A stretch of 64,000 bases of DNA, from contig NZ_QLNP01000062.1 of the NCBI RefSeq assembly GCF_003261175.1, positions 62,001-126,000 of the forward strand, written 5' to 3'. Shown in pieces: positions 1 through 64,000 of this stretch. The notes beneath the pieces were generated by a model. That model made no database searches and was not told the DNA's origin. It saw nothing but the letters and a program-made list of their open reading frames with translations. The DNA is from Arthrobacter globiformis. GTDB lineage: Bacteria > Actinomycetota > Actinomycetes > Actinomycetales > Micrococcaceae. Each line of letters begins with the position of its first letter. Within the stretch, counting starts at the first letter, position 1. The translations under genes were made by a program, and so were the position numbers.

Positions 1-1
1 G

Positions 2-730
2 ATCCGCGCGTCAATCACCCCGAACACGGTCGCGATCATCTACAACGATCTGCAGAACCCCATCTCGGCAGAGTCGACTGCCGCTGAGCGCGAGGCCGTC
101 GCGCAGCTCGCGATCCAACACGACCTCTGGGTGCTCTCCGACGAGGCGTACTTTGAGACCCGCTATGAGGGCGTCTCAAGCTCGATCACCTCGATTCCCG
201 GCATGGCCGAGCGTACTGTCATCCTCTACACGTTCAGCAAGAAGTTCGCCATGACCGGCTCACGCCTCGGCTGCGCCGTCGCCCCGCGTGAGATCGCGCA
301 GGTGCTGAGCACACTGAACACCAACGACGAGTCCTGCACCACGCACTACGTGCAGTGGGCCGGCGTCGAAGCGCTCCGCGGCCCCCAGGATTCCGTGCAG
401 CAGATGCTGGACACCCTGCAGACGCGCCGCGACGCCGCCTGCGAGCTGGTGAACTCCATCCCCGGCATGAGCGTCGCCGTGCCGCAGTCGACGTTCTACC
501 TGTTCCCCGACGTCACCGAGGCCATGGAGCGCATGGGCTACACGGCAGTCGGCGACTTCGCCTCTGACGCCCTGTACAAGACCGGCGTCTCCTTCTGCAC
601 GCGTGAGCACTTCGGCCGTCGGCTGCCCGGCGAGGAGCGGCAGTACATCCGGCTCGCCTACTCGGGCATCGAGGCGGCAGCTATCCGCGAGGGCCTCGCA
701 CGTCTGTGCGAATGGATCGTGACCGCATGA
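2..730 (+). CDS. PLP-dependent class I/II aminotransferase, C-terminal part (5' end outside window)
   Basis: The reading frame is open from base 2 to a TGA at 728-730, giving 242 residues with no start in view, so the gene is cut by the window edge. The asparagine-proline stretch (QNPISAES) matches the substrate/cofactor loop of fold-type I aminotransferases, and SDEAY carries the aspartate that binds the pyridine nitrogen. TFSKKFAMTGSRLG contains the Schiff-base lysine. The C-terminal arginine expected to hold the substrate carboxylate lies in QYIRLAYS. It presumably transaminates an aspartate- or aromatic-type amino acid; the substrate cannot be told. Its stop overlaps the next start (ATGA), so the two genes are translationally coupled. 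Confidence 0.9.
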   Translation: MRASITPNTVAIIYNDLQNPISAESTAAEREAVAQLAIQHDLWVLSDEAYFETRYEGVSSSITSIPGMAERTVILYTFSKKFAMTGSRLGCAVAPREIAQVLSTLNTNDESCTTHYVQWAGVEALRGPQDSVQQMLDTLQTRRDAACELVNSIPGMSVAVPQSTFYLFPDVTEAMERMGYTAVGDFASDALYKTGVSFCTREHFGRRLPGEERQYIRLAYSGIEAAAIREGLARLCEWIVTA

Positions 731-1686
731 GCCGGGTCGTCGTCACGGGCCGTGTGCCCGAAATCGCAATCGAAAAGCTCCGCGCCGAGCACGAGGTCGA
801 TGCCTGGGACGGTCCGGAGTCCATCAGCCGCGCGGAGCTCCTGCGCCGGGTGGCCGGCGCCGATGCCGTGGTCAGCCTGCTCACCGAACGCATCGACGCC
901 GAGTTGCTCGAAGCCGCGGGTCCGCAGCTCAAGGTCGTCGCGAACGTCGCCGTGGGTTATGACAACATCGACGTGCCGGCCTGCACCGAACGGGGCATCG
1001 TAGCCGCCAACACCCCCGGCGTGCTCACGGACGCCACGGCCGACATCGCGCTCAGCCTCATCCTCATGGCGACCCGCCGGCTCGGCGAGGGGGAACGGCT
1101 CATCCGCTCCGGCCAGGCCTGGAAGTGGGGCATGTTCTTCCTGCTTGGCAGCAGCCTGCAGGGCAAGACGCTGGGCGTCGTCGGCATGGGCGGCATCGGC
1201 CAGGCGACCGCCCGCCGGGCCAAGGCCTTCGGCATGGAGATCGTCTACCAGTCGCGCAGCGAGATCGATCCCGGGATCGCCGCCGAGCTGGGCGCCCGGC
1301 GGGCAGACCTGGACGAGCTGCTGGCCGTCTCCGACGTCGTCTCGCTGCACTGCCCCTACGGGCCTGCCACGCATCATCTGATCGGCGCCGAACAACTCGC
1401 GGCGATGAAGAGCTCGGCGTACCTCGTCAACACCGCGCGCGGACCGATCGTCGACGAAGCGGCGCTCGCGTCGGCGCTTCGCGAGGGACGGATCGCGGGT
1501 GCCGGGCTCGATGTCTATGAGCACGAGCCCCGTGTGCACCCCGAGTTGCTCGAGCTCGAGAACGTGACACTCGTGCCGCACCTGGGTTCCGCCACGGTGG
1601 AGACGCGCACCGCGATGGCGATGCTCGCCGCCGACAACGCCCTCGCCGTGCTCAGCGGCGAACAGCCGCCTGCACCGATCAATTAG
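727..1686 (+). CDS. D-isomer-specific 2-hydroxyacid dehydrogenase (glyoxylate/hydroxypyruvate reductase type)
   Basis: This 319-residue NAD(P)-dependent dehydrogenase interconverts a 2-oxoacid and a D-2-hydroxyacid. The Rossmann motif GMGGIG sits near residues 153-158. The catalytic triad residues are visible: Arg in NTARGP (about 238), Glu in DVYEHEP (about 265) and His in VPHLGSA (about 285). I chose the ATG at 727 because it overlaps the upstream TGA as ATGA; an upstream GTG at 706 is possible but lies inside the aminotransferase gene. Coupling to an aminotransferase suggests reduction of the 2-oxoacid made by transamination, or hydroxypyruvate/glyoxylate handling. Length and motifs are typical. 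Confidence 0.93.
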   Translation: MSRVVVTGRVPEIAIEKLRAEHEVDAWDGPESISRAELLRRVAGADAVVSLLTERIDAELLEAAGPQLKVVANVAVGYDNIDVPACTERGIVAANTPGVLTDATADIALSLILMATRRLGEGERLIRSGQAWKWGMFFLLGSSLQGKTLGVVGMGGIGQATARRAKAFGMEIVYQSRSEIDPGIAAELGARRADLDELLAVSDVVSLHCPYGPATHHLIGAEQLAAMKSSAYLVNTARGPIVDEAALASALREGRIAGAGLDVYEHEPRVHPELLELENVTLVPHLGSATVETRTAMAMLAADNALAVLSGEQPPAPIN

Positions 1687-1701
1687 GCGGCGACGGACGC
1701 A

Positions 1702-1745
1702 GAAACGGCCGGAGGACACACAAACACGTGTCCTCCGGCCGTTTC
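1702..1745 (+). terminator. Intrinsic terminator after the hydroxyacid dehydrogenase gene
   Basis: An 18-bp perfect inverted repeat (1702-1719 with 1728-1745) has an 8-base loop and a TTTC run closing the right arm. It lies 16 bases after the dehydrogenase stop. It could serve both strands, because the mannitol dehydrogenase gene converges on it from the right. Confidence 0.85.
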
Positions 1746-1811
1746 CTGGTCTTGGGACAAAGCGCCCTGCCCCCAGCCCGGAGTTACCCGGACGGAGGCC
1801 GGGTAGCGCGC

Positions 1812-3284
1812 TTACGCTTCCAGTCCGCGAAGCGTCTCTTGGGCGCCGCGGTCATGCAGACTGGCCAGGGCTTCTGAGTACGCGGTGACAAAGCGCTCGT
1901 CATCAATGAGGTCACCGAAGACTTCCCGGTTTGAAATGAAGGACAGCGGGTCCTGCCGCTGGCGTGCGGCGGCAGCCATGAGGGTGTCTTTCAGCCGGTC
2001 CACCACGACAATCGCGATACCCGCCTCGTCCGTCCCTTCGGCATACCGTGCCCAGCTCGCCACGATGGCCGCTGACCGCCGCACCTCTCCCCCGTTCTCG
2101 AGGTTGATCCGGACCACCGGCAGCAGCCACTTCGGGATCCGGTCCGAGCTCTCGGCACAGAGCCGGGCCAGCGTGTCGCGCACGTGTTCGTTGGAGAAGC
2201 GCTCGATCAGCGTGCGCTTGTACGTGTCGAGGTCGATGCCGGGAACGGGCTGCAGCGTCGGGGTTGCTTCCTTGTCCATGTAGTCCAGCAGGAACTGCGC
2301 GAACAGCGGGTCCTGCGCCACCTCGTGCGCGTAGCGGTAGCCGGCGAGGTAGCCGAAGTAGCACATGCCCTGGTGGCTCGCGTTGAGCAGCCGCAGCTTC
2401 ATCAGTTCGTACGGCTCCACGTCCTCCACCAGCTGCACGCCGGCCTTTTCGAAGGGCGGGCGTCCGAGGCTGAAGTGGTCCTCGAGCACCCACTGTTCGA
2501 AGGGTTCGCAGACCACCGGCCAGCCGTCCTCCACGCCGAATTCCTCGGCGATGGCCTTGCGGTCCTCGTCGGTGGTGACGGGGGTGATCCGGTCCACCAT
2601 GCTGTTGGGGAAGGGCACGTTCTCCGCGACCCAGGCGCCCAGAGCCGGGTCCTTGAGCGAAGCGAAGGCGGTGAACATCTTCCGGGCCACGTCGCCGTTG
2701 CCCTGGATGTTGTCGCAGGACATCACGGTGAATGGTGCCAGTCCGCGTTCCCGACGGCGGCGGAGGGCTTCGGCGACCAGTCCGAAGGTGGTCCGGGGCG
2801 CGGCTCCCGGCTGGAGGTCGTGAACCACGTCGGGGTTCCCGGCGTCGAAGTCGCCGGTGACGTGGTGGAAGTTGTACCCACCTTCGGTGACGGTCAGCGA
2901 AACGATCCGGACGGCGTCGGACGCCATTTTTTCGATGACGGCTTCCGGGTCGTCGGGGGCGAAGAGATACTCGATGATCGAGCCGATGACCCGGCCCTCC
3001 CGCGAACCCTCGGGGTTCTTCACCACCAGCGTGTACAGGCAGTCCTGCTTGTCCATGACCTGCTTCATGCGGGCATCGCCGGGCAGGACGCCCACTCCGC
3101 AAATGGCCCAGTCATGGGCGAGGCCGGCGTTCATCAGCTGGTCCAGGTACATGGCCTGATGGGCGCGGTGGAAGCCGCCGACGCCGAAGTGCACGATCCC
3201 AGCCGTCAAAGCCGAGCGGTCGTAGGACGGTGTGGCCAAGGTATCCGGGAGAGCCGTCAGTGTCGCGTTGCTGAGCTGTTCCAT
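1812..3284 (-). CDS. Mannitol 2-dehydrogenase family protein (polyol:NAD oxidoreductase)
   Basis: A 490-residue long-chain dehydrogenase/reductase, the normal length for mannitol/arabinitol/fructuronate dehydrogenases. The N-terminal nucleotide motif GVGGFHRAHQ and the catalytic KLRLLNASH stretch (Lys, Asn, His, about residues 295-305) are both present. It should oxidise a polyol such as D-mannitol or D-arabitol to the 2-ketose with NAD. The start has a clear GGAAAGGAA ribosome site. It is the last gene of a leftward operon with an ABC importer and a zinc dehydrogenase. The xylulokinase encoded nearby makes D-arabitol to D-xylulose the likeliest physiological step, although mannitol to fructose cannot be excluded. 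Confidence 0.9.
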   Translation of the reverse strand: MEQLSNATLTALPDTLATPSYDRSALTAGIVHFGVGGFHRAHQAMYLDQLMNAGLAHDWAICGVGVLPGDARMKQVMDKQDCLYTLVVKNPEGSREGRVIGSIIEYLFAPDDPEAVIEKMASDAVRIVSLTVTEGGYNFHHVTGDFDAGNPDVVHDLQPGAAPRTTFGLVAEALRRRRERGLAPFTVMSCDNIQGNGDVARKMFTAFASLKDPALGAWVAENVPFPNSMVDRITPVTTDEDRKAIAEEFGVEDGWPVVCEPFEQWVLEDHFSLGRPPFEKAGVQLVEDVEPYELMKLRLLNASHQGMCYFGYLAGYRYAHEVAQDPLFAQFLLDYMDKEATPTLQPVPGIDLDTYKRTLIERFSNEHVRDTLARLCAESSDRIPKWLLPVVRINLENGGEVRRSAAIVASWARYAEGTDEAGIAIVVVDRLKDTLMAAAARQRQDPLSFISNREVFGDLIDDERFVTAYSEALASLHDRGAQETLRGLEA

Positions 3285-3310
3285 GTGTTCTTCCTTTCCA
3301 GGGCGGGCTG

Positions 3311-4390
3311 TCAGCGGCCCGGGTAGACGACGGCTTTGAGCTGGCCGGGCTGCTTGCCGGCCTTGAGTGCTTCCTCGGATCCGGCGAGGGGGAATTTGGC
3401 GGTGACGAGGATGTCCAGGTCCACCTTGCCGTCGGCAATGAGCTGGATCGCCAGCGGCCAGGTGTTGGTGTAGCGGAAGACTCCTGAGAGCCAGATCTCC
3501 CGGTTCTGGATGAACGAGACGGGGAGTTCGACGTCGTCCGCCCCAAGACCGACCAGGATCACCCGGCCGGCGGGGCCTACGGCCTTAACTCCGGAACGGA
3601 CCGCCTGCGGCGCGCCGGAAGCGTCAATGAAGGCGTCGACGTCGAGCCCTTCCACGCTGTCCGTCTTCGCGTTGATCGCATGGGTTGCGCCGTGCTCTAA
3701 GGCGAAGGCCAGGCGGTCCTCGGCGATGTCGCTGATGTAGATTTCGGTGGCTCCGAAGGCGCGTGCAGCCTGGGCGGCGATGATGCCGATCGGGCCGGCG
3801 CCGGCGATCAGCACCCGGCTGCCGGGGCGGATTCCGGCGCGTTCGCAGGCCCAGAGCCCCACGGACAGCGGTTCGATGAGGGCGGCGGCTTCGTCGCTGA
3901 CGTTGTCCGGGATGTCGTAGGCGAAGTCGGACTGGATGGTCACGTATTCGGCGAAGGCGCCGTCGATCGGCGGCGTCGCGTAGAACTCGATGTCCGGGCA
4001 GAGGTTGTAGCGGCCTGCTTTGCACTGCTTGCAGGTGCGGCAGGGGCGCTGGGGTTCGACGGCGACGCGCTTGCCCATGCGTTCCCGGCTGACAGAGCTT
4101 CCGACGGCGGCGACCCGGCCGGAGAGCTCGTGGCCGAGGATCAGCGGGTGGTCCACCACGTAGTCGCCGATGCGGCCGTGCTCGTAGTAGTGGACGTCGC
4201 TGCCGCAGACGCCGACGGCGGCAACCTGCACCAGGACCTGCTCGGGCTCGAGGTGCGGGACGGGCAGCGTCTCCAGTGCCATGCTGCCCTGGCTTTTCAG
4301 GACGGCGGCGCGCATGGTGGCGGGCAGGTCGGGCTGTGCTTGCTGTTCACGGTGGCCGGAGGCCGGGGACTGTGCGGTTGATGTGGTCAT
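3311..4390 (-). CDS. Zinc-dependent medium-chain dehydrogenase, sorbitol/xylitol dehydrogenase type
   Basis: A 359-residue MDR-family enzyme. The catalytic zinc ligands are seen in GVCGSDVHYYEHG and GHELSGRV. Four cysteines of the structural zinc lobe lie in PCRTCKQCKAGRYNLC. The NAD site is GAGPIGIIAA. These features fit polyol (sorbitol, xylitol, L-iditol) oxidation to a ketose. I start at the ATG at 4390; a TTG directly before it (4393) is also in frame, and an AAGGAA ribosome site lies about 8 bases upstream. It sits between the ABC permease and mannitol dehydrogenase genes with gaps of 26-40 bases, so it is almost certainly co-transcribed. Confidence 0.92.
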   Translation of the reverse strand: MTTSTAQSPASGHREQQAQPDLPATMRAAVLKSQGSMALETLPVPHLEPEQVLVQVAAVGVCGSDVHYYEHGRIGDYVVDHPLILGHELSGRVAAVGSSVSRERMGKRVAVEPQRPCRTCKQCKAGRYNLCPDIEFYATPPIDGAFAEYVTIQSDFAYDIPDNVSDEAAALIEPLSVGLWACERAGIRPGSRVLIAGAGPIGIIAAQAARAFGATEIYISDIAEDRLAFALEHGATHAINAKTDSVEGLDVDAFIDASGAPQAVRSGVKAVGPAGRVILVGLGADDVELPVSFIQNREIWLSGVFRYTNTWPLAIQLIADGKVDLDILVTAKFPLAGSEEALKAGKQPGQLKAVVYPGR

Positions 4391-4430
4391 CAAAGTGTTC
4401 CTTGGAAAGTGGGAAAAGGGGGTTGCGGGG

Positions 4431-5360
4431 CTACTTGACGGCGCCGAGCGAGAGGCCCTGGACGAGTTTGTCTTGGGCGGCGAAGCCGGCGAACAGCACG
4501 GGCAGGGAGATCACCACGGCCGCGGCGCAGACCTTGGCCAGGAACAGGCCCTGGCCCGAGACGAAGCCGGTGAGGAACACCGGGGCGGTGCCGGCGACGA
4601 CGCCGGTGAGGACGCGGGCCAGTAGGAGTTCGTTCCAGCTGAAGATGAAGCAGATCAGGGCGGTGGCGGCGATTCCGGGCATCGCGACGGGGGCGATGAT
4701 CTTGCGCAGGATGAGCAGGAGGTTGGCGCCGTCGATCTGTGCTGCTTCAAGCATTTCCTCCGGCACCTCGGCGAGGAAGGAGCGCATCATCCAGACTGCG
4801 ATGGGCAGGTTCATGGACGTGTACATCAGGATCAGGAACCAGATGTTGTCCAGGGCGCCGACGGTTCGGGCGAAGAGGTAGAGCGGCAGGATCGCGGCCA
4901 CGACGGGCATCATCTTGGTGGAGAGGAAGAAGAACATCACGTCCGTCCACTTCCTCACCGGCCGGATCGAGAGCGCGTAGGCGGCTGGAATGGCCAGCGC
5001 CAGCACCAGGACCGTGGAGAGAATCGAGGCCGTGGCGGAGTTGATCATGGGCGGCCACGGGCTGACGCCGGAGCTCGCGCCGAAGAACTCCTTGTAGGCG
5101 TCCAAGGTGAGGTTGGCCGCGATGGAGGGCGGGTTGGTGGCGGCGTCCGTTTCGGAGTGGAAGGAGGTCAGAATCATCCAAAGGACGGGCGTGGCGAAGA
5201 GCAGTGCCAGCAGCCAGGCGGCGATGCCGGCCGCGGTGTTGTTCCGGGTGGGGTCCATCCGGGTCTTGCCGCCGAACCTTCCGAAACTGCGGCGGGAACT
5301 GCGGGCGTTCAGGGCGCCGGAGGCCGGCGAAGTGCTTTGGTGTGCGGTGAGGGTGCTCAT
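4431..5360 (-). CDS. Carbohydrate ABC transporter permease (MalG type)
   Basis: A 309-residue inner-membrane permease with six predicted membrane segments. The cytoplasmic EAA loop (EEMLEAAQIDGANLLL) would contact the ATPase. The start is the ATG at 5360, which overlaps the stop of the other permease gene by four bases. It pairs with the 5357-6340 permease and the 6367-7713 binding protein to form a polyol/sugar importer. No ATPase gene is present in the operon; in actinobacteria such importers often share a general MsiK-type ATPase encoded elsewhere (inference). Confidence 0.92.
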   Translation of the reverse strand: MSTLTAHQSTSPASGALNARSSRRSFGRFGGKTRMDPTRNNTAAGIAAWLLALLFATPVLWMILTSFHSETDAATNPPSIAANLTLDAYKEFFGASSGVSPWPPMINSATASILSTVLVLALAIPAAYALSIRPVRKWTDVMFFFLSTKMMPVVAAILPLYLFARTVGALDNIWFLILMYTSMNLPIAVWMMRSFLAEVPEEMLEAAQIDGANLLLILRKIIAPVAMPGIAATALICFIFSWNELLLARVLTGVVAGTAPVFLTGFVSGQGLFLAKVCAAAVVISLPVLFAGFAAQDKLVQGLSLGAVK

Positions 5361-6340
5361 CGTGCTGCTTCCTTCTTGAAGAGCGAGAATACGGTGCGCA
5401 GGGCGAAGGTCGCCACGATGATGGTGCCGATGACCACCACGACGCCGGCCGCTGAGGCCAGGCCGTATTCGTTGGCGAAGTAGAACGTCTGGTAGATGGC
5501 GTAGGGCAGGTTGGCGGTGCCCAGTCCCCCTGCGGTGAGGGTGAAGACGGAGTCGAAGTTCTGCACGATGTAGATGGCTCCGAGCAGGCCGCCGAGTTCG
5601 ATGTACTGGCGCAGGTGCGGCAGGGTCAGGTGCCGGAAGATGCCCCATGGCGTGGCGCCGTCCATCTGGGCCGCTTCGACGGTGTCCATCGGGCGGGACT
5701 GCAGGCCTGCGAGCAGGATGAGCATCATGAACGGGGTCCACTGCCAGACCAGGGACACGATGACGGCCATCAGCGGGGCCTGGGAGAGCAGGTCAAGTTG
5801 CGGCGGTGTGGCGCTGCCGAAGAGTGACCAGGCCCAGGTCAGGATGCCGTTGATCAGCCCGTACGTGGGGTTGAGCAGGGCGTGCTTCCAGATCAGGGCG
5901 GCAGCCACGGGGACCACCAGGAACGGTGCGATCAGCAGGGTGCGTGCCAGTCCGCGGCCGATGAACTTCTTGTCCAGCAGCAGGGCCAGGCCCAGGCCGA
6001 TGAGCAGGCTGAACAGGACCACGGAGACGGTGAGGAGGATGGTGGTGAAGATGGCCTGGCGCAGGTCCGGGTCCGTGAGGACTGTGACGTAGTTCTCCAG
6101 GCCGGCGAAGGCGGTCTTGTCCGGGCTGAGGCTGTTCCAGTTCAGGAACGAGATGATCAGTGTCACCACGAACGGAAGCTGGGTGACGATGATGAGGAAG
6201 ATCAGGGCCGGGAGCAGTGGCGCGCGCCGCGCCCAGGCCAGGGCGCGTTCCCGCGACCGGGTGTTCCGTGGCCGGTTGTCCCTTGACGGTGCCGTTGCGC
6301 TGTGTCCCGGACGGGAGATGCGCGCCGTTGCGGTAGTCAT
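5357..6340 (-). CDS. Carbohydrate ABC transporter permease (MalF type)
   Basis: A 327-residue permease with a basic, disordered N-terminus (about 35 residues), then six hydrophobic segments and the EAA loop DTVEAAQMDGATPWG. I chose the ATG at 6340 because the upstream in-frame extension runs through the binding-protein gene and has no transport-protein character. It partners the downstream MalG-type permease (ATGA overlap) and lies 26 bases after the binding-protein stop. Role: import of the polyol metabolised by the dehydrogenases of this operon. Confidence 0.92.
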   Translation of the reverse strand: MTTATARISRPGHSATAPSRDNRPRNTRSRERALAWARRAPLLPALIFLIIVTQLPFVVTLIISFLNWNSLSPDKTAFAGLENYVTVLTDPDLRQAIFTTILLTVSVVLFSLLIGLGLALLLDKKFIGRGLARTLLIAPFLVVPVAAALIWKHALLNPTYGLINGILTWAWSLFGSATPPQLDLLSQAPLMAVIVSLVWQWTPFMMLILLAGLQSRPMDTVEAAQMDGATPWGIFRHLTLPHLRQYIELGGLLGAIYIVQNFDSVFTLTAGGLGTANLPYAIYQTFYFANEYGLASAAGVVVVIGTIIVATFALRTVFSLFKKEAAR

Positions 6341-6366
6341 GATGTTCTCCTGCGGTTCGGTTGAGG

Positions 6367-7713
6367 TCACTTGTACTTGTTGCCGATCTTTTGGGCGGCT
6401 ACCTGGCCCTTGGCCAGCGCGTCGGCCACAGAGCCCTGGCCCGCGATGGCGGAACTGACCCCCTGGGAGACGCTGGTGCCCAGGGCGGCGAACTCGGGAA
6501 TGCCGACGAACTGGATCCCGGCGGCGGGGCGCGGCTGGGCGCCGGGGTTCTTGGGGTCGGCGTTCTCGATCGCGAAGCGTTCGGCCTTGAAGAACGGCGC
6601 TGCCTGCTGGAACTCGGCGTTCTCGTAGGTGGAGATCCGCTTGCCGGAGGGGACCTTCGCCCAGCCAAGCTTGGCGGCGACCAGTTCCTCGTAGTCCTTC
6701 GAGCTGGCCCAGGCGATGAATTTCCCGGCAGCGTCCTGCTTCTTCGAGGCCGCCTGCATGGCCCAGGACCAGGTCCACAGCCAGCCGGAGGACTTCGTGT
6801 TCTTCACCGGCGCCTGGGCGTAGCCAATCTTCCCCTTCACCGGTGACGCGTCCGCTTCCAGGGCGCCGGCCGCGGAGGTGGCGTCGTACCACATGGCCAC
6901 CTTGCCCTGGCTCATGTTGTTCAGGCACTCGGTGAACCCGGCCTGCGCGGCCCCGGCCTCGCCGTGCTCGCGGACCAGCTTGGTGTAGAACTCGGTGGCA
7001 GCGGTGAATTCCGGTGCGTTGACCTGGGCGTTCCAATCCTTGTCGAACCAGGTCCCGCCGAAGGTGTTCACCACGGTGGTCAGCGGTGCGAAGACCTGGC
7101 CCCAGCCGGGCTGGCCGCGCAGGCAGATGCCCTTCATCCCGGGGGCCGCGCCGTCCACCTTCGCCGCGATGTCGGCGACCTCATCCCAGGTCGGCTTCTC
7201 CGGCATGGCCAGGCCCTTGGCCTCCAGGATGTCCTTGCGGTACATCAGGAACGAGGATTCACCGTAGAACGGCTCGCCGTACAGCTTGCCGTCCTTGCCG
7301 GTGAGGGACGCCGTGTAGGCGGGCAGAATGTCGTCCTGGTTGAACGTGGCATCGTTCGCCACGCTGTCCAGGGGCGCCAGCCAGCCGTTGGCCGAGAAGA
7401 ACGGGATCTCATAGTTCGACAGGGAGGCGACGTCGTACTGGCCGGCCTGGCTGGAGAACTCCTGGCTGATCTTCGCCCGGACGTCGTTCTCCGGCAGCAC
7501 GGTGTAGTTGACCCTGATGCCGGTTTCCTTGGTGAAGTTGTCCGCGGTAAGCCGCTGCAGGTCCTCCATCTGGGGGTTGTTCACCATCAGGACATTGATG
7601 CTGTTCGGGTCGCCTGCGGCTGATCCGCCACCGGCACCGGCGCAGGCGGAGGCGGACAGGGCGATGCACAGGGCACCTGCGGCCAGCGAGGCGGCGCGCA
7701 TTTTGGGACGCAT
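6367..7713 (-). CDS. Extracellular polyol/sugar-binding lipoprotein of an ABC importer
   Basis: A 448-residue family-1 solute-binding protein. The N-terminus is a lipoprotein signal ending in the lipobox SASAC (Cys about residue 24), followed by a Gly/Ser linker, so the mature protein is anchored outside the membrane. The fold-typical TWDEVADIAAK and NNMSQGKVAMWYD stretches are present. An AAAGGAG ribosome site lies just upstream. It is the first gene of the leftward polyol operon and faces the regulator gene at 7925 across a repeat-rich promoter region. The transported compound is inferred from neighbours: arabitol, mannitol, sorbitol or xylitol. Confidence 0.93.
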   Translation of the reverse strand: MRPKMRAASLAAGALCIALSASACAGAGGGSAAGDPNSINVLMVNNPQMEDLQRLTADNFTKETGIRVNYTVLPENDVRAKISQEFSSQAGQYDVASLSNYEIPFFSANGWLAPLDSVANDATFNQDDILPAYTASLTGKDGKLYGEPFYGESSFLMYRKDILEAKGLAMPEKPTWDEVADIAAKVDGAAPGMKGICLRGQPGWGQVFAPLTTVVNTFGGTWFDKDWNAQVNAPEFTAATEFYTKLVREHGEAGAAQAGFTECLNNMSQGKVAMWYDATSAAGALEADASPVKGKIGYAQAPVKNTKSSGWLWTWSWAMQAASKKQDAAGKFIAWASSKDYEELVAAKLGWAKVPSGKRISTYENAEFQQAAPFFKAERFAIENADPKNPGAQPRPAAGIQFVGIPEFAALGTSVSQGVSSAIAGQGSVADALAKGQVAAQKIGNKYK

Positions 7714-7808
7714 AAGAACTCCTTTGTGCTCAAGAGTCGGGACACGAGGCCTGGCCGAAGTAAAGGGCCGGGCCTCAAGGGGCCGCGCGGCCCCGGTCGG
7801 TTCTCAGT

Positions 7809-7901
7809 TGAGTTTGCTCATATGAGCCTAGCTGAATGCTCATCTGTCATGTGACTCTAGTCATATATACTCGTTTGAGCAAGAGGCAATACTCAAATGA
7901 T
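7809..7901. promoter_or_regulatory. Divergent promoter/operator region of the polyol locus
   Basis: This 211-base divergent region is AT-rich compared with its surroundings and carries repeats of a TTGCTCA-type half site. A perfect 12-bp palindrome GCTCATATGAGC lies at 7816-7827. TTGCTCAT at 7814-7821 recurs inverted as TTGAGCAA at 7875-7882, and a weaker ACTCAAATGA lies at 7891-7900. Such paired sites fit binding of the SorC-type regulator encoded next door. Binding is inferred, not shown. Confidence 0.55.
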
Positions 7902-7924
7902 CAGACGTGCGAGAGGTGACCAGC

Positions 7925-8875
7925 ATGACGGAGCGCTCCCATGAAGAGCTTCTGGCGCGGATCAGCAGCGAGTACTACCTGGAGAACCGCTCCAAGGTGG
8001 AGATTGGCGCCACCTACGAAATCTCACGGTTCCAGGTGGCCCGCCTGCTTACGGAGGCGTTCGAGAAGGGCATCGTGGAAATCAAGGTGCATTTCCCGTC
8101 CCGTGTCTCCGCTGCCGACATCCGGCGCATCGAGTCCACCCTGGGGATTGGCGAGGTAATCGTTGCGGAGACCACCGGGGACGTGATCCAGGCGCGCGGC
8201 ATCCTGGCCAAGGCGGCCGCCGTCGAAATCTCCCGGCAGGCACCCGCCGGCGGGACCATCGGCATCTCCTGGTCCCGCACCCTGGACGTGGCCTCGCGGC
8301 TGGTCCGGGAGCTTCCCCGGTGCGACATCGTCCAGCTTGCCGGCGCCCTCCCCACAGAGGGCGAGAGCAATCCCCTCGAGCTGATCCAGCGGCTGGGACA
8401 TGTGAGCGGGGGGCTCACCTGGCCGCTGTGGGCACCTTTGGTGGTGGAAGATCCGACGACGGCGGCCGGCTTGCGCCGCCAGCCGGAGATCGCCGAGGCC
8501 CTGGCCAAGGCGGATTCACTCGACCTGGCGGTGGTGGCGATCGGCGCCTGGAAGTCGGGCACCTCCACCATCTGGGACCGGGCCGACGCCGAGGTGCGGC
8601 AGGCGGCCGTGGAGGCCGGCGCCGTCGGGGAATGCTCGGGGCGCCTGCTGGACGCCAAAGGCGTTGCGGTGGAATCGGGGCTGGACGAACAGATCATCGC
8701 CGTCACCATCAAGCAGCTGCAGCGGACCCCGAAGGTGGTTGCCGTAGCCCAGGGGGAGGCACGGGCTGAAGCCGTGCTGGCCGTGGCCAAGGCCGGCTTC
8801 GTCACCACCCTGATCATTGATACGCCGCTGGCCCAGGCCCTGACTGACCTGATCGACGAGGAGAAGAATCAATGA
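7925..8875 (+). CDS. SorC/DeoR-type sugar-responsive transcriptional regulator
   Basis: A 316-residue regulator. An N-terminal helix-turn-helix (about residues 15-60, including KVEIGATYEISRFQVARLL) is followed by the sugar-phosphate-binding domain of the SorC family (GTIGISWSRTLD, IVQLAGALPT, AIGAWKSGTST). I prefer the ATG at 7925, which has GAGAGG eight bases upstream; a GTG at 7907 would add six residues. It probably controls the divergent import/dehydrogenase operon and its own transcript with xylulokinase, with a phosphorylated sugar such as xylulose 5-phosphate as a possible effector (inference). Confidence 0.9.
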   Translation: MTERSHEELLARISSEYYLENRSKVEIGATYEISRFQVARLLTEAFEKGIVEIKVHFPSRVSAADIRRIESTLGIGEVIVAETTGDVIQARGILAKAAAVEISRQAPAGGTIGISWSRTLDVASRLVRELPRCDIVQLAGALPTEGESNPLELIQRLGHVSGGLTWPLWAPLVVEDPTTAAGLRRQPEIAEALAKADSLDLAVVAIGAWKSGTSTIWDRADAEVRQAAVEAGAVGECSGRLLDAKGVAVESGLDEQIIAVTIKQLQRTPKVVAVAQGEARAEAVLAVAKAGFVTTLIIDTPLAQALTDLIDEEKNQ

Positions 8876-10272
8876 GCACAGTCATCGGGGTGGATTCCTC
8901 CACCCAGTCCTGCAAGGTCCTTGCTGTGGACGCCCAAAGCGGCGAGGTCATCGCGTCGGGCGCCTCGGCCCACCCCGACCTCACCGCGGTGGACCCGCGC
9001 GTCTGGACCTCAGCGCTGCGCGAGGCGTGGCGTTCGGCGGGCGCGGACCGGCTGGGCGGTTCCGTCGCGGCGGCCGGCGTCGCCGCCCAGCAGCACGGGA
9101 TGGTGGCCCTCGACAGTTCGGGGACGCCCGTACACGATGCCCTGCTGTGGAACGACACCCGCAGTGCTGCGGACGCGGCGAGACTGCGGGATGAACTGGG
9201 GCCCGAAGCGTGGGTGGACGCCGTCAACCTCGTCCCCGTCGCGTCCTTCACCATCTCCAAGCTGGCGTGGCTGGCGCAGAACGAACCGGACGCCGCGAAG
9301 CGCGTGGACCAGGTGGTCCTCCCCCATGACTGGCTCAACGGAGCCTTGGGCGGCGAATTCACCACGGACCGGAGCGATGCCTCCGGCACCGGCTACTTCT
9401 CCCCCGTCACCAACACCTACCGGACCGACCTGCTGGAGGGCTTCTTCGGGCGCGTACCGCGCCTTCCGCGCGTCGTGGCGTCGAACGAGCAGGCCGGAAC
9501 CGTTCAGCACGGCTGGGGCATCGACGGGGCCGTCCTCGCGGCCGGCGCGGGGGACAATGCGGCCGCGGCGCTGGGACTGGGGCTGCGCCCGGGCGAGGTG
9601 GTGGTCTCGATCGGCACCTCAGGAACCGTCTTCACCAGCTCACCCTCCCCCATGCCGGATCCCACCGGCGCAGTCGCAGGATTCGCGGACGCGGCGGGCG
9701 GCCACCTGCCCCTGCTGGCCATGCTGAATTCCGCCAGGGTCATGGCCGCTACCGCAACCATGCTCGATGTCGACCTGGCAAAACTGGACTCCCTGGCACT
9801 GGCCGCCGGGTGCGACGCCGGCGGGCTCACCTTCCTGCCCTATCTTGATGGCGAGCGCAGCCCCAACCTGCCGCATGCCAGCGGAAGCCTGGCCGGGCTC
9901 ACCAGGAGCAACATGACCCCGGAGAATCTCGCCCGCGCCTCCGTGCTGGGCGTGCTGAACTCACTGGCCGATGCCATCGACGTCCTGCGGCAGTCTGGCG
10001 GCACGCCGGACAAGATTCTCCTGATTGGCGGAGGTTCCAAATCGCGGGCCCTGCGCCAGGCAGCAGCAAGCATCTTCAACCTGCCCGTCGAGGTGCCGGC
10101 TAGCAGGGAGTACGTTGCGCTCGGTGCGGCGAAACAGGCCGCATGGGCGGCCACGGGGGAGCTTCCCGACTGGAAGCGCAGCATCGAGGCTGCCTACGAA
10201 CCCGAAGGAGACTGGGGCTTCGGCGTCCGGGAACGCTATGCCGAGGTGCGTAAGAGCTTCTACGGGGTGTGA
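8872..10272 (+). CDS. xylB: Xylulokinase (FGGY carbohydrate kinase)
   Basis: A 466-residue FGGY-family kinase with the N-terminal phosphate motif GVDSSTQSCKV, the AAQQHGMVALD stretch typical of xylulokinases, and the C-terminal ATPase motifs GAGDNAAAALG, SIGTSGTV and IGGGSKSRALRQ. It phosphorylates D-xylulose to xylulose 5-phosphate for the pentose phosphate pathway. Its start overlaps the regulator stop (ATGA). With the two polyol dehydrogenases across the promoter it forms a complete route: polyol import, oxidation to D-xylulose, phosphorylation. Length is normal (about 460-490). Confidence 0.92.
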   Translation: MSTVIGVDSSTQSCKVLAVDAQSGEVIASGASAHPDLTAVDPRVWTSALREAWRSAGADRLGGSVAAAGVAAQQHGMVALDSSGTPVHDALLWNDTRSAADAARLRDELGPEAWVDAVNLVPVASFTISKLAWLAQNEPDAAKRVDQVVLPHDWLNGALGGEFTTDRSDASGTGYFSPVTNTYRTDLLEGFFGRVPRLPRVVASNEQAGTVQHGWGIDGAVLAAGAGDNAAAALGLGLRPGEVVVSIGTSGTVFTSSPSPMPDPTGAVAGFADAAGGHLPLLAMLNSARVMAATATMLDVDLAKLDSLALAAGCDAGGLTFLPYLDGERSPNLPHASGSLAGLTRSNMTPENLARASVLGVLNSLADAIDVLRQSGGTPDKILLIGGGSKSRALRQAAASIFNLPVEVPASREYVALGAAKQAAWAATGELPDWKRSIEAAYEPEGDWGFGVRERYAEVRKSFYGV

Positions 10273-10631
10273 GCGCCGCTGCGACCGTCCCCGCTTCGAG
10301 GCGCCCTTCAAGGAGTCACTGAACCCGAACACTATCCACCACGTGGTGGCGTTCAACGCGTTCCTGGATAGCCGGCTTGTCTACACGGAGCTTGCTAAAC
10401 CGACGTGTGATCTGGGTCGGCGAACAGGACGCCGCTCTTATCCATTTTCTCGGAGTCTTGTCGGAGACAGAGCACCTGTTCTTACTCGGGCGCATCTCTT
10501 GAAGCTGTCCAGCCGCTCCGGCTGGTCATGTTTGCTCCCGTAAGCGATTATTGCTCTGGAAAGTCGGCTTCATCCGCTGGCGGCCTGCCATCTCTTGCCT
10601 GCATGGACAAAGGTTTGCAAACGCTTTGGAC
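10273..10631. other. Gene-free spacer after xylulokinase
   Basis: No convincing reading frame. A perfect 10-bp palindrome GTTTGCAAAC at 10613-10622 resembles the core of a LacI-family operator, but no target gene starts nearby. Confidence 0.4.
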
Positions 10632-10670
10632 CCATGACCACTTGCTGCCGTGGGCGGCAAGTGGTCATGG
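10632..10670 (-). terminator. Hairpin after the small membrane protein gene
   Basis: A 14-bp perfect inverted repeat (10632-10645 with 10657-10670) has an 11-base loop, immediately beyond the stop of the leftward 10679-11092 gene. It lacks a clear T-run, so it may work weakly or in both directions. Confidence 0.55.
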
Positions 10671-10678
10671 AACATCAA

Positions 10679-11092
10679 TTATTTTGCGGGATCCATCTTT
10701 AGTTTGACCAACCATGAAATCGCGGAGACTACGGCGGCGGCCGCCGGGATACCGAATGTGCGTGCCATAAGTGCAGTTTCATCATTGGCGAAGAGGCTGC
10801 TGTTCCCGGCATCCAGGACAGCCAAACCGAGCCCGACGCTCAAAGCCAACACGACGCCATAGGTGATAAACAAAATGATCTGGCGTGGCCTCTCCTTCTT
10901 GTACTCCGGCTCGCCTTGCAGGATGTTCACTACACCCACGGCTCCGGTAAGCAAGGTTGCAGCGGCGTTACTGCTCAGGAAAAACGACACAACGATACCG
11001 GCCACAGCAATGCTAACGAGAACGATTGCCATCCACCCGCGGCCAGAATCTGGCAGAAACGGTCGCCTATTGCTTGTACCAACTGTTGACAA
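10679..11092 (-). CDS. Small membrane protein of unknown function
   Basis: A 137-residue protein with four hydrophobic stretches (about residues 20-37, 42-56, 71-93 and 107-130) and few charged residues between them. The sequence EPEYKKERPRQ between segments two and three would be a cytoplasmic loop. I do not recognise a named family. Codon use and the following hairpin support a real gene. It stands alone between the polyol locus and the GntR gene. Confidence 0.65.
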   Translation of the reverse strand: MSTVGTSNRRPFLPDSGRGWMAIVLVSIAVAGIVVSFFLSSNAAATLLTGAVGVVNILQGEPEYKKERPRQIILFITYGVVLALSVGLGLAVLDAGNSSLFANDETALMARTFGIPAAAAVVSAISWLVKLKMDPAK

Positions 11093-11470
11093 AATGATCC
11101 CCCTGAAAGTTTCCGTCTCTATTGACGTCAGCTCGAATGTCGAACCTCAGAAATCTTATATCCAAACAATTGCGAAAATGCATGGCAGTAGGGCACCGCG
11201 CCAGCTCCTGATCTCGAAGCGCACCTCACTTGGACGAAATCAACGGCGGGGACCTATAGGTGGCCTTCCTGTTGATGTTGAAAGAAGTTGTTGGGGCTAT
11301 TAATTGCCGTAACTCCTTACTCCATCCTCGACCTTTTGGCCGGACCGACCAGAAGCAGCACACCGAGATGACCGGACTTAAGCGTGACTGGGCGGTTGCT
11401 CGCTCTTGTCCAACAAGCCCGTACCACTTGCTACGCTGGATTCCCCCGAACAAACGCAAGCGAGGCAAAC
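11093..11470. other. Spacer upstream of the GntR gene
   Basis: A/T content is higher than in the flanking genes and no supported reading frame is seen. It presumably holds promoters for the leftward membrane protein gene and for the rightward GntR gene. Confidence 0.4.
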
Positions 11471-12253
11471 GTGCACGAGGACGCCGTCCGGTTCCTGTCC
11501 CAGCCGGTGGAGGCCCAGCCCGGCTCGCCGCTCCGGGTCGCCGTCTACTCACGGATCGCCGAAGCCATCCGCAACAACCTGCTGCAGCCCGGGTCGATGC
11601 TCCCCACCGAGACCGAGCTCGGCACCGACATGAAGGTCAGCCGCACGGTGGTCCGCGAGGCACTGATGCTGCTCGAGGAGGACGGCCTCATCCGCGCCCG
11701 CCGCGGCGTCGGCCGGTTCGTCTCCGACACCCTCCCCCGCATCGGCATCGAACGCATCCGCCCCTTCGAGGAAGTCCTCGGCGGCCCCGGCCATCAGGTC
11801 GAGATCAAGCGCATCCAGGTGGAGAAGCAGCCGGCATCCGAATTCGTCGCCCCCGGCGTCGGCGTCGAACCCGGCAGCGACGTCTGGCTCTGGGACTCCG
11901 TCCTCCTCCGCGACGGCGAACCCATCGCCCACCTCCAGGAAAACATCTCCGCCCTCCCCGTCAGCTTCGCCGGCGGCGCCGCGGCGCCTTTGGAAATTAA
12001 CGACGACGGCGGCACCACCTTGCTCACAGCTCTCAACAAGGCAGCGGGCCGGGGACTCGGGCCGGGCGAGTGCCAGATCGGCCTGAGCCAGGTGGGCCCG
12101 AGCCGCGCCAAGCTGCTGGACCTGCGGGCTTCGGACCCGGTCCTCGTGCTGACGCAGTACGTCAGGCACGCGAACCGGCCCTTCTACCTGGCCAAGTGCC
12201 TCATCGCCGACCGCGCCGGGCATCTCTCGGTGATGCAGTCGCTCCAGTCCTGA
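11471..12253 (+). CDS. GntR-family (HutC-type) transcriptional regulator, intact copy
   Basis: About 260 residues from the GTG at 11471, the usual HutC-type length. The winged helix is seen in YSRIAEAIRNNLLQPGS, LPTETELG and VSRTVVREALMLLEEDGLIRARRGVGRFV. The C-terminal effector domain (UTRA-like) follows: IRPFEEVLGG, VWLWDSVLLRDGEPIAHLQE, and a final YLAKCLIADRAGH. A GTG at 11384 would add 29 residues with no domain. No partner gene is adjacent. Two decayed copies of the same gene lie at 14258-14509 and 35715-36181, both on the same strand. Confidence 0.88.
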   Translation: MHEDAVRFLSQPVEAQPGSPLRVAVYSRIAEAIRNNLLQPGSMLPTETELGTDMKVSRTVVREALMLLEEDGLIRARRGVGRFVSDTLPRIGIERIRPFEEVLGGPGHQVEIKRIQVEKQPASEFVAPGVGVEPGSDVWLWDSVLLRDGEPIAHLQENISALPVSFAGGAAAPLEINDDGGTTLLTALNKAAGRGLGPGECQIGLSQVGPSRAKLLDLRASDPVLVLTQYVRHANRPFYLAKCLIADRAGHLSVMQSLQS

Positions 12254-12390
12254 AGCCGGCCGGCACAGAAGCACCCACAGGTGGAGCGCCTGATCGAGCG
12301 CTTCCGCGGCCGCGAGGAACTGATAACGCTTGATGGGCGGTGGACGGCCTACGGCACGGACGTTGCCGACCGCAAACGGTGTAAGCGGGT

Positions 12391-14016
12391 CTAGAGGATA
12401 GCGTTCATCACGTTCCAGCCGACACCGATCTTGATTCGAGGGTAACCGCCGGGGTTGGAGTACCTCCACAATGTCCCGCTCGAGTCCCTGGAAAATATAT
12501 CGGTCATGACGTCACCGTTGAAGTCGCCAGGGCCGGCGATGGCTGTCATGCTGTTCCCCGCGGAACTTGTCTGGACTCGCGGCTGGAACCCGCCTTTCCC
12601 GTTCGCGCGGTAAAGCCAGAGCTTCCCTGTGTTATCCCGGGCGACGAGGTCGCCTTTATGGTCTCGGTCGTAGTCGCCCCCAACGATGGCCGTCATTACG
12701 TTCCAACCTCCCCCAATGCGCGTTCGGAGTTGAAAACCTCCGGCCCCGTTGCCCGGGTATAGCCAAAGGGCGCCACTGGAGTCCCGAGCGATAACGTCCG
12801 CCTTGCCGTCGAAATTGAAGTCCCCCGGGCCGACGATGGCCGTCATGATGTTCCAACCGCTCCCGACCCTGGCCCTTGGCAAAAAGGTCCCCCTGCCGTT
12901 CCCGGGATATAGCCAGAGGTTGCCAGCACGATCTCGCGCCAGAACGTCCGCTTTATTGTCCGCGTTGAAATCGCCAGCACTGGAGATTGCGCTCATCGCA
13001 TTCCAACCCGCGCCAATCCTAGATCTGGTTCCGACAGACCCCCGTCCGTTTCCGGGGTACAACCACAGTGCTCCGCTGCTGTCTCGTGCCAGAATGTCCG
13101 CTCGTTTGTCCCCATTTAGGTCCCCGCGCATGGCTAGGATCGTGACTTCATAAGTGCGTGCAATGTCACTGATAATCACTGTCTTGTTCGCGGCCAGCTC
13201 GGTCGATGCCGCCGTGCTCTGGAGTGACCACGTGAAGCGGTCCAGCCACCCTTCGCGATAAACGGTGGCCCGGGCAAGCAGTGGGCCAGAAAACGTGTGC
13301 AGCGGGATGTCTGAAGCTACCGGATTGACTACCGAACCGTTCAGCCCAACGATCCGCGGCAGGGAAAAGGTTGATCCGAGGACATGACTGACTCGTTGAT
13401 CCTGATAGGCCAGCACGGTGAGTCTGCTGAGTGCGGGAATCTTCCCTAGCGGAGAGAAGTCGGTTGTGTTTAGGCCGGGGGCCAAGAAGATCGATTTCAC
13501 GCATCGGCCGGGCGTGCAGCCAGCCGCGTTGATGCCCGAAAGTGGAGCTAGATTCGTCACTCCCGGGACGTTCAGCCAGAGCTCCGATTCGCAGCGTTGT
13601 GGTGTGCAGGCCAGATTAATTCCGGACAGCGGGCCGAGATCGGTTATTCCTGCTCCGCCAAGGTTGACGAACTGAACCGTTGGAGGAATGTTTGAGATTC
13701 CTGCGACGTCCTTGTTCGTTCCATCGATGACTGAGATAACTCTGAGCCTGGGGATGCTGGCCAGTGCGGTCCAGTCGTTAACAATCCCTCCGCTCTGTAC
13801 AGTGATTTCCGTGGCGTCGGTCAGAGCGGAAAGGTCGATGCCCTCGCCAGTGCATTGATAAGAGACGTCAACAGACACCGCAAGCCGGTCACAGCCGGGA
13901 GTGGAGGTCTCGGCCGCGTAGGCGGGAGCGAGACCTGCCAGCATGAAGACAGCGGTCAGCGATGCCGCAACGAAGCGTTTGAACAAGAGGATCCCCCAGA
14001 GGCGAGCGCGAGTCAT
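12391..14016 (-). CDS. Secreted FG-GAP/VCBS-repeat protein with leucine-rich-like N-terminal region
   Basis: The N-terminus is a signal peptide ending near APAYAA. A region of short leucine-rich-like repeats follows (DLSALTDATE, NLGGAGITDLGPLSGI, TNLAPLSGI, NTTDFSPLGKI). The C-terminal half carries five FG-GAP-type units with Ca-binding-like cores: DLNGDKRADIL, DFNADNKADVL, DFNFDGKADVI, DYDRDHKGDLV and DFNGDVMTDIF. This is a beta-propeller-like surface or secreted protein of unknown ligand. The start is uncertain. The ATG at 14016 lacks a good ribosome site; a TTG at 13986 with GGGGGAT upstream gives the cleaner signal peptide MFKRFVAAS. Two CxPxRC pairs in the leucine-rich part may form disulfides. 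Confidence 0.8.
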   Translation of the reverse strand: MTRARLWGILLFKRFVAASLTAVFMLAGLAPAYAAETSTPGCDRLAVSVDVSYQCTGEGIDLSALTDATEITVQSGGIVNDWTALASIPRLRVISVIDGTNKDVAGISNIPPTVQFVNLGGAGITDLGPLSGINLACTPQRCESELWLNVPGVTNLAPLSGINAAGCTPGRCVKSIFLAPGLNTTDFSPLGKIPALSRLTVLAYQDQRVSHVLGSTFSLPRIVGLNGSVVNPVASDIPLHTFSGPLLARATVYREGWLDRFTWSLQSTAASTELAANKTVIISDIARTYEVTILAMRGDLNGDKRADILARDSSGALWLYPGNGRGSVGTRSRIGAGWNAMSAISSAGDFNADNKADVLARDRAGNLWLYPGNGRGTFLPRARVGSGWNIMTAIVGPGDFNFDGKADVIARDSSGALWLYPGNGAGGFQLRTRIGGGWNVMTAIVGGDYDRDHKGDLVARDNTGKLWLYRANGKGGFQPRVQTSSAGNSMTAIAGPGDFNGDVMTDIFSRDSSGTLWRYSNPGGYPRIKIGVGWNVMNAIL

Positions 14017-14058
14017 CACCCGATTGACGCAATGAAAATCGCTATCACTATAAGCCAT

Positions 14059-14257
14059 TCGCTTGTGTCTACTGCAGTTGCGAGTCGGGGACCAGAAAGC
14101 GATCTGGGCTCGTACCGATGCAAGCTCGAAGAGCCCCTCGTTCAGTCAGCCGAGTCCCGCCCGTGAGCCGCCTGCTGCCGGGCATACGGGTACTGCTCCG
14201 GCGCCAAGGCGATGAACGTGACGGTCTCGAGCCCGGTTAGCTGACCTCAATCTGGCG
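14059..14257. other. Spacer with possible gene remnant
   Basis: No intact gene. On the minus strand, 14142-14243 reads as a plausible coding tail (containing FIALAPEQYPYARQQ) but has no start or recognisable domain. It may be the end of a lost gene. Confidence 0.3.
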
Positions 14258-14509
14258 CATCCGAAGCCATCCGCAACAATCTTCTGCACACCTGATGCTC
14301 CCCACCGAACAGAGCTCGGGAGCGACACGAAGGTCTGCCGCACCGTGGTCGGCCCGAGCCGCGCCAAGCTGCTGGACCTGCGCGGCTCGGACCCGGTGCT
14401 GGTCCTCACCCAGTACGTCCGCCACGCGAACCGGCTGTTCTACCTGGCCAAGTGCCTCATAGCCGACCGTGCCGGGCACCTCTCCGTGATGCAGTCGCTG
14501 CAGTCCTAG
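14258..14509 (+). pseudogene. Internally deleted remnant of the GntR regulator gene (second copy)
   Basis: The left part matches the helix-turn-helix coding region of the intact gene around 11560-11660 (GAAGCCATCCGCAACAA, then ATGCTCCCCACCGA) with several small indels. It then jumps to the part equivalent to 12088 onward (GGCCCGAGCCGCGCCAAGCT) and continues to the stop. About 430 bases of the intact gene, covering the wing and most of the effector domain, are missing. It cannot encode a regulator. The intact parent or sister lies 2.8 kb to the left in the same orientation. Confidence 0.85.
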
Positions 14510-14525
14510 GACCGTTGCATTCAAG

Positions 14526-15803
14526 CTAGGGGCAGGTACCGCCGACGGCCCTGCAGGCGTTCACCCGGCCATAGGTCCATTCGGTGCCGGTGCCGGCAAT
14601 CTTGTCCGCGGTTGATTCGACGCTTGCGCGGACTGCGGTGTTGGTGGTGCCGGCAGGTGAGCTCCAGGCAAGCGCAGCGACGCCGGCCACAGCAGGTGAA
14701 GCCATCGACGTGCCGCTGGCGATGTCGTAGCCCATGGAGCGGCCGCTCTGACGGCCGATGGCGAACGGGTGCTTCGGGAACGTCGAGTAGACAGCTACCC
14801 CCGGCGCTGCGACATCCACCCACGGGCCGTAGGTTGAAAAGGAGGCTTTGGCATCGTTGTTGTCAGTCGCGGCGACGGCGATGACGTTGGGGTAAGCGGC
14901 CGGGTAGAACTGGTCCGGGGTACCGGCGTTGCCGGCCGCTGCTACGATCACCACCCCTCGGTTCCACGCATTATTGACGGCAGTCTCGAGGGTCTGTGAT
15001 GAAACGCCCTGTCCGAGGCTCATGTTGATGACCTGGGCACCGTTTTCAACGGCCCAGTTGATGCCATTTGCAATGGCCGACGTGGAGCCGGATCCGCTGT
15101 CGTTCATGACCTTGCCGTCCAGGATGGAGCAACCGGGGCATACACCGGAGACACCCGCCGTGTCCTTGGCGGCGGCAATAATTCCGGCCACGTGGGTGCC
15201 GTGCCCGTAGTTATCCTCCCCGGTCGCCGCAGTACTGAAGTTGGCGCGGGCAGCAACCTTCGGCGAGATGTCGGCGTTGTCGCTGGCGACGCCCGTGTCG
15301 AGCACGGCAACCTTAATCCCGTCTCCGGTGGTGACGGCCCATGCTTCGACGGCGTCCACATCGGCGTCGGCTTTGCCCCCGGCCACGGTTATCGTGTTGG
15401 TGGTGTCGGTGAACGACTGGCCCTCGTTGTGCAAAGCGTACTGCCGAGGGAAATAGTCGGGGTCGGGTTCATCGACAGCCGCCGTAACGAGCTCGTCCGG
15501 CTCGGCGTACTCAACGGCCGGGTCCAAGCTCAAAGATTCGATGAGCTGAGATTCCTTGCCGGCCGGAACCTTGACGAGGTGCGCGCCGGTGCTGCCGATC
15601 CCAGCACCTTCGCTGAGGCCTTGCTGGCGCAGTAGGCCAGGTGCCGCGCTGTTCTCGCGGAACTTCACGATGATTTGGCCCGCGCTGTGTTCATGTTCGG
15701 CGGCCGCGTTGCCGGGGCCCACCGCGTTGCCCGGGGCTGCCAGGGTGATCGCGCCGAACCCCATGACTGCCGCTGCGAAGCCTGCCATGGCGATTTTTTT
15801 CAT
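14526..15803 (-). CDS. Secreted S8-family serine peptidase (subtilisin-like)
   Basis: A preproprotein of 425 residues from the ATG at 15803 (the frame extends 23 residues further without merit). Signal peptide about residues 1-30; an inhibitor I9-like propeptide follows (GQIIVKFREN, EYAEPDE). The catalytic domain has Asp about 169 (AVLDTGVA), His about 201 (GHGTHVAG), oxyanion Asn about 292 (AAAGNAG) and Ser about 366 (SGTSMASP). Two nearby cysteines in GVCPGCSIL may form a disulfide. It degrades extracellular protein. A truncated relative follows at 15931, and a secreted lipase at 16309, all leftward. Confidence 0.93.
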   Translation of the reverse strand: MKKIAMAGFAAAVMGFGAITLAAPGNAVGPGNAAAEHEHSAGQIIVKFRENSAAPGLLRQQGLSEGAGIGSTGAHLVKVPAGKESQLIESLSLDPAVEYAEPDELVTAAVDEPDPDYFPRQYALHNEGQSFTDTTNTITVAGGKADADVDAVEAWAVTTGDGIKVAVLDTGVASDNADISPKVAARANFSTAATGEDNYGHGTHVAGIIAAAKDTAGVSGVCPGCSILDGKVMNDSGSGSTSAIANGINWAVENGAQVINMSLGQGVSSQTLETAVNNAWNRGVVIVAAAGNAGTPDQFYPAAYPNVIAVAATDNNDAKASFSTYGPWVDVAAPGVAVYSTFPKHPFAIGRQSGRSMGYDIASGTSMASPAVAGVAALAWSSPAGTTNTAVRASVESTADKIAGTGTEWTYGRVNACRAVGGTCP

Positions 15804-15930
15804 ACGGAGAATCCTGCTCCACACTGCTCCAGTGTGGATAGAGTCTGGCGGCACATTACGTACCGGCGTCACTCATGACGCGCTACGTCGCCCTGCAACT
15901 CGGACACCTCCGCCCGCCATGAGATTCGGG

Positions 15931-16275
15931 CTAAGTGCAGCTGCCGCGGACGGCCCTGCATGCGTTCACCCGGCCATGGGCCCAGAAGGTGCCGGTGCCG
16001 GGAATCTTGTCTGAGGTCCATTCCACGATTGTGCGGACCGACGTGTTCGTTGCTCCCGGATGGGAGCTCAGGGACAGCGCCGCAGTCGCAGCCACGATGG
16101 GCGAGGACATCGAGGTCCCGTTGCCGCCTGTCGCCACGTTCCAGGCTTCGACGGCGTCCACGTCGGCGTCCGCTGTGCCCGCGGCAACGGACAAAGTGCT
16201 GCGACTCCGTTGCCGCGTTGCCCGGCCCAGCCACGACAACTGCCCCGAACCCCATGACAACTGCGGCAATGCCGG
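15931..16275 (-). pseudogene. Internally deleted subtilase remnant
   Basis: The 5' part reproduces the signal region of the neighbouring subtilase (MGFGAVVVAGPGNAA) in one frame. A second frame carries the segment before the catalytic Asp (ADADVDAVEAWNVATG), joined directly to the Ser motif NGTSMSSP and the C-terminus (GRVNACRAVRG). The roughly 200 residues holding the catalytic Asp, His and oxyanion Asn are gone, and a frameshift separates the leader. It is therefore a dead duplicate of the 14526-15803 gene. Confidence 0.85.
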
Positions 16276-16308
16276 AAAATTACCGCCGCCGCCGGTGCCC
16301 ACGCGCAG

Positions 16309-17157
16309 CTATTGGCACCTGGGCTGGTAGGTCGGAGCGGCCGGGCCGGACACCTGGGCCAGTGCGTGGGCCACAATCTGGTGCACCACCGGGTCATTCG
16401 GCGCCTGGTCGTGTTCGAAGGCGTCGGCCGGGCACTTGTCCTGGATGGTGATGTTGGTGACCTGCCGCGCCGGACCGTTGAGGAACTGGCTGTTATAGGG
16501 AACGACCACTTCGTCGTGGACCGTGGAGATGACAGTGTAGGAGGGTCCCGCTACAGTGTCGCCGATGGAGTTGAGCTTCTGCATGAAGGCCGACCCTGCC
16601 TGCTGATCGGCGCAGGCGGCACAGCCCAGTCCGGTGTAGTTGGGATCCGGGACGACGCCCGGTGCGGGGACGATCACACCTTCGGTGCCGTGGTTGGAGG
16701 GTGCGATCCCGATGAGCTGGCGGACATACTTGGCCCCGCCGAGGAAGCCCATGTAGTAGCGGGGCATCATGCCGCCCTGGCTGTGGCCCACGAGGTCCAC
16801 CTTCTTCGCGCCGGTGGCGGCGCGCACTGAGTCCACGAACGGGGCGAGTTCCTCTGCGGATTTGGCCACCGGGGCGGTGGCGTACACGCCGTTCGTCTCG
16901 CCGTAGTTGAGGGCGAAGACGCAGTACCCGGCGCTCTTGAGGTACGGCGAGAGGGTGGACCAGTTCTTTTCCATGCTCTCGAAGGTTCCAGGCACCAGGA
17001 CCACCGGATATGGGTGCTCGGCAGTTGGTTTGCAGGACCAGTCATTCGCTCCGGGCGGGGAAACTTGCACGGTTCCCGCATGGGCGGGAGCCACGGCCAG
17101 GGAACCGGCAAGAACGGCAATGGCGGCGGCGGACAGGGTCTTGGTGAGCAGTGACAT
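16309..17157 (-). CDS. Secreted lipase/esterase (alpha/beta hydrolase)
   Basis: A 282-residue secreted hydrolase. A signal peptide (about residues 1-27, ending PAHA) precedes a hydrolase core with VVLVPGTFES (oxyanion loop) and the nucleophile elbow GHSQGG, Ser about 126. Asp and His of the triad are plausibly in the C-terminal third (YTVISTVHDEVVVPY and a His near NDPVVHQIV). The pattern fits bacterial triacylglycerol lipase/EstA-like enzymes. It lies just upstream of the subtilase remnant, in a run of secreted proteins. Confidence 0.9.
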   Translation of the reverse strand: MSLLTKTLSAAAIAVLAGSLAVAPAHAGTVQVSPPGANDWSCKPTAEHPYPVVLVPGTFESMEKNWSTLSPYLKSAGYCVFALNYGETNGVYATAPVAKSAEELAPFVDSVRAATGAKKVDLVGHSQGGMMPRYYMGFLGGAKYVRQLIGIAPSNHGTEGVIVPAPGVVPDPNYTGLGCAACADQQAGSAFMQKLNSIGDTVAGPSYTVISTVHDEVVVPYNSQFLNGPARQVTNITIQDKCPADAFEHDQAPNDPVVHQIVAHALAQVSGPAAPTYQPRCQ

Positions 17158-17658
17158 AGAAACCTCTTTGTTCGCGTGTCAGGAGTGCGGGCCCAGCAGC
17201 CGTCCGTATTCAGCGGAGTCGGCCAGGGTTGCCCGGGTACCCAATGTAGGCAGCCCGGGGTCCGGCCCGGCGATGGTTTTGCACGGATGTGCGCGGAAAT
17301 CGGCTGCCGGAGCGAAGCGGCCTGTGCTGGCTGAACGCTTCCGCCGCGACATAAAGTTACTGGCCAGTACGCGGTTTCCCGCGCCTGCTGTTCAAGGAAG
17401 ACCGCCCAACGCACCTGCACAAACGTGCAAGACCGAAGTCCGGAAGCAGGTCGGGGAACGTCGGCGGCTGCCGCCGATGAATTCTCCGAGACCAGGAACC
17501 CGTGGAACAGTGACGCCGTGACCTCCGCGGGGTCCAGGCCGGCAGCGCCCTCGGCTCCCCCAGCCTTCGCGCCGATTGGCAAGGCTGGAACGACGACGGC
17601 GGGACTACCTTCCGCCGGAGACTTCCGTCAGCGTCGTCCAACGACAGCCGCTCCGGAG
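17158..17658. other. Gene-free stretch upstream of the lipase gene
   Basis: No supported gene. Open frames exist on both strands but lack domains and ribosome sites. The DNA may include promoter elements for the lipase gene next to 17157. Confidence 0.35.
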
Positions 17659-17787
17659 TCAGGCTTGGAGTGCTCTCCCCTGATAAACGGTGTACTCGCA
17701 CTGCGCCTGCACCAGCCGTACCCACTTGCTGGTCATCCAGGCAAAAGGGCAGACCGGGTCGAAATAGAAGTTGATGTCGGCAGTCAC
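17659..17787 (-). pseudogene. 5' fragment of a DsbA-fold (mycothiol-linked Rv2466c-like) oxidoreductase gene
   Basis: From a GTG at 17787 the frame reads a beta strand and active-site-like segment, INFYFDPVCPFAWMTSKWVR. This resembles the start of DsbA-family proteins such as mycothiol-dependent reductases. The frame then stops after 42 residues, whereas the family is about 200 residues. It starts 11 bases after the IclR stop, as if it had been the next gene of that transcript. Identification rests on one short motif. Confidence 0.5.
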
Positions 17788-17797
17788 CTCGGCGGGT

Positions 17798-18583
17798 TCA
17801 CCCGATGGCTTGGCTGCTGTCGTACCCCAGTGCACGGCTGGCTTCCAGTCCCGCACGGGCTACCACCGGCCCCAGCCGCTCAACATCGGCGGGCCCGATC
17901 CGCTGGGTGGGGAACCCCAGGCCCACAGCACACGCAAGCCGTCCGGCATGGTCGAACACCGGCGCGCTGATGGAGCCCACGTCCTGGTTCCGTTCCCCGA
18001 AGGCAGCGAAAAACCCCTGCCGGCGGGCAACAGCCGCCTGCTCCCGGAGCGTCTCCAGAGACACCGGGGTATCCGGCGTGAAGCCCTCGAGCCCGCGCTC
18101 GTCCAGAGCATCCCAGGCCCCGGGGTCGAACGCCAGGAAGATTTTGCCGGGGGCACCGGCATGCAGCGGCATAACCATGCCCACCATGAACGGCCGCATC
18201 ACGACGTGCCGAGTCTCGGCTACCGCAACGATGGTCCGGAAGGCCCCGTCCCGGACGTACAGGCAGGCAGTTTCGCCGGTTTCGTCGCGCAGCTGCTGCA
18301 GGACCGGCTTCACCAGCCGGACCACGTCCAGCCCGAACGTTCCCGGCGTAGCCCAGCGCACCAGCCCGATACCGATCCGGTACCGGTCGCCGTCGCGGTC
18401 CAAAAAACCTTCCCGGAGCATGTTCTGCACCAGCCGCTGGCAGGTGCTGGACGGCAGCCCCGTCTTCCGGATGATCTGCTGCAGCGTCGGCTCGGGCTCC
18501 TCCACCGAGAAACAGTCCAGAATCTCCGCCACCTTGTGCAGGACCAACAAGGGGGAAGCCCCATTTCCCGGTTCCTTCACCAC
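17798..18583 (-). CDS. IclR-family transcriptional regulator
   Basis: A 261-residue IclR protein. The N-terminal winged helix is about residues 12-75 (LQQIIRKTGLPSSTCQRLVQNMLREGFL); the effector-binding domain follows (TACLYVRDG, MPLHAGAPGKIFLAF, GSISAPVFDHAG). The start is one of two adjacent GTG codons. It is divergent from the maleate isomerase-like gene at 18760, and the gap carries tandem CCCA/TGGG sites. It most likely controls the isomerase-carrier pair, responding to a small carboxylate (inference). Confidence 0.9.
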   Translation of the reverse strand: MVKEPGNGASPLLVLHKVAEILDCFSVEEPEPTLQQIIRKTGLPSSTCQRLVQNMLREGFLDRDGDRYRIGIGLVRWATPGTFGLDVVRLVKPVLQQLRDETGETACLYVRDGAFRTIVAVAETRHVVMRPFMVGMVMPLHAGAPGKIFLAFDPGAWDALDERGLEGFTPDTPVSLETLREQAAVARRQGFFAAFGERNQDVGSISAPVFDHAGRLACAVGLGFPTQRIGPADVERLGPVVARAGLEASRALGYDSSQAIG

Positions 18584-18683
18584 TGTTCAAACGCCCCTTC
18601 AATTTTCTTACCCCGGAAGCCTCCAGCTTAGTGAGCCGGGAGCAGCGTCGGGACGTGATCCATTTGACATCCCCCATGAGTGA

Positions 18684-18716
18684 CCCACATCATGGGATTA
18701 CAACCCACTTTATGGG
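18684..18716. promoter_or_regulatory. Tandem operator-like repeats between the IclR and isomerase genes
   Basis: Two near-identical 13-base elements, CCCACATCATGGG (18684-18696) and CCCACTTTATGGG (18704-18716), are spaced exactly 20 bases apart, about two helical turns. Each is an imperfect palindrome with CCCA/TGGG ends. A degenerate third copy (CCCCCATGAGTG) lies just upstream. Likely bound by the divergent IclR regulator. Confidence 0.6.
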
Positions 18717-18759
18717 TTTGACCCAAAAACACACCCCAGCACAACGACGTGGAGAATCC

Positions 18760-19575
18760 ATGAGCACCGCAGCAGCCTGTGAAACCGCCCCCGAGCCCAA
18801 GCGCCCCGGGATGAGCCGTGTGGGACTGATCGTCCCCAGCTCCAACACCACCATGGAGACCGAGCTGCCGGAACTGTTCCGGCGCCAGGCCGAGGCAACC
18901 GGCCACAAGTACACCTTCCACTCCGCCCGCGCCGGCATGAAGAAGGTCACGCGGGAAGAACTGCTGGCCATGGTGGGCAAGGCAGCCCAGTGCGCCGAAG
19001 CGGTCTCCGACGCCGACGTGGACGTCATCGCCTACGCCTGCCTGGTTGCCGTCATGGCCCAGGGCCCCGAAGCCCACGAGGGCTCCGAGCAGGTCATCGC
19101 GGACGCCGCAGCCGCCAACGGACACCCCGCCCCGGTCACCAGCAGCGCCGGCGCCCTGGTCCGCACCCTGCATGAGATCGGCGCCCTCAAGGTCGCCATG
19201 ATCACCCCCTACATGAAGCCGCTGACCAAGATGGTGGTGGACTACATCGAGGGCTCCGGCATCACGGTGCTGGACGCCATCAGCCTCGAAGTAGCGGACA
19301 ACCTCGAAGTCGGCTGCCTTGACCCGCAGAACCTGCCCGCACTGGCCCGCAGCCTGAAGCGCGAAGGTGCGGACGCCGTCGTCCTGTCCGCCTGCGTCCA
19401 GATGCCGTCACTCGCCGCGGTCCAGGCGGTGGAGGACGAGCTCGGACTCCCCGTCATCACGGCGGCCACCGCCACCACGTACGAGATCCTCAAGGCGCTC
19501 GGCCACCAGCCCGCCATCACGGGAGCGGGCAGCCTGCTGTCCGGCACCGGCGTCCTCACTCCGACGAACGCGTAG
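18760..19575 (+). CDS. Maleate cis-trans isomerase / Asp-Glu racemase superfamily protein
   Basis: A 271-residue protein starting at the ATG with GTGGAG upstream. The superfamily's two catalytic cysteines are visible: Cys about 94 (YACLVAVM) and Cys about 212 (LSACVQMPS). The SSNTTMETE motif near residue 27 carries the substrate-carboxylate-binding Asn. Maleate isomerases convert maleate to fumarate by cysteine addition; arylmalonate decarboxylases share the fold. The adjacent dicarboxylate carrier supports a maleate-type substrate. Confidence 0.87.
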   Translation: MSTAAACETAPEPKRPGMSRVGLIVPSSNTTMETELPELFRRQAEATGHKYTFHSARAGMKKVTREELLAMVGKAAQCAEAVSDADVDVIAYACLVAVMAQGPEAHEGSEQVIADAAAANGHPAPVTSSAGALVRTLHEIGALKVAMITPYMKPLTKMVVDYIEGSGITVLDAISLEVADNLEVGCLDPQNLPALARSLKREGADAVVLSACVQMPSLAAVQAVEDELGLPVITAATATTYEILKALGHQPAITGAGSLLSGTGVLTPTNA

Positions 19576-19587
19576 GCGGCTGGCACC

Positions 19588-20973
19588 ATGTCGCTGTCAC
19601 TCATCGCGTTCCTGGTGCTGGTGGCGGCCTTCGCCGTCGGGTCCTTCACCAAGATCAACGCCGGGCTGCTGGCCACCGTCGCCGCATTCGGCGTGGGCAC
19701 CCTCCTGGCCGGCATGTCCGTCAAGGACGTCATCGGACAGTTCCCCGCCGGCCTCTTCTTCATCCTGGTGGGCGCTACCTTGTTGTTCGCCATCGTACGG
19801 ATCAACGGCACCATAGACCTGCTGGCCTACTGGGCTGAACGGCTCGCAGGCGACCGGAAGATCCTGGTCCCCATCCTGATGTTCCTGCTGACGGCAGCGC
19901 TGGCTTCGGCCGGCGCTTTCACGCCCGCCGCCATCGCCATCGTCGCCCCGGTGGGTCTGGCGCTGGGCATGCGGTTCGGCATCAGCACCCTGGCCATGGG
20001 CCTGGTCATCGTCCAGGGCGCCAACGCCGGCGCCTTCTCTCCGGTCAACCCCTTCGGTGTCCTCGGCAACAAGATGCTGGATGGCGCCGGAGCCGGTGAC
20101 GGTTCTTTCAAGCTCTATGCGTACTGCTTCGTCTTCAACGCCATCCTGGCCGTGATCGCCTACGTCCTGGTGCAGGCCATCATGAAGCGCCGGGCAGCCA
20201 AGGCAGACGCACGCCACGCGGACGGCGGTGACACTGCTGTTAAGAACGACGGCGGCGCTGACGCACCCGAAGCAAACGGCGCTTCAGGCTCCGGCGGCGC
20301 CGGAACGGGCGTACTCACCGCACCGGCACAGACCACTGTGACCGCCAGAACCAGGACCACCCCGGAGAAGGTGGCCGCCACCCCCATGCGAATCCTCACG
20401 CTGGTGGGCATCGCCTCCCTGCTGGTGCTCACCACCGTCCTGGGACTTGATGTCGGTGTCGCCTCGCTGGTCATCGCCGCGGTACTGATCGTCCTGGACT
20501 CCAACGTGCAGAAGCCGGCGGTGGAAAGCATGCCGTGGTCGGCCATTATCCTGGTCACCGGCATCGTCACCTACGTGGGCATGCTGGAGAAAATGGGTGC
20601 GCTGAAGGAACTCCAGGAAGGCATCGCCGGCCTGGGCAACAGTTCCCTCGCAGCCCTGATCGCCAGCTACGTGGTGGCCATCGTTTCAGCCTTCGCCTCC
20701 ACCACCGGAACCCTGGGCGTCATCAGTCCCGTAGTCGTGCCCATCGCCATGGACCCGCTGCTCACCCCCGTCGGCGTGGTCACGGCCATCGCCATCAGCT
20801 CCTCCGTGGTTGACGTCAGCCCCATGTCCACCAGCGGCGCCCTGCTGATGGCCAGCGCCCAGCCCAAGGACGAGCGGATGTTCTTCCGCGCGCTGCTGCT
20901 GTGGGCCATCGCGATGATCGGCGTGGTGCCGCTCCTCGTCTGGTTCCTGTTCGTCCAGCTCGGACTCGGCTAA
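19588..20973 (+). CDS. MatC-type dicarboxylate carrier (malonate/maleate uptake family)
   Basis: A 461-residue membrane protein with about 12 hydrophobic segments. The N-terminal half fits the MatC N-terminal family and the C-terminal half (SMPWSAIILVTGIVTYVGML, SSSVVDVSPMSTSGALL) resembles ion-transporter-superfamily dicarboxylate carriers. A hydrophilic linker of about 60 residues (roughly 205-265) rich in Gly, Ala and Asp separates the halves. It begins 12 bases after the isomerase stop, so the pair is an operon: uptake plus isomerisation of a C4 dicarboxylate. Confidence 0.87.
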   Translation: MSLSLIAFLVLVAAFAVGSFTKINAGLLATVAAFGVGTLLAGMSVKDVIGQFPAGLFFILVGATLLFAIVRINGTIDLLAYWAERLAGDRKILVPILMFLLTAALASAGAFTPAAIAIVAPVGLALGMRFGISTLAMGLVIVQGANAGAFSPVNPFGVLGNKMLDGAGAGDGSFKLYAYCFVFNAILAVIAYVLVQAIMKRRAAKADARHADGGDTAVKNDGGADAPEANGASGSGGAGTGVLTAPAQTTVTARTRTTPEKVAATPMRILTLVGIASLLVLTTVLGLDVGVASLVIAAVLIVLDSNVQKPAVESMPWSAIILVTGIVTYVGMLEKMGALKELQEGIAGLGNSSLAALIASYVVAIVSAFASTTGTLGVISPVVVPIAMDPLLTPVGVVTAIAISSSVVDVSPMSTSGALLMASAQPKDERMFFRALLLWAIAMIGVVPLLVWFLFVQLGLG

Positions 20974-20989
20974 AAGCCCCGGGCTGAAG

Positions 20990-21030
20990 GGAGAGGGACG
21001 TCCTGGTCGGGCGTCCCTTTCTCTTTCCCA
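20990..21030. terminator. Terminator between convergent carrier and flavin reductase genes
   Basis: AGGGACG (20994-21000) pairs with CGTCCCT (21012-21018), extended by purine/pyrimidine complementarity and followed by a TTTCTCTTT run. It lies between the carrier stop and the convergent gene ending at 21052. Confidence 0.6.
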
Positions 21031-21051
21031 CGCAACGCGGGCCGGCTGGCC

Positions 21052-21672
21052 CTAGACGTTGGGACGGAAATGGCCGGGCCAGTCCTTCAGCCGGATGCGG
21101 GTCAGGTCCTGGATGTCGCCGAGCGTGCCCCACTCATCCAGCCCCAGCCGGGCCAGTGGCTCCAGCAGGTCGATCCGCGGGTGGCTTCCATCGAGCACGG
21201 CATCGCTCACGGCGGCATGGGACACTTCACCGAAAACCAGGGTGGAGTCCCCCATCGGCAGCACGGAATGGAGGCGGCATTCCAGCACCGCCGGTGATTC
21301 CTTAACGCGCGGCGCAGCTACGGTGAGGCTCGGCTCCCGGGTCAGGCCGGCGGCATCGAACTCGCTGACGTGCGGCGGGAAGTTGGTGCCGGTGGCGTTG
21401 ACCTCTTCCAAGAGTGCGGCCGGGGCCAGGTTGACGACAAATTCTCCGGACGCGGTGATGTTGCGGAGCGAATCCTTCTCGCCCACCGACGTGAACTGCA
21501 CGATGGGCGGGTTGGTTGAGGCTACGGTGAAAAAGGAGTGCGGGGCCACGTTGTCAACGCCCTCCGGAGAAACGCTCGAAACCCACGCGATGGGCCGGGG
21601 CACCACCACTGCGGTAAGCAGCCGGTAGAAATCGCGGGCGGACGTCGCCGTGGGACTGAAATCAGTTCGCAT
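21052..21672 (-). CDS. Flavin reductase-like FMN-binding split-barrel protein
   Basis: A 206-residue protein of the flavin reductase/DIM6 family. PRPIAWVSSVSPEGVDNVAPHSFF is the FMN-binding start of the split barrel, and ITASGEFVVNL is the typical second strand pair. It probably reduces FMN or acts as an FMN-dependent oxidoreductase supplying a partner monooxygenase, but none is adjacent. It is divergent from the haloacid dehalogenase gene at 21715. Confidence 0.88.
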   Translation of the reverse strand: MRTDFSPTATSARDFYRLLTAVVVPRPIAWVSSVSPEGVDNVAPHSFFTVASTNPPIVQFTSVGEKDSLRNITASGEFVVNLAPAALLEEVNATGTNFPPHVSEFDAAGLTREPSLTVAAPRVKESPAVLECRLHSVLPMGDSTLVFGEVSHAAVSDAVLDGSHPRIDLLEPLARLGLDEWGTLGDIQDLTRIRLKDWPGHFRPNV

Positions 21673-21714
21673 GCTGCCAGACTAACCGGCGCAGCAGCCA
21701 GGAAAGGACACAGC

Positions 21715-22461
21715 ATGAGTTTCCAGCCGTACCGTTCACCATCCACCGGATGCCCGGTGCGCGCAGTCCTCTTCGACACCTTCGGGACCGTGGTGGACTG
21801 GCGCACCGGCGTGGCACGGGAGGTGGCAGCTTTCGCCACGGCACAAGGGGTTGCCCTCGACGCGTACGCGTTCGCCGACCGCTGGCGGGCCCTCTACCAG
21901 CCGGCCATGGAAGCCATCCGCTCCGGACAGCGCAGCTTCACAAAGCTGGACACACTCCACCGCGAAAACCTTGATGAGGCCCTCCGGCATCACGGCATCA
22001 AACCGGAACGGGTTTCCAGGCAGACCCTGGCGGAGCTGAACAAATCCTGGCACCGGCTGCCGCCGTGGCCGGACAGCGTGGCGGGCCTGGCAACGATCCG
22101 TCGCCACTACATCGTGGGGCCGCTGTCCAATGGCAACACCTCACTGCTGCTGGACATGGCCAGGAACGCCGGCCTGCCGTGGGATGTCATCATCGGTTCG
22201 GACATGACGCGCACCTACAAGCCGTTGCCCCAGGCCTACCTCCGGACGGCGGAGTTCCTTGACCTCCACCCGGGGGAGGTGATGCTCGCGGCGGCCCACA
22301 ACAATGATCTGCACGCTGCCAGGGAAGTGGGCCTGGCGACGGCGTTCGTGGCCCGCCCCACCGAACACGGCCCCGGCCAGGTGAAGGACCTGGCTCCGGA
22401 AGGCGACTGGGACCTTGCAGCGTCAAGCGTCACTGAACTGGCGGACCTGCTCGGGGCCTGA
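21715..22461 (+). CDS. HAD hydrolase, haloacid dehalogenase type II
   Basis: A 248-residue enzyme from the ATG with GGAAAGGA upstream. Motif I is LFDTFGTVVDW with nucleophile Asp about 21. PLSNGNTSLL is the Ser/Asn motif, TYKPLPQAY carries the Lys, and AAHNNDLHAAR is the dehalogenase-type motif that replaces the usual Asp pair. This fits L-2-haloacid dehalogenases, which hydrolyse 2-haloacids to D-2-hydroxyacids. Substrate is not certain from sequence. Confidence 0.9.
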   Translation: MSFQPYRSPSTGCPVRAVLFDTFGTVVDWRTGVAREVAAFATAQGVALDAYAFADRWRALYQPAMEAIRSGQRSFTKLDTLHRENLDEALRHHGIKPERVSRQTLAELNKSWHRLPPWPDSVAGLATIRRHYIVGPLSNGNTSLLLDMARNAGLPWDVIIGSDMTRTYKPLPQAYLRTAEFLDLHPGEVMLAAAHNNDLHAAREVGLATAFVARPTEHGPGQVKDLAPEGDWDLAASSVTELADLLGA

Positions 22462-22504
22462 AACCGTTTGCGCAACAGACGCGCCAGACCTTGCACGGGG
22501 GACG

Positions 22505-23419
22505 CTACGCTGCCGCGGGGAACGCCCCTGCCCCTGCCAGCCCTGACCGCGGGTCCGTACCGACTATGCCGCAGATCCAGCGGCCCAGTTCCGTCGCCTT
22601 CTGCACGTCAATGCCTGTCTGGAACCCGGCGCGCCCGAGCATCCATGCGAGGTCCTCAGTGGAGACATTGCCCGCTGCGCCGGGAGCGAACGGGCATCCT
22701 CCGAGACCGCCAACGCTGCTGTCGAACACGTCGACGCCCGATGCCATGGCCGCATAAGTGTTGGCCAGCGCAGTATGGCGGGTCTCATGAAGGTGCGCCC
22801 TCAGCTGCAGGCCGGTTTCCTCGCGCAGCCTGGCGAAAGTCTCGCCGACCTGCCACGGCACGGCGCACCCGATAGTGTCCGCCAACGCGACTTCCGCCAG
22901 ATTCGCGCGACCCATCGCACTGCGGACGACGTCGAGAGTCTGTTCCATCGGGACGTCACCTTGGTAGGGGCAGCCAAAGGCAACGGCCGCGGTAACGCTG
23001 AGCGGAATGGATGCCGAGGCAGCGATGTCCGACACTTCCTCCAGAGCCGCGAGAGCCGCCGCAACAGTGGTGTTCTGGTTGGCGGCGGCGAACGCATCAG
23101 TCACCGGGAGCACGTAGTTCATCTCGTCCACCCCGGCGTCGACGGCACGGACGGCACCCCTGGTGTTTAGCACCAGGCCGATGTAGCTCACGGCGCCGGT
23201 GCGCGGGACCGCTGCCATGACGGCGTCGGCATCGGCCATCTGGGGAACAGCCTTGGGGTTCACAAAACTGACGGCTTCGATCCGCCGGGCACCCATCCGG
23301 ATCAGCTCTTCGATGAGCCGGACCTTGTCCTTCGTGCTCACGGGGGTCTTCTCGTTCTGCAGGCCATCGCGCGGGCTGACGTCCACGATCGAGACGGGCC
23401 TGGTTCCATGGGCGAACAT
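22505..23419 (-). CDS. mvaB: Hydroxymethylglutaryl-CoA lyase family protein
   Basis: A 304-residue TIM-barrel lyase. The family start DVSPRDGLQNE (Arg17, Asp18) carries the catalytic Arg and a metal ligand. HLHETRH (His209, His211) binds the metal, and GGCPFAPGAAGN holds the catalytic Cys242. It cleaves a 3-hydroxyacyl-CoA: HMG-CoA to acetoacetate plus acetyl-CoA, or, in relatives, (R)-citramalyl-CoA to pyruvate plus acetyl-CoA. Its start overlaps the CoA-transferase stop by one base. That coupling favours a substrate activated by CoA transfer rather than leucine breakdown, since no isovaleryl or methylcrotonyl genes are present. Confidence 0.88.
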   Translation of the reverse strand: MFAHGTRPVSIVDVSPRDGLQNEKTPVSTKDKVRLIEELIRMGARRIEAVSFVNPKAVPQMADADAVMAAVPRTGAVSYIGLVLNTRGAVRAVDAGVDEMNYVLPVTDAFAAANQNTTVAAALAALEEVSDIAASASIPLSVTAAVAFGCPYQGDVPMEQTLDVVRSAMGRANLAEVALADTIGCAVPWQVGETFARLREETGLQLRAHLHETRHTALANTYAAMASGVDVFDSSVGGLGGCPFAPGAAGNVSTEDLAWMLGRAGFQTGIDVQKATELGRWICGIVGTDPRSGLAGAGAFPAAA

Positions 23420-24738
23420 CAGATTGCTCCTTCGTTGCGCGCATTCTGCAACTCTTCGTCGGTCAGGTCCAGGAGACCCTGGTACACATCGGCATTGTGG
23501 GATCCATGCGCCAGAGGCCCGTTCCAGCTGATCCGGCCGGCGGAGCGGGTGAGCTTGGGGACGATTCCCGGCTGGACCACGGCACCCAGCTCGTCGTCAG
23601 CCACTTCCACAAGCATGTCCCGGGCCTTGAGCTGCGGGTCCTCGAAGATATCTTCAACAGTGCTCACGGTGCTGTTTGGAACACCGTCTTCATCGAGCAG
23701 GCTGACCAGCTCGCCGGCGGTGTAGTGCCCCGCCCAGTCGGCGATGATTCCTTCGAGCTCCTCCTGGTTGCGGCCACGCTGCGCATGGTCGCGGTATTTC
23801 GGGTCCTCAGCGAGGCCGGGCATCCCCATCGCTTTGGCCAGGCGCACGAAGACCGAGTCCTGATTGGCCGCGATGACAACCCACTTGCCGTCGCTGGAGC
23901 GGAAGATGTTCGACGGCGCTATTCCCTTGAGTCCCGAGCCGCTGGGTCCGGGAACAATACCGGCGGCGGCGTAGTCGGGCACAGCGCTCTCCAGCAGCGA
24001 AAAGCACGCCTCAACGAGCGACACATCGACCACCTGGCCGGTCCCTCCGCGGGCATCCCGCCAGTAGAGTGCCAGCAGGATCCCCTGCAGGGCATACAGC
24101 GAGCCGAGACTGTCGCCCAGGGAGATACCTGTGCGGGGTGGCGGCTGGTCGGGGTAGCCGTTCAGGTGCCGCAATCCGCTGCGCGCCTCAGCGACGGACG
24201 CATAACCCGGCTTTGACGCTTCCGGACCAGTCTGTCCGTATCCGGAGACCCGGGCAATGATGAGGCCGGGATTGATTTTCCACAGCTCTTCAGGGCCGAG
24301 GCCAAGCTTTTCCATGGTGCCCGGGCGGAAGTTCTCCAGGATGACGTCTGCTTCCTTGCAGAGCTCAAGAAAGAGCTCCCGGCCCCGCGGGGCTTTGAGG
24401 TCCAGGGTGACGCACTTTTTGCCACGGGACTGCACGGACCACCACAGGGTGTGGTCCTTGACCCGCGCGCGGCCCCATTCGCGCATGGGATCCGGCCTGT
24501 CCGGTGATTCGACCTTGATGACTTCGGCGCCGAAGTCGGCCATCTGCCGTCCCGCGAAAGGGCCGGCGATCAGAGATCCCAGTTCGAGGACCCGCACTCC
24601 GGCCAGCGGGCCCGCACCATCACCCGTGATTGTGGTCCTGTTTGCAGTGGCTGATACTGCTTCTTCAGCCGGCCTGCGGCCGCCCTCGTCCGCGGCGTCC
24701 TTGCCGCGCTTCGCTGTGCCGGTTTCGTAAACCTTCAT
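23419..24738 (-). CDS. CaiB/BaiF (class III) CoA-transferase
   Basis: A class III CoA-transferase of 439 residues. It has an unusual hydrophilic N-terminal extension of about 45 residues before the family start LAGVRVLELGSLIAGPFAGRQMADFGAEVIKVE. Further family stretches are WWSVQSRGKKCVTLDL and VILENFRPGTMEKLGLG. It moves CoA from a donor acyl-CoA to a carboxylic acid. Start: ATG 24738, with an in-frame TTG just before it and AGGAG 11 bases upstream. First gene of a two-gene unit with the lyase. Confidence 0.9.
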   Translation of the reverse strand: MKVYETGTAKRGKDAADEGGRRPAEEAVSATANRTTITGDGAGPLAGVRVLELGSLIAGPFAGRQMADFGAEVIKVESPDRPDPMREWGRARVKDHTLWWSVQSRGKKCVTLDLKAPRGRELFLELCKEADVILENFRPGTMEKLGLGPEELWKINPGLIIARVSGYGQTGPEASKPGYASVAEARSGLRHLNGYPDQPPPRTGISLGDSLGSLYALQGILLALYWRDARGGTGQVVDVSLVEACFSLLESAVPDYAAAGIVPGPSGSGLKGIAPSNIFRSSDGKWVVIAANQDSVFVRLAKAMGMPGLAEDPKYRDHAQRGRNQEELEGIIADWAGHYTAGELVSLLDEDGVPNSTVSTVEDIFEDPQLKARDMLVEVADDELGAVVQPGIVPKLTRSAGRISWNGPLAHGSHNADVYQGLLDLTDEELQNARNEGAI

Positions 24739-24850
24739 CAAATCTCAACTCCTGATTCCTGATGCGGACCCGGTGGGCGCCGTACACGCGGACGGGCGGT
24801 CCAGGACGCTCCGTCGCACGGGAACCAGTATGCACTCATCTCTTCATGTT

Positions 24851-24866
24851 GTGAATATAAAATCAC
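24851..24866. promoter_or_regulatory. Operator-like palindrome upstream of the CoA-transferase gene
   Basis: GTGAATATAAAATCAC is an inverted repeat (GTGA/TCAC) in an AT-rich spot about 115 bases upstream of the CoA-transferase start, touching the stop of the IclR gene. It could be the site through which IclR controls the CoA-transferase/lyase unit. Weak evidence: a single element. Confidence 0.35.
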
Positions 24867-25654
24867 GATATGGGTACTTCCTCGGAGGGAAGGCTCCCTC
24901 CGATCAGCCGGGTACCTTCGGCGGCCGCGGCCACGACGGGCTCTATCCAGGAGGCGCACACGTCGTAGGGCATCCTCATGGTGGGCCCCATCACGGTCAG
25001 CGCACCGTAGAGCTCAGCCTGCGGACCGAAGATCGGAACGGACAGGCCACTGGCCCCGGAAACCCGCTCCCCGGTGGTGATGGCGAAACCGTCGGCACGG
25101 GTCTTGGTGACGGCAGCATCAAGGCTTGCCGCGTCCGTGATGGTCTGGTTGGTGATGGACCGGAGCCCTGACCCGTAGACCCTTTCCGCCAGGTCGGTGT
25201 TCCAGGCGAGCAGCACACGGCCTGCCGAACCGGCGTGGATCGGCATGATGTCGCCGACCTCGACCGCCCTTCGAAGAACGCGCCGGGTCTCGGCCAACGC
25301 GACGCAGACCCTACTTCCCTGCGATTCCCTAAAAATGCAGACCGTCTCGCCCAGCTCATCCCGCAATCGCCGAATCACGGGCGTCAGCAGTTCCAGGAAG
25401 TCAAGACCCTGCCGGGCGGGCGCCGCCCAGTGGGCCATGCGTATCCCGATCCGGAAATGGTCACCGCGCCGGTCGAGCATTCCCTCGTGCACCATGTTGG
25501 TCACCAGGCGCTGCACCGTGGAGTGAGGCAGACCGGTCTCCGCCCGTAATTCGGCGAGGCTCATTTCAGGCCGGATCAGCGAAAAGGCATCCAGGATGGA
25601 CGTGATCTTCTTTAGTACCAGCAACGGGGCGGCGGCGTTTTCGGTTGCGCTCAT
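24863..25654 (-). CDS. IclR-family transcriptional regulator
   Basis: A 263-residue IclR protein similar in layout to the one at 17798. The winged helix is about residues 15-75 (LAELRAETGLPHSTVQRLVTNMVHEGML); the effector domain follows (TVCIFRESQG, MPIHAGSAGRVLLAW, GLSVPIFGPQAE). It lies between the leftward CoA-transferase/lyase genes and the rightward importer-hydratase genes, so it probably coordinates both. Confidence 0.9.
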   Translation of the reverse strand: MSATENAAAPLLVLKKITSILDAFSLIRPEMSLAELRAETGLPHSTVQRLVTNMVHEGMLDRRGDHFRIGIRMAHWAAPARQGLDFLELLTPVIRRLRDELGETVCIFRESQGSRVCVALAETRRVLRRAVEVGDIMPIHAGSAGRVLLAWNTDLAERVYGSGLRSITNQTITDAASLDAAVTKTRADGFAITTGERVSGASGLSVPIFGPQAELYGALTVMGPTMRMPYDVCASWIEPVVAAAAEGTRLIGGSLPSEEVPIS

Positions 25655-25724
25655 GGGTCTATCCCGGTTCCTTCTTCTCCCAGGGCGGGGCAGCGGCTAT
25701 TCGCAGCCCCCTTGTAGTGTGACA

Positions 25725-25747
25725 GACGTTACTGTTAGCCTAACGTC
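25725..25747. promoter_or_regulatory. Inverted repeat in the IclR/ABC importer promoter region
   Basis: GACGTTA (25725-25731) and TAACGTC (25741-25747) form a perfect 7-bp inverted repeat with a 9-base spacer in the 139-base divergent gap. This is placed well for autoregulation and control of the importer operon. Probably an IclR site; not the same sequence as the palindrome at 24851. Confidence 0.45.
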
Positions 25748-25793
25748 CACTATATGGCCATCGACTCACAATGTGGTTAGCGGGAGAACAGCA

Positions 25794-26639
25794 ATGACGC
25801 ACCCCTTACAGCCTGAACCTTCGAAGTTCGCGGTTGAGCTCAACGGATGCACCAAGGAGTTTGCAACTCCCGGCGGCGGATCGTACTTCGCGGTCCGGGA
25901 CATCGACCTCAAGGTTGAGCCCGGACGGTTTGTTTCCATCGTCGGGCCGACGGGATCGGGCAAGTCCACCATCCTCAACATGGCTGCGGGACTCCTGAAT
26001 CCTTCCTCCGGCACTGTCCACAGCTTCGGTGAGGCCGTCCACGGGGTGAACCGCCGCGCCTCCTACATGTTCCAGCAGGACGCCCTGCTGCCATGGAAGT
26101 CGGTCATAGACAACGTCAGCCTCGGGCTCACCATGGCCGGGGTCTCCAAGGCCGAGGCCTACGACGAGTCCCGCCGCTGGCTTGAGAAGGTGGGATTGAA
26201 GAACTTCGCTGACCGGTACCCCCACCAGCTCTCCGGCGGCATGCGCAAGCGCACCGCAGTTGCCCAGGCCTGGATCGTGAACCCGGACATTTTGCTGATG
26301 GACGAGCCTTTCTCCGCGCTCGACGTACAGACGCGGCAGATCATGGAGAACGAACTCCTCCAGCTCTGGCAGGAATCGGACAAGGCCGTCGTGTTCATCA
26401 CCCACGACCTGGACGAGGCCATTGCCCTGTCCGACGAGGTGGTCATCCTCGGGGCCGGACCGGGCAGCACCGTCGTCGGCAGCTACGAGATCGACATCCC
26501 CCGCCCGCGCGACCTCCTTGATATCCGGGACGATCCCAAATTCGTCGAACTCCACAGGGAAATCTGGGGGCGCCTCAAGGTTGAGGTATCCAAGACCTAC
26601 GAATCAGCACGGGAAGAGGAAGAGAGCGACGCAGCATGA
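25794..26639 (+). CDS. ABC transporter ATP-binding protein (nitrate/sulfonate/taurine-type importer)
   Basis: A 281-residue ATPase with Walker A GPTGSGKST (about 51-59), a Q-loop in MFQQDALLPW, signature LSGGMRKR, Walker B ILLMDEPF and the H-loop FITHDLDEA. The layout matches SsuB/TauB-type subunits. The start has CGGGAGAA upstream, and the frame to its left is not coding-like. Its stop overlaps the permease start (ATGA). It energises the importer formed with the next two genes. Confidence 0.92.
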   Translation: MTHPLQPEPSKFAVELNGCTKEFATPGGGSYFAVRDIDLKVEPGRFVSIVGPTGSGKSTILNMAAGLLNPSSGTVHSFGEAVHGVNRRASYMFQQDALLPWKSVIDNVSLGLTMAGVSKAEAYDESRRWLEKVGLKNFADRYPHQLSGGMRKRTAVAQAWIVNPDILLMDEPFSALDVQTRQIMENELLQLWQESDKAVVFITHDLDEAIALSDEVVILGAGPGSTVVGSYEIDIPRPRDLLDIRDDPKFVELHREIWGRLKVEVSKTYESAREEEESDAA

Positions 26640-27499
26640 CTGTGGCACCAGTTTCCAAGAAAACACAGCGCTTTCCCCTCCGGAAGGACCGGGGTGCACC
26701 GGCAGCCCAGCACCCCAAACGCAGGCGGGGTGAAGCATCGAACTTCTCCATCCGGATGGGACAACTGGCCCTGGCCGCCGTTGTCCTCGGCGCGTGGGAA
26801 GTGCTGGGACGCGTTGGCGTCATTGACCCGTTCTTCTTCCCCCTGCCCTCCGACATCCTGATGACGGTATGGGTCTGGATCTCCAGCGGCTTCGTCTTCC
26901 CGCACCTGTGGATCACCCTGCAGGAATCGATCCTGGCATTCCTGACGGGTGCCGCGGCCGGCCTGGTCCTGGGCTTCCTCCTGGCGAGGGTCCTTTTCCT
27001 GGAGCGGCTCCTGGATCCGTTCCTGCAGATGTTCAATGCCCTTCCCCGGGTGGTGCTGGCCCCGATCTTCCTGCTCTGGTTCGGCCTCGGGATCTGGTCA
27101 AAGGTGGCCTTCGGCTTCACCCTGGTGTTCTTCATCGTCTTCTTCAACACCCTCGAAGGCGTCAAGAGCGTGGACCGGGTCCTCGTGGACAACGCACGCA
27201 TGCTGGGGGCGTCGGAGAAGCAGCTCCTCCGCCACGTCTTCATCCCCAGCGCCCTGACCTGGATCTTTTCCAGCCTGCACATCAGCGTAGGTTTTGCCAT
27301 CACCGGCGCCGTGGTGGGTGAGTACCTCGGGGCGTCTGCCGGTGTGGGCTACGCCATCGCCCAGGCCCAGGGTGTCTTCGATACCAAGGGGGTCTTTGCC
27401 GGCATGTTCATCCTGATGTTCGTGGTCCTGATCATCGACCTCCTCGTCAACCGTCTCGAACGGCGCCTCCTGAGGTGGCGCCCGGTCCGGTCCTCGTAA
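26636..27499 (+). CDS. ABC transporter permease (SsuC/TauC type)
   Basis: A 287-residue permease with a basic N-terminal 40 residues, six membrane segments, and the coupling loop RVLVDNARMLGASEKQLLRHVF typical of the nitrate/sulfonate family. Translationally coupled to the ATPase gene. Confidence 0.92.
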   Translation: MTVAPVSKKTQRFPLRKDRGAPAAQHPKRRRGEASNFSIRMGQLALAAVVLGAWEVLGRVGVIDPFFFPLPSDILMTVWVWISSGFVFPHLWITLQESILAFLTGAAAGLVLGFLLARVLFLERLLDPFLQMFNALPRVVLAPIFLLWFGLGIWSKVAFGFTLVFFIVFFNTLEGVKSVDRVLVDNARMLGASEKQLLRHVFIPSALTWIFSSLHISVGFAITGAVVGEYLGASAGVGYAIAQAQGVFDTKGVFAGMFILMFVVLIIDLLVNRLERRLLRWRPVRSS

Positions 27500-27531
27500 C
27501 CCATCACCATCACCGCCTGAAAGGGAACCCC

Positions 27532-28608
27532 ATGACACAGCACCAAACCCGGCACCGGCGCCGGAACCTCTTCCGTCCCCTGACCCTGCTTGCCTCCGCT
27601 GCCCTGGCCCTCTCGGCCTGTGGCGCCCCTGCGGCTGCACCTCCGGGCCAGGGCGGGACCGGCGCTGCCGGCGGGGAAGGCACCAAGGTGATCATCGGCG
27701 TCGGCGGCCAGACTCTCCTGACCTACCTTCCCACCACGCTGGCCCAGGAACTGGGCTACTACAAGGATGAGGGCCTGAACGTCGAACTCCAGGACCTGCA
27801 GGGCGGCTCGAAGGCGCTCACCGCGATGGTGGGCGGCAGCACAAACGTCACCAGCGGATACTACGAGCACACCATCCAGATGCAGGCCAAGAACCAGCCC
27901 ATCAAGGCGTTCGTTAACATGGGCCAGTCGTCCGGACTTGCCCTCCTCGTGTCGCCGAAGAATGAGGGCAAGATCAAGTCCATCGCGGATCTCAAGGGCA
28001 AAAACGTCGGCGTGACCTCACCGGGGTCCTCCACTGACATGTTCGTCAAGTTCCTGCTGGCCAAGAACGGCCTGAAGCAGACAGATGCCGCCGTATCAGC
28101 CATCGGCGCCGGTTCCTCTGCCGTTGCCGCGGTGGAGCAGAACCAAGTGGATGCGGCGGTGATGCTCGAACCTGACGTCTCCGTCCTCGCGAAGCGGATA
28201 GGCCACGATCCGGTGCTGCTGGAAGACGTCCGGACCGTGGAGGGGCTGAAGGAAGTATTCAACACCGGCTCATGGCCGTCCTCCTCCCTCTACGCGAAGA
28301 CCGAATGGCTGGACCAGAACAAGGAAACCGCGGGCAAGCTCGCCAAGGCGATCAAGCGCACCCTCGAATTCGTCGCCGGCCATTCCGGCGAGGAGATTGC
28401 CGCGAAAATGCCCGAGAAATTTGCCGGCGGAGATAAGGCGCTCTACGCCAAAGTCATTGAGGACCTGAAGAAGACGCTCAGCAAGGACGGATCCTTTACC
28501 GAGGACGGCGCCCAGGCGGTCCTGGAGACACAGCGGGTGGCCAACCCGGAGGTCGGGGACAAGGACATCAAGCTGGCGGACACCTACACGAACGAATTCG
28601 TAAAGTAG
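27532..28608 (+). CDS. ABC importer substrate-binding lipoprotein (SsuA/TauA/NMT1-like)
   Basis: A 358-residue lipoprotein from the ATG with AAAGGGA upstream. The signal ends at the lipobox ALSAC (Cys about 27), followed by an Ala/Gly/Pro linker. The domain starts GVGGQTLLTYLPTTLAQELGYYKDEGLNVE, as in NMT1/SsuA-like binding proteins of organic anions. SIADLKGKNVGVTSPGSSTDMF is the ligand-loop region. The neighbours suggest a di- or tricarboxylate ligand rather than a sulfonate. Confidence 0.9.
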   Translation: MTQHQTRHRRRNLFRPLTLLASAALALSACGAPAAAPPGQGGTGAAGGEGTKVIIGVGGQTLLTYLPTTLAQELGYYKDEGLNVELQDLQGGSKALTAMVGGSTNVTSGYYEHTIQMQAKNQPIKAFVNMGQSSGLALLVSPKNEGKIKSIADLKGKNVGVTSPGSSTDMFVKFLLAKNGLKQTDAAVSAIGAGSSAVAAVEQNQVDAAVMLEPDVSVLAKRIGHDPVLLEDVRTVEGLKEVFNTGSWPSSSLYAKTEWLDQNKETAGKLAKAIKRTLEFVAGHSGEEIAAKMPEKFAGGDKALYAKVIEDLKKTLSKDGSFTEDGAQAVLETQRVANPEVGDKDIKLADTYTNEFVK

Positions 28609-28617
28609 CACCATCCA

Positions 28618-28652
28618 GCAGGCACGCCATCCGCACCGGATGGCGTGCCTGC
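28618..28652 (+). terminator. Strong hairpin between binding protein and hydratase genes
   Basis: A 16-bp perfect stem (28618-28633 with 28637-28652) with a 3-base loop begins 9 bases after the binding-protein stop. No T-run follows, so it may stabilise the upstream mRNA or lower read-through instead of fully terminating. Confidence 0.5.
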
Positions 28653-28724
28653 GGCCGTTACCACGTGACTGCGGCCGGTACCGTGCCTGCGTCCGCCAGC
28701 GCATTCCTGCGAGGAGAGCTCCCA

Positions 28725-30725
28725 ATGCCCGAGACACTGACCCACAAAATCCTGGCCAGCCATCTCGCGTCCGGCGAGCTGGCTCCCGGCGCCGACATCA
28801 CCGTCGCCGTCGACCAGATCCTCATCGAGGACGCCACCGGAACCATGGCCGCCATGCAGTTCGAAATGCTCGGCGTGGATTCCGTCGCGGTGCCGCTGGC
28901 GGTCATGTACGTCGATCACAACGTCCTGCAGATCGATGACAAGAACATGCAGGACCACCGCTACCTCCGGACGTTCTCCGCCCGCTACGGGCTGCGCTAC
29001 TCCCCCGCCGGGCACGGCATCTCCCACTACATCCACCTTGAGCACTTCTCCCGGCCGGGCCAGGTCCTGGTGGGCGCGGACTCCCACACCTCGACGGCGG
29101 GCGCCCTGGGCATGTTCGCCCTCGGCGCCGGCGGGCTCGAGGTGGCCGTGGCGATGGCGGGCTACGGTTTCGACTTTGTGTGCCCCGCCGTCGTGGGCGT
29201 GGAACTGACGGGCACGCTCGGGCGCAACGCCGAAGCGAAGGACGTGGTGCTGGAGCTCCTGCGCCGCCACGGCGTGCGGGGCGGCCGCGGGAAGGTGTTC
29301 GAGTTCTACGGCGAGGGTGTGGCGTCCCTGTCCGTCTCGGCGCGGGCCACCATCTGCAATATGATCATCGAAACGGGTGCTGCCACAGCCATCTTTCCCT
29401 CCGATGACCAAACCCGCGAGTGGCTCCGGGCCCAGCGGCGCGAGGACCAGTTTGTCCCCCTGGCGGCAGACGCGGGAGCCATGTACGACGACGGGGAGCA
29501 GCTTGATCTTTCCGGCCTCGTTCCGCTCGTGGCGCTGCCGCACTCACCAGGCAACGTCCGTCCCGTGTCCGAGCTGCCGCGCACCGAGGTGGTCCAGGTC
29601 TGCGTCGGTTCCTCTGTGAACAGTTCGTACGAGGATCTCGCCACCGTGGCGGCCATCCTAAAGGGACACACGGTCCATCCGTCCGTACAGCTCACGGTCA
29701 CTCCCGGATCGCGGCAGATCCTCCAGACGATCATCGCGTCCGGGGTGTATGAAGACCTCATGGGAGCCGGGGCGCGGATGCTCGAGCCCGTGTGCGGCCC
29801 GTGCGTGGGCATCGGGCAGGCCCCAACGGCGGGCGCGCCGTCGCTGCGGACCTTCAACCGTAATTTCCCGGGCAGGAGCGGCACAGCCGAGGACTGCGTG
29901 TACCTGTGTTCACCGTCGACCGCTGCTGCGAGCGCATTGCACGGTGCGATAGTCGATGCCTCCACTGTCAGCCGCGGCGAACTCCACCCCGCAACGCCAC
30001 CAAACCCGGAGGTCCACGATCTGCACATTGCCGGCGTCCTGCCCTTGGAGAGCCGGCGCGCCATCGAGATTGAGCGCGGCAGCAACCTGGTCCCGCCGCC
30101 ACAGCCGGAACCGCTCGCGCCGGACGTCGACGCCCGGGTGCTTATCGTCGTCGGTGATGACATCTCCACCGGCGATATGGCTCCCGACGGGGCCATCGCC
30201 ATGTCGGTGTGGTCCAACATCGCCGTGTGCGCGCGCTTCATGTTCCGCCGCCTGGATCCCGGATTCCACGACCGGGCCCTGGAATGGGGCGGCGGAATTA
30301 TTGTCGGCGGGGAAAACTACGGGCAGGGTTCATCGCGGGAACATGCCGCCCTGATCCCGTTGTACCTGGGGGTCCGGGTGGTCGCCGCCCGGAGCTATGC
30401 CCGGATCCACCGCCGCAACCTCATCGCGGCCGGCATTGTGCCGCTGATCCTTCCCCTCGACGTGCAAAGCTCAACCGGGCAGCGCTGGGTGATCGACGGG
30501 CTTGCTGATGCCCTGGTCGGTGGTGACCGCTCCGTTGCCGCCCGCGTGGACGACGGGGATGCGGAACTGATGCTCGGGCTCGACTTCTCGCCGGCCGAAC
30601 GCGCTGTCCTCACCGCCGGGGGCCTGCTGGCCCAGGTGCGGACCGGCGGGCGCTCCCCGCTGGCCAGTGACGCCGTCGTCCAGGACGACGCGGCAGGCGC
30701 TTCGCAGAGCCGGTCCGCACGGTGA
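28725..30725 (+). CDS. Aconitase/isopropylmalate-dehydratase family hydro-lyase, single-chain
   Basis: A 666-residue iron-sulfur hydratase from the ATG with GAGGAGAG upstream. The large domain has GADSHTST (catalytic His region) and the three [4Fe-4S] cysteines: Cys293 (QVCVGSSVNS) and Cys357/Cys360 (EPVCGPCVGIG). The C-terminal swivel domain (about 490-640) has DDISTGDMAPDGA and NYGQGSSREHAAL. LeuC- and LeuD-like parts are thus joined in one chain, shorter than classical aconitase (about 890). It adds or removes water on a cis-unsaturated di/tricarboxylate: aconitate, homoaconitate, citraconate or dimethylmaleate. The context of CoA-transferase and HMGL-type lyase suggests citraconate/2-methylmalate (inference). 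Confidence 0.85.
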   Translation: MPETLTHKILASHLASGELAPGADITVAVDQILIEDATGTMAAMQFEMLGVDSVAVPLAVMYVDHNVLQIDDKNMQDHRYLRTFSARYGLRYSPAGHGISHYIHLEHFSRPGQVLVGADSHTSTAGALGMFALGAGGLEVAVAMAGYGFDFVCPAVVGVELTGTLGRNAEAKDVVLELLRRHGVRGGRGKVFEFYGEGVASLSVSARATICNMIIETGAATAIFPSDDQTREWLRAQRREDQFVPLAADAGAMYDDGEQLDLSGLVPLVALPHSPGNVRPVSELPRTEVVQVCVGSSVNSSYEDLATVAAILKGHTVHPSVQLTVTPGSRQILQTIIASGVYEDLMGAGARMLEPVCGPCVGIGQAPTAGAPSLRTFNRNFPGRSGTAEDCVYLCSPSTAAASALHGAIVDASTVSRGELHPATPPNPEVHDLHIAGVLPLESRRAIEIERGSNLVPPPQPEPLAPDVDARVLIVVGDDISTGDMAPDGAIAMSVWSNIAVCARFMFRRLDPGFHDRALEWGGGIIVGGENYGQGSSREHAALIPLYLGVRVVAARSYARIHRRNLIAAGIVPLILPLDVQSSTGQRWVIDGLADALVGGDRSVAARVDDGDAELMLGLDFSPAERAVLTAGGLLAQVRTGGRSPLASDAVVQDDAAGASQSRSAR

Positions 30726-31945
30726 GGCAGGCCGCCGTCGAACCGGATCGGAAACCGGTGCGCCGGCCGGGACAGCGCGCCACCGCCATCGCCGCACTGA
30801 CAACTGTGGTGGCGGTGCTGCCGGTCTTCCTCGTCGGCGGCATGGCTGTCCAGCTCGAGCAGGATTTGGGCATGACGGCGTCGGCACTCGGTGTCGCGGT
30901 GGCCACCTTCTGGGCTGTGTCAGCACTGCTGTCTGCCCCGGCGGGGTATGTGGCGAGCGGACTCGGGCTTCGCCGCGGGGTTCCGCTCGCCGTCGGCCTG
31001 GGGTTCGTTGCGCTGGCCGGCATCGCGTTTGTCACTCCGCACTGGGCCTGGCTCATCGTCTGGCTCGCTCTGGCCGGCGCAGCAAACGCCCTTGTCCACC
31101 CGCTGTCCAACGGCCTGATCGTGGACCAGGTGGCGGTCCGCAACCGCGCTTTCTCGTTTGGCCTCAAGCAGGCTGCCATTCCGACGGCAACGCTCACCGC
31201 CGGCCTGTCGGTCCCGGTGTTCGCCCTCACCGTCGGGTGGAGCTGGACCTTTGCGCTGGCGGCACTGTTGGCGACGGCGTTGATCCCGGTGCTCCTTCGC
31301 GCCCTCCCCCGTGACAGCAGCGTCCGCCGGCGCTCCGGCAAGGCTGCCCGTGAGCCTCTTCCGCGGAGGCTGAAGCCCTTCCTTTTTGCGACGGCGGCAG
31401 CCAGCGCGCTGGGAGCCGGGCAGGCCAATGTGGTGGGTGCCTTCACGGTGACCATGGCGGTGCAGGCGGGGTTCGATGCCGCCGGCGCGGGCCTGTTGCT
31501 GGGCGCTGCCAGCGTGGCCGGGATTCTGGCGCGGCCGCTGGTGGGTATCGCCGCAGACCGGGGAATCGGCGGCTCGATGGCCACCGTGGCCCTGATGATG
31601 GGGGCCGGAAGCCTGGGGCTGCTCGGCATGGCGTCCGGCTTCCCGGTCGCCTACGGAGCCGGAGCGGTCGTCGCGTTCGGGTTGGGCTGGGGCTGGAACG
31701 GCCTGGCCCATTACGTGGTCTCCCGCACGGCGCATCCGTTTACCCTCCAGGCCACGGGGATCACGCAGAGCGGTACCTACATCGGCGGAACGCTGGGGCC
31801 GTTGCTGTTCGGGATCGTGTTTTCCCAGTTGGGTCCGGCCGTGGGGTGGGCGCTGGCAGCTGTGGTGGCTGCAACCGGGGCAGGAGCCTCGCTCATCGCG
31901 TTCCGCTTGGAGAAGGGTTTGCGCGGCGGGCCCGCCCCGGCATAA
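30722..31945 (+). CDS. MFS transporter
   Basis: A 407-residue carrier with 12 predicted membrane segments and the MFS loop GLGLRRGVPLAVG between segments two and three. It starts at a GTG overlapping the hydratase stop (GTGA), so it belongs to the importer-hydratase operon. It may take up or export the same organic acid; no substrate-specific motif is recognised. Confidence 0.88.
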   Translation: MRQAAVEPDRKPVRRPGQRATAIAALTTVVAVLPVFLVGGMAVQLEQDLGMTASALGVAVATFWAVSALLSAPAGYVASGLGLRRGVPLAVGLGFVALAGIAFVTPHWAWLIVWLALAGAANALVHPLSNGLIVDQVAVRNRAFSFGLKQAAIPTATLTAGLSVPVFALTVGWSWTFALAALLATALIPVLLRALPRDSSVRRRSGKAAREPLPRRLKPFLFATAAASALGAGQANVVGAFTVTMAVQAGFDAAGAGLLLGAASVAGILARPLVGIAADRGIGGSMATVALMMGAGSLGLLGMASGFPVAYGAGAVVAFGLGWGWNGLAHYVVSRTAHPFTLQATGITQSGTYIGGTLGPLLFGIVFSQLGPAVGWALAAVVAATGAGASLIAFRLEKGLRGGPAPA

Positions 31946-32073
31946 TCCGAAGCCCTCGGACGGCTCAGGCCACCACCTAGCGTCTGCCGGAAGATTACTC
32001 CGGGTTTTTGTCCAGCTGTCGCGGCCTGAATCGTGCCAGGAGGACGACGGCGGGTGCTGGCCCGCCGACGAAC

Positions 32074-32100
32074 AGCTTCGGCAGCCTGCCTGCCGAAGCT
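32074..32100. terminator. Hairpin between convergent MFS and DUF262 genes
   Basis: AGCTTCGGCAG (32074-32084) pairs perfectly with CTGCCGAAGCT (32090-32100) over a 5-base loop, in the gap between two converging genes. No strong T-run; likely a bidirectional terminator. Confidence 0.55.
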
Positions 32101-32162
32101 CGATGGGGGTTTAACAACCTTTCCCGGGACGCTCCGCGACGACCACCCTAAGCCACGTGACG

Positions 32163-33950
32163 TTACGAGCTGACGTCTCGGCCATCAATCTCGTCAGCGA
32201 CAAAGGCTGTTCCGAGGGCCTTGATGAGACGGTTCCTAATCCTGGACTTCCGCTCCTCCACAAATAATGTGAAATGTTCCAGATCGAGGACAAGACCGTC
32301 CAAATCATTTTCCGCCAGGTACGTTGACCGTTTCTCATCGCTCGGGAACGCCCCTGCGACCCAGTTGGACGGCAGGGCATCCTGCTTTTCGATGTTGGCA
32401 ATACCTGCGAGCAATTGGAGGTTAGGCAGAAGGTTGACGGCGGCGAGGTACTCATCAATCTTGTCAGCGGCAATTCCGGCCTCGGCCAGCTTCTTACTCG
32501 TAAACCGAGACTTTGGGAAGATGTGGTCCTCGTGGAACTTTTTACTCAAATCGAGACCCGGGTAGAGCACCGACAGCACGGAAAAGGTTCGTTGTCCGGC
32601 ATACTTGAGATTTAGCAGCTCGTCAATTTCGGCTGCTTCGAAGGTCAGGCTTTTACCGGCCGCTGTCATTGCCGACTCAACAGCCGCAACCGGGAACACC
32701 GTGCTCGTGTTGGCTCGTAGGGCATCACGGACGCGAGTGAGCAGCGTGTCTAAGCCTGATCCCCAGATGCCCCGCTTCATCAGCGACCGGGTGACCCAGT
32801 GCTGGAGAACGAGACGGTCGGCCGCGTCGGCCCTGGAGTCGAGGTAGAAGTCCCCGGCGCCACGCAGGTGCAGGTAATGCGCGAGCGGGATAATTACGCT
32901 ATTGGCAGTGAGGTTGCGTTCGTTGTAGCCGAACTGTTGGAGCAGTATCGCCGCTCTCAAAAGTGAGCCCTTGATCTTTGGCCAGGCGGCCTCAACCTTA
33001 GCCATGTTCACTTGGGTGAAGTTGCTGACCTTGAACCGGACGTCTACATCGGCGATGGTCAACGCGGTCTTGAGGACGACGTCCTTGGAGAATGAGAACT
33101 GGCGACCAGCATTTCCGTTGAGGTCGCTGACAAGCGACCGCACCTCTTCACGGGCGTCGAGTTCCCGCCACTGGTTGGTGGCCATTGACAACAGCAGGTC
33201 CGAGTACGAGAGTGTGGTTCCGCCGCTGTTCACCCGCACGAAGATTTCCAGAACCTTGTCTGGGTCCTGATCAGTGACTAGGAAGTAGTTCATCGGTTTG
33301 AGGATGCGAACCGCGTCATAGAGGTCGAACATCCGCTGGAACGCATCCCCCGGCTTGGCGATGTTACGTCTTTCCAGCTCCTTCATGATCGCCGGGCCAG
33401 GATTAGCGAGGTCGAGCACCGCCCCAACACGGAACCACTTGTCCTCGCCGCTTTCCTCGCATGCAGCCTCACGGTCAGTAAGAAAGCGTAGGTCGTACTT
33501 AAGGCCTAGTTCCTCATCAGCGGGGTCGTCAACGAGGTTCAGGTAGAGCCGCTTGACGGGGAAGCCCTCGGGGCCGTTCCACCACGCGTACTTCTTCTTC
33601 TCAGCGAAGCTTCCGTAGAGGGCGATGTTCAACGAGGTCAGACGCTGCTGACCATCGAGCACTGCTGTGGTTCCGCTACCCGCTGGGACTGTGGCCTTGG
33701 TCGCGTATGGATTGTCGCGCTCGTGGTAATTCGTGAGGAACTCGTAAAACGTGTATGACTGGGCGGTCTCTGGCTCAGCTGCCCACAGCAGAAATGAACC
33801 AACTGGGTACCCGCGCATAAGACTGTCAACAAGCTTCGTGATCTGGCTAGCATCCCAGACGAATTCACGCTGGATCGCAGGCATGAGGTACTCATGCTTA
33901 TGGATGGCGGTGAGCATGTCCTCGATGCTTCGCGGTGTCTGGAACGACAT
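32163..33950 (-). CDS. DUF262/DUF1524 protein (GmrSD-related)
   Basis: A 595-residue protein with the DUF262 (ParB/Srx-like) domain in front: IQREFVWDASQI and the signature LDGQQRLTSL (Asp99). The C-terminal DUF1524 region has the HNH-like motif EDHIFPKS (His476), followed by NLLPNLQLL. The arrangement matches the GmrS plus GmrD parts of type IV restriction systems in one polypeptide; DUF262 hydrolyses nucleotides and the HNH part would cut DNA. GGGAG upstream of the ATG supports the start. It begins an accessory region with several defence-like genes. Confidence 0.87.
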   Translation of the reverse strand: MSFQTPRSIEDMLTAIHKHEYLMPAIQREFVWDASQITKLVDSLMRGYPVGSFLLWAAEPETAQSYTFYEFLTNYHERDNPYATKATVPAGSGTTAVLDGQQRLTSLNIALYGSFAEKKKYAWWNGPEGFPVKRLYLNLVDDPADEELGLKYDLRFLTDREAACEESGEDKWFRVGAVLDLANPGPAIMKELERRNIAKPGDAFQRMFDLYDAVRILKPMNYFLVTDQDPDKVLEIFVRVNSGGTTLSYSDLLLSMATNQWRELDAREEVRSLVSDLNGNAGRQFSFSKDVVLKTALTIADVDVRFKVSNFTQVNMAKVEAAWPKIKGSLLRAAILLQQFGYNERNLTANSVIIPLAHYLHLRGAGDFYLDSRADAADRLVLQHWVTRSLMKRGIWGSGLDTLLTRVRDALRANTSTVFPVAAVESAMTAAGKSLTFEAAEIDELLNLKYAGQRTFSVLSVLYPGLDLSKKFHEDHIFPKSRFTSKKLAEAGIAADKIDEYLAAVNLLPNLQLLAGIANIEKQDALPSNWVAGAFPSDEKRSTYLAENDLDGLVLDLEHFTLFVEERKSRIRNRLIKALGTAFVADEIDGRDVSS

Positions 33951-34229
33951 TACGGTACTCCCTTTGGTGAGTCTTGGCGCTGAACTGAGTTGGTTCTCGT
34001 GTGTTGGTCTTGGCTTCGGCGGCGGCGGCGGTCACGATGTCGTCGTGGCTTTAGTGACGAGGCCTGGGCCGCGATGCGGGTGCATGACAACGAGGAATCC
34101 TCCTAGCAACGGAAGGCGACGACGGCCCGATTCAGTCTTCGGGGGAAAGATGCCCGGCCGCGAAGGCCGGGCCATCCTTGTGCACTGAAGCTGCACGCTC
34201 CGGTCAGTGCCACATGCTCGTCATAGTCA

Positions 34230-35384
34230 CTAGAGACCAGTCTTGCTCACTCCGTACTCGGCCTGCGCCGGGGTGAAACCGTTGTAGAGCAACTGGTCGA
34301 TCAGTTCCGCGCGCGAGAAGGCCGTGAACTCCAGGTAGCTCTTGGCTTTCTTGACCGACTGCTCGTTCCAGTCGACAGTCACGCGGTCAACGGCCCAGGT
34401 CGCATCCGCAACTGAAAACTTGTTGTATTCCAGTTGCGAGATCAGTTCTGTTCGCGAGAAGGCAGTGAAGTCCAGGTAAGACTCAGCTTTCCGCAGGGCG
34501 TTCTGCTGGCTGATCGTCCCAGCTTCAGCAGCAGCTTTTGCAGCAGCTGCAGCTTCCGCCTTAGCCTTGGCAGCAGCGTCAGCCTTGGCTTTAGCCTCCG
34601 CGGCAGCCTTTGCCTTAGCCTCCGCAGCCGCCTTGGCCTTGGCCTCCTTGGCAGCGGCGTCAGCCTCAGCCTTCGCCTTGGCAGCGGCGTCAGCTTTAGC
34701 CTTTGCTTCAGCGTCAGCCTTCGCCTTTGCCTCCTTGGCGGCCGCATCCGCCTCAGCTTTGGCGATGGCGGGATCCTGCGTTGTGGTCTCTACGGGAGTT
34801 GCAGCCGCTGAAGCGACAGCGGAGTCATCCACGCTGGAAACAGCTGTGCCCGAGTTTGGGGCAGCCTCGCCGCGGGTGGCGTTGAAGATAATGCTAATGA
34901 GGATGAAAGCGCCCGTGACGATCAAGGCCACTTTCTTGTGCTTGTCGTACCCCTCCAACGTGAGACCCTGCCTGTCGCGGGTCTTGTTCGCCAGTACGAG
35001 GATGAGGTCAATGAGAGCCCATATGCCCAGACCACCGAAGGTGATCAGTTTGAGGATGCCGGTTCCGACTTTGCCCAGATAGAACCGGTCCACGCCTAAA
35101 ACGCCGAGGAGGAGGGAGAGCAGCCAGGTCACGAGGAAAGACTTGTTACTATGCTTTGCCTGTCCCCACTGTGAGTACCCATAAGCGGCGCCCGTCATCG
35201 GCGGCTGCTGGGACATTTGCGGGTACGGGTTCTGGTTCTGGACCTGCCCCGGGTACGTCGGCTGGGCGGGCTGCCCAGGGTACGGAGCCTGCGACTCCGG
35301 CGCCATGGCCGGCTGCCTCTCGGGTTGACCGGGGGCGGAAGCCGCCCGATGTGTCGGAGGCTGTTCAGGGTAAGACTGGGACAT
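34230..35384 (-). CDS. TM2-domain membrane protein with Ala/Lys coiled linker and two C-terminal Ltp repeats
   Basis: 384 residues from the ATG at 35384 with GGGAA upstream. Order: Pro/Gln-rich N-terminus (about 1-80); TM2 domain with two membrane helices (LVTWLLSLLLGVLGVDRFYLG, then KLITFGGLGIWALIDLI); a further membrane helix near residue 155; a low-complexity Ala/Lys/Glu/Asp stretch of about 90 residues likely to form a long helix; and two repeats AxSYLxFTAFSRxELIxQLxYN of the Ltp (host cell surface-exposed lipoprotein) family. Ltp proteins of some temperate phages block DNA entry of other phages. Here the domain is tethered by TM helices rather than a lipid. Function is not known. Confidence 0.85.
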   Translation of the reverse strand: MSQSYPEQPPTHRAASAPGQPERQPAMAPESQAPYPGQPAQPTYPGQVQNQNPYPQMSQQPPMTGAAYGYSQWGQAKHSNKSFLVTWLLSLLLGVLGVDRFYLGKVGTGILKLITFGGLGIWALIDLILVLANKTRDRQGLTLEGYDKHKKVALIVTGAFILISIIFNATRGEAAPNSGTAVSSVDDSAVASAAATPVETTTQDPAIAKAEADAAAKEAKAKADAEAKAKADAAAKAKAEADAAAKEAKAKAAAEAKAKAAAEAKAKADAAAKAKAEAAAAAKAAAEAGTISQQNALRKAESYLDFTAFSRTELISQLEYNKFSVADATWAVDRVTVDWNEQSVKKAKSYLEFTAFSRAELIDQLLYNGFTPAQAEYGVSKTGL

Positions 35385-35714
35385 GCTGTTCCCTTCGATG
35401 GCGTCGTGCGAATCAACTCGTCTTGAGGGCATCTGGACTTCCCATCGAAAGCCGGCTTCCCCCAAGCCGGGTACCTCCCTTTCATTCTTGGGCCACAGAA
35501 TCAATTTCTGCGTTGAATTAGCCATGCTGAATGCAAGGTTCTGCGCAGGATTGCGCAAAGGTAGTGTGCACAGATTGGCCGAGAAATAATCGCGGGAATT
35601 GTCAAGAAAGCGGCAGCCGCGGACCTAGTCTTTCTCGGGGGCAGCTGTGACCGGCCGAACCAGCTTTTGACCGAGCACTCTCCTCACGAGGGCGCCTCGC
35701 TTTCGTTGTAGCAG
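35385..35714. other. Spacer between the TM2-Ltp gene and the GntR remnant
   Basis: No gene supported. The first 170 bases can be read as an N-terminal extension of the TM2-Ltp frame but have no ribosome site or domain. Presumed promoter region. Confidence 0.35.
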
Positions 35715-36181
35715 GCATCCGGCCCTTCGAGGAGGTCCTCGGCGGCCCCGGACACCAGCTCCAGATCTAGCGCATCCAGGTGGAACGACAGCCGGCCTCT
35801 GTATTCGTCGCCCCCGGCGTGGGCGTCGAACCCCGCACCGAGGTCTGACTCTGGGAGTCCGTTATGATCCGCGACGGCAAGCCCATCGCGCACCTGCAGG
35901 AAAACATCTCCACCCAGCCGAATAGTTTCGCCGGGAGTGCCGCCGCGCCCCTGAAAATCAAGAACGACGGCGGCACTACTCCGCTCACCGCCCTCAACAA
36001 AGCATCAGGCGGGGGCCTCGGTCCCGAGGAGTGCCAAATCGGCCTGAGGCAGGTGGGCCCTGGCGGCGCCAAGCTGCTGGACCTGCGCGCCTCGGACCCC
36101 GTGCTGGTCCTTTACGCAGTACGTGCGGCACGCGAACCGGCCCCTCTAACTGGCGAAGCGCCTCATCGCCGACCGCGCCTG
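35715..36181 (+). pseudogene. 5'-truncated, stop-interrupted GntR regulator remnant (third copy)
   Basis: It matches the intact GntR gene from about 11757 to 12221 along nearly its whole length (for example CCCTTCGAGGA, GAAAACATCTCC, AAGCTGCTGGACCTGCG). It lacks the helix-turn-helix half and carries in-frame TAG and TGA codons (near 35767 and 35847) plus a frameshift near the end. Only the effector domain is represented, so it is non-functional. Same strand as the other two copies but more diverged, so an older event or a different source. Confidence 0.85.
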
Positions 36182-36425
36182 GATGTTGCCTAGAAGTGCT
36201 CGCAGTGCGGGGCATAGTCCGTGAAGGGCCGGCCGTCGAAGACTACACCAGGATCCATTCCTGGGTGGACGGCCTGACGTCTAAACGGTCGTCCGATTGC
36301 GGACAGTGGCGGTGCTGTTCGTCGTCACTCACCCGGTGGTCGCCATTGCATCCCGCCCCAACCTGCTGGGGAGCTGACGACCGAAAGTTCATTTTCAGCC
36401 TTCCACGTAGGCGCGGGGGACAGCC

Positions 36426-36905
36426 TCAGACTCGCCCCTTCGGTGAGCCAAATTCCGGGTGGAGCTTGAGTACAGTATCGAATGCGTCAACTCTGGCGGG
36501 GCAGTACCTTTCAAGAACCTTGAGGAAGTACCCGAGCTCCATTTCGGGATCAGCAGCTTTGGTGAGGCCAACGATTTCTGCTTCGAATTCCGTCTGCTTG
36601 AAAAGACGCGCGGAGGCACTTTCCCCGTAGGTGGTCAGAGAGGCATTGCAGAAGGGCTGGGCATCCTTTTGCATTCGGTCATCAAGCCACTGACCCCCGT
36701 CCGTTCCCCCGACGTAGCCGATGGCGACAAGCTCGCTGACCCAATCTCTCGACGTCGATGTCGGAGTGGGTGTCGCCTCGTTCGAGGCTGTCGAACTTCC
36801 CGCCGGGGATTCTGAGACTGAGGGCGGCGCGGATGCACATGAACTCAGTGCAAAGCAGACGATAGCGGCGAGGATAATGCGTTTCAAGGTGGTTCGTTCC
36901 CTCAT
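36426..36905 (-). CDS. Small lipoprotein of unknown function
   Basis: A 159-residue precursor. A short basic N-terminus and hydrophobic stretch end in the lipobox ALSSC, followed by a Ser/Thr/Pro-rich linker and a compact domain with two cysteines (PFCNASL, ERYCPAR) likely to form a disulfide. The ATG at 36905 is followed by AGGGAACG, which looks like a ribosome site for a TTG at 36887 (LKRIILAA), the better start. No family recognised. Confidence 0.65.
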   Translation of the reverse strand: MRERTTLKRIILAAIVCFALSSCASAPPSVSESPAGSSTASNEATPTPTSTSRDWVSELVAIGYVGGTDGGQWLDDRMQKDAQPFCNASLTTYGESASARLFKQTEFEAEIVGLTKAADPEMELGYFLKVLERYCPARVDAFDTVLKLHPEFGSPKGRV

Positions 36906-37089
36906 TAGAGATAATGCGACAGATCATGTTACCCAGCTGCCACGCCTGTCATGCAGACGCCTGCGCTGTTGATGACCCGTTTAGCATCGCGGCAGCGTAG
37001 CGGGCGTCGACGATTTCTCCAACGCCCTCGAATAGAGCTGCAGAGCTATTCATGTGCCATGACCATTCAGTGGTCCGGGCTGTCCGGGC

Positions 37090-37779
37090 CTATCCCGGAA
37101 AACTGCTCGGATCAGGCCTGGTTTCGCCGGTCCACGCTTGGCCATCCCAGTAGCCGAGGACTCCCGGGGTTCCTGTTGGGTACCAGCCCGCCGGAGGCCT
37201 GGGCGGCTGATGAGGAAGCGCGGCAGACTTTTCCACCGGAGCTTCCGCATCATGGACAGAATCCTGCTGAGGAGTGACCGGATTCGCCGTCGCCACCCGG
37301 CGCACGCCTTTGTAGTTTTCGGCTGACAGCCGTTGGACAAGCTCGCGGGCGACCTTCATCGAGGTCGTGTGGTGCGTCCAGGCTGTGCCATCCCAGTAGC
37401 GTGCGGTGCCGTCGCCCTGGTTGTACCAGCCGTCACGCGGGCCGCCGGCGTTCAGACCGGCAACCAGAAACTCCGAGAACCGGGCAGTGATTCTGTCCGA
37501 GGCTTGAGGTGACGGCGTCGTGAGGTTGAACATGTACGTTTCGACGTGGGTATCGGCTTCGACCTGGCTCATTCGGCCGGCATCAACCTCTGCGTCTGCC
37601 CATTCACGCATCCGCTGGTACTGCTGGCGCCTTACTTCGGCCAGCTGAATAGCAGCGAGTTCGGCTTGGACAGCGTTCTGCTGTGCCAGAGTCCGCTGGA
37701 CATTCAACTGTTGCCGGCCAGTGATAAAGCTGCCGACATTTGCCGCAGTGTTGAGGCGGTTGCCCTTCATCTTGCCCAT
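37090..37779 (-). CDS. DUF2510-domain protein
   Basis: A 229-residue soluble protein. An N-terminal region with predicted helix (LAQQNAVQAELAAIQLAEV) is followed by two DUF2510 motifs: GWYNQGDGTARYWDGTAWT and GWYPTGTPGVLGYWDGQAWT, each a WY-YWDG-W tryptophan signature. DUF2510 is common in actinobacterial membrane or cell-surface-associated proteins and of unknown function. An alternative ATG at 37770 exists. Confidence 0.75.
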   Translation of the reverse strand: MGKMKGNRLNTAANVGSFITGRQQLNVQRTLAQQNAVQAELAAIQLAEVRRQQYQRMREWADAEVDAGRMSQVEADTHVETYMFNLTTPSPQASDRITARFSEFLVAGLNAGGPRDGWYNQGDGTARYWDGTAWTHHTTSMKVARELVQRLSAENYKGVRRVATANPVTPQQDSVHDAEAPVEKSAALPHQPPRPPAGWYPTGTPGVLGYWDGQAWTGETRPDPSSFPG

Positions 37780-38295
37780 GGCGCAGGTCCTCTATCCAAG
37801 GCGTCCCGGCGTGGAATTACGCCGGGCTGTGTCTGGACGCCTTGACCGGATGAAGGCCCAAACACACAACTGGATTTTATCTCATACGAGCTGCCAGGAC
37901 ATGGAAGCCCCGCTGCCAGTTCAGCCCAGGTCTGGAGCACCCCGTCACGAGCCGATCCCCGCCGCCCGGACCGGACCAAGGGGCAATATCTTGTCGCCGA
38001 CACCCACTATCCTGGGTCCCCGTCCACGCGGTTGGGCAGGAGGTCGAGGACGGGAAAGTGGAGGGTCGACATCTTCCGCTTGGCCACCTCGTGAGAGGAC
38101 CACGACGGGCACCTGCCGGCCTTGACTGAGATGACGCCCAGCCTAGCCCCTGTTCCCATCCTCCGGCAACGCGGCATCCGGGCGGCGGGTTGAAGAAGCG
38201 TATTCGTTCTGACTACGTGCGGCACAGCTATCACCGCTTGGACCGAGCCAAGTCTGGATTATCTGTATGAATACACCCAGGGGTATCAGGCAACG
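37780..38295. other. 516-base spacer without a supported gene
   Basis: Open frames here have no domain, ribosome site or partner. The stretch separates the accessory genes from the nucleoside-salvage unit and may hold the promoter of the DUF2510 gene. Confidence 0.35.
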
Positions 38296-39294
38296 TCAGG
38301 CGACAGTTGCCCCCACAGGCTCCGACGCAGCAGCTGCCGAAGAATACGCCAGCAGCGTCTCCACCAAATGCGGCGCGAAGTCCCCCTCGAGCGCCAGCAC
38401 CACCCGGCACCGCGCCCCCGGTTGCTCCGGATAATCCATATACAAACCGCGCAGGTCGCAGACGGTCTGCCCCCGGCTGGGCCCGGACGTGGTGTCGACA
38501 TCCACATGCACCACCGGCGCAACGGCAGGGGTAACCGCCCCCACCGCGAGGGCCGCGGCGAGGGGATCGTGCATAGCCGAGCAGGCACGGCCGAACAGGC
38601 CTTCGTAGAACCGGAAGTAGTAGCCCAGCATCTCCCCCAGCGCCCGCGGCACCGCGCCGGACGAGGCCAGCAGCTCCTGCCGGTGGTTCTCCTCCAGCAC
38701 GTTGGTCATGGTCACGTCCAGCGGCACCAGGGTCACGTTCCAGTCGGCGGACAGCACCAGGGCGGCGGCCTCGGGGTCGTTGGCGATGTTCGCCTCCGCC
38801 ACGGGCGTGAGGTTCCCCGGGGCCAGGGCCGCGCCGCCCATGATGGTGATCTCCGCGACCAGCTGCGGCAGGGAAGGCTCCAGCCGCAGCGCCTCGGCGA
38901 TGTTGGTCAGCGGGCCGATGGCCAGGACCCGCAGCGTGCCGGGGTGCTCCTGCGCCAGCCGCACCAGCATCTCCGCGGCGGTCTCCGGCGCCAGCCCAGC
39001 GGCCGCCATCGAAAGCTCAACCTCGCCGATGCCGTTGGCGCCGTGCACCCACGGCGCTCCCCCGCCGAAGGAACCGGCCAGAGGGTCGTGCGCGCCAAGC
39101 GCGACGGGGATGTGCGCGTGCCCGGCGAGCTCCAGCAGGTCCAGGGTGTTGCGGGCGCCGACGGCGGCACTGACGTTGCCGCTGACGGCGCCGATCCCCC
39201 GCACGTCCGCCTGCGGGGAGGCGAGCAGGTAGGCCAGGGCGAGGGCGTCGTCGATGCCGGTGTCACAGTCGAGGTAGAACGGGAAGCTGGTCAT
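38296..39294 (-). CDS. Nucleoside hydrolase (inosine/uridine-preferring family)
   Basis: A 332-residue enzyme with the Ca-binding family start YLDCDTGIDDALAL (Asp cluster), the IGPLTNIAEAL and EITIMGGAA motifs, and EANIANDPEAA near the active site. It hydrolyses a ribonucleoside to base and ribose. The ATG at 39294 is preceded by GAAAGAAGAA. It follows an MFS gene by 32 bases; the divergent PfkB kinase would phosphorylate the ribose released. Confidence 0.92.
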   Translation of the reverse strand: MTSFPFYLDCDTGIDDALALAYLLASPQADVRGIGAVSGNVSAAVGARNTLDLLELAGHAHIPVALGAHDPLAGSFGGGAPWVHGANGIGEVELSMAAAGLAPETAAEMLVRLAQEHPGTLRVLAIGPLTNIAEALRLEPSLPQLVAEITIMGGAALAPGNLTPVAEANIANDPEAAALVLSADWNVTLVPLDVTMTNVLEENHRQELLASSGAVPRALGEMLGYYFRFYEGLFGRACSAMHDPLAAALAVGAVTPAVAPVVHVDVDTTSGPSRGQTVCDLRGLYMDYPEQPGARCRVVLALEGDFAPHLVETLLAYSSAAAASEPVGATVA

Positions 39295-39326
39295 GGGTGG
39301 TTCTTCTTTCAGTTGGTGCGGAAGGT

Positions 39327-40769
39327 CTAGTGGGTTTCGCCCTTGGGGGCGGGGACGAAGAGGCTGACGATGAACGCGGCGGCGGTGATGCCCACCGAGA
39401 TCCAGAGGGCGGTGGCGTACCCGGCACTGGTCGCCTGGGCGGCGAACGGGGCAACAATCACGACGCCGAGGCTCGCCCCGATGCCGAAGGAGGCACCGTT
39501 GATGCTGGGCAGGGAAGCGGGTGCCTCCTTGGGCGAGAGCAGGACGGAGAGCCCGTTGATGGCGGTGAGGAAGAGGCCGTTGTAGAAGATGCCGAGTGCG
39601 GCGACGGCCACGATCACCGCGATCTGGTTGGAAGAGAACGCGGCGGCTGCCACGGCGCAGGCCAGACTCATCGCGGTGCCAGTGCGGAGGACCTTGATCC
39701 AGCCGCGGCGGCCGGCCAGCCAGCCGGCGAGCGGGGCGGCGAAGACGCCGATGAGTGCGGCCGGGGTGAGGAACAGCAGGGCGGAGAGGGACGGGCTGAG
39801 TCCGAAGCCGGAGCCCTTGTCCTGGCTGAGCAGCACCACGGTGAAGTTCATGACGGCGAAGATGCCGGCGAGGGTCAGAACGGTGCTGGCGATGACGGGC
39901 CACACCTGGCGGGAGCGCAGGTGGTGAACAGCGATGAGCGGGTGGCTGCGCCGATTCTCGATCATCCAGAAGGCGGCGAAGGACGCGATGGTGCCCGCCA
40001 GCAGGGCCAGGGTGCCGGGCGCGGTCCAGCCGGCGGCCGATCCGCCGGAGACGAAGTAGGTGATGAACACCAGGAACACCGAGAGCGAGCCCGCTCCCCA
40101 CCAGTCCATCGCGCCGCGGACGTGCTGCGGCCGGCCCTTCGGGACGGTCTTGAGGATGCAGCCGGCGGCGACGGCGGTGAGCACCAGGACAACGGTGAAG
40201 ATGGACCGGAAGCCGATGGTCTCGGACATCAGGCCGCCCACGTAGCCGTCCACTCCCCCGATGCCGCCGTTGATAGCGGCGATGATGCCCACGGAGGTGC
40301 CGAAGACGCGCGGCTGCAGGTTCTCGCTGAGCACGATGTAGGACAGCGCGAAGACGGCGCTGGACACGCCCTGCAGGAAGCGGCCGGCTATGAGCAGCGG
40401 CAGGGTGGGCGCGGCGATGCAAAGGATAGTGCCGGCGCCCATGATGGCCAGCACCAGCAGGAGCGCGGTGCGGCGGCCGATGAAGTCGCTCCACCGTCCG
40501 ATCACGGGCCCGGCGATGGCGCCGGCGAGGAAGAACATGGACTGCACGGGGGCGGCCGCCTCGGGGGCCTGGCCGAAGCTGGCGGCGATCTGCGGCAGCG
40601 CCGGGGTGACCATGCTGGCGTTGAGCTGGAAGGACAGTACGCCGAGCAGCAGCGTGGAGATGAGCAGGGCGGCGGGACGGCCGGCAAGTCTGTTCACATC
40701 AGTTTCGCTTTCGACGGCGGTGGGCGGCGAGGTGGTGGCGCTGGCTGGGGTGTTCACATCAAACTCCAT
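39327..40769 (-). CDS. MFS transporter, probable nucleoside carrier
   Basis: A 480-residue carrier. A hydrophilic N-terminal 30 residues is followed by about 14 hydrophobic segments (DHA2-like spread). The typical loop GRWSDFIGRRTALLL lies between segments two and three, and GRFLQGVSSAVFALSY marks segment five. It is the first gene of the leftward unit with nucleoside hydrolase, so nucleoside uptake is inferred; sequence alone would only say proton-coupled MFS. Confidence 0.88.
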   Translation of the reverse strand: MEFDVNTPASATTSPPTAVESETDVNRLAGRPAALLISTLLLGVLSFQLNASMVTPALPQIAASFGQAPEAAAPVQSMFFLAGAIAGPVIGRWSDFIGRRTALLLVLAIMGAGTILCIAAPTLPLLIAGRFLQGVSSAVFALSYIVLSENLQPRVFGTSVGIIAAINGGIGGVDGYVGGLMSETIGFRSIFTVVLVLTAVAAGCILKTVPKGRPQHVRGAMDWWGAGSLSVFLVFITYFVSGGSAAGWTAPGTLALLAGTIASFAAFWMIENRRSHPLIAVHHLRSRQVWPVIASTVLTLAGIFAVMNFTVVLLSQDKGSGFGLSPSLSALLFLTPAALIGVFAAPLAGWLAGRRGWIKVLRTGTAMSLACAVAAAAFSSNQIAVIVAVAALGIFYNGLFLTAINGLSVLLSPKEAPASLPSINGASFGIGASLGVVIVAPFAAQATSAGYATALWISVGITAAAFIVSLFVPAPKGETH

Positions 40770-40803
40770 TGTTCTCTGCAGGGGATCCTGCCGATGGGAA
40801 ATC

Positions 40804-40844
40804 GGTTGTTATACAACCATGTATGACGAACAAGTACAACCATG
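40804..40844. promoter_or_regulatory. Operator repeats in the divergent nucleoside-salvage promoter
   Basis: A perfect inverted repeat GGTTGT-TAT-ACAACC (40804-40818) overlaps the first of two direct repeats TACAACCATG at 40812-40821 and 40835-40844. The 23-base repeat spacing fits two regulator dimers between the MFS and kinase genes. No regulator gene is adjacent; a GntR- or LacI-type protein encoded elsewhere is likely. Confidence 0.6.
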
Positions 40845-40899
40845 CCGTACACTATTTCCTAATTCAGCCGCGCTTGGCTCGACCTGATAGGACTTCCTC

Positions 40900-41760
40900 A
40901 TGAGCACTCAGCTTCCTGCCGTCACCGTCGTCGGCAGCATCAACCTGGACATCATCGCCACTACGGACCGGCTCCCCACCGCCGGCGAGACCATCGGCGG
41001 TGGCGTCCTGCAGCAGCAGCCCGGCGGCAAGGGAGCCAACCAGGCCGTGGCCGCTGCGCGTCTTGGGGGAAGCGCCCGGATGGTCGGCGCGGTTGGTGAC
41101 GACGCCCAGGGGCGCCTGATGCTGGAGTCTCTTTCCGCAGCTGGCGTGGACACAACGGATGTGGCAGTGCTCGACGACGACGCGACCGGCACCGCGCTGA
41201 TCGTGGTGGACCGGGACGGCGAGAACCAGATCGTGGTGTGCCCAGGGGCCAACTCGGGGTTTTCTCTGGAGGGCGTTTCGTTTGCCCCGGATGAGACGGT
41301 GCTGTGCCAGCTCGAGGTCGGCCTGCCGGTCGTGCTGGAGGCCGGCCGGAAGTCTGCTGGGTTCTTCGTGCTTAACGCGGCGCCTGCGATGGACCTGCCT
41401 GCGGAGCTTCTGGAGCGGTGCGACCTCGTGATTGTCAACGAGAGCGAGTACGCCCTGATCCCGGCCCTCGCGGAGGCGAAGCTGGTGGCGGTGACGTACG
41501 GGAAGGATGGCTCGGCGATGTTCGAGCACGGCCGGAAGGCCGCCGAGGCGCCAGCTGCTGCAGTGACGGTGGCGAACACGATCGGTGCCGGCGATGCATT
41601 TTGTGCGGCGCTGGTGCTGGCGCTCCGGGCGGGGCTAGCTCACGCGACCGCGCTTGGCGTGGCTAATGCTGTCGGGGCTGATGCGGTGGGAGATCCCTCT
41701 TCTCAGCCGGCGCTGACTCCGTTGGCACACTATGTTGGGCTGGCAACCAGTTCACTTTGA
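40900..41760 (+). CDS. PfkB-family carbohydrate kinase (ribokinase-like)
   Basis: A 286-residue PfkB kinase. It starts VVGSINLDII, has the substrate-binding PGGKGANQAVAAARLG stretch, and the C-terminal signature TIGAGDAFCAAL with the catalytic Asp. This fits ribokinase: ribose plus ATP to ribose 5-phosphate. It is slightly shorter than E. coli ribokinase (309). Divergent from the nucleoside importer and hydrolase, it completes a route from nucleosides to the pentose phosphate pathway. Confidence 0.9.
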   Translation: MSTQLPAVTVVGSINLDIIATTDRLPTAGETIGGGVLQQQPGGKGANQAVAAARLGGSARMVGAVGDDAQGRLMLESLSAAGVDTTDVAVLDDDATGTALIVVDRDGENQIVVCPGANSGFSLEGVSFAPDETVLCQLEVGLPVVLEAGRKSAGFFVLNAAPAMDLPAELLERCDLVIVNESEYALIPALAEAKLVAVTYGKDGSAMFEHGRKAAEAPAAAVTVANTIGAGDAFCAALVLALRAGLAHATALGVANAVGADAVGDPSSQPALTPLAHYVGLATSSL

Positions 41761-41837
41761 GTAGTAGGCATTCGTTGAGGTCCTACGGACAACGAGGTCA
41801 GTCCCACGGCCTGTAAGGGTAGTGGCAGGATGGTGGC

Positions 41838-42623
41838 GTGACGAGCAAAACACGGAGCAGGGCTCCGAACCAGGAATGGGTACTAATGTACCGTCGTGGC
41901 CTCAGTCGGCGCCAGATAGCGGAACTAGTCAAGGCACCACAGGCGACCATTGGCTACCACCTCGGCATTGCCCGCAAGCTTGATCCTGGCCTGGAGGCCG
42001 ACCATGAGGAGTCAGCCGGGAGGAAGCGCTCCAAGGTCACGGTTCAGGGCATTGAACGCATGCAGCAGCTGGTGGCTTTCGTGCAGGAGACAGGGCGCTA
42101 CCCGTCACGGCAGAGCCGGAGCGTATCGGAGCGCACGTTGGCAGCGTGGCTGCAGCGCCGACGCCAAGAGGCTCGGACAGGGCTTCTGCCGTCAGCATTT
42201 CGGGACGGTCTAGCTGTACTGCCGGCTTGGCAGACACCGCCTCGTGTTGAAGCGGACGAAAATCGCTGGCAAGAGCGGCTTCAGTCCCTGGTGAGGTACC
42301 GGGCGGCCGGCCACGACTGGCCGCGCCACAAAACGTTTGTCTCCAGCGAAGAGCACGAACTCGGAGTTTGGCTGCACAGTCAGCGGTGCAAGCTTCGGAA
42401 TGGGCAGCTCGACGTGGAGAAGGCCGACCTGTTGGACTCAAGCGCCCCTGGGTGGCGGTTGGGTAGGAAGCGTGGCAGACGGTCGCTGATCGATCCTAAC
42501 CATGAAGAGGTCCAAACGCCTCGTAATACGGCCGTTCTGCTTCAGCACCCGGAAGTGATCCTGCGGGACGAACTCCTCCACTCCGCGGCAGCACGGCAAT
42601 CACAAAACGCTAAGGGACAATGA
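41838..42623 (+). CDS. Helicase-associated (HA) domain protein with N-terminal helix-turn-helix
   Basis: A 261-residue protein from a GTG. An N-terminal HTH-like segment (LMYRRGLSRRQIAELVKAPQ, then TIGYHLG) is followed by two tryptophan-containing repeats resembling the helicase-associated domain: one near FVQETGRYPSRQSRSVSERTLAAWLQ and one near WQERLQSLVRY with HELGVWLHSQR. HA domains normally follow a helicase; here no helicase is attached. A DNA-binding role is likely. The basic C-terminal tail (GRKRGRRS) also suggests nucleic-acid contact. Confidence 0.7.
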   Translation: MTSKTRSRAPNQEWVLMYRRGLSRRQIAELVKAPQATIGYHLGIARKLDPGLEADHEESAGRKRSKVTVQGIERMQQLVAFVQETGRYPSRQSRSVSERTLAAWLQRRRQEARTGLLPSAFRDGLAVLPAWQTPPRVEADENRWQERLQSLVRYRAAGHDWPRHKTFVSSEEHELGVWLHSQRCKLRNGQLDVEKADLLDSSAPGWRLGRKRGRRSLIDPNHEEVQTPRNTAVLLQHPEVILRDELLHSAAARQSQNAKGQ

Positions 42624-42919
42624 TCGGGACTTCGACGCCGACGGCTAACGTGTAACTCATCAAAAGATCGTTTGCTGACGTCGAGAATTAGAACGGTTGT
42701 GTACAGGGGAAACCCCTCAAACTAGCATAAAAGCATCTTGGGCCCCTCGGGGTTACCGCCGGTCTTCTCCCCGTTCCACCACGGAGCTAGGCAAGAGGTA
42801 CCCGAGGCCATGCGTGGCCCTGTAACGGGCGATGACGGACCCAAGCGGGCATAGCCCTACGTGTCAGGCTGGACTTGAAGCCAACGCGGGCGAGGAGGAG
42901 CTACAGCCAGTTAGAGCGA
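42624..42919. other. Spacer between convergent genes
   Basis: No gene, hairpin or repeat that I can support in these 296 bases. Confidence 0.35.
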
Positions 42920-43357
42920 CTACAGGCTACTGAAGTAGGCCTTCATCGCTTCTTTGCTAATGACACCGACACACCGCTCACCCTCGCGGGCACCATATGA
43001 TTCTCGAACGGCTCTCCACGGAGCACCCTTGTGCGACAGCTCGCTTAGCTGGAAGCCCGACATTTGCGAGTATGTATCCAAGACGCTACGCACAATGAGC
43101 TTTTGCTCAAGCTTCAACGCCTTTGGTTTCTCATGAGCCAACTCGCTCACGGAGCACCGGCCCCTGTGCTTCACGTAAAGCGGCGGAGACACCGGTCCAT
43201 TAGCCCATGCCTGGAAATCCTCTTCGAATAAAGGTTTGTCGTCCCAGGCCAAGGCCCAGCCTTGGCTGAAGTAACAAAGCTTCTGCAGCTTCATCGTGGA
43301 CATTTCCCCACGTTCCCGAAGAATAAAGGAAGCAACGTCGAGAATACTCACGGTCAT
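42920..43357 (-). CDS. Panacea-domain (DUF4065/SocA-like) protein, antitoxin candidate
   Basis: A 145-residue protein covering the whole Panacea domain: MKLQKLCYFSQGWALAW, the central EDFQAWANGPVSPPLY motif and the C-terminal ELSHKGAPWRAVRE. Such proteins (GepA, SocA) act as antitoxins or proteolysis adaptors and sit beside varied toxins. An AAAGGAGA ribosome site precedes the ATG. It lies 88 bases downstream of the 43446-44339 gene on the same strand, so the larger gene is the natural candidate partner. Confidence 0.87.
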   Translation of the reverse strand: MTVSILDVASFILRERGEMSTMKLQKLCYFSQGWALAWDDKPLFEEDFQAWANGPVSPPLYVKHRGRCSVSELAHEKPKALKLEQKLIVRSVLDTYSQMSGFQLSELSHKGAPWRAVRESYGAREGERCVGVISKEAMKAYFSSL

Positions 43358-43445
43358 AGTCGTCTCTCCTTTACGTCGAACACTTGAGGACGTCGTGTCT
43401 GGTTACCATATAAGCCGGGTCTGACCTTCGGGCCAAGACGCGCCG

Positions 43446-44339
43446 TCACGGCGTTCTCCCAGCAAAACCCGTTGCATCTGCCGAGCGGACCACTTTAGCT
43501 TGGACGGGAGTCAGTGGGCTCTTGGGCTTAGGAACGTCTGCGGTCTCATCTTTTAAGCCGTGAGACAGCATGCCGGCCAAGACACGGACCCACTCGCGAT
43601 CGGCACTGGTAAGGTCACCGACCTTTGGAGCGTCTACGGTCAGGAGACCCAGCGGAGTCAGCTTCTTTGAGTCGAGAACCGGGGCTGAAACGAAACAGTT
43701 ATAAGCGGTCTTCTTCACGTTTACCAACCGTTTCCAGCCATCGGAATCCTTATATATGTTGGGAACACACAGATCCTTGCTCAAACGAGTCCTGTCAATC
43801 ATCTCTTTCGCATGATCCCGGTTATCAGCATCCTTGTCGCCCGCGTAATAGCTCAAAGGCATGCCATTGTTGAGGTCAAGAGCGGCGCGCTTCTTGAGAT
43901 ACACCAAGGCACCGTCCTCAGCCTCCCCACCCTCCAAGACGAAGAACCCAATTCTTACTTTCCGTTCACGGAACAACTTGGGCCCGCACTTTTGAACCAC
44001 ATCCGTGAAATAAGCTTGAAACTTATCACTGTCTGTAAGACGCCCCATTGCCGTCTCCAAGTCTGTCAGCAGTTCTAGCGCATCCTCCGACACCGCTTTG
44101 CCGTCTCGCTTGGACTTCTTGCCAGCGAAGTGCTTGTCAAACCCAGAGAGAATGGCAGCACTGACTGTACAAACCAGCGGGACGTAGAACCGTACGTCCT
44201 TGTACACGGGGTCTCCTAGCCTCTCCAAGGCGTTCCAAACGCTGAAACCTCCCGCTGTGGCCATGATCGCGGTAGTAATAAGGACCGAAGTACCGCTACC
44301 CCAGAAGGTCCACTTGGCCCTCTTTCCCGCCAAACTCAA
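43446..44339 (-). CDS. Two-TM protein with GAF-like C-terminal domain, possible toxin/effector partner of the Panacea protein
   Basis: From a TTG at 44339 with GGGGGAG just upstream (a TTG at 44414 is also in frame) it has 297 residues. Two membrane helices near the N-terminus (SVLITTAIMATAGGF and FYVPLVCTVSAAILSGF) are followed by a charged cytoplasmic part. A C-terminal region reads like a GAF domain (RIGFFVLEGGEAEDGALVYLKK, NCFVSAPVLDS, LGLLTVDAPKVGDLT). The combination of sensor-like domain and short membrane anchor resembles membrane effectors of immune systems. Base composition is less GC-rich than in the catabolic genes, which suggests transfer. No named family recognised. Confidence 0.65.
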   Translation of the reverse strand: MSLAGKRAKWTFWGSGTSVLITTAIMATAGGFSVWNALERLGDPVYKDVRFYVPLVCTVSAAILSGFDKHFAGKKSKRDGKAVSEDALELLTDLETAMGRLTDSDKFQAYFTDVVQKCGPKLFRERKVRIGFFVLEGGEAEDGALVYLKKRAALDLNNGMPLSYYAGDKDADNRDHAKEMIDRTRLSKDLCVPNIYKDSDGWKRLVNVKKTAYNCFVSAPVLDSKKLTPLGLLTVDAPKVGDLTSADREWVRVLAGMLSHGLKDETADVPKPKSPLTPVQAKVVRSADATGFAGRTP

Positions 44340-44651
44340 ATGACTCCCCCAAACGTCTTGTGCGCTCCTATCATACGGTGGACATGCCGCCTCGGCCGCT
44401 CGTACTGGCGCCAAGCGCCTCGCAGCCCCTGTGGACTGGGATTATTCCTTATCGTTACGCATCAATGGCCATAGGTTTGGGCCGCTCAGAGAGCATGGGT
44501 GAACTTCGGCAAGCCCGAGAGGCGCCCACTGCTCCGTCATGCCAAGCCTTCCAATTGTCCTAATTTACGATCATGCAAGGTCTGATCGCTTCCCTTCAGC
44601 CGCCGGCTCACCGCCACTCGCCCCGACCCCAATAAATTTTCAAGTCCTAGA

Positions 44652-46067
44652 TCAGGGAAGGTCAGGTTCCGTATCCTCCAGATCAAGCAAAGATGTCTGC
44701 TCTGGGTGCAATCCCTTGCTCGGGTTGGCGGTGACGTCATTTGTCGCCGCGGCCTTGGGTCTCGAAGCGGACGACGGCGGTGCAATTCTTCTGTCGATGA
44801 CCGGTTCGTTCGTACGAAGGCTTCGGTACGAACCAATGTGGTCGAGGTGGCCCGATACATGCCGGCCCGCAATGGTGCCAAGGCAGCGAAGCGCCACGGA
44901 CATCAGCCCGTGGTGCTCGGTAGAAAAGAGATGTGCGAAAGCAGGGGCCTTCCACGCGTCACCGCCCAGCGCCGCGTCAAAGCAAACAAGCTCAGCGGTC
45001 TGAAGAAGTTCCCGTGCCACGACAGGGTTGGCGCGAAGACGCTCCACGAAGTCCACATAGTCGTTGAGGTAAGCCGGAGGCTCGGAAATTATTTGCCGCA
45101 GCGAAGGATATGGGGCCCGCAATGGTTCTGCGCCTGCCTCGATGTACCTACGGTGGGTTCGTTCTTGGATGTGGCCGACCAGCGCGTCCGCGCGTTCTAG
45201 TAGCGGTAGAAGATATAGGTCGTCAGCGTTTCCTACGGTTAAGGCACGTCCAAGCCGCTCGAGTAGCGTGGCGGAAGGGATTTCATCTAAGCGCCCGGCA
45301 TCCTGTACGGCCGCGAGGATAACTGCAATCAAGGCATGCGAAGATAGCACGGTAGCCGCCGGTTCCGGAATGCCTCCCTGGCGCTCAGCAGCTTTGCCAA
45401 AGGCTTCGACAGCAGACAAAAGAGCCGGGGAATCGGCCATGAGTCCCCCACCTCTAAGGAACTTTGTCACCGCTACTGGCAAGTCAGGAAGCCCTTTGAG
45501 TTGCGTGTCCGTCCTTGCCTCTGCGGCCAAGCAGGCGGCGCCGTCCAGATGTGCAAATCGTTCAGGTAACCAGGCATGGGCCCGTTCGCGAGTGGAAAGT
45601 GAAGCCTCGTCGAGAACAGCGATACCAAGTTTTCGGGCCACAGCGCGACCCCGCGAACTCACGGTCTGTCGAACCAAAGTAACTCGGTCGAGGGCCAGAA
45701 GTTGGCGGAAACCTGCTAACCAAACGAGTGTGTAGGGCTCCCCGCTTTGCCCCCTGCCGCTCTTGCACTCAAGACTCGACCTAGTTGAACGCAAGCGCGA
45801 ATCGACGTCGATCGAAAGGATGTCGATGTCCGTAAGCACATCCCGCCCCTGTTCCGCCCCGTCTGCGGAAACGGGGACACGAAGGCGAACGAAGGCACCT
45901 TCTGCGAACTCCAGCCGTGCAACCCGTCGTTCAAAGACGCCGCCTTCTGTATCCTCCGGCCCTGTTCCCGGCTTGGGATCAGCACGTCGGCGTGTTTTTG
46001 GCTTCGCTCCACCCGCTGTGGACGACGAGGATTTACCAGCTTGAGCTTCACTTTTTTCCGGCGTCAC
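44652..46067 (-). CDS. Putative PD-(D/E)XK-type nuclease, 471 residues
   Basis: From a GTG overlapping the upstream stop (GTGA). A disordered, basic N-terminus (1-40) precedes a region with the restriction-like core: Glu about 46-56, Asp80/Asp82 in TDIDILSID, and E-x-K at Glu100-Lys102 (SLECKSGRG). TLVRQTVSSRGRAVARKLGIAVLDE then fits the following helix and strand of such folds. The remaining 300 residues are mostly helical and unrecognised. The last 60 are Ser/Pro-rich. It is coupled to the 46064-47353 gene, so both products likely work together, plausibly in defence. Nuclease assignment rests on motif spacing only. Confidence 0.6.
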   Translation of the reverse strand: MTPEKSEAQAGKSSSSTAGGAKPKTRRRADPKPGTGPEDTEGGVFERRVARLEFAEGAFVRLRVPVSADGAEQGRDVLTDIDILSIDVDSRLRSTRSSLECKSGRGQSGEPYTLVWLAGFRQLLALDRVTLVRQTVSSRGRAVARKLGIAVLDEASLSTRERAHAWLPERFAHLDGAACLAAEARTDTQLKGLPDLPVAVTKFLRGGGLMADSPALLSAVEAFGKAAERQGGIPEPAATVLSSHALIAVILAAVQDAGRLDEIPSATLLERLGRALTVGNADDLYLLPLLERADALVGHIQERTHRRYIEAGAEPLRAPYPSLRQIISEPPAYLNDYVDFVERLRANPVVARELLQTAELVCFDAALGGDAWKAPAFAHLFSTEHHGLMSVALRCLGTIAGRHVSGHLDHIGSYRSLRTNEPVIDRRIAPPSSASRPKAAATNDVTANPSKGLHPEQTSLLDLEDTEPDLP

Positions 46068-47353
46068 TGTACTTGTCCCATGCTGCGCCGAGCCGGGACT
46101 TCACGAAGCGCAGCAATGAGACGTGCTTCCTCCGCCTGATCACGGTCGGTCGTAAGGGCAATCTTGGCGCGCTCGCGATCTACGTGCACATAGGAGCGCT
46201 GTCCCTCGAGGGAGGCGGCATTGTGTCCACCCGATCCCGAGGCCTCGCGGGCAGTGAGCACCTTCAAGGCGTCTTCTGCGACGTCAGTCTGCAGCAGTTC
46301 CAGTTGGTACCGATTCGATGAATGTCCATCTACGACTCGAACAATCCCTGCCTTCTCAAGCATCGGATAATCGGTACCAATCGATGAGGCGTTCCCTGCG
46401 ATCCCGCGATTAATGAGTGCGCGCAAGAACACAGCGGGGTCTCGGAGCCGGTATGCCGCGAAGGTAGCTGCATAAATCATGGATCCAACGAGTTGTCGTA
46501 CCTGGCCAGAGGCGTCCCCAGCAGTTCCTCCAAACGGATCGCGGCCTAGGTGTGGCGTAAATAGGAACCCTCGCTCCTGCCCTTCCGATGTCTGAATCAC
46601 TGATCGCTGGACCAGACCCTGCGATACGGCAAAGTTGATCCATTTTTTCTCAGTCGAGGTCACTTGGCTCTCAGGCATGCCAGGATTAGTCGCCAACTCC
46701 TCCAGTAGCGCGCCAACTTCTTTGGTGCCATGGGCATCGGCAGCCTTTAGTGCCGACCGGATAACTGCGTCACCCTGCGTCCAAACGTTCGGGTTGTATA
46801 GGACCGTTCGACCGTCGTCGGCCAACACTTCCCGAACCAAGCCGGTGTGCATCAGATGCCGAACTGCATCTTCAGCGGTCTCGGGCAATGAACTAACACC
46901 CTCCGCTGCGTAGGCCGCATCCAAAACATCTGTCATCACGAGGGGCTGGATCGTGGTTGCTCGCAAGACTGCTAGGGCAGCACGTTCCATTGGCCCTGCC
47001 ATCAGCACGTTGAGCACCCTTTCAGAAGCGGCGACCAAGTCATTAGGCGCGGGAATCGTCTCCACGACGGCAGTTGCTTCTCCCTTGGCATCCCGGTGAA
47101 CATCGACCCAGCCGAGCGCTTCAAGGGTCTTCACAACGTCGGCCAACGAGCGCTTCCCGAGCCCGACATCCAAGCCAATAGCTCGGACACGCGCAGGGCT
47201 ACTCGTAGTGCTGCCTCGCAGCCTAAAGGAAACATCAAAAACCCAGCCGGCGAACTCCAACTGCTCGAGGGCAGCCCGTTCCGGTCCCATCTGGTAAGCC
47301 GCTAGGTGCCGAGACAAGCCAAGCACGAGCTCGGTGTCTGTCAGGATCGGCAT
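46064..47353 (-). CDS. Unknown protein with winged-helix-like segments, coupled to the nuclease-like gene
   Basis: A 429-residue protein of unknown family. Several segments read like winged-helix units: KRSLADVVKTLEALGWVDVHR, AVRHLMHTGLVREVL with DDGRTVLYN, EKKWINFAVSQGLVQRSV, and NASSIGTDYPMLEKAGIVRVV. This suggests tandem DNA-binding or protein-interaction wings. It starts at an ATG at 47353 and its stop overlaps the GTG start of the nuclease-like gene, so production of the two is tied. Role inferred: recognition or regulation partner of the nuclease-like protein. Confidence 0.6.
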   Translation of the reverse strand: MPILTDTELVLGLSRHLAAYQMGPERAALEQLEFAGWVFDVSFRLRGSTTSSPARVRAIGLDVGLGKRSLADVVKTLEALGWVDVHRDAKGEATAVVETIPAPNDLVAASERVLNVLMAGPMERAALAVLRATTIQPLVMTDVLDAAYAAEGVSSLPETAEDAVRHLMHTGLVREVLADDGRTVLYNPNVWTQGDAVIRSALKAADAHGTKEVGALLEELATNPGMPESQVTSTEKKWINFAVSQGLVQRSVIQTSEGQERGFLFTPHLGRDPFGGTAGDASGQVRQLVGSMIYAATFAAYRLRDPAVFLRALINRGIAGNASSIGTDYPMLEKAGIVRVVDGHSSNRYQLELLQTDVAEDALKVLTAREASGSGGHNAASLEGQRSYVHVDRERAKIALTTDRDQAEEARLIAALREVPARRSMGQVQ

Positions 47354-47511
47354 CTTCCCCCCAAAAATCGAAGTCTCCTACTGTTGAACGTCGGACACTG
47401 GACAACTCAAAAAGGTCTGAAACAAATGTACTAGCAACCCGGACGACGAGGGGGAACGCCCCATTCATATTTGGCCAAAGGGTGAACGCGGGCGAGGCCG
47501 TTCTCTAGCCT

Positions 47512-48204
47512 TCAACCCCGGCCGGTCGCAAGCTTAAAGATGGCCTTCTCAACTTGTACTCGACTTCGTCCATACGGCTGACCCCAGCAAGCCAGCAGGT
47601 CCAGGTACTTTGCGTATGAAGCAGTTTTCTTATCTAACAGAACGCTCGCCTCGTTCGCGAGCCATCCGGCAATTTTGTCGTCGAGTATTGGGGCGGCTTT
47701 CGGGTCGTCTGGACTTTCCTGTGCGGATACGAAGTACAACCACTTTGTGAAGTATGAACGTCCGAAGTGCTTGATAGCCCCTTCGTTGTTCAGGAGCCGG
47801 TAGGCCTCTTCAGCTCCGGCTTGGCGCGCCGACTGGACCGCATCCTCGAGCCGATCACTCACGGATGGAAGGACAGGGAGCGATGCTGGAGGGACGCTCC
47901 GGTCAACAGTCTCGGTAAGAATCCAACGCGTTCGAAGCGCGCCCCGGCCCGATGTCGTACCCCAGCCCCACACCATGGCCGGAACGAATGCGGACAACAC
48001 CCGTCCAGAGGTAAGTTCGGACATCGCCGCTTCCCGGATCGTCTGACGGTCAACCCTGTCTGGAAGTTGTCCCAAGATTGCGAGCACCTCGGGCCTGTCG
48101 TGCATCTGCTCAAGCCATGGTTGCCGTATCCAGGGAAAGGACTCTTGCGGAGTCGGCTCATCTTCGAGGAGGGCGATAAGCGCCGAAGGTATACCTGTCG
48201 TCAT
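47512..48204 (-). CDS. Putative OGG-fold (8-oxoguanine glycosylase-like) protein
   Basis: A 230-residue protein. The stretch IKHFGRSYFTKWLYF (about residues 145-159) and the C-terminal ASYAKYLDLLACWGQPYGRSRVQVEKAIF resemble, from memory, the bacterial family annotated as OGG-fold proteins, often found near defence genes. The early GWGTTSGRGALRTRWIL segment fits the same family. It is 158 bases upstream of the 46064-47353 gene on the same strand, so it may head that transcript. No catalytic Lys/Asp pair could be assigned with confidence. Confidence 0.5.
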   Translation of the reverse strand: MTTGIPSALIALLEDEPTPQESFPWIRQPWLEQMHDRPEVLAILGQLPDRVDRQTIREAAMSELTSGRVLSAFVPAMVWGWGTTSGRGALRTRWILTETVDRSVPPASLPVLPSVSDRLEDAVQSARQAGAEEAYRLLNNEGAIKHFGRSYFTKWLYFVSAQESPDDPKAAPILDDKIAGWLANEASVLLDKKTASYAKYLDLLACWGQPYGRSRVQVEKAIFKLATGRG

Positions 48205-48445
48205 AATGCCATCCTCTGTCGTCTAGGCCTGACTCCACGTCAGCGCCACGGACCTGTCTTAGCATGTCCTCCTGGCCCCACGACTACCTGATGCAGTCCG
48301 AAGCAAGCAACCACGGGTTTGAAGGGACCGGGCCTTGGCATTTGGCATGAGGCTGCACCCACCAAGGTGATACCAGTGAAGCGCACCAGAACGAACCTGA
48401 TTTCGCAGGGTTCACGCTGACCTTTGACATACGTGAAGAAACCAA

Positions 48446-48490
48446 AGAACCCCGCCCCTCCCTTGTAATTACTGGGAACAACGGGGTTCT
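48446..48490 (-). terminator. Terminator following a tRNA 3' half
   Basis: AGAACCCCG (48446-48454) pairs with CGGGGTTCT (48482-48490). On the minus strand the stem is followed by TTTGGTTTCTT. Its position three bases past the CCA end is what is expected for a tRNA gene terminator. Confidence 0.65.
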
Positions 48491-48493
48491 AGC

Positions 48494-48543
48494 TGGTGGC
48501 TCCGACCGGCGTCGAGCCGGTGAACTTTCGATTTTAAGTCGAA
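48494..48543 (-). pseudogene. tRNA 3' half (anticodon arm to CCA; anticodon UAA), probable attachment site
   Basis: Read on the minus strand: anticodon stem TTCGA/TCGAA around loop CTTAAAA (anticodon UAA), a 5-base variable loop, T stem ACCGG/CCGGT around CTCGACG, acceptor strand CGGAGCC, then ACCA. The matching acceptor 5' strand and D arm are absent in normal position, so this is not a working tRNA. Integrases often recombine in tRNA 3' halves and leave such copies. A UAA anticodon implies leucine, yet the long variable arm of tRNA-Leu is missing. Confidence 0.6.
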
Positions 48544-48737
48544 CGCCGAAGTCCAGCCACACCCTAGACGTGGAGCGGAGGCCTGCTCTTACCGGAGGCG
48601 TACCAAAAGTCCGCAGTAATTCCGGGCCAATCAACGGCGCGTCTTACCCGGCAACTGCGCCGAAGAAGTCGTCCTCAAAGAGTTCGTTAAACCATGGCAA
48701 TCAACACGGACGAGCACTAATTTTCGTCCTTGGGCGG

Positions 48738-49838
48738 CTAGTTCACGAGTCGCAGCGTAGCCCTAGATTTCTGGCCACCGCCTTCGCCTTCAACGACCAG
48801 GGGAACCAGCCCAAACATGTGCGCGTTGAGTTCCTTTACTTCCAAGTGGACCTCATTAGCAACGTCGGCGGGAGAAATGCCATCGGCTCTCAGTGCCGAA
48901 AGTATCTTCCGGAGGACCTGAGAAGTTTCGGGAACGGTGGCGTTCTGAGGCTCGCCCCTTCTGTACCCGGACCGCGAGAGCTGTATGCACAGGTCCCGGT
49001 AACCCCATTCCGTCACCATCTCCAGTTCTCTGAGACGGTGAGCCAAGGCCATCGCAGCCACGCGCCAGCGCTTCTTCGCCGTGATGACGGTTTGAGCTCC
49101 GACATTCCACAGTGGTAACGACATGACATCCTCCCTCGGCATCAGAAAGGCCGCCGCGAATCGATGGGCTTGCGCTTCCGCTTCCCGCCCTGACGGCGGA
49201 TTCTCCTCAGCGTGGAGAACCAAGTGTCCAAGTTCGTGGGCGGCGTCAAACCGTTGCCGTTCACCGGACTTCGAGGTATTCATGAGGATGAACGGTGTCT
49301 TGTGCCGGAAGAAGCTGAACGCATCGATCTCCACCACGTCCATGGCTAAGCTGAAGACTCGGACGCCGTGTGCTTCCAAAACGTCCAGGAGATTTGGGAT
49401 AGGCGCTGTACCAAGGCCCCACTTCTCCCTGACCACTCGTGCAGCTGTCTCCGGATCGTAGCCGGAAAGCGTGGGCAGTTCTGGTGTCGGCAGTGCGAAT
49501 CGCTCGCCCATCCAGGTAGACATCACCACTGCTATCCTGCCAGCTGAGATTGCCGAATTTCTAAGCGCGGCCGATGTCTTGGACATGGCTCTAAAACTCA
49601 CCGCTGCCGTAGGAATCTCTTCAACGTCCGGCCCCGTGAAAAAGGCCACAGGGAAATTAAGCTCCTTTGCCAACTGATCCAGCGTCTCAGGTTGGGGCCC
49701 GCGCTCATCGGTTTCCCAACGGGTAACAGTCCTGGCGTTGACGTCGAGTTGCTGAGCGAGCCCTGAGCGGGTCAGTCCTCTGCGCTCACGCGCCAATGCA
49801 AGACGCGACGGGTTCCATCGTAGAGTGCTGGTGCTCAC
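48738..49838 (-). CDS. XRE-family HTH protein with ImmA/IrrE metallopeptidase domain
   Basis: A 366-residue fusion. An N-terminal lambda-repressor-type HTH (about 13-65: ALARERRGLTRSGLAQQLDVNARTV) is followed by an ImmA/IrrE zinc peptidase domain with DAAHELGHLVLHA (His201, Glu202, His205) and downstream Glu in EAEAQAHRFAAAFLMP. The basic region after it may help DNA or partner binding. Such proteins cleave or relieve repressors in mobile elements and toxin-antitoxin-like modules. It starts at a GTG overlapping the upstream gene's stop (GTGA). Confidence 0.9.
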   Translation of the reverse strand: MSTSTLRWNPSRLALARERRGLTRSGLAQQLDVNARTVTRWETDERGPQPETLDQLAKELNFPVAFFTGPDVEEIPTAAVSFRAMSKTSAALRNSAISAGRIAVVMSTWMGERFALPTPELPTLSGYDPETAARVVREKWGLGTAPIPNLLDVLEAHGVRVFSLAMDVVEIDAFSFFRHKTPFILMNTSKSGERQRFDAAHELGHLVLHAEENPPSGREAEAQAHRFAAAFLMPREDVMSLPLWNVGAQTVITAKKRWRVAAMALAHRLRELEMVTEWGYRDLCIQLSRSGYRRGEPQNATVPETSQVLRKILSALRADGISPADVANEVHLEVKELNAHMFGLVPLVVEGEGGGQKSRATLRLVN

Positions 49839-50572
49839 AACCGGCTCACGGGAATATCGATTTCTGCATCAGGCGTGTCAGGTTCGATCAAGTCGATGTC
49901 GATCGCTGCGCCGTCATTGGGAACGGGGTGGAGAATAATGCGTTCGTCCCAACCCGCAATTCGACCATGACCGTCGAATCCAATGGGCTTAGAAATCTCG
50001 CTGCGAATCTCGTGGGAGTTTACAAACACCATCAATGTCCAGAGCGAATATCCGGAGTAAGCATCGTTTGATTCCTGAGGAGTCCCAAGGCCGTACTCCG
50101 CGAAGTCAAACGCGCTCTGGTTGTTGTCGACAGCTGACCGCATCGCCACGCCCTTCGGGTACTTCGAGCGGGGATACTTCTTGAAGGTGAGATAAGGAAT
50201 GCCCGTGGCCTCGTCGCCACTCGTGACGACCAACACAATCCGACGATCATCGTTTACGAGACGGCAGATGTTCTGTTTGTCGTCGCGGCGCCATCCGCGT
50301 GGTCTGAGCACTTGTGACAAGGTATTGACCAATTCAAAGTAGCGCACCGAACCCGGCGACCCAGGGGGATAAAGCCCGCGGTCGAATTCCTGTGCGGCAT
50401 GATGAGCTCGCAACACTACTCGGTCTCGGATGTCCGATTCACTCAAGTCAAACGTGCGCAGCAACCTGTCTTCTACAGTTTCCGGCTGCCTTGCAGCGTA
50501 GAGTTCCATGGGGCTCCGCTCGTTCTTGATGTCCGTTTTTCGAACCTCGTATGAGGTAACAAAACCAGACAT
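49835..50572 (-). CDS. Unknown protein coupled to the ImmA/IrrE gene
   Basis: About 245 residues from the ATG at 50572; an ORF extension to 50728 has no coding character. It contains AHHAAQEFDRGLYPPGSPGSVRYFELVNTL, KQNICRLVNDDRRIVLVVTSGDEATG and YSGYSLWTLMVFVNSHEIRSEIS, suggesting a mixed alpha/beta fold, and ends in an acidic tail. No family recognised. The four-base overlap with the XRE-ImmA gene suggests a functional pair, with this protein as the possible regulated or toxic partner (inference). Confidence 0.65.
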   Translation of the reverse strand: MSGFVTSYEVRKTDIKNERSPMELYAARQPETVEDRLLRTFDLSESDIRDRVVLRAHHAAQEFDRGLYPPGSPGSVRYFELVNTLSQVLRPRGWRRDDKQNICRLVNDDRRIVLVVTSGDEATGIPYLTFKKYPRSKYPKGVAMRSAVDNNQSAFDFAEYGLGTPQESNDAYSGYSLWTLMVFVNSHEIRSEISKPIGFDGHGRIAGWDERIILHPVPNDGAAIDIDLIEPDTPDAEIDIPVSRL

Positions 50573-50940
50573 GGCCGTGCTTGTCCAATTCGCTGAGGCC
50601 CAGAGCCCTGCTTGAGATGTTTGTTTGGCGCGGCCGGCCGGTTGATCTTTACGCGTTTCATAGAAGGCGGGTGGGAAGATCGCGAAGCTACAGCCACCCG
50701 AGTTAGCTTGTCCCACCTCCCTCTTCACAGAAGCCCTCGGTCAGGCCGAGGTGGCCTCCACACCCACGCATACCTCGGAACGCTGGCGTATCGCCCGTCA
50801 GCGCCCCTACGCCCCAGTCGGGGAACGGCCGCGATTGTCTCAGAAACATCCACAAAACATCCACCTGCGGAGGAACCTGGGGGTCTTCAGAGGAATCCGA
50901 AGGATGGGAGCAATTCAGGCTCTGGCCGTCGAGACAGAAA

Positions 50941-50971
50941 AACCCCCGGAATCTCGCCGATTCCGGGGGTT
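50941..50971 (-). terminator. Strong terminator following a second tRNA 3' half
   Basis: A 13-bp perfect stem (50941-50953 with 50959-50971) with a 5-base loop and, on the minus strand, a T-rich run (the A-run at 50938-50942). It lies 8 bases past the 3' end of the tRNA-like sequence. Confidence 0.85.
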
Positions 50972-50978
50972 CGCTCTG

Positions 50979-51025
50979 TAGCGGTGGGGAGGCTCGATCT
51001 CCCGACCTCACGATTATGAGCCGTT
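50979..51025 (-). pseudogene. tRNA-Met-like 3' half (anticodon CAU), probable attachment site
   Basis: On the minus strand: loop CTCATAA (anticodon CAU) in a 4-bp stem, variable loop AGGTC, T stem GGGAG/CTCCC around ATCGAGC, and a 3' acceptor strand CACCGCT plus A. The upstream bases belong to the end of the helicase gene at 51040 and do not form a D arm, so no intact tRNA exists here. It resembles the scar left when an element integrates in tRNA-Met and duplicates its 3' part. Confidence 0.6.
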
Positions 51026-51039
51026 GGGTCCCTCGTGGT

Positions 51040-54000
51040 TTATTGTGCCACCGCAGCCGCAGTAGCGAACACATCCCCCGGCATTGGCCGGTGCAGCTTC
51101 CAGGTGATAGCAATGGGCTTCTCCCCTGAGTGCTGGACATAGTCCACCTGCCCCAAGCACGTGTAGGGAACAGTCAGTCCTGTCTCGTCCTCGGCGGTAT
51201 CCCGTGTGAATAGCAGGATGTGCGACTCGTGCTTCAGCCTTTCCAAGTACCGCTTGCCCGTCGGGCTGCTCGGCGAAGTTGCATTCTGCGACTCCCAGTG
51301 GAACAGCTCGCGGCTGATGGCATAGTCCTTGTACATCGTGCTGGCGGAATGGTTTTTGTCGTCCTTGTTGAGGGTCACAAAGAACGCGTCTGTAGCCGTT
51401 GCCGGGCACCAGGCCACGCCTTCACGGTGCTTAACGTTCTTTCCCAGCTCCAGTGATCCGTACTGCAGAGCGGCAAGAACCTCCTCCCGCCGGTACGTGG
51501 CGTGGGTGAGCACCGGGATGTGCTGCAAGCCCGCGCCCAGACCCTTCGCGGCATGTCTGGACTTTGCCACTCCGAGCTTGACGAGCTGGCGGATCTCGCC
51601 GCAGACAAACTGGTACCCGCGCAGATAGTCCAGGCCGGCGTCGTACGACCCAAAACCACCACCGTCGTCCCACAGCGTGTAAAACAGCATGCGGGCGAAG
51701 GTCTGCTCTCGTCGGCCGAGCTCCCCGTAGCCTGGTGCGCCCGGGCTGACGAGCATGGCGTAGGCCTCCGCCCGTTCCAGGTCATCAACGTGAATTAGTG
51801 CCGCCATCCGGGCGAGCAGTCTCTTCTCATCGTCATCCGACAGATCATGGATTTTTCCGCTGAGGACTGTTTCGAGCGGCGAATATCCCTCGATCAGCTC
51901 GGTCTGACGAAGGTACCCGGTCCAGGAGTCCTTCGTGGAACGGTAGATGGATTTCAGCTCGCTGCCTGACTTCTCCAGGTACGCTTCCAGGTCCGTTTCC
52001 CCGTACGAGGCTATGTCCTGCACCAGCTGGGCTCGGTTAACCTTCAGCTGTGCTTTGATGTTCTCCAGCACCACGTTCTGCGCCACCCGGTCCAGCACGA
52101 TCTGCGAGCCGGACGGAAGGAACGGAAACTCGTCCTCCACTGCTTTCTCCAGCTCCTTGCGGCCATAGCCGGTCAGGGCGCGGTACCTCAGGTCGAAACG
52201 GAACTCCCGGCGCTGCTGGCCAATGAAGTCCAGCACCGTGAGCACGGACTTGTTCGAAGCCCTGCGCAGCCCCCGGCCCAACTGCTGAAGAAAAATCGTG
52301 GCGCTTTGCGTGGGCCGGAGCAGCAGTATGGTGTCCACCTCGGGCAGGTCCAGGCCCTCGTTAAACAGGTCCACGGCGAAGATGCAGTTGATCTCGCGGG
52401 ACCGCAGCCGTTGCAGCGCGAGGGCGCGTTCGGCGTCGTCCGTTTTGCCCGAAACCGCAACGGAGGCTATCCCCGCCCGATTGAAGACCTCGGCCATGTA
52501 GACGGCGTGCTGCACGGAGACGCAGAAGCCAATGGCCCGCATCTCGGCCGTGCCGGTGACCTTGTCCCGCAGCTCCCGGATCACCTTTCCCGCGCGTGCC
52601 TCGTTGCCGGTGTAGAGGGCGTCGAGCTGGCCGACGTCATAACTGCCGCGCTTCCACTCCAGGCGGCTGAGGTCGACGTCGTCTGAAACCCCGAAGTAGT
52701 GAAAGGGCACGAGCAGATCTGCGTCGAGAGCATCCCACAGCCGGAGCTCGCTGGCCCGCCGCCCATCAAAAAACTGCTTGGCGACATCGACGCCGTCGCC
52801 GCGCTCAGGAGTAGCCGTCAGGCCGAGAAGTTCCTCCGGCTGGAGGTGGTCTATGAGGCTCCGGTAGGTGGGTGCCTGGGCGTGGTGGAACTCATCGATG
52901 ACGACGACGTCAAAGTCCTCAGGCTTGATCTTGTCGATGCCCATCGCGGCGAGGGACTGGACGCTGGCGAAAACGTGCTGCCAGTCCTTTGGTTTGTGCT
53001 CGCCGACGAACAATTCTCCAAAGGAACCCTTCTGCAGCACGTCACGGTAGGTGCGCAGCGATTGTTTGAGGATCTCCTGCCTGTGTGCCACGAAGAGCAG
53101 GTTCAGCTCCCTGCCCGCCGCTTCGCACAGTCGCTTGTAGTCCAGGGCTGCGATGACCGTCTTGCCGGTACCGGTGGCGGCGACGAGCAGGTTGCGGTGG
53201 TGGCCCTTGTCGCGTTCCGCTTCGAGGTCTTCGAGCATCTCAACCTGGTGGAGAAAGGGCTCGACCTCCAGGCCAGTTGCCGCATCCGGTGCAGCTGTGA
53301 GTCTGCCGCCGTTCCGGGCAAGCGCGGCGTCCAGCCTGTCGGCGTCCCGGTCCGGGTCATAGCTGTGGAAGGCGCGCTGTTCCCAGTAACTGTCGAAGGT
53401 GACCTCGAACTTCTTCAACAGCTCTGGTGTGGCGACAGAGCTGAGGCGGACGTTCCATTCCAGCCCATCCAGAAGGGCGGCGCTGCTCAAATTGGAGCTG
53501 CCAACGTAAGCCGTGTGGAAGCCTGAGTTACGGCGGAACAGCCAGGCCTTGGCGTGCAGGCGGGTTGAGTGACTTTCGTAGCTGATCTTCACCTCCGCGC
53601 CGTACCGCTGGACCAAGTGGTCGATCGCCCGGCGTTCTGTGGCGCCCATGTAGGTGGTGGTGATGACGCGGAGCCTGACGCCGCGGTCCTTCAGCTGTTC
53701 CAGGGCTGGCTCAAGGAGCCTCAGCCCCGTCCAACGAATGAAGGCGCATAGCAGGTCGACGGTGTCTGCCGATTCGATCTCGGTACGGAGCTCAGCGGCG
53801 AGGTTCGGGTCGTCCTTGCTGTTGGTGAGCAGGGCTGAGTCTGACAGCGGCGTCGTAGGCCGGCGGAGTTGGCGGCGTTTGAGCGTGGTAGCACGGTGGA
53901 GGGAGTGGAGCTGCGTCGGGCCATCGGCGACCCGGTCTGCTGTGTCCAGTTCCTGGAGGAGACGGTTAGCCAGGGCAACTCGGTCTGCAGGCCTGGCTGC

Positions 54001-54195
54001 GGCGAGGGCCTGGCGGACAGCGTTGCCCACGTGCCGGGACAGGACGTCCGGAGTGTCTTCGTCAGCGAAATTTGCGAAGACTGGTTGCAGCCCTGAATCT
54101 GTGTTCAATAGATTGCCGAGTGCGTTCGTGTTGAGTAGCTCATACAGGCCCTCCGGCAGCTGCTCTGCTGCCCGTCCCCCGATAATGTTAGTCAC
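51040..54195 (-). CDS. PLD-like nuclease / DExH helicase / DUF3427 protein
   Basis: A 1051-residue multidomain protein starting at a GTG. A PLD-like domain (about 120-270) has the HxK motif RLHAKAWLF (His214, Lys216) and GSSNLSSAAL. Superfamily 2 helicase motifs follow: Walker A ATGTGKT (340-346), DEFH (434-437), LTATPERGDG, and motif VI LQQLGRGLRRA. The C-terminal about 300 residues match DUF3427 in position, with LHRPMPG near the end. It would translocate on DNA and cut or process it; relatives occur in defence islands. No partner gene overlaps it, so it may act alone. Confidence 0.9.
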   Translation of the reverse strand: MTNIIGGRAAEQLPEGLYELLNTNALGNLLNTDSGLQPVFANFADEDTPDVLSRHVGNAVRQALAAARPADRVALANRLLQELDTADRVADGPTQLHSLHRATTLKRRQLRRPTTPLSDSALLTNSKDDPNLAAELRTEIESADTVDLLCAFIRWTGLRLLEPALEQLKDRGVRLRVITTTYMGATERRAIDHLVQRYGAEVKISYESHSTRLHAKAWLFRRNSGFHTAYVGSSNLSSAALLDGLEWNVRLSSVATPELLKKFEVTFDSYWEQRAFHSYDPDRDADRLDAALARNGGRLTAAPDAATGLEVEPFLHQVEMLEDLEAERDKGHHRNLLVAATGTGKTVIAALDYKRLCEAAGRELNLLFVAHRQEILKQSLRTYRDVLQKGSFGELFVGEHKPKDWQHVFASVQSLAAMGIDKIKPEDFDVVVIDEFHHAQAPTYRSLIDHLQPEELLGLTATPERGDGVDVAKQFFDGRRASELRLWDALDADLLVPFHYFGVSDDVDLSRLEWKRGSYDVGQLDALYTGNEARAGKVIRELRDKVTGTAEMRAIGFCVSVQHAVYMAEVFNRAGIASVAVSGKTDDAERALALQRLRSREINCIFAVDLFNEGLDLPEVDTILLLRPTQSATIFLQQLGRGLRRASNKSVLTVLDFIGQQRREFRFDLRYRALTGYGRKELEKAVEDEFPFLPSGSQIVLDRVAQNVVLENIKAQLKVNRAQLVQDIASYGETDLEAYLEKSGSELKSIYRSTKDSWTGYLRQTELIEGYSPLETVLSGKIHDLSDDDEKRLLARMAALIHVDDLERAEAYAMLVSPGAPGYGELGRREQTFARMLFYTLWDDGGGFGSYDAGLDYLRGYQFVCGEIRQLVKLGVAKSRHAAKGLGAGLQHIPVLTHATYRREEVLAALQYGSLELGKNVKHREGVAWCPATATDAFFVTLNKDDKNHSASTMYKDYAISRELFHWESQNATSPSSPTGKRYLERLKHESHILLFTRDTAEDETGLTVPYTCLGQVDYVQHSGEKPIAITWKLHRPMPGDVFATAAAVAQ

Positions 54196-54290
54196 TGCGC
54201 CAGGCTAATTGCTCGACGGGACAAAGGCGAACGGACAGCAGGCCGAATTGGCCTCGATTCGGAGCCAGAGCTCCATACGATTGGGCAAAG

Positions 54291-54332
54291 GCACATTGGC
54301 TGGGCAAGCCTGGACTCGCCCAGCCAATGTGC
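54291..54332. terminator. Terminator after the 54352-55074 gene
   Basis: A 15-bp perfect inverted repeat (54291-54305 with 54318-54332) with a 12-base loop lies 20 bases past the leftward gene's stop and upstream of the helicase gene. Confidence 0.7.
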
Positions 54333-54351
54333 GCATGCTTAGACGGGGTGA

Positions 54352-55074
54352 TCATTTCACTGAAGCTATCGTCTCTACCTTGAACGCTGGAACGGTAGTG
54401 TTCCCACGTATTTGTGTTTCATAACTAACAGAGCCTAGCGACGTTGCCGTAATGCGGACCTCATCATCGCTCACGAATCCGTCAAGGGACGGACAGTTTG
54501 AACTTCCATCGCCACCGCGGAAAACAGAGTTTTCGTCATAGTCCCACGAGTTTTCCATTTTCTTGTGGGCGATACCGGCGCGGAAGATGCACTTTCCCGT
54601 TGCGGCATCAAACTGCGTTATCTTGGCGTAGAGAACCATCGTCTTTCCCGAATAGCTGTCAGGGCTTTTGACCAAGAGCGCCAAGTCCCGCTCGCTGAGC
54701 TCAGTCGCTGCATCAATTTGCGCCTGCGAAACTTGGGAGCGATCCTTCGATTGAAGCTGCGAGTCAGGGGACGAAGAACTCAGGCTCGACCCAATGATCG
54801 CGCATCCTGCGAAAAGTGCAATCACGATAGCCAGCAGCACCAGCCAAAAGATAGGCCGCCTTTTCTTGGGTTTAGACCGTGTAAATGCGAATTCAGGCGC
54901 CGACGCTCTCCCAGAGGCAAAAGCAGCGTAAGATTCGAAGGCGGGTTCATCCACCCAAAGCTGCCATCCCTTTGGTGGCGGTCCCCACGCGGGATCCGGC
55001 AGCCACCCAGGCGGCGGAGTCCAACCGGCAGGAGGGGCAGGCCAGTTCGGCGGCGGGTTGAATCGTTTAGTCAT
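54352..55074 (-). CDS. Single-pass membrane protein with Pro/Trp-rich N-terminus
   Basis: A 240-residue protein. Residues 1-45 hold repeated proline-tryptophan motifs (PAPPAGWTPPPGWLPDP, GPPPKGWQLW) of the kind that accompany DUF2510-like actinobacterial proteins. A basic segment and one membrane helix follow (PIFWLVLLAIVIALFAGCAI, about 95-115), then an extracellular domain of about 120 residues with a Cys pair (GKCIFRAG, SSNCPSLDG). AGGGGAA precedes the ATG. Function unknown; possibly an envelope sensor. Confidence 0.75.
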   Translation of the reverse strand: MTKRFNPPPNWPAPPAGWTPPPGWLPDPAWGPPPKGWQLWVDEPAFESYAAFASGRASAPEFAFTRSKPKKRRPIFWLVLLAIVIALFAGCAIIGSSLSSSSPDSQLQSKDRSQVSQAQIDAATELSERDLALLVKSPDSYSGKTMVLYAKITQFDAATGKCIFRAGIAHKKMENSWDYDENSVFRGGDGSSNCPSLDGFVSDDEVRITATSLGSVSYETQIRGNTTVPAFKVETIASVK

Positions 55075-55620
55075 GGTGTTAAATTTCCCCTGATTCGTGC
55101 GGCTGCACTGAATGTACCTTGCCGGTGCAGAAGTCGGGCAAATTTGTCCACAAAGTAACTCCTGGCGAGCCCAGAACTGCTAAGCAGATTCCATGACAAA
55201 AACGGTGGTGCCCGTATGAAGCCCATCCGGACTTCGATCTCCCCAAGGCGGCCGCCGTCGTCGAACGCTACCGGGCGGAAGGCAAGACGGTCCAAGTGCA
55301 CCGCGTGCGGCAGAGTCCCGGACACCTTCGGTGGCCGCGCTGTACGGGGCGGCCGCTGCTGTCGTCACTCCACTGCGAGCGCTGGAGGAGGTCCGGCGCG
55401 GTGCGTCACTCTTGATCTAACGCTCTTCGGTCGCGTTCAGTCAGCCAAATGGCGTGGTCTATATGTGTGACAGTCTTTCCCAGTTTCGTTATGACATGCG
55501 CCTCAGTGACAACAGTCCTCGCCAGCTTTGACTGACTACAATTCCTAGGTTCTCAGCATCTGCAACCCGCTGAACCGCGCGGATGATCCATGTATCCGAC
55601 TTCGTGTCGGGATAGCCGAG
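55075..55620. other. 546-base spacer, possible degraded gene
   Basis: On the plus strand 55217-55345 reads as a coding-like piece (DLPKAAAVVERYRAEGKTV) in a frame without a start and with no continuation. It may be a remnant. Nothing else supported. Confidence 0.3.
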
Positions 55621-55890
55621 CTACATCCCGAAGTAATTGGGGGTGAAAGGGCCCAATCCGTGGGCTTCAAGGTAAGCAGTTCTGTGGGAAGGGCTCAGAT
55701 GGTCGTACTGTTCGTGGGTATAGACCTCAGCACGGACGAGCTGTTCCTCTGCCTCCAGTAGTGCGGACGCCTTCGTCCTTCCATTGGTCACCTTATTGCC
55801 CAGACTGTCCTTCAACTCAGACTCCGACAGTTTTAGTAAGTCGCGGAGGTCCGAACGTGCCCGCTCATATTTGCCATAGAAGGCCGGCAA
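55621..55890 (-). CDS. Small hypothetical protein
   Basis: An 89-residue frame with a lysine/glutamate-rich helical N-terminal half (LRDLLKLSESELKDSLGN) and a C-terminal HEQYDHLSPSHRTAYLEAHGLGPF. Composition is protein-like, but no family or clear ribosome site is visible. It may be the end of a longer decayed gene. Confidence 0.4.
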   Translation of the reverse strand: MPAFYGKYERARSDLRDLLKLSESELKDSLGNKVTNGRTKASALLEAEEQLVRAEVYTHEQYDHLSPSHRTAYLEAHGLGPFTPNYFGM

Positions 55891-56072
55891 CCGTTGGAGG
55901 AGACCCTTGTCCTATATTGCGTTTGCTTGGAATAGACGGCATCAAGTAGGGCCATACCGATTTGCCCTTCCCAGCCGTTTCGGTAAGTTCCAACCGCTCT
56001 TTAGGGATTTGCCTGACATCGCGCACGAACGCGTCGACGAGAGCATCCACGATCAGGCGGAGACAGGAACAT

Positions 56073-56381
56073 TTACCGAGGCGAGGCAACCTTCCGGTTA
56101 AACTCGTGCTGGACAATAGCTGATCCGATGGTTCCAAGAAGGAGCATCAGCCAAAAAGCTGCGTGACGTCCCATGCCTCGGTGCGTGAATACCTCGACAC
56201 CCACGGAGTATTTCCACAGCCAAACGATGTTGGCAATTGGCACGATGAGCAACCAAGCAGTGGGTACGCGCGTGCCATACTTATTCATTTCGTTCTTCGT
56301 TTTCACACTCCAAACCAAAGAGTAGATTCCGAACGTGACGAGGGGCAGAAGTAGGGGCGCTGCGATGCTGCGGTATTTCAT
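56073..56381 (-). CDS. DUF4234-family small membrane protein
   Basis: A 102-residue protein with three hydrophobic segments (PLVTFGIYSLVW, AWLLIVPIANIVWLWKYSVG and AAFWLMLLLGTIGSAIVQHEFN). The GIYSLVWSVKTKNEMNKYG start is characteristic of DUF4234 proteins. Function unknown. Confidence 0.75.
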   Translation of the reverse strand: MKYRSIAAPLLLPLVTFGIYSLVWSVKTKNEMNKYGTRVPTAWLLIVPIANIVWLWKYSVGVEVFTHRGMGRHAAFWLMLLLGTIGSAIVQHEFNRKVASPR

Positions 56382-56869
56382 AATTCTCCTTAGTACGTTT
56401 AATGGAACTGTCGGAGTAACACCTCTGGCGCAACACAGCGTCGTAGATTTCCCCCGAATGACCGTATCCGCCGTCCGTCCGGCGGGCAGTGAATCTGCGC
56501 CAATCTTGAGGTGATCCTGCGGGAAATGTCATGTTCGAGAGTCGTATTGACTTTTTCCTAAGCGCTACTTGGCACTCCATCTACCCGTCATCCCTGGAGC
56601 CTGGCGACGTTCGCATTCAACCGGGCGGCGTCGTCGCACGTCTTTCGTACTTGTCGTTGTGTCAGCCGTATTCTCGACTCCGAAGTGCCGGGCGATCCCT
56701 TCCCGGAGTTCAACGGCGGCCATGTCCGCCTTGCCCTCAGCGGGGGGCTTCTAAACAGGCACTGGCAGACCCTGCCTCGCGCAGAATAAATCCGGTAACT
56801 TTGTGGTTGGAACTTCCGGGTCAGTGACGTCCCTATCCGCCCCACGTCTTGAATGGATTCGCTCCCCCA
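56382..56869. other. 488-base spacer upstream of the MFS pseudogene
   Basis: No intact gene. On the minus strand around 56590-56720 a coding-like stretch (MAAVELREGIARHFGVE) lacks domain support and may be debris of a lost gene. Confidence 0.3.
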
Positions 56870-58103
56870 ATGTCTTCCGCCCTGCCCTTGCCTGCGCCCA
56901 AACGCTTCCCGCTCGCCGCGATGCTGGTCCTTGCCACCATCACGTTCACGGCCATCACCACCGAACTCATGCCGTCCCGCCTGCTGCCGCAGATCAGCGA
57001 AGGCCTGAAAGTCTCCGAGCCGGTGGCCGGCTACCTCGCCGCAGCCTACGCCGCAGTCATCGTGATCACCGTGATTCCGGCCGCCTGACTGCTGGCCAAG
57101 GTTCCTCGGAAGACCCTGCTCATCTCCCTCGTCCTCACCTTCGCGCTCAGCAACGTCCTGGTCGGGCTGGCACCCAGCTTCGCAGCGGCCATGGGCGCGC
57201 GGCTTGTCGGCGGCCTCGCGCACGGCCTGCTCTGGACCACCGTGGCGCCGTTCGTCTCGCGGGTGGTCCCGGCCGATAAAGTGGGCAAAGCCCTGGCCAT
57301 CGTCTTCAGCGGCAACAGCCTCGGCATGGCCATCGGTGCACCCGTGGGCTCCGCGCTCGGCACGCTCCTCGGCTGGCGCGTCCTTCCTCTTCTTGGCCGG
57401 CTTCGGCCTGCTCCTCACGGGCCTCGCCGCCTGGCTGCTGCCGCAGGTTCGCCGGGTCCCCGATTCCGTTCGCCCCTCGATGCGCAAGGCCATGGCCCAG
57501 CCGGGCGTAAAATCCATTGCCATCGCCTGGCCGCTGCTGGTCCTGGCCCACTTCGCGCTGTTCACCTACATCGCGCCGTTCATCCGCGAGGCCGGCCTGC
57601 CCGACTACGCCATCAGCCTCTCCCTCACCGTCCTCGGCGCCTCCGGCCTGATCGGCATCTGGATCGCCGGCATCACCGTGGACACCCGCCCCCGCCGTTC
57701 GCTGCTGATCACGACGGCGGCGATCGCCGTGGCGATGCTCCTCCTCCCGCTCGGCGGCGGAATCTTCCCGATCGCCATGGTGCTCATGACCGTCTGGGGC
57801 GCCGGCCTCGGCGCGATCGGCATCTTCAACCAGGCGGCCATCCTCCGCGCCGGCGGCGAATACCGCGACGCCGCCAACGGCCTCACCGGTCTGACCATCC
57901 AGCTCGGCATCACCATCGGCGCCCTCTACGGCTCCGCCGCCCTGGTCCTCGCCGGCCCGCTCATGGTTCCCGTCGCCGCGGCGTTGCCGGTCGCCGTCGC
58001 CCTTGCCATCACGCTGGCGGGCAAGCGGCACGCCTACCCCGCCGGCCCCAAAGAGCGGGGCTGGTCGGAGCCAAAAGCCGCGGAGCCGGTACTGCAGCAC
58101 TAA
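56870..58103 (+). pseudogene. MFS transporter pseudogene (in-frame stop and frameshift)
   Basis: The 5' part (MSSALPLPAPKRFPLAAMLV through VIVITVIPAA) ends at a TGA at 57086-57088. Coding then continues in the same frame (LLAKVPRKTLLISLVL, ARLVGGLAHGLLWTTV) and shifts frame near 57380 within GWR-ASFLFLAG, consistent with a 2-base deletion. The rest (LLLTGLAAWLLPQVRR to KRHAYPAGPKERGWSEPK) is open to 58103. Joined, it would be an about 410-residue 12-TM MFS exporter of the sugar-efflux type. Two independent lesions argue against sequencing error. Its 3' end is duplicated at 60185. Confidence 0.85.
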
Positions 58104-58176
58104 CGACGTGAGCGTCCGTCAAGCAGTCCTCGATTCACCTGGGCCCAGTTACGCCATCGGACGTTGGCCTACACTC

Positions 58177-58365
58177 ATGGTCGTGTCTACATATGAACCT
58201 GCCGAGCTCGCACGCGAACTGGGCTATACCGATGAGCAGCGACCGGGATTGGTCGTCCGGAATTATCTGCGGAAAAAGTACCCAGATCACCCGAAGTACC
58301 AGCGGTGGGTGCTAGATGAAACCCAAGCAGCTGATGTTCGCGCCAACGTGCCGGGAAAGCGCTGA
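58177..58365 (+). CDS. Small conserved-looking protein, 62 residues
   Basis: The ATG at 58177 (or GTG at 58183) opens a 62-residue frame. The product reads like a small DNA-binding or helical protein: ELARELGYTDEQRPGLVVRNYLRKKYPDHP followed by RWVLDETQAADVRANVPGK. The charged, ordered composition suggests a real gene. Function unknown. Confidence 0.55.
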   Translation: MVVSTYEPAELARELGYTDEQRPGLVVRNYLRKKYPDHPKYQRWVLDETQAADVRANVPGKR

Positions 58366-58830
58366 CAGTACCGGGGCAAAATAGGGCCGTCACTGGGCCG
58401 CTTGTATGACGCGAGACGGCGGGGCATGCAGCTAGGTCACATCACCGTGGGGCCTATTGGGACGGTCCCCCGTGAGCAGCCTGCGCCTCCTCGTAGCTGC
58501 TGCTGTCGAACGGGAGGCTGTCGATCTCCAGCAAGGGGTTGTGGTCCTACGTCGCCACCAGCTCGCGGGCCGCTTCTTCCGAGTCCACGCTCGGCATGGA
58601 ACGGGGCAGGTGCCGCTGGGCGGATTCCGGCAGGAAGTAGATGGCGACCGCCGCGATGGCTGATGTCGCCATGAGGTGAAAGGCCGGCATTGGAACCCAA
58701 AGACCGGGAGCGGCTTGCCGACAAGTACCAGAACGCCCTGCAGCTGCTCGGCCGCCAATAGCAGTCTGCCCGGCCGTGTCGTCGGTGGTCAGCGGGTTGC
58801 CGCCTGCCTACATGCCGATAGTGTTGGGGC
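58366..58830. other. Spacer containing a carrier-gene remnant
   Basis: Apart from the minus-strand fragment listed separately at 58547-58710, nothing supported here. Confidence 0.35.
58547..58710 (-). pseudogene. 3' remnant of a metabolite:H+ symporter (MHS-type MFS) gene
   Basis: On the minus strand the frame reads GLWVPMPAFHLMATSAIA, then AVAIYFLPESAQRHL and a hydrophilic tail ending at TAG (58547-58549). This resembles the last membrane helix and tail of MHS-family carriers. No upstream coding continues in frame. Short, so moderate confidence. Confidence 0.45.
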
Positions 58831-59412
58831 ATGACAGCACATGGGGGAAATTGCTGGTCGCGGGGTATCGCCCTGTTGCTGGTATTGGCCAGTTCCGGAA
58901 TCGCCCTTAGTGCCTGCGAGTACCAGGACGCCGGCCCGTCTCCGTCTAACGCGTTGGGCACAGTCTCCCCGCCGGCGCCACAGGCCGGCCCGTCCACCGT
59001 AATCTCCTCACCAGCGCCCCCTCCCCTGCCAAAGGTCGACCCCACCATCGCCCACGTCCAGGCGAGAAACGGGGCGCAACTGGATAGGCGCCTCGGCCTC
59101 GCGCCCGACGGTCTTGTCATGGGTGGATCAGGCGGACTGGGCAATGACGGATTCCGGTCGTCGGCCCATGGAATACCAAAGGGAAGCTACACAATTACCG
59201 CTGAATGTGTGGGAGTGCTCAAAGCATCGCTGAGTGTCTTCCAGTCCGACCGACGAGGAGGAACGACGCATGAAGTGTCCCTCAACTGCGGAACCACAGC
59301 GCGCACGAAACTGGATCTTGGGGCAGGACCCGTGTCCGTCCACATCACCCGCATGACCACCGAGCCGGGCCTCCCTGCCGTCGCCGGATTCTGGATGGTC
59401 CCGGCGGCGTGA
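58831..59412 (+). CDS. Small secreted lipoprotein of unknown function
   Basis: A 193-residue precursor with a hydrophobic signal and lipobox IALSAC (Cys about 29), then a Pro/Ser-rich linker of about 40 residues and a beta-rich domain (GSYTITAECVGVLKASLSVFQ, EVSLNCGTTARTKLDLGAG) with a Cys pair. Probably a cell-surface domain; no family recognised. Confidence 0.7.
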   Translation: MTAHGGNCWSRGIALLLVLASSGIALSACEYQDAGPSPSNALGTVSPPAPQAGPSTVISSPAPPPLPKVDPTIAHVQARNGAQLDRRLGLAPDGLVMGGSGGLGNDGFRSSAHGIPKGSYTITAECVGVLKASLSVFQSDRRGGTTHEVSLNCGTTARTKLDLGAGPVSVHITRMTTEPGLPAVAGFWMVPAA

Positions 59413-59466
59413 TGGGAAACTCTGCGGGAATCGTCGCCAGAAACTGCCGCGCGGGGGTGACCGGCA

Positions 59467-60129
59467 ATGGCTGGGATATGCTCGCTTGCGGCCGGAACCG
59501 GTATCGACACCAACCGTAAGGGACGGGAAAATTCTTTGGATCCATTGAGCGGCATGAGCCGTGACGAACTCGGCATCTTTTCTTGGGTTGCGGCCGCCGT
59601 CTTCGCGCTTGCAGTCGGTGTTTGGCGTCCCCGCAAGCTGCATTGGACTGTGCTTGGCTCGGTTCTGCTCTTCGCGGCCCTCAATGCCGGTGCCGGGATC
59701 TACGTACTCAACCATGTCGGTGATCCGCGCTGGTCTGCAGGGGAACCGCCGCTGACGGCTCCGTCGTTTTCCGGGACGCCCATGGTGGGGCAGTTTCTCG
59801 GCCCCCTAGACTCCGCTCTAAACGGAGTGGTCAGCGGAGTGAACGCGTTCCTGGCATTCAAGCAGGCACTGCCCGTGGCGCTGGACTTCCTTGGTACGTC
59901 CGGCTGGGCCCTGCTGGCGTCGTTCCCGCTTGGCATTCTTGCCTCGGTTGTCAGTTACATCATGGATAGGCGCCGAACGGCAGACTTTGAAAAATACCGG
60001 GCCACCGTCGACCGGCTCAAAGTTGAGCTTGAGGAGATCAAGGCGCAGATCCCGTCAATGAATTCCGTCGGCACGGCACTCCCTGCAGAGGACGACGTCA
60101 CTGATGTGCGGCCAACACCGACACGCTAA
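59467..60129 (+). CDS. Membrane protein with C-terminal coiled coil, unknown function
   Basis: A 220-residue protein with membrane segments near 38-52, 60-80 and 146-166. A Gly/Pro-rich periplasmic loop lies between, and the C-terminal helix is likely coiled (FEKYRATVDRLKVELEEIKAQI). Start is uncertain: ATG 59467 (used), TTG 59536 with GGGACGGGAAA upstream, or ATG 59554. Confidence 0.6.
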   Translation: MAGICSLAAGTGIDTNRKGRENSLDPLSGMSRDELGIFSWVAAAVFALAVGVWRPRKLHWTVLGSVLLFAALNAGAGIYVLNHVGDPRWSAGEPPLTAPSFSGTPMVGQFLGPLDSALNGVVSGVNAFLAFKQALPVALDFLGTSGWALLASFPLGILASVVSYIMDRRRTADFEKYRATVDRLKVELEEIKAQIPSMNSVGTALPAEDDVTDVRPTPTR

Positions 60130-60184
60130 GGATGATGACGGGGAGGAGTTCCTAACCCTTCGAGCCGTACTTGGCCAGGAGCAT

Positions 60185-60434
60185 GAGCGAGTACCGGGAT
60201 GCCGCCAACGGCCTCACCGTCCTGACCATCCAGATCGGCATCACCGTCGGCGCCCTCTACGGCTCGGCCGCCCTGGTGCTGGCCGGCCCGCTCATGGTTC
60301 CCGTCGCGGCGGCGCTGCCGGCCGCCGTCGCCCTTGTCATTACACTCGCCGGTAAACGGCACGCCTACCCGGCTGGACCCAAGGAGCGCGGCTGGTCTGA
60401 GCCGAAACTCAGGGCGCCAGTCAGCCAGTACTAG
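60185..60434 (+). pseudogene. Duplicate 3' end of the MFS gene
   Basis: From EYRDAANGLTVLTIQIGI to the end (KRHAYPAGPKERGWSEPK) it repeats the last 80 residues of the MFS pseudogene at 57850-58090, at high identity but with scattered changes. No upstream MFS part is present, so it cannot be functional. The copies lie 2.3 kb apart in the same orientation. Confidence 0.85.
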
Positions 60435-60448
60435 CAGCAAAAGAGGCG

Positions 60449-60473
60449 GGCCGACGTCGAACGCCGACGTCGG
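60449..60473. terminator. Terminator-like hairpin after the FAH gene
   Basis: GCCGACGTCG (60449-60458) pairs with CGACGTCGGC (60464-60473) over a 5-base loop. On the minus strand the stem is followed by CCCGCCTCTTTTGC. It lies 22 bases past the FAH-family stop. Confidence 0.6.
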
Positions 60474-60494
60474 CTCCCCATCTCCCCGGCTGAT

Positions 60495-61406
60495 TTACGC
60501 GCGCCCTCCAACGGTCTCAAGAATGCCTGCGACCTCATCGGACTCGCCGCGTGCCACGAAGCGCTGGCGGATCTCGCCCAGGCCTTCGATGGAGCTGACA
60601 AGCTCATCGCCGGGTACCAGGTACTGCTGGGGGGACCGGCCGAACCCGACGCCGTCCGGTGTTCCGGTGAAGATGAGGTCCCCCGGGTAGAGCTCGACGA
60701 TGGAAGACAGGTGGTGGATCAGGTACGGCAGGTTGAACACGAGGTTCCGGGTGGTGCCCTGCTGAAGCACCTCGTCGCCACGCGAGCAGGTCATCGAAAG
60801 ATTCCCGGAGTCGGCCACTTCGTCGCTTGAGGTGATCCAGGGACCGGTCGGCGCAAATCCTTTGTAGGACTTGGCGATGGAGAACTGCGGTGCTCCGCCG
60901 CCGGCGAACTGCAGTTCGCGGTCCGACAGGTCCTGGCCCACCATGTAGCCGGCCACGTGCTCCAGCGCGGACTCCTCGGGAATGTCGCGGCCGCCGGTGC
61001 CGATGACTGCCACCAGTTCGACCTCCCAGTCCACGGAGGTGCTCGGCAGCTCGACGGTGTCGGCGGCCCCGATTAGCGAGGACACGTACTTGGTGAAGAC
61101 GGCCGGCGTGGTGGGCAGCGACAGGTTGACCTCCGCGGCGTGGTCCTTGTAGTTCATGCCGATGGCGAACACCTGCCGGGGTGAAGAAACAGGAGCCTGG
61201 AGTTCATCGGCGCTGATCGTCCGTGCGCCGCCCTGCTCGAAGTCGGCGAATTCAGCCCAGCCCCGCAGGGCTTCCCAGTCGGTGAAAAGTTCCGAGACGG
61301 AGGAGCTGAACCGCCCCTGGCTGGCTTCTGCGATGTCGAGCCCGCGGATCTGGGCGTCCGACGCTTGGATCAGGTGTGCGCGGTTGTCGACGGTTCCAAT
61401 GAGCAT
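60495..61406 (-). CDS. Fumarylacetoacetate hydrolase (FAH) family protein
   Basis: A 303-residue protein with family motifs FAIGMNYKDHAAE, metal-ligand glutamates in DWEVELVAVIG, GYMVGQDLSDRELQ, and GDLIFTGTPDGVGFGR. FAH-family enzymes hydrolyse or decarboxylate acylpyruvates and related 2-oxoacids with a divalent metal. Its start overlaps the aldolase stop by one base; the operon suggests work on a 2-oxoacid intermediate. Confidence 0.9.
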   Translation of the reverse strand: MLIGTVDNRAHLIQASDAQIRGLDIAEASQGRFSSSVSELFTDWEALRGWAEFADFEQGGARTISADELQAPVSSPRQVFAIGMNYKDHAAEVNLSLPTTPAVFTKYVSSLIGAADTVELPSTSVDWEVELVAVIGTGGRDIPEESALEHVAGYMVGQDLSDRELQFAGGGAPQFSIAKSYKGFAPTGPWITSSDEVADSGNLSMTCSRGDEVLQQGTTRNLVFNLPYLIHHLSSIVELYPGDLIFTGTPDGVGFGRSPQQYLVPGDELVSSIEGLGEIRQRFVARGESDEVAGILETVGGRA

Positions 61407-62170
61407 TACTTGCCTCCGGTTGTTTTGCGGTAATTGGGTAGGTGTGTTGCGGCGGCCTCGGCCAGGACCCCGGCGCCTTGGGCGAGCATGAGGACGTCGG
61501 CGCTGAGCAGGAAAAGCCCGACGTTCAGCCCCGAGAACTCCGCCATCTGTTCCGGCGACGTGACGAAGAGGGCTGTGGCCAGCCCATGCGCCTTCGTCCG
61601 GGAAAGGATCTCCCTGACTGTTGCAGTGTGCGTTTCGGACCAGATTTCTTCGCCCATGGAGGCTGCGAGATCGTAGGGCCCCACCATGATCATGTCCACG
61701 CCTTCCACCATGCAGATGGCGTCTAGGTTGGCCAGCCCGGCCGCCGTCTCGATCTGCACGATAACGTAGCTGTGGTCGTCGGGGTCCGGAGCGTACCCGG
61801 CCTCGGCGCCGTAGCGGCTGGTCCGGCTTAGTCCAACGCCCCGCCCTCCCAGGGGAGGATAAAGCGCAAACGAGACGGCGGACCTGGCCTCATCGGCGGA
61901 GGAGACCCGCGGAATGATGACGCCTGCTGCCCCGGCATCCAGGACCTGGCTGATGAGCGGCCCAGATCCGGGAACCCGGACCAGCGGAACGCTGCCCGCC
62001 CCTTCGGCGGCCCGGATTCCCTCGGAGATGTCTTTCAGGTCATAAATGGAATGCTCGGCGTCAAGGCACACCGCCTTGAACCCGGCCCGGCCGAGAATCT
62101 CAACCGAGGCCGGGTGCGGCATGTTGACGAACGTGCCGACCAGCGGCGCCGCCCGCAGCACTCCGCGCAT
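61406..62170 (-). CDS. HpcH/HpaI-family aldolase (class II 2-oxo-acid aldolase)
   Basis: A 254-residue protein. GTFVNMPHPASVEILGRAGF and CLDAEHSIYDL are the family's start and His-containing motif. VIIPRVSSADEARSAV and VQIETAAGLANLDAI hold the catalytic region with metal-ligand Glu, and MVGPYDLAASMG is typical. It cleaves or forms a hydroxylated 2-oxoacid, giving pyruvate plus an aldehyde. Overlaps the oxidase gene stop by one base. Confidence 0.92.
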   Translation of the reverse strand: MRGVLRAAPLVGTFVNMPHPASVEILGRAGFKAVCLDAEHSIYDLKDISEGIRAAEGAGSVPLVRVPGSGPLISQVLDAGAAGVIIPRVSSADEARSAVSFALYPPLGGRGVGLSRTSRYGAEAGYAPDPDDHSYVIVQIETAAGLANLDAICMVEGVDMIMVGPYDLAASMGEEIWSETHTATVREILSRTKAHGLATALFVTSPEQMAEFSGLNVGLFLLSADVLMLAQGAGVLAEAAATHLPNYRKTTGGK

Positions 62171-63414
62171 CAGGCGATCGCGACCGGCACGGAGCGGGTA
62201 AGCGCACGCACGTGGTCGCGGTTGAGTTCGCTAACGGAAGTGACCCCGAGCAGCGCCATGGTGCGCTCGATCTCGGAGGACAGGATATCGATGCAGCGGG
62301 TGACGCCGGCTTCCCCGCCGGCCATCAGGCCGTAGAGGTACGCCCGTCCGATGAGGGTGAAGTCCGCACCGAGGGCGATGGCCGCCACAATGTCGGCCCC
62401 GCTGGTGATTCCGGTATCAAGCATGACGGTTCCGCGGTCCCCCACCCGGTCCACGATCCGCGGGAGCAGGTGGAAGGGTACCGGCGCACGGTCCAACTGT
62501 CGGCCGCCGTGGTTGGAGACCACGATGCCATCGGCCCCGTGCTCGAAGGCGCGTTCCGCGTCGTCGACGGTTTGGATGCCTTTCACGATCAGGTGGCCCT
62601 TCCACACTTCCCGCATCCAGCGAAGATCCTCAAAGGTCACGCTCGAGTCGTAAAGGGTGGACACCAGGTCACCGAGCGATCCGCTGCCCTCCCGGTCGAA
62701 AGCGAAGGTGTAGGGCTCGGTGGTGAGGAAGTTGATCCACCATTCCGGCCGATATGACGCGTCCAGCAGTGTCTTGAGAGTCAGCTGCGGCGGGATGCTC
62801 ATGCCGTTGCGCAGGTCGCGGACCCGGTTGCCCGTCGTCGGGACGTCCACGGTAATGATCAGGGTGTCGTACCCCGACTTTGCGGCGTTCTCAATCAACT
62901 CCAGGGACAGGTCGCGGTTCTTCCAAAGGTAGAGCTGGAACCATCGCCTGCCGTTCGGCGCCGTCGCTGCCACCTCCTCAATCGACGTCGTTCCCACGGT
63001 TGAAAGGGAATAGGGGATCCCGGCCCTGGCGGCTGCGGAAGCGACGGCCCGCTCCCCTGCCGAGTGCATCATCCTGGTGAACCCGGTGGGCGCCATGCCG
63101 AACGGAAGGGCGGATTCTTTCCCAAGTACCGTCGTCGTCATGTTAACGTCGGTGACATCGCGCAAAATGCCGGGCTGGAATTCGACGTCCAGGAAAGCCT
63201 GCCGCGACCGCTCGATGCTGATTTCGTGATCGGCGGCGCCGTCGGTGTAGTCAAACGGTCCGGCAGGGGTGCGCCGCTTGGCAATGCGCCGGAGGTCGGC
63301 GATCGTGTGCGCGTTGGACAACCTGCGGGCGGTGGCATTCGCCTCGGGCATTTTGAATTTGAGCAGCGGGGCGAAGTCCTTGACCTTGGGGACCTGACGC
63401 TTGAGTGACACCAT
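62170..63414 (-). CDS. FMN-dependent alpha-hydroxyacid oxidase/dehydrogenase
   Basis: A 414-residue protein of the L-lactate oxidase/glycolate oxidase family. PFDYTDGAADHEIS is the N-terminal family motif; ALPFGMAPTGFTRMMH and RWFQLYLWKN line the flavin site. VSNHGGRQLDRAP carries the catalytic His and substrate-binding Arg, and GADFTLIGRAYLYG closes the FMN phosphate site. It oxidises a 2-hydroxyacid to a 2-oxoacid. Genes encoding an aldolase, an FAH-family enzyme and a carrier in the same orientation complete a probable hydroxyacid catabolic operon. Confidence 0.92.
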   Translation of the reverse strand: MVSLKRQVPKVKDFAPLLKFKMPEANATARRLSNAHTIADLRRIAKRRTPAGPFDYTDGAADHEISIERSRQAFLDVEFQPGILRDVTDVNMTTTVLGKESALPFGMAPTGFTRMMHSAGERAVASAAARAGIPYSLSTVGTTSIEEVAATAPNGRRWFQLYLWKNRDLSLELIENAAKSGYDTLIITVDVPTTGNRVRDLRNGMSIPPQLTLKTLLDASYRPEWWINFLTTEPYTFAFDREGSGSLGDLVSTLYDSSVTFEDLRWMREVWKGHLIVKGIQTVDDAERAFEHGADGIVVSNHGGRQLDRAPVPFHLLPRIVDRVGDRGTVMLDTGITSGADIVAAIALGADFTLIGRAYLYGLMAGGEAGVTRCIDILSSEIERTMALLGVTSVSELNRDHVRALTRSVPVAIA

Positions 63415-63441
63415 TTCTTATCCTCTGTACTTTCGAAATCT

Positions 63442-64000
63442 TCAGACGCGGGCTGGATTGGCCTTGACGCTGGCCGCGTCCTGCTCCTGCTCCTGAACGG
63501 GGGCGTCGCCGACTGACTTGCCGACGGCGATCACAGCTATGACGGTGACCAGGCTGCAGGCGATGCTGAACAGGGACACCAGCCAGATGCCGCCGCCGTT
63601 GGCGGCGATGAGGGCGGTGGCGATGAAGGGTGTGGGCCCGGCGATGAGCGCGGCATTGATTTCCTTGCCCACCGCAATGCCCGTGTAGCGGTACTTGGCG
63701 GGGAACATGTTGGCGTTGAGGGCACCTCCGACGCCGTTCGTCGCTCCGGTGACGCCTCCGTAACCGATCACGAGGGCTATGATGGCCAGTGCGAGGTTCC
63801 CCGAGGAGAGCATGAGGAAGAACGGCACGGCCCAGAAGACGCAGAAGATCATCGAGCCCAGGTAGACCTTGCGGTAGCCGATCCGGTCACCGAGCATGCC
63901 CATGAGCGGCGTCATGATGACTGTGCTCAAGGCAGCGATGATCACGGCCGTGAGGGCGGACGGCCGGTCCATTCCAACCGTTCCGGTCAGGTAGCTCAGG
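63442..64000 (-). CDS. MFS (metabolite:H+ symporter-like) transporter, C-terminal part (continues beyond window)
   Basis: The frame is open from the right window edge to the stop at 63442, giving about 185 residues. Visible motifs: PLMGMLGDRIGYRKVYLGS, GYGGVTGATNGVGGALNANMFPAKYRYTGIAVGKEINAAL. This matches the second half of MHS-family carriers. It lies 27 bases upstream of the oxidase gene and presumably imports the hydroxyacid. The 5' end is missing from the window. Confidence 0.9.
   Translation of the reverse strand, partial: LSYLTGTVGMDRPSALTAVIIAALSTVIMTPLMGMLGDRIGYRKVYLGSMIFCVFWAVPFFLMLSSGNLALAIIALVIGYGGVTGATNGVGGALNANMFPAKYRYTGIAVGKEINAALIAGPTPFIATALIAANGGGIWLVSLFSIACSLVTVIAVIAVGKSVGDAPVQEQEQDAASVKANPARV

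Follow-up and report, generated by a model that had tools for sequence, protein, structure and literature searches.

tRNA-Met and tRNA-Phe 3′ halves in a defence-gene array of Arthrobacter globiformis: probable attachment scars of phages or integrative islands

Why do the 3′ halves of two different tRNA genes stand, each without its 5′ half, among defence genes of Arthrobacter globiformis? The window, that is, the whole stretch of 64,000 nucleotides analysed here (positions 62,001 to 126,000 of contig NZ_QLNP01000062.1), lies on a 372-kb contig of a draft genome. The sequence-only reading of this DNA had proposed that the halves are attachment scars of nested or tandem integrations around an ImmA/IrrE module. 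The features concerned are all on the minus strand:

44652..47353, minus: two overlapping genes (429 aa and 471 aa) of unknown family, a candidate defence operon
47512..48204, minus: OGG-like DNA glycosylase gene, the first behind the Phe half (Pfam PF21790, 8.4e-39)
48444..48493, minus: degenerate terminator region behind the Phe half
48494..48546, minus: tRNA-Phe 3′ half, putative orphan att core; anticodon GAA changed to TAA; 94% identical to the intact tRNA-Phe on G000:C65
48738..49838, minus: RmrA-type antitoxin gene, XRE HTH plus ImmA/IrrE (M78) protease domain (PADLOC RmrA 1.1e-142; Pfam M78 1.2e-24)
49835..50572, minus: RmrT-type toxin gene (PADLOC RmrT 1.1e-46; 77% amino acid identity to an Arthrobacter liuii locus)
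50844..50864, minus: direct repeat AAACATCCAC (as read on the plus strand), spaced 11 bp; possible integrase arm-type sites; G189 homology stops at 50843
50940..50972, minus: intrinsic terminator behind the Met half, 14-pair stem
50978..51024, minus: tRNA-Met(CAU) 3′ half, spanning 5′ anticodon stem through 3′ acceptor strand; putative orphan att core
51040..54195, minus: type IV methyl-directed restriction enzyme gene, mREase_IV, with PLD, helicase and DUF3427 domains by Pfam (PADLOC mREase_IV, E = 0, 1109 bits)

Both halves consist of anticodon arm, variable loop, T arm and 3′ acceptor strand. When 48 distinct tRNA sequences collected from the genome were compared with the window by BLAST, matches at E < 0.05 were found only at these two places. 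The second half, read earlier as tRNA-Met with anticodon CAU, was indeed 98% identical over 50 nt (E = 4.4e-18) to an intact tRNA-Met near G000:C67:221224-221297 (G000 is this genome; other genomes of the genus are numbered likewise). The first half is equally real and equally lacks its 5′ part, but its earlier assignment to Leu(UAA) was rejected: the 48 sequences compared included the genuine Leu(UAA) gene, and the closest match was one intact tRNA-Phe of the genome (94% over 72 nt, E = 6.6e-26), from whose GAA anticodon TAA differs by one substitution. The search for intact source genes thus found tRNA-Met, as foreseen, and tRNA-Phe in place of Leu(UAA); both lie on contigs other than that of the window. 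With these E values, each to one intact gene of the same genome, the tRNA likeness is not due to chance. By alignment, both halves are tRNA 3′ parts that begin in the anticodon arm (nt 24 for Phe, nt 29 for Met) and run to the 3′ end.

Neither half is a complete gene or makes a complete cloverleaf. ARAGORN called no tRNA gene in the window; with altered thresholds it made hundreds of calls, which we regard as noise. In Rfam the Phe half scored 24.2 bits, under the 29-bit cut-off, and the Met half was absent from the tRNA matches even at E ≤ 10. Each half had also been described as followed by an intrinsic terminator. That holds for the Met half, whose strong terminator resembles one found 3′ of aligned tRNA-Met copies in other genomes of the genus. 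The one behind the Phe half is degenerate: the terminator scan missed it, and inspection by eye shows a residual 9-bp stem closed by a long loop. Of the first 19 nt beyond CCA, 18 are identical to the sequence downstream of the native tRNA-Phe, and similarity to G189 runs on through the terminator region to 48444.

As had been noted, only the XRE-ImmA gene and its coupled partner lie between the halves. PADLOC assigned them to RmrA and RmrT, and an RmrA with an ImmA-type protease domain beside RmrT makes the pair a predicted defence system of the RosmerTA type. Similarity of the toxin gene to A. liuii begins at the ATG at 50572, and the longest ORF begins at 50728. The window order is mREase_IV (whose stop codon is 15 nt from the Met half), Met half, RmrT-RmrA, Phe half, OGG-like gene and the two genes of unknown family; the latter gave no above-cut-off Pfam match and no PADLOC match, and diverged homologues stand behind the Phe half in G062. 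The reported absence of an integrase gene was borne out for tyrosine integrases (PF00589, E ≤ 0.001): the genome has seven matches, and none of them is in the window or anywhere on its contig.

Phages carry the same halves. An exact copy of the Met 3′ half stands on 15 IMG/VR contigs, all of them without the 5′ half and with identity beginning at tRNA nt 23-29; of two contigs with the Phe half, one lacks the 5′ half. In the Arthrobacter phages Kumotta and MargaretKali the Met half lies ≈ 360 bp from the annotated integrase. Within the available stretch, the 15 Met contigs encoded a Kumotta-type integrase in seven cases and a distant one in four; none was detected in the remaining four. The integrase of the IMG/VR Phe-half contig belongs to the clade of the Met-half users (47%), as does that of MT835599, a Phe-half record that is unverified. 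One phage integrase clade uses both Met and Phe halves. A scan with the Phe-phage integrase as single sequence retrieved its own contig only, and an alignment scan retrieved six relatives. A tree of 14 integrases put the two users of Phe halves on separate branches, and shuffle tests, with so few rows, showed no clustering either way. No stretch carried both halves among the 17 from IMG/VR and the two from Arthrobacter phages. By these alignments, the Met and Phe halves match the putative attP cores that phages carry near their integrases.

In some other genomes of the genus the halves mark the ends of elements, where they adjoin integrases or defence genes. A PF00589 match lay 147-161 bp upstream of the Met half in 5 of 14 genomes searched (G126, G192, G138, G128 and, weakly, G201). 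Some genomes contain a module in which a Met half or an intact tRNA-Met is followed after 270-400 bp by a Phe half; this was the case at 4 of 17 Met halves outside the window and at 4 of the 28 intact tRNA-Met loci whose flanks were long enough. In G192 and G201 the module lies inside intervals whose end is marked by an integrase match plus a Met half. Since the loci were picked mainly for holding Met copies, with three candidates scored per genome in one scan, these rates are biased and do not represent genus-wide counts. The G153 linker, used as query, did not retrieve the linker of the window, and the linker repeat GTGGCTGTTAAATGGCTG had no exact match in IMG/VR.

Defence genes adjoin the halves repeatedly. 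mREase_IV is followed by a Met half in this genome, G062, G189 and A. liuii; RmrTA stands behind a Met half in this genome and A. liuii (the RmrTA relatives come from a single close-relative scan of genome contigs); an OGG-like gene stands behind a Phe half in this genome, in G189 and, broken, in G124. In G189 the Met-Phe spacing is 334 nt, with no RmrTA between. Behind the RmrTA genes of A. liuii there is no Phe half, just an 18-nt match on the opposite strand. The association is not obligatory, since 27 of the best-scoring 30 mREase_IV loci (from 90 matches in 88 of 207 genomes) had no tRNA half past the stop codon, and three of six OGG-like loci had neither a Met nor a Phe half.

Some related species, too, have tRNA halves arranged with defence genes in a comparable way, at a great distance from the source tRNA genes. 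Of four plasmid matches, two were intact tRNA-Phe clusters on very large replicons and one an intact tRNA-Met; the fourth, on the YC-RL1 plasmid, was a Phe half near restriction-modification genes. A fixed hotspot beside mREase_IV was considered as well and found no support: either flank was common to few of the 24 loci compared.

Taken together, we consider it probable that temperate phages or integrative islands left the halves behind as att scars, now stranded among defence genes whose array has been shuffled. Tyrosine integrases of such elements would take the anticodon arm of tRNA-Met and tRNA-Phe genes as their site of recombination, and the elements would bring the 3′ half of the target and its terminator, so that integration rebuilds the tRNA. 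Att-adjacent defence genes (mREase_IV reaching to the Met half, RmrTA placed behind it, OGG behind the Phe half) would later have lost the integrase and been re-assorted, the halves moving along, and the order in the window would be that of a relic array occupying a site other than a tRNA gene. The co-occurrence of Met and Phe halves would follow from the use of both cores by one phage integrase clade, and from an element end of Met core, linker and Phe half that appears to circulate in the genus; the recurrence of this module is observed, its function as an element end presumed. Likeness of the anticodon arms as the cause of the pairing is a weak candidate: 10 of 14 arm positions are alike, whereas 12 or more are alike in at least 14 pairs of tRNAs. 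The inner motif CGACT...AATCG occurs in 3 of the 48 tRNAs (Phe, Met and Asn), although it was derived from Met and Phe themselves.

What moves the genes at present is a separate matter. Homologous or illegitimate recombination may shuffle the defence genes, with the halves as inert passenger scars; this gives the halves the same origin as the stranded-scar explanation, differs from it just on the present mover, and in our estimate falls somewhat short of an even chance. It is consistent with the finding that few pairs of the 24 mREase_IV loci have upstream or downstream sequence in common, even where no tRNA half is present, and with the decay of the halves: the Met half of A. liuii is 85% identical over just 39 nt, its flanking genes being kept, and is probably dead, and Phe halves range from 80 to 98% identity across loci. 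Against it, the Met-linker-Phe order repeats at intact tRNA-Met loci and in the integrase-ended intervals of G192 and G201, which makes at least the origin of the module look site-specific.

Alternatively, phage integrases of one clade might still act in trans, the halves being portable att sites for the insertion, excision and exchange of small defence cassettes without integrase, in an integron-like array away from tRNA genes. Similarity blocks do stop near gene ends or at the halves, both in A. liuii (mREase_IV with the Met half, 54207-50940; RmrTA, 50572-48737) and in G189 (Phe half, 48546-48444; OGG, 48216-47512). Moreover, OGG in G189 is flanked by a Phe half and a Met half, the two Met halves of that genome being ≈ 1.4 kb apart, and comparable 11-bp spaced repeats lie in the linker, adjoining the Met half, at several other loci. 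However, RmrTA in the window has no matching att pair, with Met on one side and Phe on the other, and the A. liuii half is probably dead. We regard this arrangement as unlikely.

Nested insertions in place at tRNA-Met and tRNA-Phe, later split off by chromosomal rearrangement or masked by assembly breaks, are more improbable still. The genome is in 88 contigs, and the Met half of the window has the tRNA-Met terminator type of relatives, whereas the intact gene of this genome has other downstream sequence. Nevertheless, the tRNA-Met locus on C67 shows synteny to relatives on either side and holds only ≈ 1.7 kb of other sequence, so that simple integration there is unsupported in this genome; Met halves far from the intact gene also occur in G124 (2.03 versus 1.62 Mb), G062 (1.05 versus 3.42 Mb) and G143 (0.39 versus 3.54 Mb). 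A Met half and a Phe half, furthermore, cannot be the two ends of one element. Of the sequence-only reading, the attachment halves of tyrosine-integrase elements (attP cores, element ends) survive, and the nested or tandem integration in place is improbable. The comparison with relatives for an empty site yielded no clean one for the island as a whole, the left flank common to them stopping at 31.93 kb of the window. That the halves are functional tRNA-like RNAs, for instance decoys or sensors for the adjacent toxin or restriction systems, is very improbable: the Phe-half changes fall at unpaired positions (by eye) and both T arms are kept, but folding was unremarkable (z −1.48 and −1.52, a weak test, as the intact tRNA-Phe control gave −0.93 and no cloverleaf fold), the A. 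liuii Met half decayed while its flanking genes were kept, and a half is absent at 27 of the 30 mREase_IV loci checked.

If the halves are stranded scars, the spread of defence genes is tied to a recognisable footprint, a stranded phage attachment half. The order Met half, linker, Phe half would be a sequence signal for defence cassettes without integrase, which island finders that require an integrase would overlook, and it makes testable the question of whether the assembly of defence arrays in the host is aided by phage integrases. Titles and abstract openings returned by a literature search contained no description of defence arrays punctuated by tRNA halves.

Cis-mobilizable elements (CIMEs) and accretion arrays are integrase-less segments bounded by att sites and grown by accretion, and a CIME requires matching attL and attR. 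The window segment likewise has no tyrosine integrase match and lies between att-type sites, and several halves per array are present (in the window and in G189), yet away from a tRNA gene; unlike a CIME, RmrTA is flanked by a Met half and a Phe half with no matching attL/attR. The Islander catalogue, in the excerpts drawn on here (PMC4383910), comprises tRNA-targeted islands and prophages with tyrosine integrases, including an anticodon-centred class; a 3′ tRNA fragment, carried or displaced by the element, marks the island end, as in the window, and tandem arrays are known. Unlike such islands, the window contig has no tyrosine integrase match, its array combines two tRNA identities, and neither fragment was found within an interval starting at its intact tRNA gene. 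The Islander rule of an integrase between intact tRNA and fragment does not fit a contig of this draft without a PF00589 match. As to the rule that intact tRNA and fragment, correctly oriented, bound one interval of a replicon, the draft has the intact genes on other contigs, and the syntenic tRNA-Met locus holds no large island. RosmerTA, in the excerpted description (PMC10440598), pairs an RmrA with an ImmA-type protease domain, often with an HTH, with an adjacent toxin gene, and a validated member with a membrane-active toxin is encoded by Gordonia phage Kita; the predicted pair in the window has the same ImmA-type RmrA with HTH beside a toxin gene. Finally, the window shares its tRNA-Met 3′ half with temperate Arthrobacter phages of the Kumotta/MargaretKali type; none of the 20 window proteins compared with Pfam matched a phage family, and where those phages have a tyrosine integrase close to the half, the window has defence genes.

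The 3' parts of two tRNA genes, running from the anticodon arm to the 3' end without the 5' half, lie among the following genes.

48494–48546, minus strand: tRNA-Phe(GAA) 3' half, 94% over 72 nt to the intact gene (E 6.6e-26)
50978–51024, minus strand: tRNA-Met(CAU) 3' half, 98% over 50 nt to the intact gene (E 4.4e-18)
Between the Met and Phe halves: RmrT and RmrA, toxin and antitoxin (PADLOC, 1.1e-46 and 1.1e-142)
Upstream of the Met half, stop codon 15 nt from it: mREase_IV, type IV restriction enzyme (PADLOC)
Downstream of the Phe half: OGG-like glycosylase (Pfam PF21790)
44652–47353, after the OGG gene: overlapping gene pair encoding 429 and 471 aa, family assigned by neither Pfam nor PADLOC

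Each half has one matching intact gene elsewhere in the source genome (a draft of 4.88 Mb in 88 contigs), Phe on contig C65 and Met on C67. Relatives with names in these comparisons belong to Arthrobacter. ARAGORN called no tRNA in the window. The Rfam tRNA model gave 53 matches at E ≤ 10 over the whole genome, the Phe half being the sole one under the cut-off, and besides Phe and Met none of the 48 distinct genomic tRNA sequences matched the window at E < 0.05. The sequence-only reading had labelled the first half Leu(UAA) because the anticodon of this tRNA-Phe is altered by one base. A terminator had been proposed behind each half: that of the Met half is strong and resembles the type found behind tRNA-Met copies of relatives; that of the Phe half is degenerate.

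The proposal that these are attachment-site halves proved correct, since phages carry the same halves as attP cores. A 34-nt pattern from the Met 3' half, matched exactly, retrieved 15 IMG/VR contigs, all lacking the 5' half; identity begins at tRNA nt 23–29, and by eye a terminator-like sequence follows in 14 (the fifteenth stretch ends before it). One of the two IMG/VR contigs matching Phe contains the half alone. Sequence comparison shows the window's halves to be att cores identical with phage attP cores. In Arthrobacter phages Kumotta and MargaretKali an annotated integrase is found about 360 bp from the Met half. Within the stretches examined, 7 of the 15 Met contigs encode a Kumotta-type integrase (one partial); 4 encode a distantly related one (28–29%), and none was detected in the other 4. 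The IMG/VR Phe-half contig encodes an integrase of the Kumotta clade, 47% identical to Kumotta's, and the unverified record MT835599 combines a Phe half (92% over 50 nt) with an integrase of this clade. Judged by these associations, one integrase clade is shown to use both cores. Phage Hestia is represented in this clade too and has two annotated integrases; a tRNA-Thr(CGU) 3' half (L258 960–1009, 50 nt, 100%) lies about 1 kb from the first of them, and tRNA-Thr(CGU) is an apparent further target. Among 14 same-genus genomes searched, a match to the integrase family PF00589 was located 147–161 bp upstream of the Met half in five (G126, G192, G138, G128 and G201, the last weak and partial) and 2.3 kb from it in G143; in G015 and G080 an integrase is near intact tRNA-Met, not near a half. 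As had been noted for the window, its contig has no PF00589 match. Integrases supplied in trans might still recombine the window's halves.

The two cores recur together. Among the loci fetched, a Phe half was found 295–397 bp downstream on the same strand for 4 of 17 Met halves besides the window's (G062, G124, G189, G201), and 272–341 bp downstream at 4 of 28 intact tRNA-Met loci (G105, G153, G192, G201); loci were chosen through Met similarity with three candidates scored per genome, so these fractions are not genus-wide rates. The 28 exclude G059, where the contig stops 113 nt further, and include the source genome's own locus as one without a Phe half. There is partial homology between modules (as between G062 and G201, 72.5% over 448 nt including the cores), and several contain a direct repeat at 11-bp spacing that may represent integrase arm sites. 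An interval of ~65 kb in G192 has the module at its left end; a type IIG R-M gene lies about 0.7 kb past the Phe half, and an integrase adjoins the right-hand Met half. At E ≤ 1e-6, matches to the G153 linker were confined to 6 of 207 genomes, among them G153 itself but not the source genome; the module is therefore rare and diverse.

Gene orders are shared as well. Arthrobacter liuii has mREase_IV, a Met half and RmrTA as in the window, followed by other genes; it was the one relative matched for RmrTA in a single close-relative scan of genome contigs. In G189 the order is mREase_IV, Met half, linker, Phe half, OGG and Met half. G062 shares the first four of these, after which come genes that include diverged homologues (28.6% and 33%) of the overlapping pair. 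In G124 a Met half, a linker and a Phe half are followed by an OGG gene that is broken. By this comparison, the window's RmrTA sits between two halves that are 334 nt apart in G189. OGG homologues occur in 6 of 207 genomes, the window's included, and stand behind a Phe half in three (source genome, G189, G124); the OGG loci of G140, G186 and G188 contained no Met or Phe half. A 23-nt tRNA-Leu(CAA) 3' end (100%) lies 3.3 kb from the OGG homologue in G140 (L180 6889–6911) and 1.7 kb in G188 (L182 3503–3525), possibly a T-loop type of att site. The mREase_IV C-terminus gave 90 matches in 88 of 207 genomes. That the halves are functional tRNA-like RNA is unlikely, as the Met half is decayed in A. 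liuii (85% over 39 nt) and follows the mREase_IV stop in just 3 of the best 30 of the 90 matches. The partial co-occurrence with OGG and mREase_IV therefore indicates a set of related arrays and no rule for these genes; at the sequence level, the recurrent Met–Phe module and the common gene orders are shown.

A tRNA-Phe 3' fragment with terminator-like sequence (L118 8001–8036) was also seen on a plasmid of Arthrobacter sp. YC-RL1 (NZ_CP013298.1), typed mobilizable, near DNA methyltransferase, helicase and GIY-YIG genes; an intact tRNA-Asp follows about 60 bp further on. NZ_AP024649.1 and NZ_CP012477.1, labelled plasmids with sizes of 1.0 and 0.75 Mb, each carry an intact tRNA-Glu-Asp-Phe cluster and may be chromids or mislabelled parts of a chromosome.

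A simple nested insertion, as first pictured, needs correction: the source genome's tRNA-Met locus is syntenic on both sides with relatives, G176 and G066 among them, and only some 1.7 kb of different sequence lies downstream. This sequence (C67 past 221300; L077 1–1760) and its terminator differ from most relatives examined and resemble, by eye, G057's tRNA-Met and the G128 half in L132; it is probably the remains of another element. A Met half distant from intact tRNA-Met, or on a different contig, also occurs in G124, G062, G143, G189 and G059. In the most likely reading, the halves mark the ends of former elements whose defence cargo, lying next to att cores, would have been left behind or moved once the integrase was lost, with recombination then re-assorting it.

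Left-side similarity to relatives stops at 31.93 kb, and GC3 (crude ORF caller) is mostly below the flanks for genes at about 32–60 kb, with exceptions such as 39327–40769. At the left border of this accessory region is a GmrSD-like gene (PADLOC HEC-05, 32163–33950) and deeper inside a SocA/Panacea antitoxin-like gene (42920–43357). A short ORF at 60171–60434 duplicates the terminal part of the MFS gene 57204–58103 (88% over 221 nt), so that a small segment is flanked by a partial duplication. The overlapping genes, with no above-cut-off Pfam match and no PADLOC match, are a candidate new defence operon.

From its PADLOC matches, the RmrT–RmrA pair is assigned to the RosmerTA type of toxin–antitoxin defence; PMC10440598 describes RmrA as the ImmA-protease antitoxin of RosmerTA and one phage-borne member as validated. 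The overall type of feature is already known; its arrangement is unusual.
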